Made by a program: the position numbers and the translations under genes. The notes under the pieces were generated by a model, which was given only the letters and a program-made list of their open reading frames with translations, did not search any database and was not told the origin of the DNA. 35,183 bases of DNA from Propionibacteriaceae bacterium (lineage in GTDB: Bacteria > Actinomycetota > Actinomycetes > Propionibacteriales > Propionibacteriaceae): positions 1 to 35,183 of the forward strand of contig WQZD01000029.1 of the NCBI GenBank assembly GCA_009780915.1, read 5' to 3'. Positions 1 through 35,183 of the stretch are shown in pieces. Each line of letters opens with the position of its first letter. Position 1 is the first letter of the stretch.

Positions 1-1238
1 ACAGCCCTTCCAAGGGCTTCTCGGGCACTGACACGTGCGCCTATACGGCGGGGGACGCCTCCGGGCAGACCACGACCTCCACCATCACTGTCACTGTGAC
101 CCCGGTGGCCACACCAGACACAGCCACCACCACGGCGGGGACACCTGTCACAGTGCTCGTCCTCGACAACGACCTGGGGTCGGGCCTGACCCTGACCAGT
201 GTCACCGGGTGCTCCCACGGGACAGCCACGATCGCCGCCCAGGGCACCTCCGTGGTGTACGCACCAGCTGCGGGGTACTCTGGCACGGACTCCTGCGCCT
301 ACGCGGTGGAGGACACCTCCGGGCAGACCACGGCCTCGACGATCACCGTCACTGTGACACCGGTGGCCGTGGACGACACAGCGACCATCCCCGCAGGCGA
401 CCAGGTCACCATCCCCGTCCTCGACAACGATCAGGGTGCCGATCTGATGGTCACCAAAGTGGCTGGATGCGCCCATGGCGACGCCATCGTCAGGGACAAC
501 CAAGTGGTGTATCGCCCCGGCGACATGTTCTCCGGGACGGACACCTGCTCCTACGACGTCAGGGACGGCACCGGGCAGACCACGACAGCCGTCATCACCG
601 TCACGGTCACGCCAGTCGCCATGGATGACGACGCCACCACCCATGCGGACACCCCCGTCACCGTCCCTGTCCTCGACAACGACCGTGGAACAGACCTGGT
701 GGTCGCCGACTCGGTCGCCTGTGACTACGGGCAGGCCGACATCGGTGATGGCGGCATCCTCACCTACACGCCCGAAACCGGGCGCTCCGGCATCGCCACC
801 TGCCAGTACGAGGCGACCGACGACTCCGGGCAGGCCGACACGGCCACCGTCACCATCACCGTGATGCCCGTGGCCGTGGACGACACCGCCTCCACCACCG
901 CCGGGGACCCGATCGCCATCCCCGTCGTCGACAATGACACCGGCACACACCTGGTGGTCACCGGGACGACCTGTGACCACGGAACCGCCGCCATCGACGA
1001 CAACACGGTTGTGTACCAGTCCACAAACGAGTTCTCCGGAACCGGCATGTGCGCCTACACGATCACCGACGGCGACGGACTGACCGACACGGCTAGAATC
1101 ACCGTCACCGTCACAGCTCTCCATGCCGACACAGGCGGCGCCATCGAGGCACGGGGGCGTTTCCCCCTCGCGCTCGGGATCGCGCTGATCCTCGCCGGTG
1201 CCGCAGGCCTCACGCGACGCCAAGCCGCCTCCATGTAG
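1..1238 (+). CDS. Cell-wall-anchored surface protein with cadherin-like (tandem-95 type) repeats, C-terminal part
   Basis: The reading frame is open from the left edge (first full codon at 3) to the stop at 1236-1238; the start codon lies outside. At least four complete repeats of 84-86 residues are visible plus the tail of a fifth. Each begins like TPVAVDDTA, carries a DND-G turn, a GC-HG motif and a G-(S/T)D-(S/T)-C-Y motif, so each repeat has two cysteines that could form a disulfide. This matches the tandem-95/cadherin-like family of extracellular repeat proteins. The C-terminus has a sorting-like signal, LHADTGG (1119-1139), then a hydrophobic helix and the basic tail TRRQAASM, so sortase anchoring to the wall is likely although the motif is not LPXTG. 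The role is probably adhesion or surface structure; no ligand can be inferred. The gene is followed directly by a strong terminator. Confidence 0.85.
   Translation, partial: SPSKGFSGTDTCAYTAGDASGQTTTSTITVTVTPVATPDTATTTAGTPVTVLVLDNDLGSGLTLTSVTGCSHGTATIAAQGTSVVYAPAAGYSGTDSCAYAVEDTSGQTTASTITVTVTPVAVDDTATIPAGDQVTIPVLDNDQGADLMVTKVAGCAHGDAIVRDNQVVYRPGDMFSGTDTCSYDVRDGTGQTTTAVITVTVTPVAMDDDATTHADTPVTVPVLDNDRGTDLVVADSVACDYGQADIGDGGILTYTPETGRSGIATCQYEATDDSGQADTATVTITVMPVAVDDTASTTAGDPIAIPVVDNDTGTHLVVTGTTCDHGTAAIDDNTVVYQSTNEFSGTGMCAYTITDGDGLTDTARITVTVTALHADTGGAIEARGRFPLALGIALILAGAAGLTRRQAASM
99..1118 (+). repeat. Four tandem ~255-bp coding repeats
   Basis: Repeat units run approximately 99-356, 357-608, 609-863 and 864-1118. 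They encode 84-86 residues each, with the shared start TPVA, the DND turn and the paired cysteines. The units differ at many codons, so they are old repeats and not a recent expansion. Confidence 0.85.
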
Positions 1239-1254
1239 GAGGCAACACGCAAAG

Positions 1255-1305
1255 AAACGACCGGCGCCGCATGCTACCAAACAGCATGCGGCGCCGGTCG
1301 TTTTT
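1255..1305 (+). terminator. Strong intrinsic terminator of the surface protein gene
   Basis: A perfect inverted repeat of about 20 bp (arms 1256-1275 and 1283-1302, GC-rich, 7-nt loop ACCAAAC) is followed by a T-run (1300-1305). Because the left arm begins with an A-run, it could also act in the reverse direction. It lies 17 bp after the stop codon. Confidence 0.93.
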
Positions 1306-1661
1306 CACGTTCTTTCCGCGCCACCACGGCTAGATGGGCTGCCGGTCGTGTCCTCTCCGCCGTGGGCGCAGGCGCATAATCTCGCTGATGCAGCTTTGGG
1401 TCGCCAACGTGGTCCCCTTGACGCTGGGGCACAGGCTTCTGAAGATTCGCATTCGACGAATTGGTCGCCAACGTGGTCCCCTTGACGCTGGGGCACAGGA
1501 GAGGTTCCTGCTCTGCTGGTCTGGCAAGGCGATTCGCGTCTGCGGGCACGGTGGAAACCGTGTGAGAGCGCTGTACTGGGCCAGTGTCGGCTCCTGTTTT
1601 CCGCTATGCATTTGGGGTGACCGCCCGTGGACCTCTCTGGGGCCCTGACGCGGTCGCGTCG
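1306..1661. other. Non-coding stretch with CRISPR-like repeats and a small hairpin
   Basis: No credible gene is visible; the short open frames on both strands have no family features. The stretch holds two exact 37-bp repeats (separate entry) and a perfect 6-bp hairpin with a GGAA loop (CACGGT 1547-1552, ACCGTG 1557-1562). Confidence 0.6.
1399..1499. repeat. Two identical 37-bp repeats separated by a 27-bp unique spacer (CRISPR-like)
   Basis: The copies at 1399-1435 and 1463-1499 are identical over 37 bp. Each contains a partly palindromic CCCC-(8 nt)-GGGG core. The 27-bp spacer contains its own short inverted repeat (ATTCG 1445-1449, CGAAT 1457-1461). A much weaker resemblance to the repeat, shortened by 8 nt, can be made at 1344-1372, with a 26-bp gap before the first copy. 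Repeat and spacer lengths are compatible with a residual CRISPR array, but two copies and no cas gene in the window do not prove it. They could also be protein-binding direct repeats of the neighbouring mobile element. Confidence 0.8.
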
Positions 1662-2135
1662 TCATAGTCTAGCGCAACTGAGGAAGAGGTTCCGTAGGGC
1701 ATGGAACGGTGGTGGGGTGTCGATGTTCGCCTGCGCACAGGCGTCTGCGAACGCCTTGGACAGGGTCCTCGATGTCACGGGTCGACCGTCCGCATGGCTG
1801 AGGATGAGACTGTCCGGGCCGAGGCGGACGTGGGCTCCCAGATGGGCGCTCAGGGGAGCCAGGGTTGTGGCGGGGATGGTGACGTCGCGTCTGTCGGCGT
1901 CCGACTTGGTGGGGCCTGCTTGTGTCCGCACGGCATCGTCGGGGGCCGCACTGCGGGTGACGTGGATGACCCCCGCCTGCATGTCGATGTCGCCGAGCCG
2001 GAGTTCTCGGACCTCGCCGGATCGCAAACCACACTCGGACGCCAGGAGGACGGCGATCGCCCAGGGGGCGGGCATGGTGTGGGCGATGGAAGGGATTGTG
2101 TCAGGCGTGAGAGTCGTCCTCGTGGGGCTTGTCAT
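1662..2135 (-). pseudogene. Truncated tyrosine recombinase (catalytic domain fragment)
   Basis: The 157-residue frame matches the catalytic domain of phage-type integrases. It has the first catalytic arginine region (CGLRSGEVREL, around residue 38) and the second box FHALRN near the end. It lacks the N-terminal arm- and core-binding domains and stops just after the HxLR box, so the nucleophilic tyrosine is absent and it cannot be a working recombinase. It still has a plausible ribosome binding site (AGGAG, 8 nt before the ATG at 2135) and starts 34 bp after the stop of the intact integrase on the same strand. I read it as the remnant of a second integrase from an earlier insertion. A retained role as a DNA-binding fragment is possible but unsupported. 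Confidence 0.75.
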
Positions 2136-2169
2136 TGTCGTTCTCCTAGGTGATGGGTGGTGGTATGTG

Positions 2170-3336
2170 TCATGGTGTCGACATCTCGATTGGTTCTCGC
2201 CGTAGGGCTAGGGATGGCAGGCTGTTGATGATTTCGTGGTTCCGTCCGGAGATTTCGTCCAGGTATTTACGTAGGACGCGGGAGTCGTTTTGCCCCAAGA
2301 GGCGGATCGCCTCGTACTCGCTGGCTCCGCCTTTCACGACGAACATGGTCGCGGCGTAGTGGCGAAGGTCGTGAAATCTCAAGTCGGGGCATCCGGCTTG
2401 TGTGCGGGCTTTGTCCCAGTAGTTCCACAGTGAACCGACGGGGAGTAGCTCTCCTCGAACGCTGGGGAAGAGCAAGGCGTCGTCCCGTGGACCGACGTGC
2501 TCGCTGAGGTGCTCTTCCACGTCGGTGATCATATCTCGACTGATCGGGACCCGTCGTGAGCTGTAGGTGGATTTCGTCGATCCCTCGTGTTCGCCGCCGT
2601 CGTAGCGTGCTATGTTGCGCCGTACGGTGATGAGTCCGTGAGCGAGGTCGATGTCCGCGCGTTTGAGTCCGCGAATCTCCCCGTTGCGCAGACCAGATGC
2701 AGCAGCGAGTTGGACTGCGAGGCGGTATCTGTCTGGCATGAAGGACACGGCGAGGAGGATTTCGACGTCGGTGGGGAGGACGGTCACGCTGGCCCGTTTG
2801 TGGACTCCGGCGCCGGGGATGTTGCAGGGGCTCTCCGTGATGAGCTGCTCACGCTTAGCATTCAAGAGGAGCGTGCGCAAGAAGGCATAGGTGTGGGCGC
2901 GCTCCGTGGGGGCCGTCGGGCAGAGCCGGGCGTACCAGTTGCCGACCTTCAGCGCAGTGATCTTCCCGAGGGGGACATCGCCGAAAGTGGGGCGAATGTG
3001 CCTGTCGAAGTATCGCCTGTACTCCTCGTCCGTGCGAGGCTTGCGGCCTCCTCGCGCGAAGAACAGATCCGCGTACTCTTCTAGGGTGTACTCGACCTCT
3101 TCTTGGCGGCGCCGACGCTCCTCTTCTTCCTCCTTGACTTGAGTCGGCGACTTCCAGGTCCCCAGCGAGATGGACCTCTCCACCTCACCCAGCCAACCCC
3201 AGGCGTCCTGTTTGGACACGAAGGTCCGGTCGGCACTGTAGTAAATCCCATCGGGGCCATAGTAGCGTGCCCTCCATCGCCCGGACGGCAGTTGGCTCGA
3301 CGCCCCGAATGTGCGTCTTCCCGCCTTGTTCGCCAT
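2170..3336 (-). CDS. int: Tyrosine-family site-specific integrase
   Basis: This 388-residue integrase would recombine attachment sites of a genomic island or prophage. Domains in order: an N-terminal arm-binding region rich in aromatic and basic residues (about 15-50); a charged linker with an E/R-rich helix (65-80); a SAM-like core-binding domain (82-165); and the catalytic domain (185-365). Catalytic residues are visible: R217 (SGLRNGE), K255 (STKST), H322 and R325 (FHDLRH) and nucleophile Y358 (RKYLDE). The position that is usually H or W in the LGH box is Q349 (LLGQND), a tolerated but unusual variant. I chose the ATG at 3336 over the upstream one at 3402 because GAAAGG lies 9 nt before it and because the longer start would fall inside the putative promoter. 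It sits about 215 bp from the attachment core, with iterons between. Confidence 0.93.
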   Translation of the reverse strand: MANKAGRRTFGASSQLPSGRWRARYYGPDGIYYSADRTFVSKQDAWGWLGEVERSISLGTWKSPTQVKEEEEERRRRQEEVEYTLEEYADLFFARGGRKPRTDEEYRRYFDRHIRPTFGDVPLGKITALKVGNWYARLCPTAPTERAHTYAFLRTLLLNAKREQLITESPCNIPGAGVHKRASVTVLPTDVEILLAVSFMPDRYRLAVQLAAASGLRNGEIRGLKRADIDLAHGLITVRRNIARYDGGEHEGSTKSTYSSRRVPISRDMITDVEEHLSEHVGPRDDALLFPSVRGELLPVGSLWNYWDKARTQAGCPDLRFHDLRHYAATMFVVKGGASEYEAIRLLGQNDSRVLRKYLDEISGRNHEIINSLPSLALRREPIEMSTP

Positions 3337-3387
3337 GTCTATCAGCCTTTCGTGAGGGGCCTCGTTGGCCTTCCTTGTTCGCTCCTG

Positions 3388-3465
3388 ACACTTGACTATC
3401 ATAGTAGTCGGCGTGTCATTAGCGTGTCATTAGCGTGTGAATTTTTGTAAATTCCAGTCAAGTGT
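3388..3465 (-). promoter_or_regulatory. Integrase promoter with 11-bp iterons and flanking inverted repeat (candidate arm sites)
   Basis: A consensus -10 box TATGAT on the minus strand (3398-3403) lies about 60 bp before the int start. Just upstream are direct repeats GCGTGTCATTA (3411-3421 and 3422-3432) and a third diverged copy (3433-3443). A perfect 10-bp inverted repeat, ACACTTGACT (3388-3397) and AGTCAAGTGT (3456-3465), brackets them. The position between int and the att core suggests arm-type integrase or excisionase sites that also autoregulate int. This role is inference; the repeats are seen directly. Confidence 0.6.
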
Positions 3466-3550
3466 AGCGTCGCCATCAAAATCACATATTGCCTTGTCGG
3501 CACACACAAAACACCAAGTGGCCCGGCATATCATAAACCGTTTGGCTAAC

Positions 3551-3573
3551 TGGTTCGAATCCCGTTAGCTCCA
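3551..3573 (+). other. Attachment-core candidate: 3' end of a tRNA-Ala-like or tmRNA-like gene
   Basis: The segment reads as a T-arm plus 3' acceptor strand: a TTCGAAT T-loop, then CCCGT, then TAGCTCC and discriminator A. The acceptor strand would pair with 5' GGGGCTA, giving the G3-U70 wobble of tRNA-Ala and tmRNA. No 5' part exists upstream and the T-stem has one mismatch, so this is a fragment and not a gene. It lies upstream of a tyrosine integrase, as expected for an att site left by integration into the 3' end of such an RNA gene. The rest of 3444-3770 has lower GC, no gene, an 8-bp inverted repeat bracketing the core (CCAAGTGG 3514-3521, CCACTTGG 3571-3578) and a hairpin at 3713-3739. 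Confidence 0.6.
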
Positions 3574-3712
3574 CTTGGGGATTCTCCGAATCCCTCCACG
3601 TGTCAACTGGCTGCAATCGCCTCAGAAGTGTAATCGAGCTTGCACTTTGTTTGTATTGTCTCGGAATCTTGTCGACAGATGTGTCTCGTTCGGCTCAATT
3701 GCCTGTGCTCCA

Positions 3713-3739
3713 CCAGGGTTCTCATATTCGAAACCCTGG
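3713..3739 (-). terminator. Hairpin downstream of the PIN toxin gene
   Basis: Perfect 8-bp arms CCAGGGTT (3713-3720) and AACCCTGG (3732-3739) with an 11-nt loop lie 32 bp after the toxin stop on the minus strand. There is no T-run, so termination activity is uncertain. Confidence 0.35.
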
Positions 3740-3770
3740 CCTGTTCGGTGGTTGGGAGGCCCGTCTCTGA

Positions 3771-4379
3771 TCAGTGGTTTCGTATTCTGGCGGCGAATTT
3801 GGGAGCGCCAGCGTTGTTCAATTTTTCAATCATGTCGGCAGCTGTGACCGCCGGATTGGTCTTAGCTTCGGCGGCTCGGTGGATCGACTCCGCAACCTGT
3901 TCGGGGTGACGTTCGTACAGGAGGCAAAGGTAGTCGTCTGCGCTCGTGACTTGCACGCCTGCCTCGGAAAGACGCTGGGACTGAAAGTGTTTGGTGTTCT
4001 TGGTTAGCAGCACGTGCACGTTGCCGAAGACGCAAGCGGCGGCATGAACACGGTCGGTCGGGTCAGGCGACAAATCGTCCGTGACCTGAGTGCGATACAG
4101 GTCAGGGGCGATCCGGTATGGCGTGAAGAACCCACGAACAGCAGCAGACACCGACCGGGCGGATTCTGGGGTGCGTTGCCCATGTTCAACGATGACGCGT
4201 TCCCACTCATCGAGCAGTTCGTCCGTCCAAACCCAGGTGAACAGAAGATCTTCCGACAGAGTCAACAGCAGATCCATGATCGTGAATGGGAAAAGCTCGC
4301 TGGTGTCGATGAAGACACGCTCCAGTCCGGCTGCCCTAGCCACCTGCGCCGCCCATTGCGGTGCGTAGAGCGTCACCAC
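3771..4379 (-). CDS. PIN-domain toxin of a type II toxin-antitoxin module
   Basis: The 202-residue protein resembles VapC-like PIN ribonucleases, which cleave RNA with acid-coordinated metal ions. Visible features: VFIDTSELF with D25, a helix with E57/E60 (DELLDEWERV), PTDRVHAAA with D109, and the C-terminal core strand LLTKNTKHF. In that strand the usual last acidic residue (N-x-x-D-F) is replaced by H131. A C-terminal extension of about 55 residues follows the PIN core. The partner antitoxin gene lies directly upstream on the same strand and overlaps by 44 bp if the GTG at 4379 is used. A later start is possible because the PIN fold begins near residue 20. The HTH-antitoxin plus PIN-toxin pairing is a known actinobacterial type. 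Activity with the altered residue is uncertain. Confidence 0.75.
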   Translation of the reverse strand: MVTLYAPQWAAQVARAAGLERVFIDTSELFPFTIMDLLLTLSEDLLFTWVWTDELLDEWERVIVEHGQRTPESARSVSAAVRGFFTPYRIAPDLYRTQVTDDLSPDPTDRVHAAACVFGNVHVLLTKNTKHFQSQRLSEAGVQVTSADDYLCLLYERHPEQVAESIHRAAEAKTNPAVTAADMIEKLNNAGAPKFAARIRNH

Positions 4380-4722
4380 CCCTGCGGCGCGACTCGCGTT
4401 CGCTGGCCAGATCCACTACGTCCTGGACTCGGATTCGGCGGTGCTTGCTGCCGGGAAGGTGGCGGTATGGTAGGACGCCGTCGGCGCAGAGCCGGTCGAC
4501 GAATTGCCGTGTGACACCGATCATGTCAGCGGCCTGTGTCGGTGTCACTTCGTCCTCAGTGCGCATGACGACCACACGGGATCCTTCTGCGATGTCGACC
4601 AGCATCGACCTGACCACTCGTTCGACCTCAGAGTCGTCGGCGAGCCGATCGGCGAGATCGTGGGCGGCCGCACGAACCGCCGGGTCTACGGGATCCAATG
4701 TGATGGCGCTCATGGATGACAT
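4336..4722 (-). CDS. Excisionase-like HTH antitoxin (partner of PIN toxin)
   Basis: From the ATG at 4722 the product is 128 residues. The middle holds an excisionase/MerR-type helix-turn-helix: TPTQAADMIGVTRQFVDRLC, then the wing PYRHLPGSKHRRIRVQDV typical of HTH_17 proteins. The N-terminal part is acidic and helical; the C-terminal tail (SERESRRRGGDALR) is charged and may contact the toxin. It probably binds its own promoter and neutralises the PIN protein encoded next. The start at 4722 was chosen because the frame upstream (to 4773) runs through the candidate promoter. An ATG three codons later is equally possible. An annotator could mistake it for a phage excisionase given the nearby integrase, but coupling to the PIN gene argues for an antitoxin. 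Confidence 0.75.
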   Translation of the reverse strand: MSSMSAITLDPVDPAVRAAAHDLADRLADDSEVERVVRSMLVDIAEGSRVVVMRTEDEVTPTQAADMIGVTRQFVDRLCADGVLPYRHLPGSKHRRIRVQDVVDLASERESRRRGGDALRTAMGGAGG

Positions 4723-4737
4723 GGACACCAGCCTACC

Positions 4738-4773
4738 AGTAACTGCAATATCAGCAACTAACGGCTCGCGCAA
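4738..4773 (-). promoter_or_regulatory. Promoter and candidate autoregulatory operator of the HTH/PIN module
   Basis: On the minus strand TTGCGC (4768-4773) and TATTGC (4745-4750) are spaced 17 bp. An imperfect palindrome with half-sites of the form AGTNNCTG (4738-4745 and 4752-4759, 6 bp apart) covers the -10 box, as expected of an antitoxin operator. Confidence 0.5.
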
Positions 4774-5205
4774 ACGCCGTCACAGTCCCATCCAAACGGC
4801 GCCTCTCTCAGACTGATGGACATTTCACCCGCAAGGTGATGAATGGCCGTTTGAGTCAACCCAACGAGAAGCCGCTGTCGCTAGGTAGTACCTGTCCCAT
4901 CACCCAGCGGCCCTCAGTAGACATGGCGACCGGGAAAAGAGATATATTGACGGGTGGCGGTTGGCCTGGCGAGGATGGACGAGAGGAAGGAACACCCTCG
5001 TTTGGTGGGCTGCGATGAAGTCGACTGGGATGTTCGCATGGAATGCCTGTGCCAAGTGGGTGGAGCTGGTGCTGAGAGTGACGTGCTCCTGAATTCGCAG
5101 GAGAAATTGAAATGGGTGCATGGTTATCTCGCAGAGGAGAGGGATGATCGGAATAGTGGAATGCTACTCACCCATGCAGGACTGCCGTGCTTCAGCCCCC
5201 CACCA
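4774..5205. other. Stretch without a recognisable gene
   Basis: Short frames exist on both strands but none shows a family motif or a convincing start. The composition is mixed and no RNA gene or long repeat is visible. It may be eroded DNA of the accessory islet. Confidence 0.5.
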
Positions 5206-5739
5206 TCACCAACTAATGTCTGTGTTATGACGGAGACAGATCCCGTCGGCTCGCGCGGCGAAGGTGAAGAAGTGGGTCGCGTCGTGTCCGTACACCTCGC
5301 GCAGCATCCCGGCTTGGCCGTGGTTGTCGACGGTGTGGGTCTCCAGGATGAGGTACGCCGTCCCGGGGGCCGGAGTCCACGAGGAGGGGAGCGTGCCTGG
5401 CTCGTACTCGTGCCGGGCCAGGGGGCTGTTGTCGTCACTCATGTCCACGACCACGATGGATGTCGGCATGGGCTCCACGTGGACGAAGAAAGTCACGTCC
5501 ATGATGCTGGTCGATGACACGATTCCGTGTTGGACGATCGTGGACTGTGACATCGATTGCGACGCCGTCATGCCCACGTTGTGCCCGTCGACGACGAAGT
5601 CCTCCTCGTGGGAGTCGATGTAGACCGACAGGTCCCGTGCCTGGTAGACGGAGTAGAAGGAGAAGAAGTAGAGGCCCGCGGTCACGTGTAGTGTCCCTGA
5701 GAGGGTACGGGTCACATCGTCGTCGAGCGTGGACGGCAC
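5206..5739 (-). CDS. Hypothetical protein, 177 residues
   Basis: I do not recognise this protein. From a GTG start at 5739, preceded by AGGGG 6 nt away, the sequence shows alternating hydrophobic and polar residues (GLYFFSFYSVY, TSIMDVTFFVHV, TAYLILETHTV), suggesting a mostly beta-stranded soluble fold without signal peptide or membrane helix. Negatively charged loops (DMSDDNS, DSHEEDF) and several histidines are present. It lies alone between two toxin-antitoxin modules, within the islet that begins at the attachment core. The opposite-strand frame at 4954-5517 covers part of it but has a far less protein-like composition. Whether it is expressed is unknown. Confidence 0.55.
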   Translation of the reverse strand: MPSTLDDDVTRTLSGTLHVTAGLYFFSFYSVYQARDLSVYIDSHEEDFVVDGHNVGMTASQSMSQSTIVQHGIVSSTSIMDVTFFVHVEPMPTSIVVVDMSDDNSPLARHEYEPGTLPSSWTPAPGTAYLILETHTVDNHGQAGMLREVYGHDATHFFTFAARADGICLRHNTDISW

Positions 5740-5835
5740 ACCGCCCCTAAGGTGAGTTCACGCTTCATTGTCGTCTTTTCTGTATGGTGAATGGAATCTA
5801 TCCACCTGTTGTCAGTGTGTCAAGCATCCAGGTGG

Positions 5836-5865
5836 ATATATACTAGATCAAGGAGACGTATATAT
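5836..5865 (+). promoter_or_regulatory. vapBC operator: 8-bp inverted repeat over the -10 box, RBS and start codon
   Basis: Perfect arms ATATATAC (5836-5843) and GTATATAT (5858-5865) are separated by 14 bp. The left arm contains a -10-like TATACT (5839-5844), the spacer contains the AAGGAG ribosome binding site (5850-5855), and the right arm overlaps the ATG at 5864. This is the classic position for VapBC autorepression. Confidence 0.65.
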
Positions 5866-6082
5866 GGAAGGTGTCATCATGAAGACGTTGATCGACCTCG
5901 ACGAGACACTCCTGGCGGACGCCATGTCAGCCACGGGACAGACCACGAAGCGGGCGACGGTGGTGGAGGCGCTGGAGCATGTCGTTCGACGCGCGCGAGC
6001 CTTGGACTACCTTGAACGGCTCAAGGAGGGTATGGCTAGCGACCTCGACGACGTGGACGTCATCCGCCAGGCACAGCGATGA
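5864..6082 (+). CDS. vapB: VapB-type antitoxin
   Basis: The product (72 residues from 5864) begins MEGVIMKTLIDLDETLL and fits the short VapB antitoxins: an N-terminal beta-strand and helix (KTLIDLDETLLADAM) for ribbon-helix-helix-type DNA binding, then a helical C-terminal tail (ALEHVVRRARALDYLERLKE) that would wrap the toxin. The ATG at 5864 has an ideal AAGGAG 8 nt upstream. The ATG at 5879 gives the conventional MKTLIDLDE start and has its own GGAAGG 7 nt upstream, so both starts are possible. The stop overlaps the vapC start by 4 bp (ATGA), indicating translational coupling. The upstream inverted repeat suggests autorepression. Confidence 0.82.
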   Translation: MEGVIMKTLIDLDETLLADAMSATGQTTKRATVVEALEHVVRRARALDYLERLKEGMASDLDDVDVIRQAQR

Positions 6083-6519
6083 GACAATTGTATCTTTTGG
6101 ACAACTCTGTCACGCAGCGCATCCATCGATCCGAGGCGGTTGCTCAGGCGGTCGCCGCGCTGCTGATGACTGGCGACCTTGCCAGTTGCCTTCCGCAGGT
6201 GTTGGAAGAAGGGTTCTCGGCTCGCGGGGCGACAGAGCATCAGGCCATCCTTCGCGCGAACCACGAAGGCAAAGTCTTCCTCCCACCCGACTCCCAGGTG
6301 GCTGATATCGCGTGTGAGCTCCAAGCTTCGCTCTTCGAGCAGGGGCACGGCAGGGCGGTCGGGGTCAGCGACCTCCAGATCGCGGCGACGGCGATCCGCT
6401 ACTCACATGACCATCAGTGGGTCACCGTGGTCCATTACGACCACGATTTTGACCACCTCGGCCATGTCGCGCCGGAACTTCGGACGCAATGGATCGTCCC
6501 CGCTGGTTCGGTCGACTGA
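6079..6519 (+). CDS. vapC: VapC-type PIN-domain toxin ribonuclease
   Basis: The 146-residue protein has the four acidic positions of active PIN ribonucleases: D8 in YLLDNSV, E43/E44 in VLEEGFSAR, D98 in VGVSDLQIAATA, and D121/D123 in VHYDHDFDHL. Such toxins cleave tRNA or rRNA under stress when the antitoxin is degraded. It is encoded immediately after vapB with a 4-bp overlap. The length is normal for the family. Nothing indicates inactivation, in contrast to the other PIN gene of the islet, whose last acidic residue is changed. Confidence 0.85.
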   Translation: MRQLYLLDNSVTQRIHRSEAVAQAVAALLMTGDLASCLPQVLEEGFSARGATEHQAILRANHEGKVFLPPDSQVADIACELQASLFEQGHGRAVGVSDLQIAATAIRYSHDHQWVTVVHYDHDFDHLGHVAPELRTQWIVPAGSVD

Positions 6520-6630
6520 CCGTCACGGATCGTTCTCCCGCGGATCAGTCGCCATACCCCCAAGCCGAGCCCTGGCTGAGGGTGACGAGCGAATGGGCGA
6601 TCCACATGCCTCATTACTCGCTTTAGGCGA

Positions 6631-6657
6631 TTGAAGGGCGAAGAACACGGCTAGACT
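6631..6657 (+). promoter_or_regulatory. Candidate promoter of the DyP peroxidase gene
   Basis: TTGAAG (6631-6636) and TAGACT (6652-6657) are spaced only 15 bp, shorter than ideal. They precede the start codon by 31 bp. Confidence 0.35.
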
Positions 6658-6688
6658 GGAATCTGAATCCACTGGAGGAGGAGGATTA

Positions 6689-7630
6689 ATGCCCATTGAC
6701 ACAACGAAGAGTCAGGACGTTTCAAAAGACATCGGGATGAGCGTCATTTTCGCGACGCTGAGGTTCCACCGCACGGACAGGGACGCCGAACTGGAGGCGC
6801 TGCGCCAGATGGCGACGCGGTTGCCCGCCATCGCGCACAGTCTCAGCATCCGCGACGGCGGGTTCGGGGTACGGGTGTCGCTCGGGTTGAGCGCCCGCGC
6901 ATGGGAGTATTTCTTCCCCGGCGCGCCCACGCCCGCAGAGCTCGAGGACTTCGCCGGATTGAGCTCCGACCGGGTCGTGATGCCGGCGGACGGCTCGGAC
7001 CTGTTCCTTCACGTGCGCGCCCAGACGGACGCCATCGTGTACGAGTTCATGGCGCTGATCATGGAGTACGTGCGCGACCACGTGACGGTCGTGGACGAGA
7101 CCCACGGGTTCGCGTACTTCGAGGGAAGGGCCATCATCGGCTTCATCGACGGGACCGAGGCGCCGCTGCCCGAGGAGAGCGCCGACTACGCCGTCATCGG
7201 CGACGAGGACCCGGGCTTCATCAACGGGTCCTATGCCTTCGCCCAGAAGTGGACCCACGACATGACCGCATGGAACGCGCTCAGCACCGAGGCCCAGGAG
7301 AAGGCCGTCGGACGCACGAAGTTCACCGACCTGGAGCTGGAGGACGACGACAAGGACCCCGGCGCCCACAACATCGCCTCCAAGGTGTCCATCGACGGCG
7401 AGGAGCAGAAGATCGTGCGCATGAACGTCGCATGGTCCAACCCCGTGTCGGGCCAGACCGGCACCTATTTCATCGGGTACTCCCGCCGGTGGTCCGTGAC
7501 GAAGGCCATGCTGACGCAGATGCTGGACATCCACGACCGTCTCTTCGACTACAGCCAGATCACGACAGGTCAGGTGTTCTTCATCCCGTCGAAGGTGATC
7601 CTGGCGCAGATCGCCGAGGGGACCCTGTAG
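6689..7630 (+). CDS. DyP-type (dye-decolourising) heme peroxidase
   Basis: The 313-residue protein is a heme peroxidase of the DyP superfamily, which oxidises dyes and porphyrin-like or phenolic substrates with hydrogen peroxide. Diagnostic features are the GxxDG motif GFIDGTE with catalytic D154, the likely proximal heme ligand H227 (DPGAHNIA) and the likely distal arginine R244 (KIVRMNVAWSNP). Length and lack of signal peptide fit the short cytoplasmic YfeX-like group. The ATG at 6689 is preceded by GGAGGAGGA. No encapsulin gene or Tat signal is visible nearby. It is convergent with a lipoprotein gene. A role in peroxide defence is inference. Confidence 0.92.
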   Translation: MPIDTTKSQDVSKDIGMSVIFATLRFHRTDRDAELEALRQMATRLPAIAHSLSIRDGGFGVRVSLGLSARAWEYFFPGAPTPAELEDFAGLSSDRVVMPADGSDLFLHVRAQTDAIVYEFMALIMEYVRDHVTVVDETHGFAYFEGRAIIGFIDGTEAPLPEESADYAVIGDEDPGFINGSYAFAQKWTHDMTAWNALSTEAQEKAVGRTKFTDLELEDDDKDPGAHNIASKVSIDGEEQKIVRMNVAWSNPVSGQTGTYFIGYSRRWSVTKAMLTQMLDIHDRLFDYSQITTGQVFFIPSKVILAQIAEGTL

Positions 7631-7637
7631 CCGCCCC

Positions 7638-7652
7638 GAGGCGCATCGCCTC
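7638..7652. terminator. Weak bidirectional hairpin between convergent genes
   Basis: GAGGCG (7638-7643) and CGCCTC (7647-7652) with a CAT loop lie between the peroxidase stop (7630) and the lipoprotein stop (7681). There is no T-run, so confidence is limited. Confidence 0.35.
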
Positions 7653-7680
7653 TTCCGAGGACCCGCTGGGTCGGTACGTC

Positions 7681-8355
7681 CTAGGCGCAGCCGAGCCCGT
7701 CGACCGTCCCGTAACTGCCGTCGACGCGCTGGCATTTGTCTGCCGTGGTGATCGAGGTGGGCACGGCGTCAGGCTGGTCGGAGGAGAACGTGATGACGGC
7801 CCAGACGAAGGGCGACGGGTTCTCCAGAGGGGTCACCGTGGCGGTGGCCCCGGTCCGGGTGCCCTTCCACATCCACCAATGGGTCTGCCCGCTCATGCCC
7901 GTGCACGTGAGCACATCCTGCTGATTGGAGACGTCGATCTCCTGGGACAGGCAGAGGTTGGCGATCACGGTGGAGTGGTCGACGATCACGTTGACGATCG
8001 GCAGGCTTCCGTCCGAGCACAGGTTGAAACCACAGGAGACCTGCCCCTGATCCGAGCGCAACACGAAGGTGGTCGTCGAGTTTGGGGCGGAGGTCGTCGG
8101 GACTTTGTCGCTGGACGTCGGGGAGGAGCCGGGAGCGCTGCTCCAGGGTACGGGGGTGGTCACGTCGGCCGTGGCGTCGTCCGATGGTGTGACCCCGCCC
8201 GACGACGACCCCTCGCCCGATGACGTCCCGACGCCCGAGGACACGGCGTCCCCCGGCGCTCCCGTGGCGCATCCGGCGAGGGCGAGGCCCACCGCGCAGA
8301 CGACGCACATCGATCTGAGAAGACGGGCTATGGGCGCAAGAGACGCTAGAGACAT
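7681..8355 (-). CDS. Secreted lipoprotein with Ser/Thr/Pro-rich linker
   Basis: The 224-residue product begins with a lipoprotein signal peptide: basic n-region (ARLLR), hydrophobic core ([12 protein letters not shown]) and a lipobox with C29 (LALAGCA), so it should be diacylated and held on the outer face of the membrane. Residues about 30-95 form a Ser/Thr/Gly/Pro-rich low-complexity linker. The C-terminal ~125 residues form a globular domain with cysteine-containing motifs ([25 protein letters not shown]) that may form disulfides. I do not recognise the domain. The ATG at 8355 is preceded at 6 nt by TAGGAT on the minus strand, suggesting a leaderless transcript. A start at the methionine of residue 16 would shorten the signal peptide too much. 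Confidence 0.75.
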
Positions 8356-8361
8356 AGCACG

Positions 8362-8367
8362 ATCCTA
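8362..8367 (-). promoter_or_regulatory. -10 box for a leaderless lipoprotein transcript
   Basis: TAGGAT on the minus strand ends 6 nt before the ATG at 8355, and no Shine-Dalgarno sequence is present. This spacing would put the first transcribed base at or next to the start codon. Confidence 0.45.
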
Positions 8368-8503
8368 TCGAGTGTCGCGCCGACTCTGAGCCCACCACGC
8401 CCAGTGCGTATGTGCCCCTCGGGCATCTTCGCGAGATCGGCCGACGAATATGGGAATGTGGGGACTTCCCGCCTTCCTTGCGGGATTCTTGGCGATTGCC
8501 CGG

Positions 8504-8509
8504 TAAAAT
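8504..8509 (+). promoter_or_regulatory. -10 box for a leaderless prfB transcript
   Basis: TAAAAT ends 8 nt before the GTG at 8518 and there is no Shine-Dalgarno sequence, which fits a leaderless mRNA. No clear -35 box is seen at 17 bp. Confidence 0.5.
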
Positions 8510-8517
8510 TCCGTCCC

Positions 8518-9639
8518 GTGGCTAGTGTGGACGATCTCCGTAATCTTTGGTCCGACCTCGAACAGACGATGGTCTCGATTGAGGCGGTCGTTGACGTGCC
8601 CTCGAAACGTGTGGCTATCGCCGCGCTCGAGAAGGACGCCGCGGCGCCTGATCTGTGGAACGACCAGGAGCGTGCCCAGCAGGTCACCTCTCAGCTGTCC
8701 CGGCTCCAGGCCGACGTGGAGCGGCTGGAGGCCTTGCGCGAGCGGCTGGACGACGCCCAGGTGCTGATCGACCTCGGGGTGGAAGAGGACGACGCCGAGA
8801 CCCTGGCCGAGGCCGGGACCGCCCTGTCCTCCCTCGCCGCCGACATCCAAGCCCTCGAAGTGCGCACCCTCCTCAATGGGGAGTACGACGACCGCGACGC
8901 GCTGATCACCATTCGTTCCGAGGCCGGGGGAGTGGACGCCGCCGACTTCGCGGAGATGCTCCTGCGCATGTACCTGCGCTGGGCCGACCGCCATGGGTAC
9001 CCCGCGGAGGTGTACGACACCTCCTACGCCGAGGAGGCGGGCATCAAATCCGCCACCTTCGCCGTCAAAGCGCCCTTCGCGTACGGCACGCTGTCCGTCG
9101 AGCAGGGCACGCACCGGCTCGTGCGTATCTCCCCCTTCGACAATCAAGGTCGCCGCCAGACCTCCTTCGCCGGGGTCGAGGTCCTGCCTGTGACTCAGGA
9201 AGCCGACCACATCGACATCCCCGAGGCGGACATCCGGGTGGACGTCTTCCGCTCGTCCGGGCCCGGCGGCCAGTCGGTGAACACCACCGACTCGGCGGTG
9301 CGCATCACCCACCTCCCGACCGGCCTGGTGGTGAGCTGCCAGAACGAGAAGTCGCAGCTCCAGAACAAGGCGGCGGCGTTGCGAGTCTTGCAGTCGCGCT
9401 TGTTGGAGCGCGCGCGAGAGGAGCGCGAGGCCGAGATGCGCCAGCTCAAGGGCGACGGGGGCAATTCCTGGGGCTCCCAGATGAGGAGCTACGTCCTCCA
9501 CCCGTACCAGATGGTCAAAGACCTCCGCACGGATTTCGAGGTCGGCAACCCCTCGGCGGTCTTCGATGGAGACCTGGACGGGTTCATCGACGCCGGCATC
9601 CGGTGGCGGCGCCAACAGGCGGACCGGTCGGAAAACTAG
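8518..9639 (+). CDS. prfB: Peptide chain release factor 2
   Basis: This 373-residue factor recognises UGA and UAA stop codons and triggers peptide release on the ribosome. It carries the RF2 tripeptide SPF (S205-F207 in VRISPFDNQ) and the catalytic GGQ loop (G250-Q252 in [12 protein letters not shown]), preceded by the usual helical N-terminal domain. The frame is uninterrupted, so there is no internal UGA and no programmed frameshift of the kind found in many other bacteria. The GTG at 8518 gives the family's normal length and the start [11 protein letters not shown]. An in-frame upstream codon at 8404 would add 38 unrelated residues across the promoter. It heads the conserved prfB-ftsE-ftsX-M23-smpB block. 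Confidence 0.97.
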
Positions 9640-9659
9640 AATTTATTCTGAGTGTTTGA

Positions 9660-9665
9660 TAAGAT
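9660..9665 (+). promoter_or_regulatory. Candidate promoter -10 box before ftsE
   Basis: TAAGAT lies in a short A/T-rich gap (9638-9685) between prfB and ftsE, about 26 bp before the GTG start. A separate ftsEX promoter is plausible; no strong -35 box is visible. Confidence 0.4.
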
Positions 9666-9691
9666 TTTCTCAGGTTTAAGAGAGGTATGGA

Positions 9692-10381
9692 GTGATCAAG
9701 TTTGAGGAAGTCTCTCGTATTTACGATGGACAAACCAGGGCTGCCCTGGCCAACGTGAATATCGAGATTGACAAGGGGGAATTCGTTTTCCTCGTGGGCG
9801 GGTCTGGATCGGGGAAGTCCACCCTGCTGAAACTCGTCTTGCGCGAGTTCCGCCCCACGACGGGACGCATCTACGTGGCTGGCAAGGATGTCGCCACCCT
9901 TCCTGAGCGCAAGATCCCTGCGCTGCGACGTGAGATCGGCATGGTCAGCCAAGATTTCCGCCTCCTGCCCGGCAAGACGGTGTTCGAGAACGTGGCCTTC
10001 GCGCTGCAGGTGATCGGCAAGCCGAGGTCCCTGATCCGCAAGGTCGTCCCCGACACCTTGGAACTGGTCGGCCTGGGCGACAAGGCGGACCGTAGGCCCG
10101 ACGAACTGTCCGGCGGCGAGCAACAGCGCGTCGCCATCGCTCGCGCCTTCGTCAACCATCCGAAGATCCTCCTCGCCGACGAGCCCACGGGCAACCTCGA
10201 CCCGGACACCTCGGTGGGCATCATGCGTCTGCTCGACCGGATCAACAGGTCGGAGACGACCGTCGTCATGGCCACCCACGACTGGGCGATGGTCGATCAG
10301 ATGCGCAAGCGCGTCGTCGAACTCGACACCGGTCACGTCGTCCGCGACCAAGCGCGCGGCATCTACGGCGCGAGAGCCTGA
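9692..10381 (+). CDS. ftsE: Cell division ATP-binding protein FtsE
   Basis: The 229-residue ABC ATPase pairs with FtsX to drive conformational signals to cell-wall hydrolases at the septum. All ABC motifs are present: Walker [10 protein letters not shown] (36-44), signature LSGGEQQR, Walker [13 protein letters not shown] and the H-loop histidine in ATHDW. The [21 protein letters not shown] stretch is typical of FtsE. The GTG at 9692 follows GAGAGG at 6 nt. Ten bases separate it from ftsX, so the two are one transcription unit, and the M23 hydrolase gene just downstream is the likely target. Confidence 0.97.
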
Positions 10382-10391
10382 AAGGAGTCCC

Positions 10392-11297
10392 ATGCGTCAC
10401 GCACTTTCCGAGACCTGGTCCGGCCTGAGGAGGAACGCCGGCATCACCCTCGCGGTCATCATGACCATGTGGGTGTCCCTGTCCTTGTTCGGGGCCGGCA
10501 TCATCGCCGCCCAGCAAGTGAACCTGCTGAAAGACGAGTGGTACGACAAGATCGAGGTCACCGTCTACCTGTGCACGGCCAAACTCCAGACCGGCGGCAA
10601 CTGCGACCCCGGCCAGGACGCCACCCAGGAGCAGAAGGACCGTCTCCAGGCCGCCATCACGAAGAACCCCGAGGTCGAGGCCGTCTACTACGAGACCAAG
10701 GCTGAGGCGTACGCCCAGTTCCAGGACCTGTTCAAAGACTCGCCCATCAAGGACTCCTTGACCCTGGACGAGATGCAGGACTCCTTCCGGGTCAAGCTCG
10801 TCGACCCCCAGCAGTACGCGGGCCTGGCCTCACAGGTCTCGCTGATGCCCGGGGTCCAGAAGATCCAGGACCTCCATCAGATCCTCGACCCCGTCTTCAA
10901 GTGGTTGGGGGCGTTGCAGTGGGGGACGATCGCCTTGAGCGTGCTGCTGTTGTTGGCGGCGGCTCTCCAGATCGGCACCACCATCCGAATGGCCACCTTC
11001 ACTCGAGGTCGAGAGATCGGCATCATGCGCCTGGTGGGGGCGTCCAACTTCTACATCATGGGGCCATTCCTCCTGGAATCGCTGATCGCCGCCCTGATCG
11101 GGGCCGTGTGCGCGGCGGGAACGTTGGTCTTCGGTGTCTGGTTCATCATCATGCGCAATGCTCAACATACCCTTGAGGCTTTCCGCTGGGTCGGCTGGCC
11201 CGAAACCCTGATTTCTGTCGCTTCGGTGTTTGTTGTGGCTATTGTTTTGTCCATCATCCCGACCATCATCTCAGCGCGCAGATACCTGCGAGTCTGA
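10392..11297 (+). CDS. ftsX: Cell division protein FtsX
   Basis: The 301-residue membrane protein has the FtsX layout: a cytoplasmic N-terminus (RHALSETWSGLRRN), TM1 (about 18-40), an extracellular domain (about 41-170) and three C-terminal TM helices (about 175-197, 222-250 and 270-292), ending ISARRYLRV. The extracellular loop has two cysteines (YLCTAKLQTGGNC) that could form a disulfide. FtsX passes ATP-driven movement of FtsE to peptidoglycan hydrolases outside the membrane. The ATG follows AAAGGAG. The next gene, 26 bp on, encodes a coiled-coil M23 protein that is the probable partner of the extracellular domain. Confidence 0.97.
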   Translation: MRHALSETWSGLRRNAGITLAVIMTMWVSLSLFGAGIIAAQQVNLLKDEWYDKIEVTVYLCTAKLQTGGNCDPGQDATQEQKDRLQAAITKNPEVEAVYYETKAEAYAQFQDLFKDSPIKDSLTLDEMQDSFRVKLVDPQQYAGLASQVSLMPGVQKIQDLHQILDPVFKWLGALQWGTIALSVLLLLAAALQIGTTIRMATFTRGREIGIMRLVGASNFYIMGPFLLESLIAALIGAVCAAGTLVFGVWFIIMRNAQHTLEAFRWVGWPETLISVASVFVVAIVLSIIPTIISARRYLRV

Positions 11298-11323
11298 GCC
11301 GAGGTCGGACTGGACTGAGGAGC

Positions 11324-12637
11324 ATGATGAGGAAGTTGGCACCCTGGCGCCGTCTGGTGGCGGTGAGCTGCGCCGTGGCCATCGCATTCGGCGGCTCGGT
11401 CGTCTCCGCGCAAGCGGACGACCTGAAGGCGGAGAAGGCGAAGGCCGACGCGGCCGTGTCCCAGGCCCAAGCCAATGTGGACCTGTCCTCGTACAACCTG
11501 AAGGTCGCCAACGACCGTGTCGCCGCCGCCCAGACCAAGGTGGCCGACGCCCAGGCCGAGCTCACGTCCGCTCAGGACGCCGTGGCCGCCGCGCAGGCCG
11601 TCCAGGCGCAGAAGGCCCAGGAGCTCGACCAGGCTGACAAGGACCTCGCTCAGGCGCAAGCCGACGAGGCGGCCGGACAGGCCCAGGTGGACGCCCAGCA
11701 TGACGCCATCGGGAACTACGCCCGCTCCCTGGTCCAGGACAGCTTCCCCCTCATCTCGGTGGCCGCGCTGATCAACAGCTCGTCGACCGCCAGCCTGTCC
11801 AACCGCATCCAGTGGACCGACACCGTTCTGACCACCAACCAGGTCGACCTGGACAACCTGCGCGTCCTGCAGGCCCAGTTGGCCGCCGCCCGCCAGGCGA
11901 GCCAGCAGGCTCAAGAGAAAGCTGACGCGGCACGTCAGGCTGCTGAGGAGCAGGTTGCTGCGACCCAGTCCGCCCAGGACGCGGCGGCACGGGCGCGCGA
12001 CGACGTGCAGGCCGCCTTGGACGAGGAGAACGCGGCCCAGGGCGCCGCGGCCCAGGCACTGGCCGCAGACCAGCAGATGCTGGCGGAGACCCAGGCCGAG
12101 GCGGCGGACGTGAACGCCCGCATCGCCGAGGCCGCCCGCGTCGCGGAAGAGCAGCGCAAGGCCGAGGAGGCCCGCAAGGCGGCCGAGGCGGCGGCCAATC
12201 AGGGCAACGGCGGCGGAAGCCAGGGGAGCCAGACCTCGTCGTCCGGCCTGATCTGGACGGTCAAGGGACCCATCACCGACTACTACGGCTACCGCATCCA
12301 CCCCATCTTCGGCGACTGGCGCTTCCATGACGGACTGGACATCGGCGTCGGCTGCGGCACACCGGTACGGGCGGCCGCCTCCGGGCGGGTCACCGACGAA
12401 TACTACGGTGGCGGATACGGGTACAGGCTCTTCATCGACCATGGGTACGTGAACGGCCACTACATGGTCACCTCGTACAACCACCTGTCGGGGTACGCCG
12501 TGCCGGCCGGGACCTGGGTGACCCAGGGGCAGACCGTCGCGTACATCGGCTCGACAGGGAACTCGACCGGCTGCCACATGCACTTCATGCTCTGGGTCGA
12601 CGGGACGGCGGTCAACCCCCTCCCGTACCTGCCCTGA
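11324..12637 (+). CDS. Secreted coiled-coil M23 peptidoglycan hydrolase (FtsEX-linked)
   Basis: The 437-residue protein has a signal peptide (MRKLAPWRRLVAVS...VSAQA, about 1-33), a long Ala/Gln-rich coiled coil (about 34-300) and a C-terminal LytM/M23 domain (315-437). The zinc-site motifs are complete: H335-x-x-x-D339 in HDGLDIG and H418-x-H420 in CHMHFM, so it should be an active endopeptidase, unlike catalytically dead EnvC-type activators. The layout resembles EnvC/PcsB/RipC-type FtsEX partners, and the position directly after ftsX supports that role in septal wall splitting. Two adjacent ATG codons (11324 and 11327) are possible. GAGGAG lies only 1 nt before the first, so the second is better spaced. 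Confidence 0.93.
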   Translation: MMRKLAPWRRLVAVSCAVAIAFGGSVVSAQADDLKAEKAKADAAVSQAQANVDLSSYNLKVANDRVAAAQTKVADAQAELTSAQDAVAAAQAVQAQKAQELDQADKDLAQAQADEAAGQAQVDAQHDAIGNYARSLVQDSFPLISVAALINSSSTASLSNRIQWTDTVLTTNQVDLDNLRVLQAQLAAARQASQQAQEKADAARQAAEEQVAATQSAQDAAARARDDVQAALDEENAAQGAAAQALAADQQMLAETQAEAADVNARIAEAARVAEEQRKAEEARKAAEAAANQGNGGGSQGSQTSSSGLIWTVKGPITDYYGYRIHPIFGDWRFHDGLDIGVGCGTPVRAAASGRVTDEYYGGGYGYRLFIDHGYVNGHYMVTSYNHLSGYAVPAGTWVTQGQTVAYIGSTGNSTGCHMHFMLWVDGTAVNPLPYLP

Positions 12638-12650
12638 CACCGGGCTCTAG

Positions 12651-12656
12651 TATGAT
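12651..12656 (+). promoter_or_regulatory. Candidate -10 box before smpB
   Basis: TATGAT matches the sigma-70-type consensus closely and lies 30 bp before the smpB start. This leaves a short leader that carries the AAAGGA ribosome binding site. The -35 region is not conserved. Confidence 0.5.
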
Positions 12657-12685
12657 ATTCCTTCGGTTGTCCAGAAAGGAATGTC

Positions 12686-13159
12686 ATGGTCAAGGAGACC
12701 GGGCGCAAGCTCATCGCCCAGAACAAGAAAGCCCGGCACGACTACCATCTTCATGACACGTTCGAGGCTGGATTGGTGCTGACCGGCACGGAGGTCAAGT
12801 CGTTGCGCGCGGGGCGGGCCTCGCTGGCCGAGGCGTACGTGACCGTCGACGACGGCGAGGTGTGGCTGCGCAATGCGAACATCACCGAGTACACGTACGG
12901 CACCTGGACGAACCACGCCCCCCGGCGCACGCGCAAACTGCTGCTGCACCGTAAGGAGATCGCCAAGCTCGACCGCGAGTCCAGCTCCCCGGGGCGCACC
13001 ATCGTCCCCCTGCAGATCTATTTCCAAGATGGGTACGCCAAAGTGCTCATCGCGGTGGCGACGGGCAAGAGGGAGTGGGACAAGCGTGCCACCATCGCCG
13101 AGCGCGACGCCAAGAGGGAAGCCGAACGTGCTCTTCGGACGAGGAACAAGCGCGTCTGA
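12686..13159 (+). CDS. smpB: SsrA-binding protein SmpB
   Basis: The 157-residue protein binds tmRNA and brings it to stalled ribosomes for trans-translation. Family hallmarks are [48 protein letters not shown] and the basic C-terminal tail ending in [10 protein letters not shown], which enters the mRNA channel. Length and start are typical and AAAGGA precedes the ATG at 7 nt. It closes the conserved prfB to smpB block. The tmRNA gene itself is not in the window; only a tmRNA- or tRNA-Ala-like 3' fragment is seen, at 3551-3573. Confidence 0.97.
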
Positions 13160-13200
13160 ACCCCGAGGTCGCCCCGCCTGGTCGGGTTGTGCCGACACGA

Positions 13201-13206
13201 TAAGCT
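13201..13206 (+). promoter_or_regulatory. -10 box for a leaderless thrE transcript
   Basis: TAAGCT ends 6 nt before the GTG at 13213 and no Shine-Dalgarno sequence is present. The identical hexamer precedes murB at 7 nt. Confidence 0.45.
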
Positions 13207-13212
13207 GATGCG

Positions 13213-14709
13213 GTGAGCGACGACACCCCCACTGTGGAAATCCCGCATGTCTCCATGCACGAATTGAGACAGCGCGGGGAGCTTCCGGCCACACGGGAAG
13301 GACTGGCCATCGAATTGGCCATGCGCGTGGGGGACATGCTGGCCTCGTCGGGCGCGAGCGCCAACGACACCGTCGTGATGATGCGACGGATCTGCCAGGC
13401 GTACGGCCTGTCCCGCGCCCAGCTCGACGTCACGTACACCGTGATCATGGCGTCCTACTACCCGGGCGAGGGGATGCCGCCCTTCACCGCCATCCGCAGC
13501 GTGTCTCCCGTCCTGCCGAACCTGTCCAAGGTGTACGCGGTGAACGACCTGGTCAACCAGATCTTCAACGGGCTGTCCATCGGCCGGGCCATGAAGAGGT
13601 TCGACAAGATCAGGAAGAGCGCCCCTCCGTACCCCGCATGGCTGGCCGCCCTGGCCGTCGGGGGCATCTCGATGAGCGTCCAGCTGTTCTACACCACCTC
13701 CCCGAAGATCCTGATCCTGGCGTTGCTGACCGGCATCCTGGTCAACAGGTTCGTGTACCTGCTCGCCAAGCTGCGCATGCCCACCCTGTTCCAACAGCTC
13801 TTCGGCGGGTGGCTGATCGTGGCCATCGCCGCCGGGTTCACCTGGCTCAACGCCCACCCCAAGTTCGAGTTCTTCGGGTACGTCAGCCCGACGACCATCG
13901 CCGTGGGGTGCATCTTCCAGCTGGTCGTCGGGGCACGGTTCGTCGCTGGGATCCAGGACGCCATCGACGGGTTCTACGTCACCGCCTCGGCACGCGTCTT
14001 CGAAGTCGTCGTCATGACGGCCGGTCTGGTCGTGGGCCTGGTGACCGGGCTCGACCTCGTCCGTTCCCTGGGCGTCAGCGTGTACATCAGTTCCGAAGCC
14101 CCCATGGTGGGCAGCGTGCCCGCACAGTTGGCCGGCGCCACGCTCACCGCCGCGTTGTGGGCCGTGAGCTACTTCGCCAACCGTCGTACGATCCTCCTCA
14201 CGGCGTTCGTCACCGCGCTCGGCTTCGGGGCGTACTGGCTCGTCCTCCAGGTCGACGTGAGCCGCGTGGTGGCCAACTTCGCCGGTCCCATGCTCGCGGC
14301 GCTGGTCGCGACGATCATGATCCGCCGGTTCTGGCAGATCCCCGCCTTCGGGGTCATCAACGCCATGGGCATCCCGTTCGTCCCGGGGCTGACGCTGTAC
14401 TTGGGGCTGATCCAGTTGGTGGGCTCCACGATCGACGCGCCCGATCCCGCCAAGGGCGCGGCGACCCTGGGGATGGCCGCGTCCATCGCCTTGGCCATCG
14501 CCGCAGGCGCCAGCTTGGGCGTGTTCTTCGGACGGCCCGTCAGCGACAAGCTGATACTGATCCCCGCTCCGTGGCAGCAGAAACGGTGGAAGACCCCCGT
14601 CCAGACACCGGCCCGGGGGAAGCTCGCGCACCTCGTCGAGCCTGTCGGGCCGACGAATGATGGGGTGACAGGGTCAGTGGGGTCATCAGAGTCGCCGCAC
14701 GTCCCCTGA
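13213..14709 (+). CDS. ThrE-type threonine/serine exporter family protein
   Basis: The 498-residue protein belongs to the ThrE family (DUF1212 plus DUF3815 regions), which export threonine and serine across the membrane in actinobacteria. The N-terminal soluble part (about 1-135) holds LAMRVGDMLASSGASANDTVVMMRRI and the TVIMASYY segment typical of the family. About ten TM helices follow from residue 140 to 455 (for example AALAVGGISMSVQLFY, ILALLTGILVNRFVYLL and VINAMGIPFVPGLTLYLGLI). The cytoplasmic tail is basic. The start GTG at 13213 has a -10-like TAAGCT 6 nt upstream and looks leaderless. It is convergent with the ABC permease gene at 14769. The transported substrate is inferred from the family only. 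Confidence 0.88.
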   Translation: MSDDTPTVEIPHVSMHELRQRGELPATREGLAIELAMRVGDMLASSGASANDTVVMMRRICQAYGLSRAQLDVTYTVIMASYYPGEGMPPFTAIRSVSPVLPNLSKVYAVNDLVNQIFNGLSIGRAMKRFDKIRKSAPPYPAWLAALAVGGISMSVQLFYTTSPKILILALLTGILVNRFVYLLAKLRMPTLFQQLFGGWLIVAIAAGFTWLNAHPKFEFFGYVSPTTIAVGCIFQLVVGARFVAGIQDAIDGFYVTASARVFEVVVMTAGLVVGLVTGLDLVRSLGVSVYISSEAPMVGSVPAQLAGATLTAALWAVSYFANRRTILLTAFVTALGFGAYWLVLQVDVSRVVANFAGPMLAALVATIMIRRFWQIPAFGVINAMGIPFVPGLTLYLGLIQLVGSTIDAPDPAKGAATLGMAASIALAIAAGASLGVFFGRPVSDKLILIPAPWQQKRWKTPVQTPARGKLAHLVEPVGPTNDGVTGSVGSSESPHVP

Positions 14710-14752
14710 TTCGGTGTTGCCCTGATTCCGCACTGCCCTGATTCCGCGCTGC
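14705..14752. repeat. Three tandem 16-bp repeats over the thrE stop codon
   Basis: Units at 14705-14720, 14721-14736 and 14737-14752 all begin CCTGATTC. The second and third differ at one base, the first at several. The first covers the thrE stop. They fill the gap between two convergent genes and show no terminator-like T-run. Confidence 0.75.
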
Positions 14753-14768
14753 CCTGGGGGGGCCGTGG

Positions 14769-15533
14769 TCAGGTGTGGGACACGCGGCGCCGGTAGGCGC
14801 GCATGGCGAACACGTACGCGATCACCGTGATGCCGACGCACCAAGCCAGGGCGACGAGGCTGTCGGACGTGACCGGCTGCCCGGCGAGCAGGGCACGGAT
14901 GGCATCCACGAGGGGGGTGACGGGTTGGTACTGGGCGAAGACCCGTACGACTGTGGGCATCGTGGACGTGGGGACGAACGCGGAGCTGACGAAGGGGAGG
15001 AAGATCAAGGGGTACGAGAAGGCCGACGCGCCGTCGATCGTCTTCGCCGACAACCCGGCGATGGCGGCGATCCACGTGAGGGTGACCGTGAACAACAGGA
15101 GCAGCCCGACCACGGCGAGCCAGGCGAGGATGCCGGCCCCGGAGCGGAAACCCATGATGAGGGCGACGACGATGATGACCGCCACTGAGATCATGTTGGC
15201 GACCACCGAGGTCACCACGTGGGCCCACAGCACAGCCGAGTGGGCGATGGGCATGGAGTGGAACCGCTCGAAGATGCCCGTGCTCACGTCGATGAAGAGC
15301 CGATAGGCGGTGTACGAGATGCCCGACGCGATGGCGATCAGGAGGATGCCGGGCAGGAGGTAGTCGACGTAGTTGTCCGTGCCCGTACGTATGGCGCCGC
15401 CGAAGACGTACACGAACAGCAGCATGAAGGCGATGGGCATGAGGGTGACGGTGATGATGGTGTCCAGGCTGCGGAAGACGTGGCGCAGGGAGCGTCCCGT
15501 GAGCACGAGGGTGTCTGTCAGGGCGTGTGTCAT
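14769..15533 (-). CDS. ABC-2 type transporter permease (DrrB-like)
   Basis: The 254-residue membrane protein is the permease partner of the ATPase encoded just upstream. It has about six TM segments (for example IITVTLMPIAFMLLFVYVFGG, VVANMISVAVIIVVALIMGF, LLLLFTVTLTWIAAIAGL and ALAWCVGITVIAYVFAM). It also has the ABC-2 signature region with AFSYPLIFLPFVSSAFVPTS and the following QYQPVTPLVDAIRALL, which is characteristic of DrrB-type drug exporters. The ATG at 15533 overlaps the ATPase stop by 4 bp (ATGA), so the pair is translationally coupled. A longer frame to 15779 only shadows the ATPase gene. The substrate cannot be told from sequence. Confidence 0.93.
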   Translation of the reverse strand: MTHALTDTLVLTGRSLRHVFRSLDTIITVTLMPIAFMLLFVYVFGGAIRTGTDNYVDYLLPGILLIAIASGISYTAYRLFIDVSTGIFERFHSMPIAHSAVLWAHVVTSVVANMISVAVIIVVALIMGFRSGAGILAWLAVVGLLLLFTVTLTWIAAIAGLSAKTIDGASAFSYPLIFLPFVSSAFVPTSTMPTVVRVFAQYQPVTPLVDAIRALLAGQPVTSDSLVALAWCVGITVIAYVFAMRAYRRRVSHT

Positions 15534-16303
15534 GGTCGTTCCTCCTCGTGGGTTGAGAGGATGTGCAGGTAGACCTCTTCCAAGCTCGGTTGCTTCTCGA
15601 CGAGTTCGACCTGGGCGGGCGGCAGGCGGGTCTTCAACTGCTCGAAGGTGTCGTCGGCGATGATGCGCGTGTGGTGGAGGATGGCGATACGGTCGGCGAG
15701 ATGTTCGGCTTCGTCGAGGTACTGGGTGGTCAAGAAGACGGTGACCCCGCTCGTCGCGAGATCTGTGATGGTCGTCCACATGTCGAGGCGGCCTTGCGGG
15801 TCCAAGCCGGTGGTCGGCTCGTCGAGGAAGACCACCTGGGGGTCGCCCACCAGGCTCATCGCCAGGTCGAGGCGGCGCTTCATCCCGCCGGAGTAGGACC
15901 CGGCGCGGCGATCGGCGGCCTCATGCAGCCCGAATCGAGTCAACGCCTGGTCGGCGACGGTTGTGGGGTCGTCCAGGTGGCGCAGCTTGGCCATCATGAC
16001 CAGATTCTCTCGTCCGGTGAGGATATCGTCCACGGCCGTGAACTGCCCGGTCAGGCTGATCGATTGACGGACCTGCGGGGCCTGGGCCACGGTGTCGAAG
16101 CCGTTGACGCTGGCATGTCCGGAGTCAGGTCTCAGCAGGGTGGACAAGATCTTGATGGTCGTCGTCTTGCCGGCGCCGTTCTCGCCCAACAGGGCGAAGA
16201 CGCTGCCGCGTGCGACGTCGAAGCTCACCTGGGAGAGGACGCACACGTTTTTGTACGACTTCGTGAGGTCGCGTGCCGAGATGGCGATGGGCGCCGGTGT
16301 CAT
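15530..16303 (-). CDS. ABC transporter ATP-binding protein (DrrA-like)
   Basis: The 257-residue ATPase carries Walker A LGENGAGKTTT, Q-loop SLTGQFTAVDDILTGRENL, signature SYSGGMKRRLD, Walker B VVFLDEPTTGLDP and the switch region LTTQYLDEAEHLADRI. The TGQ/TAVD-LTG pattern and the TTQYLDEA switch place it in the daunorubicin-resistance (DrrA) subfamily that powers efflux of drugs or lipids. The C-terminal LEEVYLHI motif is also typical. It is the first gene of a two-gene operon with the permease. Upstream (16304-16475) lie a 15-bp tandem repeat and a direct-repeat motif that may bind a regulator; no regulator gene is adjacent. Confidence 0.94.
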   Translation of the reverse strand: MTPAPIAISARDLTKSYKNVCVLSQVSFDVARGSVFALLGENGAGKTTTIKILSTLLRPDSGHASVNGFDTVAQAPQVRQSISLTGQFTAVDDILTGRENLVMMAKLRHLDDPTTVADQALTRFGLHEAADRRAGSYSGGMKRRLDLAMSLVGDPQVVFLDEPTTGLDPQGRLDMWTTITDLATSGVTVFLTTQYLDEAEHLADRIAILHHTRIIADDTFEQLKTRLPPAQVELVEKQPSLEEVYLHILSTHEEERP

Positions 16304-16345
16304 CCAGCCACCGCCGAGTCGAGCCGGGGCAGGGCATCGTCATGA

Positions 16346-16382
16346 GGTCTCGTCTCCGGTGGTCTCATCTCCGGTGGTCTCG
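16346..16382 (-). repeat. 15-bp tandem repeat in the leader of the ABC transporter operon
   Basis: Two units (16346-16360 and 16361-16375) differ at one base and are followed by a 7-bp partial third copy. They lie between the promoter region and the ATPase start. Confidence 0.7.
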
Positions 16383-16411
16383 CGATCGACCCCTGGTGGA
16401 TTATGTGAGAG

Positions 16412-16439
16412 AACATAGTACTCAACATAGCACAGTACT
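16412..16439 (-). promoter_or_regulatory. Direct-repeat motif upstream of the ABC transporter operon
   Basis: AACATAG occurs at 16412-16418 and 16424-16430 (12-bp period) and the palindrome AGTACT at 16417-16422 and 16434-16439. On the minus strand the first motif reads CTATGTT, a -10-like box. A repressor-controlled promoter is plausible but inferred. Confidence 0.4.
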
Positions 16440-16475
16440 GGATTGAAAGGTGAGATGTCCCGGCATGCGGGGTGC

Positions 16476-17639
16476 TCAGGACCTCGTGTCCGCCGGGGTC
16501 TCGTCGAGTCCCAGCCCCACCAGGACCGGCTCGGGTTCGAGCTGGATCCCGTAGGTCGCGAGGACTCCGTCGCGGACCCGTCTGGCGAGGGTGATGACGT
16601 CCCGGGCGGTGGCCCCACCCCGATTGGTCAGGGCGAGGACGTGTTTCGTGGACAGGGATGCGACATGGTCGCCGTACCCCTTGTGGAATCCGGCGTGCTC
16701 GATGAGCCACGCCGCCGAGGTCTTCACCCGATCGTCCGAGGTGGGGAAGCGGGGCGCGTCCTCGGGAAGGGCGGCCGCCACAGCGGGGTTGACAAGGGGA
16801 TTCGTGAAGAAACTCCCAGCGCTCCACGTGTCGTGGTCGCTGTCGTCGAGCACCATGCCCTTTCCGCGACGCAGGTCGAGGACCGTCTCGCGCACCACCT
16901 CGACCGGCAGACGGGTCCCTGCGTCCACGCCCAGTCGTCGGGCCAACTCCGCGTACGCGATCGGTGCGGACGAGCCGCTGGGGTCGAGACGCAGGTCCAC
17001 ACTCAGGACGACATGGCGACCGGGCTCTCGCTTGAAGACGCTGGTCCTGTACCCGAAGCGACATTCCTCAGCGGACCATGTGGTGACACAGGCGTCTCGC
17101 CGGTCCCATGTTCGTACCCGCTCGATGACCGAGGCGATCTCCGCGCCGTACGCTCCGATGTTCTGGATGGGCGCGGCGCCGGCCAGTCCCGGGATCCCGG
17201 AGAGCATCTCCAGTCCGCCGAGGCGGCGGGACACGGTGGTCGCGACCAGTGCGTCCCACGGTTCACCCGCCGCGACGCGGATGACATGGCGTGGCGCAAG
17301 GTCGGGTCCGCAGTCCGTCTGGGGGGCCGTCGCGTGATCGGTCACGTCGTCCACGCCCTGGGTGCCCACGATCACGACTGTGCCTCGGAACCCCTCGTCC
17401 GCGATCAGGACATTGGACCCCCCGGACAGGATCAGCACGGGAATGGACTGCGCGTCCGCGGCCCGGACGGCGTCGATCAGGTCGGCTTCGGTACGGGCGA
17501 CGACCAGTCGATCAGCGGGGCCGCCGATACGAAACGTGGTGTGATCGGCCAAGCGTGTCGACCCGGTCACGGTTCGTCTCTCGCGTGCGGTCGACGTCCC
17601 GACCTCGGTGTCCTCGCTGTGGATCATGCCGTCATTCAT
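16476..17639 (-). CDS. murB: UDP-N-acetylenolpyruvoylglucosamine reductase
   Basis: MurB reduces UDP-GlcNAc-enolpyruvate to UDP-MurNAc with FAD and NADPH, the second committed step of peptidoglycan precursor synthesis in the cytoplasm. The 387-residue product shows the FAD-binding motifs RIGGPADRLV (37-46) and LSGGSNVLIA (71-80), then GIPGLAGAAPIQNIGAYGAEI, the YRTSVFK segment, the catalytic serine in AGSFFTNP, EHAGFHKGYG, and the C-terminal catalytic glutamate region LEPEPVLVG. It is longer than many type I MurB proteins because of a loop around residues 90-115 (GVDDVTDHATAPQTD). The ATG at 17639 lies 7 nt after TAAGCT on the minus strand, suggesting a leaderless transcript. ATGs at 17657 and 17627 are alternatives. 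It is divergent from hrpA. Confidence 0.95.
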   Translation of the reverse strand: MNDGMIHSEDTEVGTSTARERRTVTGSTRLADHTTFRIGGPADRLVVARTEADLIDAVRAADAQSIPVLILSGGSNVLIADEGFRGTVVIVGTQGVDDVTDHATAPQTDCGPDLAPRHVIRVAAGEPWDALVATTVSRRLGGLEMLSGIPGLAGAAPIQNIGAYGAEIASVIERVRTWDRRDACVTTWSAEECRFGYRTSVFKREPGRHVVLSVDLRLDPSGSSAPIAYAELARRLGVDAGTRLPVEVVRETVLDLRRGKGMVLDDSDHDTWSAGSFFTNPLVNPAVAAALPEDAPRFPTSDDRVKTSAAWLIEHAGFHKGYGDHVASLSTKHVLALTNRGGATARDVITLARRVRDGVLATYGIQLEPEPVLVGLGLDETPADTRS

Positions 17640-17646
17640 GCACGTT

Positions 17647-17652
17647 AGCTTA
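17647..17652 (-). promoter_or_regulatory. -10 box for a leaderless murB transcript
   Basis: TAAGCT on the minus strand ends 7 nt before the ATG at 17639. The same hexamer with similar spacing precedes thrE. Confidence 0.45.
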
Positions 17653-17817
17653 GCCATATCCCACATCGGGGGGTGTGACATCTGGCCGCTCATCCTCAAC
17701 ATCCGATTCCGGGGTCGGACGGTGTCGGACGTGGTGGGGTGTGGGAGACGAGCCGGCGGTGGTGGCACATGACGTCTATCGCGCCACCCGTACTGGGAGG
17801 AGTGGCCCGGGGGGCGG

Positions 17818-17823
17818 TATGTT
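17818..17823 (+). promoter_or_regulatory. -10 box for a leaderless hrpA transcript
   Basis: TATGTT ends 7 nt before the GTG at 17831 with no Shine-Dalgarno sequence. This spacing favours GTG 17831 over the in-frame ATG at 17819, which would lie inside the promoter. Confidence 0.4.
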
Positions 17824-17830
17824 TGTGCGG

Positions 17831-20800
17831 GTGAGCAGTGACGAGTCAGGAATCGGCAACACGGGTCCCGATCGCCACACCATCGATGAAGTATTGCCAA
17901 TTGCTGCCCACGCCCAGGAGATCGAGGACCTCGTCAGAGCCCACCAAGTCGTGGTCGTGGCGGGGGAGACCGGGTCGGGGAAGACCACGCAGCTGCCCAA
18001 GATCTGTTTTAATGCGGGGCGACAGCGCATCGGCCACACGCAGCCGCGCCGGGTCGCCGCCCGCAGCGTGGCCACCCGGATCGCGGAGGAGATCGGCAGT
18101 CCGCTGGGCGAGATCGTCGGCTACCAGGTACGGTTCACCGCCGCGACCTCGCAGGCCACCCGGCTGAAAGTCATGACAGACGGCATCCTGTTGGCGGAGA
18201 TCGCCCATGACCGGATGCTGCGCGCGTACGACACCATCATCATCGACGAGGCGCACGAGCGCAGCCTCAACATCGACTTCCTCCTCGGCTACCTCAAACA
18301 ACTCCTTCCCAAACGCCCCGACCTGAAAGTCGTCATCACCTCGGCGACCATCGACACGGCGCGGTTCTCGTCGCACTTCGACGACGCGCCCATCGTGGAG
18401 GTGAGTGGTCGTACCTACCCGGTCGAGGTGAGGTACGCCCCCCTCGACGAGGATGACGACCCCATCCAGGCCATCGTGGAGGCCGTCTCTTCCCTGCCGA
18501 CCACCGGGGACATCCTCGTCTTCTGCTCGGGGGAGCGCGAGATCCGGGACGCCGCCCAGGCGATCACCGCCGCCCATCCCCGCATGGACGTCCTTCCCCT
18601 GTACGCCCGTCTCACCTTGGAGGAGCAGTCGCGGGTCTTCGCCTCGCACCCCGGCCAGCGGGTCGTCCTGGCGACCAATGTCGCCGAGACGTCGTTGACG
18701 GTGCCGGGGATCCGCTACGTGGTCGATCCCGGTTTCGCGAGGATCTCGCGCTACTCGGCCCGTACCAAGGTCCAGCGACTGCCGATCGAGCCCGTGTCCC
18801 AAGCCTCCGCCAATCAGCGGGCGGGACGGTGCGGGCGCGTCGCTCCGGGGGTGTGTGTGCGCCTGTACTCCGAGGAGGACTACCTCTCGCGGCCCCTGTA
18901 CACCGAACCCGAGATCCTGCGCACCAACCTGGCGTCGGTCATCCTGGCGATGGCTCACGCGCGGCTGGGCGACATAGAAGAGTTCCCCTTCGTCGAGGCG
19001 CCCGACCGCACCCACATCACCGACGGCCTGCGCCTGCTCACCGAACTGGGCGCCATCACGGGGGAGGGGCCCCGCCCCCATCTGACGCAGACGGGTCGGC
19101 GCCTGGCCGGAGTGCCCGTCGACCCCCGTCTGGGGAGGATGCTCCTGGAGGGGTCCCGCCTCGGCTGTCTGCGCGAGACCCTGGTCATCGTGGCCGGGCT
19201 GAGCGTCCAGGACGTACGGGAGCGTCCCCAAGACCATCGTCCGCAGGCCGACGCGTCGCATGCCCGGTTCGCATCCGACGCCGTCCTCGACTTCCTGCGA
19301 CCTTCGTCGTCGGACCCCGCGTCGGGAGACCCAGCGCAGACGAGGTACGACGGCACGGGCACGGGTACGGGTACGCATGTCGACGCCGCGCGGTCGTCCA
19401 CGTCGGGCTCGCGCATCAGCGCCGCGCAGTCGTCCACCTCCGGCACACGCATCGGCTTCGCCGACATGCCGACGCCGACCAAGGGCAAGAAGCGCGCCCA
19501 GGGGGCCGGCGCCCGTGGCCAGGACCGGGGACATGACAGTGGCCGGGACAAGGGCCGGGACAGGAGTCATGACAGGGGCCGTGTCGTCGGTGGGCCATCC
19601 AACCGGGAGCCGGGCCCGGACCACGGCGCGTCCGCCGGAGGGGACTTCGCCGCGATGCTGCGCCTGTGGGCGTACCTCCAAGCGAAGCAGAAGGCGCTGT
19701 CCTCCTCGCAGTTCCGCAAGCTGTGCCACGCCGAGTACTTCAACTACATGCGTGTGCGCGAATGGCAGGATCTGGTCGGCCAACTGCGTCAGGTGTCCAA
19801 GCAGATGGGACTGTCGACGAACTCCTCGACCGCCGACATGGAGTCCGTGGTCACCGCGTGCCTGTCGGGACTGTTGTCGAACGTCGGCGCCTTGATCCTG
19901 CAGCCGAAGTCGCCCGAGTCGCCCCGACAACGACGCGGGCCCCGAGAGTATCAAGGGACGCGAGGGGCGAGGTTCGCCATCTCGCCGGGGTCGGTCATGG
20001 CCAAGCAGACGCCCGCCTTCGTGATGGCGGTCGAGCTGGTCGAGACCACCCGATTGTGGGCCAGCACCGTGGCCCCCGTCACACCCGCCCAGGTCGAGCA
20101 GGCGGGCGCCCACATGCTCACACGCACGTACGCCGAACCGTACTTCTCAGCGTCCACCGGCACGGTGATGGTCGTCGAGAAGACGAGCCTGCTCGGCGTC
20201 CCTCTCGTCGCCGACAGGCGGGTGGGGTACGCCTCCATCGACCCCGATGAGACGCGCAGGATTTTCATCCAATCGGGTCTGGTCGAGCGACAGTGCGTCC
20301 CACGTCCCGGGACTCCGTACGCGACAGTGCTGGCGCACAACCTGGCCACCGCCGAGCAGATCGAAGAGTTGGAGGACAAGGCGCGCCGCCGGGACCTGTT
20401 CGTGGACGACGAGACCGTGTACGACTTCTTCGACTTGAGGATCCCCGCCGGTGTGGTCTCGCTGGCGGGCCTCGACGCGTGGCTGCGGGCCGACCGGGCT
20501 CACGTGGACAGCCTCATGATGACGATGGACGACCTCGTCGGCCGTGAGACGGACGTGACCCTGCAGGACTTCCCTGATCACTGGTCTTTCGGCCCGGTCA
20601 GCCTCGGGCTGGACTATCGCTTCACCCCCGGACACGACCTGGACGGGGTCACGGTCGACGTGCCCCTGGCGTCCTTGGCGTCCCTCGATCCGGCGCCGTT
20701 CACGTGGGGGGTCCCGGGCACGCGCCACACGCTGGCCACGGCGTGGATCCGTACCCTCCCCAAAGCCGTGCGTACCCGCTTCGTCCCTGCCCCCGACTGG

Positions 20801-21910
20801 GCCACGCGCGCGCTCGACTGGCTGGAGCAGCACGACGGGGACCACTCCACGCCGTTCGTGGACGAACTGTCCCGCGCCCTCCAAGCCCTGTCGGGCGAGC
20901 CCGTGACCGGCTGGAACGCCGACGCCTTGCCGGACCACCTGAAGATGGGCTTCCACGTCCGTGACGAGAAGACCACCACGTTCGGCCGCGACCTGGAGGC
21001 CCTGCAAGCGGACCTGGGGCGCCAGGTGCGGCAGAGGTTGGCCACCGCGAGTCCGCGGACTCCGGCGTCGGGGACGACCTGGGTGTTCGGGGCCATCCCC
21101 ACGAGCCTCTCCATCCGCGATCACGGGCTGACGGTGACCGGGTACCCGGGGCTGCGGGACGACGTCACGACCGTCAGCGAGACCCTGTCCACCTCCGAAG
21201 CCATGGGGCGTGTCAGCCACCTCCAGGGCTTGGCCCGGCTCGTCGGGTTCGCCCTGCCCGAGCCGTACAAGTGGATCGTCGCCCACCTGAGCAACGCCGA
21301 CAAGCTCGCATTGGGCACGTCCCCGTACGCGTCCGTGCCCCTCCTGCTCGCCGACGCGCGCATCGCCGCCCTCCGCGACCTGGTCGGGCGCCAGGACCCC
21401 TGGGCGGTACGCGACGAGGCGGGTTTCGACGCGCTCGTGCAGGCCGTACGCCCCGAACAGGTGGACGCCACCCATGCCATCGTCGCCGTGGCGGCGGAAT
21501 CCTTGGCGGTCCACGCCCAGGCCCGGGCGGCCATGGGGGCCCTCGTCCCGGGCGGGGACACCGCAGCCGACCTCGTCAATCAGGTGGACAACCTCATCTT
21601 CGACGGGTTCCTCCATGTGATCCCTCGGCGCTGGTTGGTCCGGGTCCCCGTGTGGTTGAGGGGCGTCGAGGCGCGCGCCCGCTCCGCCGCCGACGACCCT
21701 GGGCGTGACGACGCCCGCATGGTCCAGCTCGACCCCGTCCTGGACGCCTACGCCGACCTCCAGGACGCCCATCCCCAGTCGACTCCTGAGATCGACCACA
21801 TCGGGTACCTCATCGAGGAGTTCCGGCTCCAGATCTTCGCCCAGTCTTTGCGTACCGTGGAGACCGTGTCGTCCAAGCGCATCCTCAAAGCGATCGCCGA
21901 CGCGAGGTGA
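17831..21910 (+). CDS. hrpA: ATP-dependent RNA helicase HrpA
   Basis: The 1,359-residue protein is a DEAH-box RNA helicase of the HrpA family. Some HrpA proteins resolve collided or stalled ribosomes; this role is from the family. Visible motifs: Walker A GETGSGKTTQ (45-54), TQPRRVAARSVA, DEAH box IIIDEAHERS, motif III SATID, motif V TNVAETSLTVPGI and motif VI QRAGRCGRV. The long C-terminal part with RRWLVRVPVWLRGVEARA and a final FAQSLRTVETVSSKRILKAI matches HrpA-specific DUF3418 architecture. A low-complexity insert at about residues 495-600 (19310-19640) is rich in Ser/Thr/Gly, then in RD/HD dipeptides, and is unlike the conserved parts. I chose GTG 17831 from its -10 spacing. It is divergent from murB. 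Confidence 0.95.
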   Translation: MSSDESGIGNTGPDRHTIDEVLPIAAHAQEIEDLVRAHQVVVVAGETGSGKTTQLPKICFNAGRQRIGHTQPRRVAARSVATRIAEEIGSPLGEIVGYQVRFTAATSQATRLKVMTDGILLAEIAHDRMLRAYDTIIIDEAHERSLNIDFLLGYLKQLLPKRPDLKVVITSATIDTARFSSHFDDAPIVEVSGRTYPVEVRYAPLDEDDDPIQAIVEAVSSLPTTGDILVFCSGEREIRDAAQAITAAHPRMDVLPLYARLTLEEQSRVFASHPGQRVVLATNVAETSLTVPGIRYVVDPGFARISRYSARTKVQRLPIEPVSQASANQRAGRCGRVAPGVCVRLYSEEDYLSRPLYTEPEILRTNLASVILAMAHARLGDIEEFPFVEAPDRTHITDGLRLLTELGAITGEGPRPHLTQTGRRLAGVPVDPRLGRMLLEGSRLGCLRETLVIVAGLSVQDVRERPQDHRPQADASHARFASDAVLDFLRPSSSDPASGDPAQTRYDGTGTGTGTHVDAARSSTSGSRISAAQSSTSGTRIGFADMPTPTKGKKRAQGAGARGQDRGHDSGRDKGRDRSHDRGRVVGGPSNREPGPDHGASAGGDFAAMLRLWAYLQAKQKALSSSQFRKLCHAEYFNYMRVREWQDLVGQLRQVSKQMGLSTNSSTADMESVVTACLSGLLSNVGALILQPKSPESPRQRRGPREYQGTRGARFAISPGSVMAKQTPAFVMAVELVETTRLWASTVAPVTPAQVEQAGAHMLTRTYAEPYFSASTGTVMVVEKTSLLGVPLVADRRVGYASIDPDETRRIFIQSGLVERQCVPRPGTPYATVLAHNLATAEQIEELEDKARRRDLFVDDETVYDFFDLRIPAGVVSLAGLDAWLRADRAHVDSLMMTMDDLVGRETDVTLQDFPDHWSFGPVSLGLDYRFTPGHDLDGVTVDVPLASLASLDPAPFTWGVPGTRHTLATAWIRTLPKAVRTRFVPAPDWATRALDWLEQHDGDHSTPFVDELSRALQALSGEPVTGWNADALPDHLKMGFHVRDEKTTTFGRDLEALQADLGRQVRQRLATASPRTPASGTTWVFGAIPTSLSIRDHGLTVTGYPGLRDDVTTVSETLSTSEAMGRVSHLQGLARLVGFALPEPYKWIVAHLSNADKLALGTSPYASVPLLLADARIAALRDLVGRQDPWAVRDEAGFDALVQAVRPEQVDATHAIVAVAAESLAVHAQARAAMGALVPGGDTAADLVNQVDNLIFDGFLHVIPRRWLVRVPVWLRGVEARARSAADDPGRDDARMVQLDPVLDAYADLQDAHPQSTPEIDHIGYLIEEFRLQIFAQSLRTVETVSSKRILKAIADAR

Positions 21911-21931
21911 CCCCCGTGCGTGCTTCGGGGT
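21911..21931 (+). terminator. Weak hairpin after hrpA
   Basis: CCCCG (21912-21916) and CGGGG (21926-21930) with a 9-nt loop begin right after the hrpA stop. The stem is short and there is no proper T-run. Confidence 0.3.
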
Positions 21932-22025
21932 TCCTGTCGGCTTAGAGAAGTCTGAGTCTCGCCTACTTATCCTGAATCGTGTTGGATCCCGCAGATCGTG
22001 TGCGATCCCACCGAAGGAGAGATGA

Positions 22026-22985
22026 ATGTCCACCGAAGAGTCCGGTCCCGGATCCCCCCAGAATGATCAGCCAACAGGGCTTCCCGAGGAGAACCCTGCT
22101 GCTCCCACGCCACCGGTGGATGATGCCCAGTCTGCGGATGCCGTCCTCCCTGTGGATCCTGCCCAGTCCGTGGATGCCGTCCCACCTGGGGGTACGGTCC
22201 CACCTGCGGGGACGGTCCCTCTTCAGGACGCCGTCCCACCACCTACCGCCGTCCCACCGGCGTCGATGTGGGGGCCTCCTAGTCAGCCGGCGCCGAGCCA
22301 GTCGGCCGCCAGTCAGTCCACGTCCAGGGCCGCGTGGTCGGGCAGGCGCGTCTTGTCCATCGTGGCGCCCATCATCGTGATGGTGCTGGCGATCGGAGGG
22401 GTCACGGCGACCGTCGCGTACGCGGCGCATCACACGCCGTCCACGGCGTTCACCTGGCAGGGGCCGAGCGGCGCCAGGCCCGGGAATGGGATCCCCACGG
22501 CTGTGCCGACCAATCCGTACCCGGGTGGGCGGCCCAACGCGTCTCCCAGCACTGACGTCCCTGGCGCATCGCCCACGGACGGGTCCGGCCAGGTTCCCAG
22601 TGCGTCGCCCACGGATGGGTCCTCAGGTCAGGTCCCTAGCGCGTCACCGACCGATGGCACGTCCGGGCAGGGCTCGGGCACACCGAGCCAGGGCTCGGGC
22701 ACGGCCCCCGGAAACGGCTCCACCAACGGTCGCCCGGGCGGCAACCAGGGCGGCAACGGATTCGGGAATGGGAATTACGGTAACTACTACTTCAACACGT
22801 CGCAATCCAGTGGCACTGTCCTGTCCATGGGTCAGACCGCCATCGTGGCCGGGTGCTCGCTCCTGTTCGGCGCCGCCGCGGTCTTCTTGGTGATGATCCT
22901 GGTTCGGCGTCCCCGACCGACGTCTGTGCCCGCCTACCCGAGTCCCACAGGTTCGGCCCCAGGGTCCGCATACCCTCCCGCGTGA
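22026..22985 (+). CDS. Two-TM membrane protein with Pro-rich cytoplasmic and Ser/Gly-rich extracellular regions
   Basis: I do not recognise a family for this 319-residue protein. Residues 1-105 are Pro/Val/Asp-rich with short repeats (PVDPAQSVDAV, PPGGTVPPAGTVP) and no signal peptide, so probably cytoplasmic. TM1 spans about 109-134 (VLSIVAPIIVMVLAIGG...) after a basic WSGRR. Residues about 135-268 form an extracellular Ser/Thr/Pro/Gly region with three copies of a GQVPSASPTDG-type repeat and an Asn/Gly-rich end. TM2 spans about 271-293, followed by a basic RRPRPT and a short Pro-rich tail. AAGGAG lies 6 nt before the ATG. It is convergent with glyA. The Pro-rich N-terminus resembles those of actinobacterial membrane proteins exposed to kinases or scaffold proteins, but this is inference. 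Confidence 0.8.
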   Translation: MSTEESGPGSPQNDQPTGLPEENPAAPTPPVDDAQSADAVLPVDPAQSVDAVPPGGTVPPAGTVPLQDAVPPPTAVPPASMWGPPSQPAPSQSAASQSTSRAAWSGRRVLSIVAPIIVMVLAIGGVTATVAYAAHHTPSTAFTWQGPSGARPGNGIPTAVPTNPYPGGRPNASPSTDVPGASPTDGSGQVPSASPTDGSSGQVPSASPTDGTSGQGSGTPSQGSGTAPGNGSTNGRPGGNQGGNGFGNGNYGNYYFNTSQSSGTVLSMGQTAIVAGCSLLFGAAAVFLVMILVRRPRPTSVPAYPSPTGSAPGSAYPPA

Positions 22986-23008
22986 CCTCGTTCGGCGAAC
23001 CCGTGTGG

Positions 23009-23060
23009 CAACCGCCCATGAACTGGTGACAGGATTCCTGTCCGAGTCCATGGGCGGTTG
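23009..23060. terminator. Large two-stage hairpin between convergent genes
   Basis: Outer arms CAACCGCCCATG (23009-23020) and CATGGGCGGTTG (23049-23060) are perfect over 12 bp. An inner hairpin GACAGG/CCTGTC (23028-23042, loop ATT) lies within. It sits 24 bp after the membrane-protein stop and 131 bp before the glyA stop, so bidirectional termination is likely, although no T-run follows. A small structured RNA is the alternative. Confidence 0.5.
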
Positions 23061-23190
23061 ACTGTGGTGTCACGGATGGGATGTGGCGCGACGGCTGTGC
23101 GTCCGGCGGGTGGGTGGTGCCCAGATGGGTGCTCGTCCAAGGGACGGAAGGTCGCCGGACGGGGCCCCGATCAGGTGCCCGTACCCCCTC

Positions 23191-24618
23191 CTAGAGCTCG
23201 AGTCCGGGGTACAGCGGGTTGTCGCTCAACAGTTCCTGGGCGCGGGCGTGGACGCGGTCGGCCACACCGTCGGCCAGGACGTACTTGGCCTTGCTCGGCC
23301 CCTTCGGGGTCGTGGTCGGCGTGGTGTTGGCCAGCACCTGCGCGATCAGGTCGGCCACCTCGTCGAAATCGGACTCGGTGAAGCCACGGGTGGTCAGGGC
23401 GGGGGTCCCGATGCGCACGCCCGAGGTGTACCACGCGCCGTTGGGGTCGCGGGGGACCGAGTTGCGGTTGGTCACCACGCCGGCGTCGAGGAGGGCCGAC
23501 TCGGCCTGACGACCGGTCAGGCCGAAGCTGGACACGTCCATGAGTACCAGGTGGTTGTCGGTGCCGCCGGTGACGAGGCGTACCCCACGCTTCGACAAGC
23601 CCTCCGCCAGGGCTTTCGCGTTGGTGGCGACCTGGGCGGCGTAGGTCTGGAAGGAGGGGGTACGGGCCTCGGCGAAGGCCAGGGCCTTGGCGGCCATGAC
23701 ATGCCCCAGCGGGCCGCCCAGCACCATGGGGCATCCCTTGTCCACCGCGTCGGCGTACTCGGAGGTGGCCAGGACGAAACCGCCGCGCGGACCGCGCAGG
23801 GACTTGTGTGTGGTGGAGGCGACGATGTGCGCGTAGGGGATGGGGTTCTCCTCGCCGGTGAACACCTTTCCGGCGACGAGGCCGGCGAAGTGGGCCATGT
23901 CGACGAACAGGGTCGCGCCCACCTCGTCCGCGATCTCTCGCATGAGGGCGAAGTTCACCCGACGCGGGTACGCGGAGTACCCGGCCACGATGATCAACGG
24001 GCGGAACTCTTTGGCTGTGGCACGCAGCGCGTCATAATCGATGAGGCCGGTATCGGGGTTCGTGCCGTACGAGTGCTGCTGGAACATCTTGCCGGAGATG
24101 TTGTGGCGGAACCCATGGGTGAGGTGGCCGCCGGCGTCCAGGGACATGCCCATGACCTTCTGGGCGTTGAACTCGTGGCGCAGAGCCTCCCAGTCGGACT
24201 CGCTGAGGTCGTTGACCGTCGCGGCCTGGAGGCGGGCGAGGGTGGGGGACTCCACGCGGTGGGACAGGATGGCCCAGTACGCGACCAGGTTCGCGTCGAT
24301 CCCGGAGTGGGGCTGAACGTAGGCGTGGTCGGCCCCGAAGAGGGCTTCGGCGTGCTCGGCGGCGACCGACTCCACGGTGTCGATGTTGCGGCACCCGGCG
24401 TAGAACCTGTGGCCGACCGTGCCCTCGGCGTACTTGTCCGACATCCAGGTGCCCATCGCCATGAGCGTCGGCAGGGATGCGTAGTTCTCGGACGCGATCA
24501 GCTTCAGCGATTCGCGCTGGTCGCTCAACTCCTGGCGGGTGGCGTCGGCCACACGTGGCTCGACACTGGCGATGGTGTCGAGGATCTGTGAATAAATCGA
24601 CGAGACGGATGCGGTCAT
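23191..24618 (-). CDS. glyA: Serine hydroxymethyltransferase
   Basis: GlyA interconverts serine and glycine with tetrahydrofolate, supplying one-carbon units in the cytoplasm. The 475-residue PLP enzyme shows [25 protein letters not shown], the [14 protein letters not shown] segment, FVDMAHFAG with PLP-stacking H242 and D240, and the Schiff-base lysine K272 in [13 protein letters not shown]. It is longer than the common ~420-residue form because of an insert at about residues 120-152 ([16 protein letters not shown]...), which occurs in a known subgroup of bacterial enzymes. The ATG at 24618 has AAGGAG 5 nt upstream on the minus strand; an in-frame upstream codon at 24693 lacks such support. 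It is divergent from the giant surface protein gene across a repeat-filled gap. Confidence 0.96.
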
Positions 24619-24753
24619 GAGAACTCCTTGGGGCGAGCAGGACTGTGCGACCAACTCTATCCGACCACGGGTGGGAGTGTAGGTGTCGATCATTCTCCAC
24701 GGTACGGGTGGGGCCGTCGGTCTCTGTTCATGTCGCCGGTGTGGCGGTAGGGC

Positions 24754-24813
24754 GGTGGGGCCTGAGTGGTGACGGCGGGTGGTGGTGGGGCCTGAGTGGT
24801 GACGGCGGGTGGT
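24754..24813 (+). repeat. Two exact 30-bp tandem repeats at the start of a G-rich tract
   Basis: Units 24754-24783 and 24784-24813 are identical. They open a strongly G-rich, C-poor plus-strand tract running to about 24896, with many GG and GGG runs separated by 1-4 bases, so G-quadruplex formation on the plus strand is plausible. No gene is present here. Confidence 0.85.
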
Positions 24814-24891
24814 GGTGGGTGGTTGTTGTGGTGGGTGGTCGGGGTGGTGGTCGTGGTGTGGGGTCGGTGTTGGGGGTGGTCGTCATGGCGA

Positions 24892-25522
24892 GGGGGCATG
24901 AATAGTCGTTTTTCGGGCGGATATGGACAGTTCGTGCCCCCGTGGCCGCTCCCGCGACCGGGGATGGTCGTGGAGGTGGGTCGTGGGGGCGTGAACCGTG
25001 CTTTTTCGGGCTGAAATGCACGGTTCGTGCCCCCGCAGAAATCGTGGGGGCGTGAACCGTGCTTTTTTGGGTTGAAGTGCACGGTTCGTGCCCCCGCGAT
25101 GGTGGGTGTGCACGGTTCGTGCCCCCGTGACCGCTCGCGTGGCCGGAGGTGGCCGTGATGGCGTGGGGGCACGAATAGTCGGTTTCCAGGCTGATGTCGA
25201 CAGTTCGTGCCCCCTCGGTTTTAGTGGGGGCACGAATAGTCGTTTTTCGGGCGGATATGGACAGTTCGTGCCCCCGCGACTGCTCCCGCGACTGGGGATG
25301 GTCGTGGAGGTGGGTCGTGGGGGCGTGAACCGTGCTTTTTCGGGCTGAAATGCACGGTTCGTGCCCCCGCAGAAATCGGGGGGGCGTGAACCGTGCTTTT
25401 TTGGGTTGAAGTGCACGGTTCGTGCCCCCGCGATGGTGGGTGTGCACGGTTCGTGCCCCCGCGATGGTGGGTGTGCACGGTTCGTGCCCCCGCGATGGTG
25501 GGTGTGGACAGTTCGTGCCCCC
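24892..25522 (+). repeat. Array of seven 50-nt hairpins and four 31-nt half-units
   Basis: Full hairpins lie at 24892-24941, 24985-25034, 25046-25095, 25165-25214, 25226-25275, 25319-25368 and 25380-25429. All are 50 nt, begin GGGGGC and end TTCGTGCCCCC. Most have a U-rich loop around TTTTTCGGGC (one has GTTTCCAGGC). Two classes exist: GTGAACCGTGC stems and ACGAATAGTC stems. Half-units that keep only the 3' arm lie at 25096-25126, 25430-25460, 25461-25491 and 25492-25522. A degenerate arm follows near 25543-25563. No T-run follows the stems, so they do not look like intrinsic terminators. Long open frames on the minus strand here come from the absence of stops in C-rich repeats and are not genes. 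The function is unknown. Confidence 0.92.
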
Positions 25523-25610
25523 GCGACCACTCCCGCGACCGTGGATGGACAGCTCATGCCCCACGGTTGACATCCATACACGAAGAAAACTCCGAGAACA
25601 TGAAAATAGC

Positions 25611-25640
25611 TATAAGATAGAGTTCACATTGATCGTGAAC
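25611..25640 (+). promoter_or_regulatory. Candidate promoter and operator-like inverted repeat of the giant surface protein gene
   Basis: An A/T-rich TATAAGAT (25611-25618) resembles a -10 box about 50 bp before the start codon. It is followed by a perfect inverted repeat, GTTCAC (25622-25627) and GTGAAC (25635-25640), at the expected transcription start, a typical repressor-site position. A consensus TTGACA at 25567-25572 is too far from this -10 box to pair with it. Confidence 0.4.
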
Positions 25641-25668
25641 ATCAGTTCTGAGCGCTCTAGGAGCCGGG

Positions 25669-28600
25669 ATGAGGAAAATTGGGAAACTCGTCGCAGTCGC
25701 AGCAAGTATGGTTCTTATGGTGGCGACGATCGCCGCGATTCCGCAGGTGGTCAACGCAGCGCAGACGCTGCCGTTCCTTCCTCGGTTCAGCACCAATGCC
25801 AATGGCGCCTTGGTGGCGATCGGCAACACACTCATGACCTGCCCCGACACTGACCCGAACTGCGCGTTGGCCAAGACCGGCAAGGCGCCGAACAATAATA
25901 ACAATGCCTATAACATGATCAACCTCGACCTCGACACCGATCCGTCCACGTTCAACTCGTCCATGGCGGACCTCGACCTCCCCGCGGGGGATGGCGTGTT
26001 GTGGGCCGGCCTCTACTGGGGCGCCCGCCTCAAGGCCGGCACCAACGGCGTCGCCGGGACCGGCGACTACAACACCATGGCGCTGAAAGTCCCGGGCGGG
26101 TCGGCGTACATCCCCATCCAGGCGAGCTCGGACCCGGGTGCTCTCTTCGGCCCGCTCACCTCGGGCAGCGACGCCTATCAGCGCTTCGCCGACGTCACCA
26201 CGATCGTGCAGCAGGCCGGCACCGGCGACTACTGGGGCGCCAACGTCGTCGGAGGGACCGGGCAGGATCGGTACGCCGGTTGGTCCCTCGTCGTGGTGTT
26301 CTCGGCACCCGGCATGCCCTTGCGCAACCTGACTGTCTTCGACGGGTTCAACAACGTGGGGAACAACAGCCCCCAGACCATCACGGTGTCGGGGTTCCTG
26401 ACCCCCGTCTCCGGCCAAGTGAACGCGCAGTTGGCCATGGTCGCGTACGAGGGCGACCTGTCGCAGACAGGCGACCGCACCACGCTCAACAACACGCAGT
26501 TGGCGACGGCGGTCTCCCCGGGCAGCAACTTCTTCAACAGCACGAATGACTACTATGGCCAGATCGTCACCAGCGGGAACCCCGCCGACCGCAACCTGCT
26601 CGGCTACGACATCAAGAACCTCGGCACCTCGGGCGTGATCCCCAATGGGGCGACCAGCGCCACCTTCGCCTTCTCGTCGACCGGCGACGCCTACTATCCC
26701 GGCGTCCTCGGCATCGGCATCGACCTCTACGCGCCCGATTTCTCCACCTCCGCCAAGACGGTCGTCGACTTGTCTGGCAACTCGCCCGCACAGCCAGGGG
26801 ACATCCTGCAGTACACGGTGAGGTATGCCAACACGGGCCAAGACCCCGCCACGAAGCTGACCTCCACCGATCCCATTCCGGCGGGGACGGAGTACGTCCC
26901 GGGCTCCCTGCGGATGGTCGACCCGTTCGGCATGACAGTGACCCCCTTGACGGACGCCAGCCTGGATGACCAAGGGGAGTTCACTGGATCTGCGGTACGG
27001 GTACGTATAGGCACGGGGGCTTCCTCGTCCACGGGCGGCAACCTCACCGTCGGCGGGGACTCCCAGGGGTACGCCTTCCAGGTCCGCGTGCTGCCCTCCG
27101 CCGCGGGCACGGTCATCGCGAATATGGCTCACCTGGGCTACATGACCGCCACCACGGGAGTCGGGTCGACCTATGATGTGGCGCCAGTGGAGACTGAGGT
27201 GGCGGAGTGGGCCGACGTGTCCATCACGAAGACGATGTCGCCGAGGGTCGATGTGGCTGGAAGTCCGGTCACGGCGACATTGACGGTCACGAACAACGGA
27301 CCTAACACTGCCACGGGGGTACGTGTCGTTGATCCGATCATTGATGGTTTCACCGGGGTGACGTGGGATTTGAGCGGCGCCGCGGATGGCGGGACCTGTG
27401 AGATCCAGACCCCCGCCGGGTCGGGGGACCAACTCGTCTGCTCCCTGCCCGATCTGCTTGACCAGGACACGATGGTGATCCTGGTGTCCGGCACGATGCC
27501 CCCGGACTCCACGCTGACGACCATGACCGACGTCGCCAGCGTGAGCACGACGGTCTTCGACCCTGACATGACGAACAACGTGTCCTCGGACACGATCCAG
27601 ATCGTCCAGCAGGCCGACCTGTCGATCACCAAGACGGCCGACCAGACGGCGGTCACGCCGGGCACATCCGTGACGTACACACTGACGGCGACGAACAATG
27701 GACCATCAGATGCTGTGGGCGTCCAGATCGCCGACCAGGTGGCCCCCGACAGCACGGATGCTCTGAGCCTGACCTCGATGACGCCCGGCGGCGCGAGCCT
27801 GACCTGCACACAGGCGTCGACGACCGGGGGGACGTGCGTCATCGCCCGCCTGAGGCCGGGGGAGTCGGCGACCGTCGTCGTGGCGGGAGTCCTCGGCCCG
27901 GACGCGACGCAGGGCGCCACGATCACCAACAGCGCCACCGTGTCCTCGGGCACGGTCGACCCCGATCTGAGCAACAACACCGCCGACGCGACCATCACTG
28001 TCGCGCCCCCCAGCGCCGACGTCCGACTCGACAAGGAGGTCAGCCCCGCCACGCTGACGGCGGGCGGTCCCGTCACGTACACCCTGACGGCGACCAACTA
28101 CGGCCCCTCGAACGCGGACGGCGTGACCATCTCCGACACCCTGCCCGCGACGGTGACGGGCATCCAGGCGACCACCGATCGTGGGACGTGCGCGGTCACC
28201 GGCCAGGAGGTCGACTGCGCCATCGGCGTGTTGCCGGCGTCCACGATCTCCGGTTCCCCCGGCGCGACCGCGACCGTCACCATCACCGGCACGGTCGACC
28301 CTGGCGCCACGGGAACGATCAGCAACACCGCGAGCGTGTCGGCGACCACCGACGACCCCGACCTGACCTCCAACACCGCCACGGCGGACGCCCCGGTGCA
28401 GGGCGTCGCTGACATCTCGGTGACGAAGACGGCCGACCGGAGCCGCCTGCCCCTGGTGGGCACCCCGGTCACGTACACCATCAGGATCCACAACAACGGG
28501 CCCTCGGTGGCCCGGGACGTCACCCTGGAGGACCAGATCCCCGCCGGGCTCGTGATGGACGCCGCCACTCCGCCCGACGGGCTTCCCGCCGGGGCGACCT

Positions 28601-31600
28601 GCGACCCCTCCTTCTCGCCGACCTCGGACCCGGACCACACCCTGTGGACCTGCGCGTTGGGCGACATCGGCGTGGGCGTGTCCAACGACGTCGTCATCGA
28701 CCTTTACACGGTCTCGACCGTCAACGCGGCGTCGGCCATGACCGAGACTGTGACCGTGGCCTCCCCGACCGAGCCCTCCTCGCTGACAGGGGACGACACC
28801 GCGTCATGGACCATGGACGCCGGCGCCCTCGCGGACCTGTCGATCGCCAAAACGGTCGACCAGGCCACCCTGCGCGCCGGTGGCACGGCGGTGTACACCC
28901 TGACGGTCGCCAACGCCGGACCCGACGACTCCACCGCCACCGTGACGGACACCCTTCCTCCGGGGGTCTCCCTCATCCCCGCCGGCCCCGGCTCCCAGAC
29001 CTCGTCCGGATGCGCCGCCGACGCCACCGATCCCCAGTCGGTCTCCTGCGTCCCGACGCTGATCCCCGACGGCGGGGCCGACCTCGTCCTCACCCTCGAG
29101 GTCCAGATCGCCCCGGATCTGTCCACTGGCGACACCCTCTCGAACACCGCGGAGGTCACAGGCTCCACGACCGACCCGTCGCTGGCCAACAATCAGACGA
29201 CGCTGACCACCCCCGTCGTCGCCCAGACCAACATCGAGGTCACCGACGTCACGTGGCAGCCGTACCAGGGGATGAACCAGCCGCCCGCCAACCAGTCGAT
29301 CACGTCGGCGCCCGCCGCCTCCTTCGTCTGGCTGACCATGACGATCACCAACACGGGCCCGGCCACAGCGCAGAACACGTCGCTGCTGCTCAACGACGAT
29401 CTGCCCATGTCCGGCGTCACGGCCAACAACACCGATCCCGTCCTGATCTGGTGGAATTCCTCATCCGCCTGGGTCACGACCGGCACCGGCTGCCAGATCG
29501 TCCAGGACGACCTGGCGTGCGCCCTGGACAACGGCGCCAAGGGGTCGACGCTCGATCCGGGCGACTCGGTCACCGTCAGCGTCCTCATGATGGTCCACAA
29601 CTCTGCGCTGCCCACGTCTGGTTCGGCCATCGTCCAAGCCCAGACCACCACCTACGAGCCTGACCTGACGGACAACACCAAGGAGGCGCCGCTCGCGATC
29701 ACCGCCGGAGAAGCGGGCCTGTCCATCCTCAAGACCGCCCAGCCGGGCGACGGCGACAACGGCGCCCTGATCGCCGGGACCTCGTTCGTGTACTCCGTCC
29801 AGGTGTGGCAGGACCCCCGGGACGTCCAGTACACCCAGGGCCTGTCCTGGGCCGACGCCCGTGACGTGGTCGTCACGGATCAGCTTCCCGCCGGTTTCCA
29901 CGCCACCAACGTGTCCACCTCCCAGGGGACCTGCGCCATCGACACGACCGACGACTCGCAGTTCTCGTGCGCGATCGGCACCATCCCTGGCGTGTGGGGA
30001 ACCGTGCCGGGCAACCGCGTGACGGTCATCGTCAGGGGCAGGACCGACTCCGACGTGTCCGGGGCCGACATCCCCAACACCGCGTACGCCAGCACCTCGA
30101 CCAACCCGGGCGAGGAGGTCTCCTCCAGCGTCGACGTCGCGGTGGACTCGGAATCGGATCTGCGCCTGTTCAAGATGGTCGACCCCGGCTCCTCTCAGGC
30201 GAGCGACCTCACACCTGTCTTCTACGTCGGCGGCCAGGTGGGTTACACCCTGACCGTGGTCAACCTCGGACCCTCCGACTCGGGGGCGTCCACGATCACC
30301 GACACCCTGCCCCAAGGGCTGACCCTCAACACGGCCAGTTCCCCCGGATGCCAGGTGGTCCCCCCGGCGCCCGCCGCGCCCGCCTCCCCCCAGGTCGTCA
30401 CCTGCTCGGTGCCTCCCTTGACGTTCGGTCAGGCCCAGGTGGTACGCGTGGTGGCCATGTCGTCGGCCATGGACGACCGGCAAGCCGGCACCGGCCCGGG
30501 CTGCGTGCCCGGCGATCCGTCCCTTCCGTGGGATCCCACGAGCGCTCCCAATCCTCCGGGCTGCGACCAGTACCCCACCTATCCGCGTCAGATCGTCAAC
30601 CAGGCGACGGTGGCGCCCGACGCGGCGAGCCAGGTCGATCCCAACCTCGCGAACAACGCAGCCACGGCGTCGGCATGGCTCGACGCCCAGATGGACGTCT
30701 CGATCTCCACGTACGTGAACACGCCGAACCCGGTCGCCGGGGGGACCGTGACCTTCGGGGCCTTCTCGTCCAACGCGGGGCCGTCCATCGCGAACTTCCC
30801 CTTCGCCGACGCCACCTTCCCGCCCGGCTTCGTCCCGATCTCGACCGACGTGCCCGGCAACATCTGCACATGGACCACCTCGGGGACCCCGGTCCAGTAC
30901 TCCTTGCACTGCGAGTCGATCCCCGCCACGCCGTGGTACATGGTCTTCCTGCCCGGCCAGTCGGCCGTGTCCAGCGTCACCATGAGCATCCCCGACGACG
31001 CGAGCGGCACGTACACGGCCACTGTGGGCACCCACTCCAGCACCGACCAGGCCCACTCGCCCGGCACGGTGGACGTCGGCGACATCAACCTGGCCAACAA
31101 CGTCTCCTCGGTCTCCGTCACGGTGCAGCGCAGTTCGGATCTGAGTGTGACGAAGACCCTCCTCTCCCCAGATCCCCTCGTCGCCGGCCAGCCGGTGAGC
31201 TATGAGGTGAGCGTGAGCAATGCGGGGCCCTCGATCGCGGACGACGTGCTGGTCTCAGACACCCAGCCCGACGGCATGACCTTCCAGCCGGGGTCGAGTT
31301 CGTCCACGTGCTCGGCTGTCGAGCAGACCGAGGGCTCGCCCGTGGTCGAATGCGGATTGGGAACCCTCGGCGTCGGCGACTCGGCCACAGCCACGGTGAG
31401 CTTCCTCGTGGACGCGGGCGTGACGGCCGACAGCATGTGCAACACCGCTGTGGTCGGGTCGGGGTCCCAGGACCCGGACGCGTCGAACAACGTGTCCGAG
31501 ACGTGCGACCCGGTCGTCCCGCCGCCCTTGGCCGACCTGTCCGTGGCGGTGAGCCCCGCGACGGCCTCGGTGTATCCCGACGGCGAGTTCGCCATGGTCG

Positions 31601-34600
31601 GCACGGTGGTCAACAACGGTCCTGGGCCCGCCACCGGCGTGGCCCTGACCTGGCAGATCCCCTCCGGGGTGACCGTCTCCGCCCTCCAGCTGAGGAGCGC
31701 GTCCACCGGGCTGACACCGGACTCCACCTGCACGGTGACGGGCACGACCGCCACCTGCCTGATCGGGGCACTGCCCGTCGGGGACACGGTCTCGTATGAT
31801 CTGACCGGCACGGCCGCAGGGCCCGCTGGCTCGACGTACACGGTGACGGCCAGCGTCACCCAGGACCGTACGGACCCCGACACCACCAACGACCAGGCCA
31901 GCGCCCAGGTCGACGTCGTGGCCGTCCCCACCCCGGCTCTGAACGTCTCCAAGAGCGTCGTCCCGGCGACGGGAGCGGTCAGCCCGGGGGACGCTGTGTC
32001 GTACACGGTCAGTATCGTGAACTCGGGCACGGCCGCCGGAGCGGTCGACGAGGTGGACGACCTCACGGGAGTCCTGGACGACGCCACCATGGTCGCCATG
32101 ACCACCTCGCCAGGCGTCACAGCCCAACTCGTCGGCGGGCATCTGCTCATCACCGGGAGCGTGGACGCCGGGCAGACGGCCACGGTGACCTACGCGGTGA
32201 CCGTGAACCCGGACGGCCAGCGGGGGGACTCCGTCCTGTTCAACGCCGTCGCGGCGGGGGACACTCCTGCCGCCGATCGGCCCACGATCGACACCCCGGC
32301 GTCCCAGTGCGGCCCCTGCACCTGGACCCCTGTCGCCGCCCTCGACCTGGTGAAGACCGCCCAGCCGACCTCCGTCGGCCTGGCCGGGGATCAGATCACC
32401 TACCAGTTCGCCGTCACGAACACGGGTGGCACGAGCGTCGACGGTCTGGCCGTCCAGGACTCCCTCGGGACGCGGGCGGGCGCCATGTCGGCGATCACCT
32501 GCGGGACGACCACGTTGGCGCCGGGGGAGCGGACGATCTGTTGGTCCACCTACACCGTCGCCGCGTCGGACCTGACCGGCGCCCAGATCGAGAACACGGC
32601 CACCGCGACGGGCCTGGCGGGGTCGCAGACCATCACCTCGAATCCGTCCACGGCCGACGTGGGGGTACGGGCGGCGACGGATGTCGGCGTCTCCTTCGCC
32701 CCGACCCAGTCCCAGGTCTATCCCGGCGGGCAGGCCGCATTCACGGCCACGGTGACCAACAACGGTCCGGGGGCGGCCACGGGCGTCCAGATGACGGTGA
32801 CGATCCCCGCGGGGATGTCCGACGTGGTCGGCACACTGAGCAGTGCCGACACCGGCGTCGCCGCCGCGCCCTCGTGCGTCCTCACGGGATCTCAGCTGAC
32901 CTGCGTCGTGGGGGATCTGGGGCCCGGGCAGTCGGCCAGCTTCGGAATCACCGGCGCGGCCGCGGGGCCAGCCGGAACAACGTACACCCTCACGGGCGTG
33001 GTCACCCACGGCGAGGCCGACACCGATCCTGGCAACGACCAGGCCGACCACGTCGTCACCGTGGTCGCGGCGCCTGTGCCGGCCCTGATCATGGCGAAGA
33101 GCGTCAGTCCGACGGACCCCGTCGTCACGGCGGGGACGCTCCTGACGTACACCATCACCCTGACCAACATCGGACCGGCGCCCGCCGTCGTGAACCACGT
33201 GGACGATCTGTCCGGCGTGGTCGACGACGCCGACCTGGTCTCGGTGTCCGCCGACCCAGGTCTTGACGCGGGCGTCTATGGGGGCGATAATCTTGCTATC
33301 ACGGGGACTGTGGACCCAGGGCAGAGCGGTCGCGTTACTTACACCGTCAGGGTGAAAGCTAACGGAGAACGCGGCGACTCTGTCCTGTTCAACGCTGTGT
33401 CGTCGGGTGACACGCCGCCAGGCGAGCGCCCCACGATCGACACGCCAACGAGCCAGTGTCCGACCTGCGTCACCACGAGGGTGGCGGGGTTGGCGCTGGC
33501 GAAGACGGCATCACCGACGGTGGCGACCTTGGCGGGTCAGGTGGTGACCTATCGTTTCCTCGTCACGAACGACGGTAGTGTGCCGGTCGGCGACGTGGGC
33601 ATTTCTGACACCGACTTCTCCGGGGCGGGCACGCTCTCGGCGCCGGTGTGCGAGTCGACACAGCTCGATCCCGGGGCGTCCACGACCTGTGCCGCGACCT
33701 ATGCCGTCCAGCTGCACGACTTCTTGGATGACTGGCTCACCAACCAGGCGACGGCTTCCGGGATGGCCTTAGGCGTGCCGGTGGTGTCCGATCCCAGTTC
33801 GGCCCAGGTCGCGTTGACCCAGGCCACGGACGTGGGTGTGTCGATCACCCCGGACTCCCGGCAGGTCTATCCCGGTGGGCAAGTGGGATTCACCGCCACG
33901 CTGACCAACAACGGGCCGATGGACGCGACCGCCGTGCAGATGGCCTGGCAGGTCCCTGGAGGGTTGAGCAACGTGTCGGCCACCCTGTCCGGGTCCACGG
34001 ACGGGCTCACGCGCGAGGTGTCGTGCTCGATGACGGGCGCGACGATGGTGTGCCAGGTGGACGGGCTCGGCGTGGGGGAGTCCGTGTCGTACGACCTGAT
34101 CGCACGGGTGACGGGCCCAGCGGGGACGACCTACGCGATCCAGGGAGTCTCCACCCACGGCGAGGCGGACACCGATCCGAGCAACGACCAGGCCCAGGCG
34201 ACGATCGAGGTCGTGCCCGTTCCCGTCCCGCTCGTGACCATCGCCAAGGCGGTCAGCCCCGCCGATTCCGTGGTGCTCGCGGGCACGGAGCTGGCCTACA
34301 CGATCACGCTGACCAATCCGGGCATCGTCCCTGCGGTGATCGATCACGTGGACGATCTGAGCGCGCTGCTCGACGACGCGACCCTGGGGCCGATCACGGC
34401 GAGCACGGGACTCACGACTCAGGTTGTCGGCCAGGACATGATGATCTCCGGGGTGATCGATCCGGGGCAGTCGGCCACGGTGAGCTACACGGCCACGGTC
34501 CTCCCTGACGGTCAGCGAGGGGACTCCGTGGTCTTCAACTCGGTCTTCCCCGCGGACACCCCTGATCAGGGACGCCCCGGACTGGGGTCGACGTGTGCGG

Positions 34601-35183
34601 GGTGCGTGACCACGGACGTGGCCGGGCTGATGATGACCAAGAGCGTGTCGCCGACCACGGCCGGCGCCGTCGGCGAGCAGGTGAGTTACCAGTACGAGGT
34701 CACCAATGTGGGCTCGGTCGCGGTGGGGGATCTGGCGATCGTCGAGACGGCCTTCTCCGGCTCCGGCGCGTTGCAGGATGCGTCGTGTGTGGTGGGGAGT
34801 GTGGTGTCGGGGCAGAGTCTGGCGCCGGGGGAGTCCACCATGTGTACGGCCCTCTACACCGTGACGGACGCGGACATGACCGCTGGCTTCGTGGACAACA
34901 CGGCTGTGGTGTCGGGGTCGGTCTCCGTGGTGTTGGGAACGGGGCAACCGTCTGTCCTGGATGTCACGTCGGATCCCAGCAGCGCCAGATTGACGGTGAC
35001 ATCGACGCCGACTACGCCGCCGACGAGTCCGCCGACCACGCCACCCACGTCTCCGCCGACGAGTCCTCCGACTACGCCGCCGACGAGTCCGCCGACCACG
35101 CCACCCACGTCTCCGCCGACGAGTCCTCCGACTACGCCGCCGACGAGTCCGCCGACCACGCCACCCACGTCTCCGCCGACGAG
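25669..35183 (+). CDS. Giant DUF11-repeat surface protein (3' end outside the window)
   Basis: The frame is open from ATG 25669 to the right edge, at least 3,171 residues. AGGAG lies 5 nt before the ATG. A signal peptide (MRKIGKLVAVAASMVLMVAT..., cleavage near VNA-AQ, residue ~31) is followed by a non-repeat N-terminal domain (about 31-360, with AYNMINLDLDTD and GVLWAGLYWGARL). From residue ~363 comes a long string of DUF11-type beta-sandwich domains, each opening like ADLSVTKT and continuing YTLTVTNNGP and DTLP. Domain starts lie near residues 363, 515, 649, 783, 914, 1055, 1187, 1349, 1496, 1673 and 1823. Three ~382-residue supermodules start at 1955, 2337 and 2720. From about residue 3112 a Pro/Thr/Ser stalk begins. 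A C-terminal sorting signal is expected beyond the edge but unseen. It is probably a wall-anchored adhesin. Confidence 0.93.
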   Translation, partial: MRKIGKLVAVAASMVLMVATIAAIPQVVNAAQTLPFLPRFSTNANGALVAIGNTLMTCPDTDPNCALAKTGKAPNNNNNAYNMINLDLDTDPSTFNSSMADLDLPAGDGVLWAGLYWGARLKAGTNGVAGTGDYNTMALKVPGGSAYIPIQASSDPGALFGPLTSGSDAYQRFADVTTIVQQAGTGDYWGANVVGGTGQDRYAGWSLVVVFSAPGMPLRNLTVFDGFNNVGNNSPQTITVSGFLTPVSGQVNAQLAMVAYEGDLSQTGDRTTLNNTQLATAVSPGSNFFNSTNDYYGQIVTSGNPADRNLLGYDIKNLGTSGVIPNGATSATFAFSSTGDAYYPGVLGIGIDLYAPDFSTSAKTVVDLSGNSPAQPGDILQYTVRYANTGQDPATKLTSTDPIPAGTEYVPGSLRMVDPFGMTVTPLTDASLDDQGEFTGSAVRVRIGTGASSSTGGNLTVGGDSQGYAFQVRVLPSAAGTVIANMAHLGYMTATTGVGSTYDVAPVETEVAEWADVSITKTMSPRVDVAGSPVTATLTVTNNGPNTATGVRVVDPIIDGFTGVTWDLSGAADGGTCEIQTPAGSGDQLVCSLPDLLDQDTMVILVSGTMPPDSTLTTMTDVASVSTTVFDPDMTNNVSSDTIQIVQQADLSITKTADQTAVTPGTSVTYTLTATNNGPSDAVGVQIADQVAPDSTDALSLTSMTPGGASLTCTQASTTGGTCVIARLRPGESATVVVAGVLGPDATQGATITNSATVSSGTVDPDLSNNTADATITVAPPSADVRLDKEVSPATLTAGGPVTYTLTATNYGPSNADGVTISDTLPATVTGIQATTDRGTCAVTGQEVDCAIGVLPASTISGSPGATATVTITGTVDPGATGTISNTASVSATTDDPDLTSNTATADAPVQGVADISVTKTADRSRLPLVGTPVTYTIRIHNNGPSVARDVTLEDQIPAGLVMDAATPPDGLPAGATCDPSFSPTSDPDHTLWTCALGDIGVGVSNDVVIDLYTVSTVNAASAMTETVTVASPTEPSSLTGDDTASWTMDAGALADLSIAKTVDQATLRAGGTAVYTLTVANAGPDDSTATVTDTLPPGVSLIPAGPGSQTSSGCAADATDPQSVSCVPTLIPDGGADLVLTLEVQIAPDLSTGDTLSNTAEVTGSTTDPSLANNQTTLTTPVVAQTNIEVTDVTWQPYQGMNQPPANQSITSAPAASFVWLTMTITNTGPATAQNTSLLLNDDLPMSGVTANNTDPVLIWWNSSSAWVTTGTGCQIVQDDLACALDNGAKGSTLDPGDSVTVSVLMMVHNSALPTSGSAIVQAQTTTYEPDLTDNTKEAPLAITAGEAGLSILKTAQPGDGDNGALIAGTSFVYSVQVWQDPRDVQYTQGLSWADARDVVVTDQLPAGFHATNVSTSQGTCAIDTTDDSQFSCAIGTIPGVWGTVPGNRVTVIVRGRTDSDVSGADIPNTAYASTSTNPGEEVSSSVDVAVDSESDLRLFKMVDPGSSQASDLTPVFYVGGQVGYTLTVVNLGPSDSGASTITDTLPQGLTLNTASSPGCQVVPPAPAAPASPQVVTCSVPPLTFGQAQVVRVVAMSSAMDDRQAGTGPGCVPGDPSLPWDPTSAPNPPGCDQYPTYPRQIVNQATVAPDAASQVDPNLANNAATASAWLDAQMDVSISTYVNTPNPVAGGTVTFGAFSSNAGPSIANFPFADATFPPGFVPISTDVPGNICTWTTSGTPVQYSLHCESIPATPWYMVFLPGQSAVSSVTMSIPDDASGTYTATVGTHSSTDQAHSPGTVDVGDINLANNVSSVSVTVQRSSDLSVTKTLLSPDPLVAGQPVSYEVSVSNAGPSIADDVLVSDTQPDGMTFQPGSSSSTCSAVEQTEGSPVVECGLGTLGVGDSATATVSFLVDAGVTADSMCNTAVVGSGSQDPDASNNVSETCDPVVPPPLADLSVAVSPATASVYPDGEFAMVGTVVNNGPGPATGVALTWQIPSGVTVSALQLRSASTGLTPDSTCTVTGTTATCLIGALPVGDTVSYDLTGTAAGPAGSTYTVTASVTQDRTDPDTTNDQASAQVDVVAVPTPALNVSKSVVPATGAVSPGDAVSYTVSIVNSGTAAGAVDEVDDLTGVLDDATMVAMTTSPGVTAQLVGGHLLITGSVDAGQTATVTYAVTVNPDGQRGDSVLFNAVAAGDTPAADRPTIDTPASQCGPCTWTPVAALDLVKTAQPTSVGLAGDQITYQFAVTNTGGTSVDGLAVQDSLGTRAGAMSAITCGTTTLAPGERTICWSTYTVAASDLTGAQIENTATATGLAGSQTITSNPSTADVGVRAATDVGVSFAPTQSQVYPGGQAAFTATVTNNGPGAATGVQMTVTIPAGMSDVVGTLSSADTGVAAAPSCVLTGSQLTCVVGDLGPGQSASFGITGAAAGPAGTTYTLTGVVTHGEADTDPGNDQADHVVTVVAAPVPALIMAKSVSPTDPVVTAGTLLTYTITLTNIGPAPAVVNHVDDLSGVVDDADLVSVSADPGLDAGVYGGDNLAITGTVDPGQSGRVTYTVRVKANGERGDSVLFNAVSSGDTPPGERPTIDTPTSQCPTCVTTRVAGLALAKTASPTVATLAGQVVTYRFLVTNDGSVPVGDVGISDTDFSGAGTLSAPVCESTQLDPGASTTCAATYAVQLHDFLDDWLTNQATASGMALGVPVVSDPSSAQVALTQATDVGVSITPDSRQVYPGGQVGFTATLTNNGPMDATAVQMAWQVPGGLSNVSATLSGSTDGLTREVSCSMTGATMVCQVDGLGVGESVSYDLIARVTGPAGTTYAIQGVSTHGEADTDPSNDQAQATIEVVPVPVPLVTIAKAVSPADSVVLAGTELAYTITLTNPGIVPAVIDHVDDLSALLDDATLGPITASTGLTTQVVGQDMMISGVIDPGQSATVSYTATVLPDGQRGDSVVFNSVFPADTPDQGRPGLGSTCAGCVTTDVAGLMMTKSVSPTTAGAVGEQVSYQYEVTNVGSVAVGDLAIVETAFSGSGALQDASCVVGSVVSGQSLAPGESTMCTALYTVTDADMTAGFVDNTAVVSGSVSVVLGTGQPSVLDVTSDPSSARLTVTSTPTTPPTSPPTTPPTSPPTSPPTTPPTSPPTTPPTSPPTSPPTTPPTSPPTTPPTSPPT
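31531..34980 (+). repeat. Three tandem ~1.15-kb supermodules of three DUF11-type domains
   Basis: Supermodules begin at about 31531, 32677 and 33826. Each has the same order: a VYPGG-type domain, a VDDL-type domain (VDEVDDLTGVLDD, VNHVDDLSGVVDD, IDHVDDLSALLDD) ending in an RGDS segment, then a CxxC linker and a third domain (LVKTAQP, LAKTASP, MTKSVSP). Spacing is 382-383 residues. Divergence between copies shows the triplication is not recent. Confidence 0.88.
35009..35183 (+). repeat. Perfect 60-bp tandem repeat encoding a Pro/Thr/Ser stalk
   Basis: From about 35009 to the edge the sequence repeats exactly every 60 bp (about 2.9 copies seen). It encodes a 20-residue unit of TPPTSPP and TTPP blocks. 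Identity at the DNA level points to a recently expanded, length-variable tract, typical of wall-spanning regions before a sorting signal. Confidence 0.92.

Follow-up and report, generated by a model that had tools for sequence, protein, structure and literature searches.

Between glyA and a giant adhesin-like gene, a genome of the Propionibacteriaceae carries an array of seven hairpins of 50 nt, which belong to a family of short DNA palindromes encountered in this one genome among those searched; the family is probably REPIN- or MITE-like and non-autonomously mobile, with no dedicated role at the adhesin gene. The stretch of DNA analysed (the window, 35,183 nt) is contig C29 of a 2.78-Mb genome in 45 contigs, with a completeness of 99.37%. 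Each hairpin of the family is built from two inverted, near-invariant half-sites, GGGGGCRYGAAYNGT (of approximately 15 nt), that lie 35 or 36 nt apart and enclose a variable core of 20-21 nt. The initial annotation described seven 50-nt elements that start with GGGGGC and end with TTCGTGCCCCC, in two stem classes and in a divergent intergenic region, and this description is accurate: all seven are present at 24892-25429, together with four lone right half-sites between and beyond them; the stems are AATAGTC/GACAGTT in three of the seven and AACCGTGC/GCACGGTT in four; and glyA on the minus strand and the adhesin gene on the plus strand are both directed away from the array. The array had also been extended to 25522, and this stretch is real, but what it contains after 25429 is lone right half-sites and no hairpins. 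The features of the region are the following (those listed without a strand have none assigned):

23191..24618, minus strand: glyA (serine hydroxymethyltransferase), left neighbour, with transcription pointing away from the array
24892..25464: tandem duplication, 24892-25130 against 25226-25464, offset 334 bp, 239 nt, 97% identity
24892..24941: hairpin 1, 50 nt, AATAGTC class
24985..25034: hairpin 2, 50 nt, AACCGTGC class, first member of a pair
25035..25045: spacer GCAGAAATCGT, 11 nt, separating hairpins 2 and 3
25046..25095: hairpin 3, 50 nt, second member of the pair
25112..25126, minus strand: lone half-site, 31 nt past the right half-site of hairpin 3
25165..25214: hairpin 4, 50 nt, AATAGTC class, first member of a pair
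25215..25225: spacer TCGGTTTTAGT, 11 nt, separating hairpins 4 and 5
25226..25275: hairpin 5, 50 nt, second member of the pair; the repeat copy of the duplication starts here
25319..25368: hairpin 6, 50 nt, first member of a pair, identical in sequence to hairpin 2
25369..25379: spacer GCAGAAATCGG, 11 nt, separating hairpins 6 and 7
25380..25429: hairpin 7, 50 nt, second member of the pair, identical in sequence to hairpin 3
25446..25522, minus strand: three lone half-sites, starting at 25446, 25477 and 25508, with a period of 31 nt
25549..25563, minus strand: decayed half-site with 2 mismatches
25609..25620, plus strand: GCTATAAGATAG, putative promoter region of the adhesin gene, picked by eye; its counterpart in the relative G018 is GCTATAGGGTAG
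25669..35181, plus strand: giant adhesin-like gene, right neighbour, transcribed away from the array and continuing beyond the end of the window

The seven hairpins have folding energies of -25.9 to -34.8 kcal/mol (z of -4.5 to -6.6), values equalled by 0 of 200 shuffles, and the window has 14 occurrences of TTCGTGCCCCC at up to one mismatch where 1.6 would be expected, a count that 0 of 100 shuffles reached. Owing to the 334-bp tandem duplication, the seven hairpins do not amount to seven independent elements; judging from these internal repeats, the local array appears to have been enlarged partly by that duplication and partly by half-site repetition. With regard to the neighbouring genes, the closest named records of the glyA product (SHMT) are Propionibacteriaceae metagenome bins with an identity of at most 92%, while the adhesin-like protein contains DUF11 within its first 800 residues, which are the part that was scanned. 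A promoter scan of the window region found none, including for the candidate picked by eye at 25609..25620. Beside the array, the segment 24740-24880 is a low-complexity G- and T-rich stretch with a 30-bp tandem repeat.

The hairpins are not confined to this locus, and the REP/MITE-like option raised in the initial annotation was upheld to the extent that they form a dispersed, high-copy family. The 50-nt pattern with up to three mismatches matches the genome 50 times on the forward and 40 times on the reverse strand, many of these matches being co-located, against 0 for the reversed control; a looser self-complementary pattern, searched exactly, gives 80 matches per strand, equivalent to about 80 places; and the half-site with up to one mismatch gives 266 matches against 5 for the reversed pattern. 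In the fetched stretches (298 kb) there are at least 94 hairpins, 62 of 50 nt and 32 of 51 nt (94 of 96 units retained, two 56-nt arm pairs in the window having been dropped as artefacts), in at least 38 clusters, a lower bound beyond which more are possible, particularly of the 51-nt form on contigs beyond C17.

The family has a strict geometry. It most commonly occurs as two hairpins in direct orientation, separated by 11 A-rich nucleotides (a unit of approximately 111 nt), at times with one additional half-site (approximately 140 nt). The spacer measures 11 nt in 35 of 36 hairpin pairs and, in a larger set, in 39 of the 42 gaps of less than 40 nt between hairpins; its consensus is aC.AAAAtC.. 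(35 spacers, with the strand picked by the count of A over T). The offsets between half-sites are quantised: 35/36 nt in the plus-minus arrangement, 26 nt in the minus-plus arrangement, and 61/62, 29-31 and 42 nt on the same strand. Additional half-sites lie at 29-31 nt or 42 nt, and among 30 spacer-oriented pairs a lone half-site is located 29-31 nt upstream in 10 and downstream in 4. The two arms of a hairpin agree less than expected by chance at position 7 (26/82 against 42.5 expected) and more than expected at position 13 (54 against 36.3).

The members of a pair are direct repeats of each other, with a core similarity of 0.63 in direct and 0.44 in inverted comparison (0.51 and 0.49 between other pairs). 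The notion that the pair as a whole is a REPIN, that is, a single hairpin of 111 nt, was rejected because the two cores repeat each other directly, and this despite the fact that the minimum-energy fold is the long hairpin in 28 of 35 pairs. The long fold of real pairs gains -7.6 kcal/mol, against -10.3 kcal/mol for shuffled partners (60 sets), and flipping the second hairpin stabilises it. Homology between distant loci can end at the outer ends of the hairpins, as in C1:4201-4340 and C25:7945-8084; many such homologies extend 14 to 70 nt beyond the pair, and the mobile unit is thus one without a sharp definition. In the cores of 4 of the 96 units (C17:31541, C17:60855, C17:61019 and C5:87849) there are perfect, even central palindromes of at least 10 nt, such as TGTGAGCGCTCACA (C17:31541) and TCTACGCGCGTAGA, that resemble operators of the LacI family. 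The one at C17:31541 is flanked by what are presumably beta-glucosidase-like and ilvD-like ORFs; the resemblance was put down to coincidence.

The search of the genome and its relatives that the initial annotation recommended returned many copies in the former and none in the latter. Neither the exact hairpin pattern in 39 relatives nor the 50-nt form with up to three mismatches in 197 other genomes of the Propionibacteriaceae appears among the matches listed; the exact pattern found no match in the GTDB r220 species genomes or in IMG/VR, bearing in mind that such collection scans may omit the source genome or a very near one and that exact patterns are blind to diverged versions. Phage and plasmid records, searched with a single 142-bp query each, gave no match either. 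The half-site alone shows a slight excess in 18 relatives of the genus, which are presumably of termite-gut origin, judging from bin names: 98 in total (0-11 per genome) against 62 for the control (0-9). Similar families were sought in samples of five of these 18 relatives (G001, 367 kb; G008, 137 kb; G003, 113 kb; G017, 60 kb; G015, 40 kb), and no hairpin with exact 11-nt arms was found at a second site.

Counterpart sites in relatives are likewise free of the element. G018 has glyA next to an adhesin gene (identified by eye), with approximately 340 bp and no such hairpin between the two, against approximately 1050 bp here. Three relatives, G010, G016 and G018, had both gcvT and ahpC in the fetched locus, and none of them shows a hairpin of the family at that site; the relatives are too diverged for the insertion points to be placed at these sites. 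The gcvT-ahpC interval of G010 (L172) contains a different G/C-rich inverted repeat, GGCTGCCGGGGGTCCTGCC... The literature searched on Propionibacteriaceae palindromes and on REP and short palindromic repeats of Actinobacteria names no such family. It had been suggested that absence from every related genome would count against the proposal; absence is what was found among the genomes searched, and a species-specific family still stands.

The placement of the family is mostly extragenic. Of 34 clusters placed, out of 38, 33 are extragenic by the gene calls or close to a contig end, one of these 33 lying over a small predicted ORF, the gene calls coming from a simple codon-usage script that missed at least one gene (DUF559, on C15). 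The functions of the neighbours are diverse (respiration, protein quality control, sugar hydrolysis, purine synthesis, transport and others), and no common function was found among the 52 of 59 flanking ORFs that were scanned (50, along with glyA and the beginning of the adhesin gene), for which reason a regulon was rejected. The sole intragenic cluster (C1:119709-119881; L039:5710-5882) is read in frame as part of a cydD-cydC fusion gene, where the segment, composed of the element and 30-nt half-site repeats that encode DSSCPRDGE-like repeats, corresponds approximately to residues 335-393 of the protein (P0001), after the first membrane domain. Among the matches listed, the match is interrupted at this linker in 13 of 18 relatives, which by coordinates have fewer residues there, and a single match spans it in G002, G003, G007, G012 and G016.

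REPINs are described as being copied by a Y1 transposase. Their architecture consists of two inverted conserved arms separated by a diverse spacer (PMC3116915, PMC8049555), and each hairpin of 50 or 51 nt has it, with a conserved half-site and a variable core, while the pair does not. The family also resembles REPINs, as PMC3116915 presents them (inverted conserved sequences of approximately 16 nt with a diverse spacer), in its hairpins, its many copies, its extragenic location and its tandem clusters; it differs from that description in having no RAYT, no GTAG tag, direct pairs 11 nt apart and lone half-sites that are not decayed. A search for the Y1 (RAYT-type) transposase, PF01797, gave 0 matches in the source genome (99.37% complete, 45 contigs), so that the REP-associated transposase suggested in the initial annotation was not encountered. 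The GTAG tag is found within 8 nt of the ends in 0 of 36 pairs, GGAG being near 5, and the half-sites 29-31 nt upstream on the same strand number 32 among 240 anchors at 0-1 mismatches and none at 2-3, a distribution without the decay of singlets relative to doublets. Given these three results on RAYT, tag and singlet decay, the family is a REPIN-like variant and not a member of the REPINs.

Two other classes of repeats share some of these properties. The CGTC-tagged REPs, which include RPE-4 and RPE-6 of Rickettsia, are described as having stems of 8-9 bp, loops of 4-5 nt and a CGTC tag (PMC3733652); like them, the family is palindromic, lacks a known transposase and, as with some of them, includes a copy in frame in a gene, but its stems are longer than those reported there, and CGTC (on either strand) is near just 7 of 36 pairs. 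Like prokaryotic MITEs as reviewed in PMC10969869, it is short, has inverted ends and is chiefly intergenic; in contrast to the MITEs of that account, neither a target-site duplication nor an autonomous relative was found for it, Y1 alone having been sought. Duplications of 3-9 nt were absent from all 36 of 36 pairs, and such duplications fade with age.

The preferred explanation is that an enzyme that reads the half-sites would have spread copies through intergenic DNA, most likely a single-strand (HUH/Y1) transposase that has since been lost or is absent from the assembly, and that arrays, once placed, would then grow by tandem duplication and half-site repetition. Its best reading is that the enzyme is lost, missed or from another class. 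Both the mobility and the class of the enzyme are inferences, a single strain being represented. There is one observation that transposition alone leaves unexplained, namely the constraint on half-sites between local duplicates. In 10 aligned pairs of duplicated segments, the fixed positions of the half-sites differ in 14/582 cases (2.4%) and their degenerate positions in 21/212, compared with 53/407 (13%) in the cores and 112/1012 (11%) in the remaining positions (three of the 10 pairs come from one trio and are partly dependent, and a half-site was counted if intact in at least one copy). Half-sites are therefore approximately 5-fold less divergent than cores or flanks, which implies that the half-site is retained while the rest drifts, and for the same reason it may be that something still reads them.

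This constraint makes binding by a host protein the main rival, although it is considered rather unlikely. According to this proposal, the half-site is the predicted binding site of a protein of the host with a nucleoid-organising, insulating or regulatory role on DNA, bound arrays are retained, and the symmetry of the hairpin reflects binding to inverted pairs with a fixed spacing. The quantised offsets are consistent with it, and so are the partners of 240 anchors, which have 0 mismatches in 167 cases, 1 in 19, 2 in 1 (0-2 in 187), 3 in none and 4-11 in 53; half-sites at 29-31 nt are split in the same manner into intact and absent. The anchors, however, are half-sites with at most one mismatch, and loci in which both half-sites have decayed escape the count; gene conversion among copies could likewise keep half-sites similar. 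Moreover, the scanned neighbours have no common function, the spacings are inconsistent with multiples of the 10.5-bp turn (by arithmetic), and the half-site is barely above control in the genus, which means that both site and protein would be novel to one species. There is also a small chance that the arrays constitute a chromosomal marking system, new in one species, that is still being read and in which a host or domesticated protein, acting on GGGGGCRYGAAYNGT half-sites at fixed spacings, would preserve and spread insulating or organising arrays without a RAYT.

It is improbable that the pairs act as terminators or attenuators at gene ends, by means either of a strong RNA hairpin together with a T-run in the spacer on one strand or of an alternative hairpin in the centre, with the T-run of the core behind it. 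The initial annotation noted that no T-run follows the elements, which is correct for the hairpins as drawn; an alternative hairpin (25018-25062), formed between the right arm of a hairpin and the left arm of its successor, would be followed by a T-run from the successor's core. The spacer consensus is T-rich on the opposite strand, a result favoured by the way in which the strand was chosen, and the spacer T-run itself is conserved. In addition, convergent gene pairs are somewhat over-represented at the array sites (9/30, against 9/71 of the other intergenic regions; p 0.049) and divergent ones under-represented (4/30 against 26/71; p 0.031), these values being approximate owing to crude gene calls; the tests exclude the intragenic cluster C1:119709 and count two C15 clusters as one gap. 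Terminator action is possible at convergent sites. Against it, the T-rich strand matches gene direction in 10 of 16 tandem cases (p 0.45); the window region contains 2 terminator-like sites compared with 1.2 in shuffles (sd 1.1), which places the T-run arrangement within the level of chance; and the genes on either side of the window array are divergent. As described above, less energy is gained by the long fold in real pairs than with shuffled partners, and spacer-oriented arm mismatches over the first 17 positions show no excess of G-T over A-C (27 against 33 in H1, 29 against 31 in H2).

Another proposal, quite improbable, overlaps with the preferred explanation and differs from it in the enzyme: the half-sites would be terminal inverted repeats (TIRs) that an insertion sequence of a conventional type (DDE or other) left behind and that multiplied once it was gone. 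The G-rich inverted ends agree with it, and the start of the family, GGGGGCRC, is near the motif GGGGWSAS reported for the TIRs of TIRYT transposases (PMC3733652), yet outside it. Like the TIRYT repeats in that report, the family consists of dispersed inverted repeats in dimers or groups; it differs in that the fifth base is G where the motif has A or T (G in 191/191 paired half-sites, selected at no more than one mismatch from a pattern with G there), and in that the genome has no Y1 transposase. The absence of target-site duplications counts against the proposal, as does the absence of transposase families from the 52 of 59 flanking ORFs scanned, the genome-wide search having covered Y1. Within the genus, PF01797 is present only in G012 and G014, and the hairpins near those genes are, by eye, unrelated to the family. 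On three contigs, C6, C39 and C42, arrays lie within approximately 400 bp of an end, and hence a contig gap may conceal an enzyme. A DUF559/REase_MTES_1575 gene on C15 (L054:4591-5472) has family arrays on both sides, while a second DUF559 gene, on C19, has no family hairpin among the matches listed; the gene between arrays is only a lead.

A second repeat of 98 bp was observed in the same genome, in six copies: C26:28676-28773 (L032:12677-12774), C4:40283-40380, C39:1-98, C42:1-98, C34:28451-28548 and C2:133202-133296. The copies have 93-96% identity to that on C26, which folds as a cloverleaf, and there is a 72% match in G015. At C26 and C4 the repeat lies within inverted flanks (by eye); it starts contigs C39 and C42, and C34 terminates 25 bp past its copy.

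The remaining options of the initial annotation, that the array is a structured RNA or regulates the adhesin gene specifically in cis, are very hard to credit: seven strong hairpins do lie upstream of that gene, but at least 37 further clusters exist in the genome, beside unrelated genes where these were scanned, the array is upstream of the putative promoter region, and in G018 no such array accompanies the adhesin gene. An RNA family was rejected, given that the arm mismatches show no G-T over A-C strand bias and that Rfam 15, a match to which had been named as grounds for rejection, gave 0 matches above the gathering score (11 weak ones, all below).

The preferred explanation, a non-autonomous mobile family of the REPIN/MITE type, thus concerns the whole genome, and the window array most likely has no dedicated function where it is, because it sits between genes that are transcribed away from it. 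Without more evidence it should not be read as a regulator of the adhesin gene. Its significance lies elsewhere: a REPIN-like family has reached approximately 100 hairpins in one genome, with no Y1 transposase found, with a strict 11-nt pair geometry and with half-sites that are intact in paired and unpaired copies alike. The family therefore lends itself to testing two alternatives, a mobilising enzyme that has so far escaped recognition and a host function by which such repeats are preserved.
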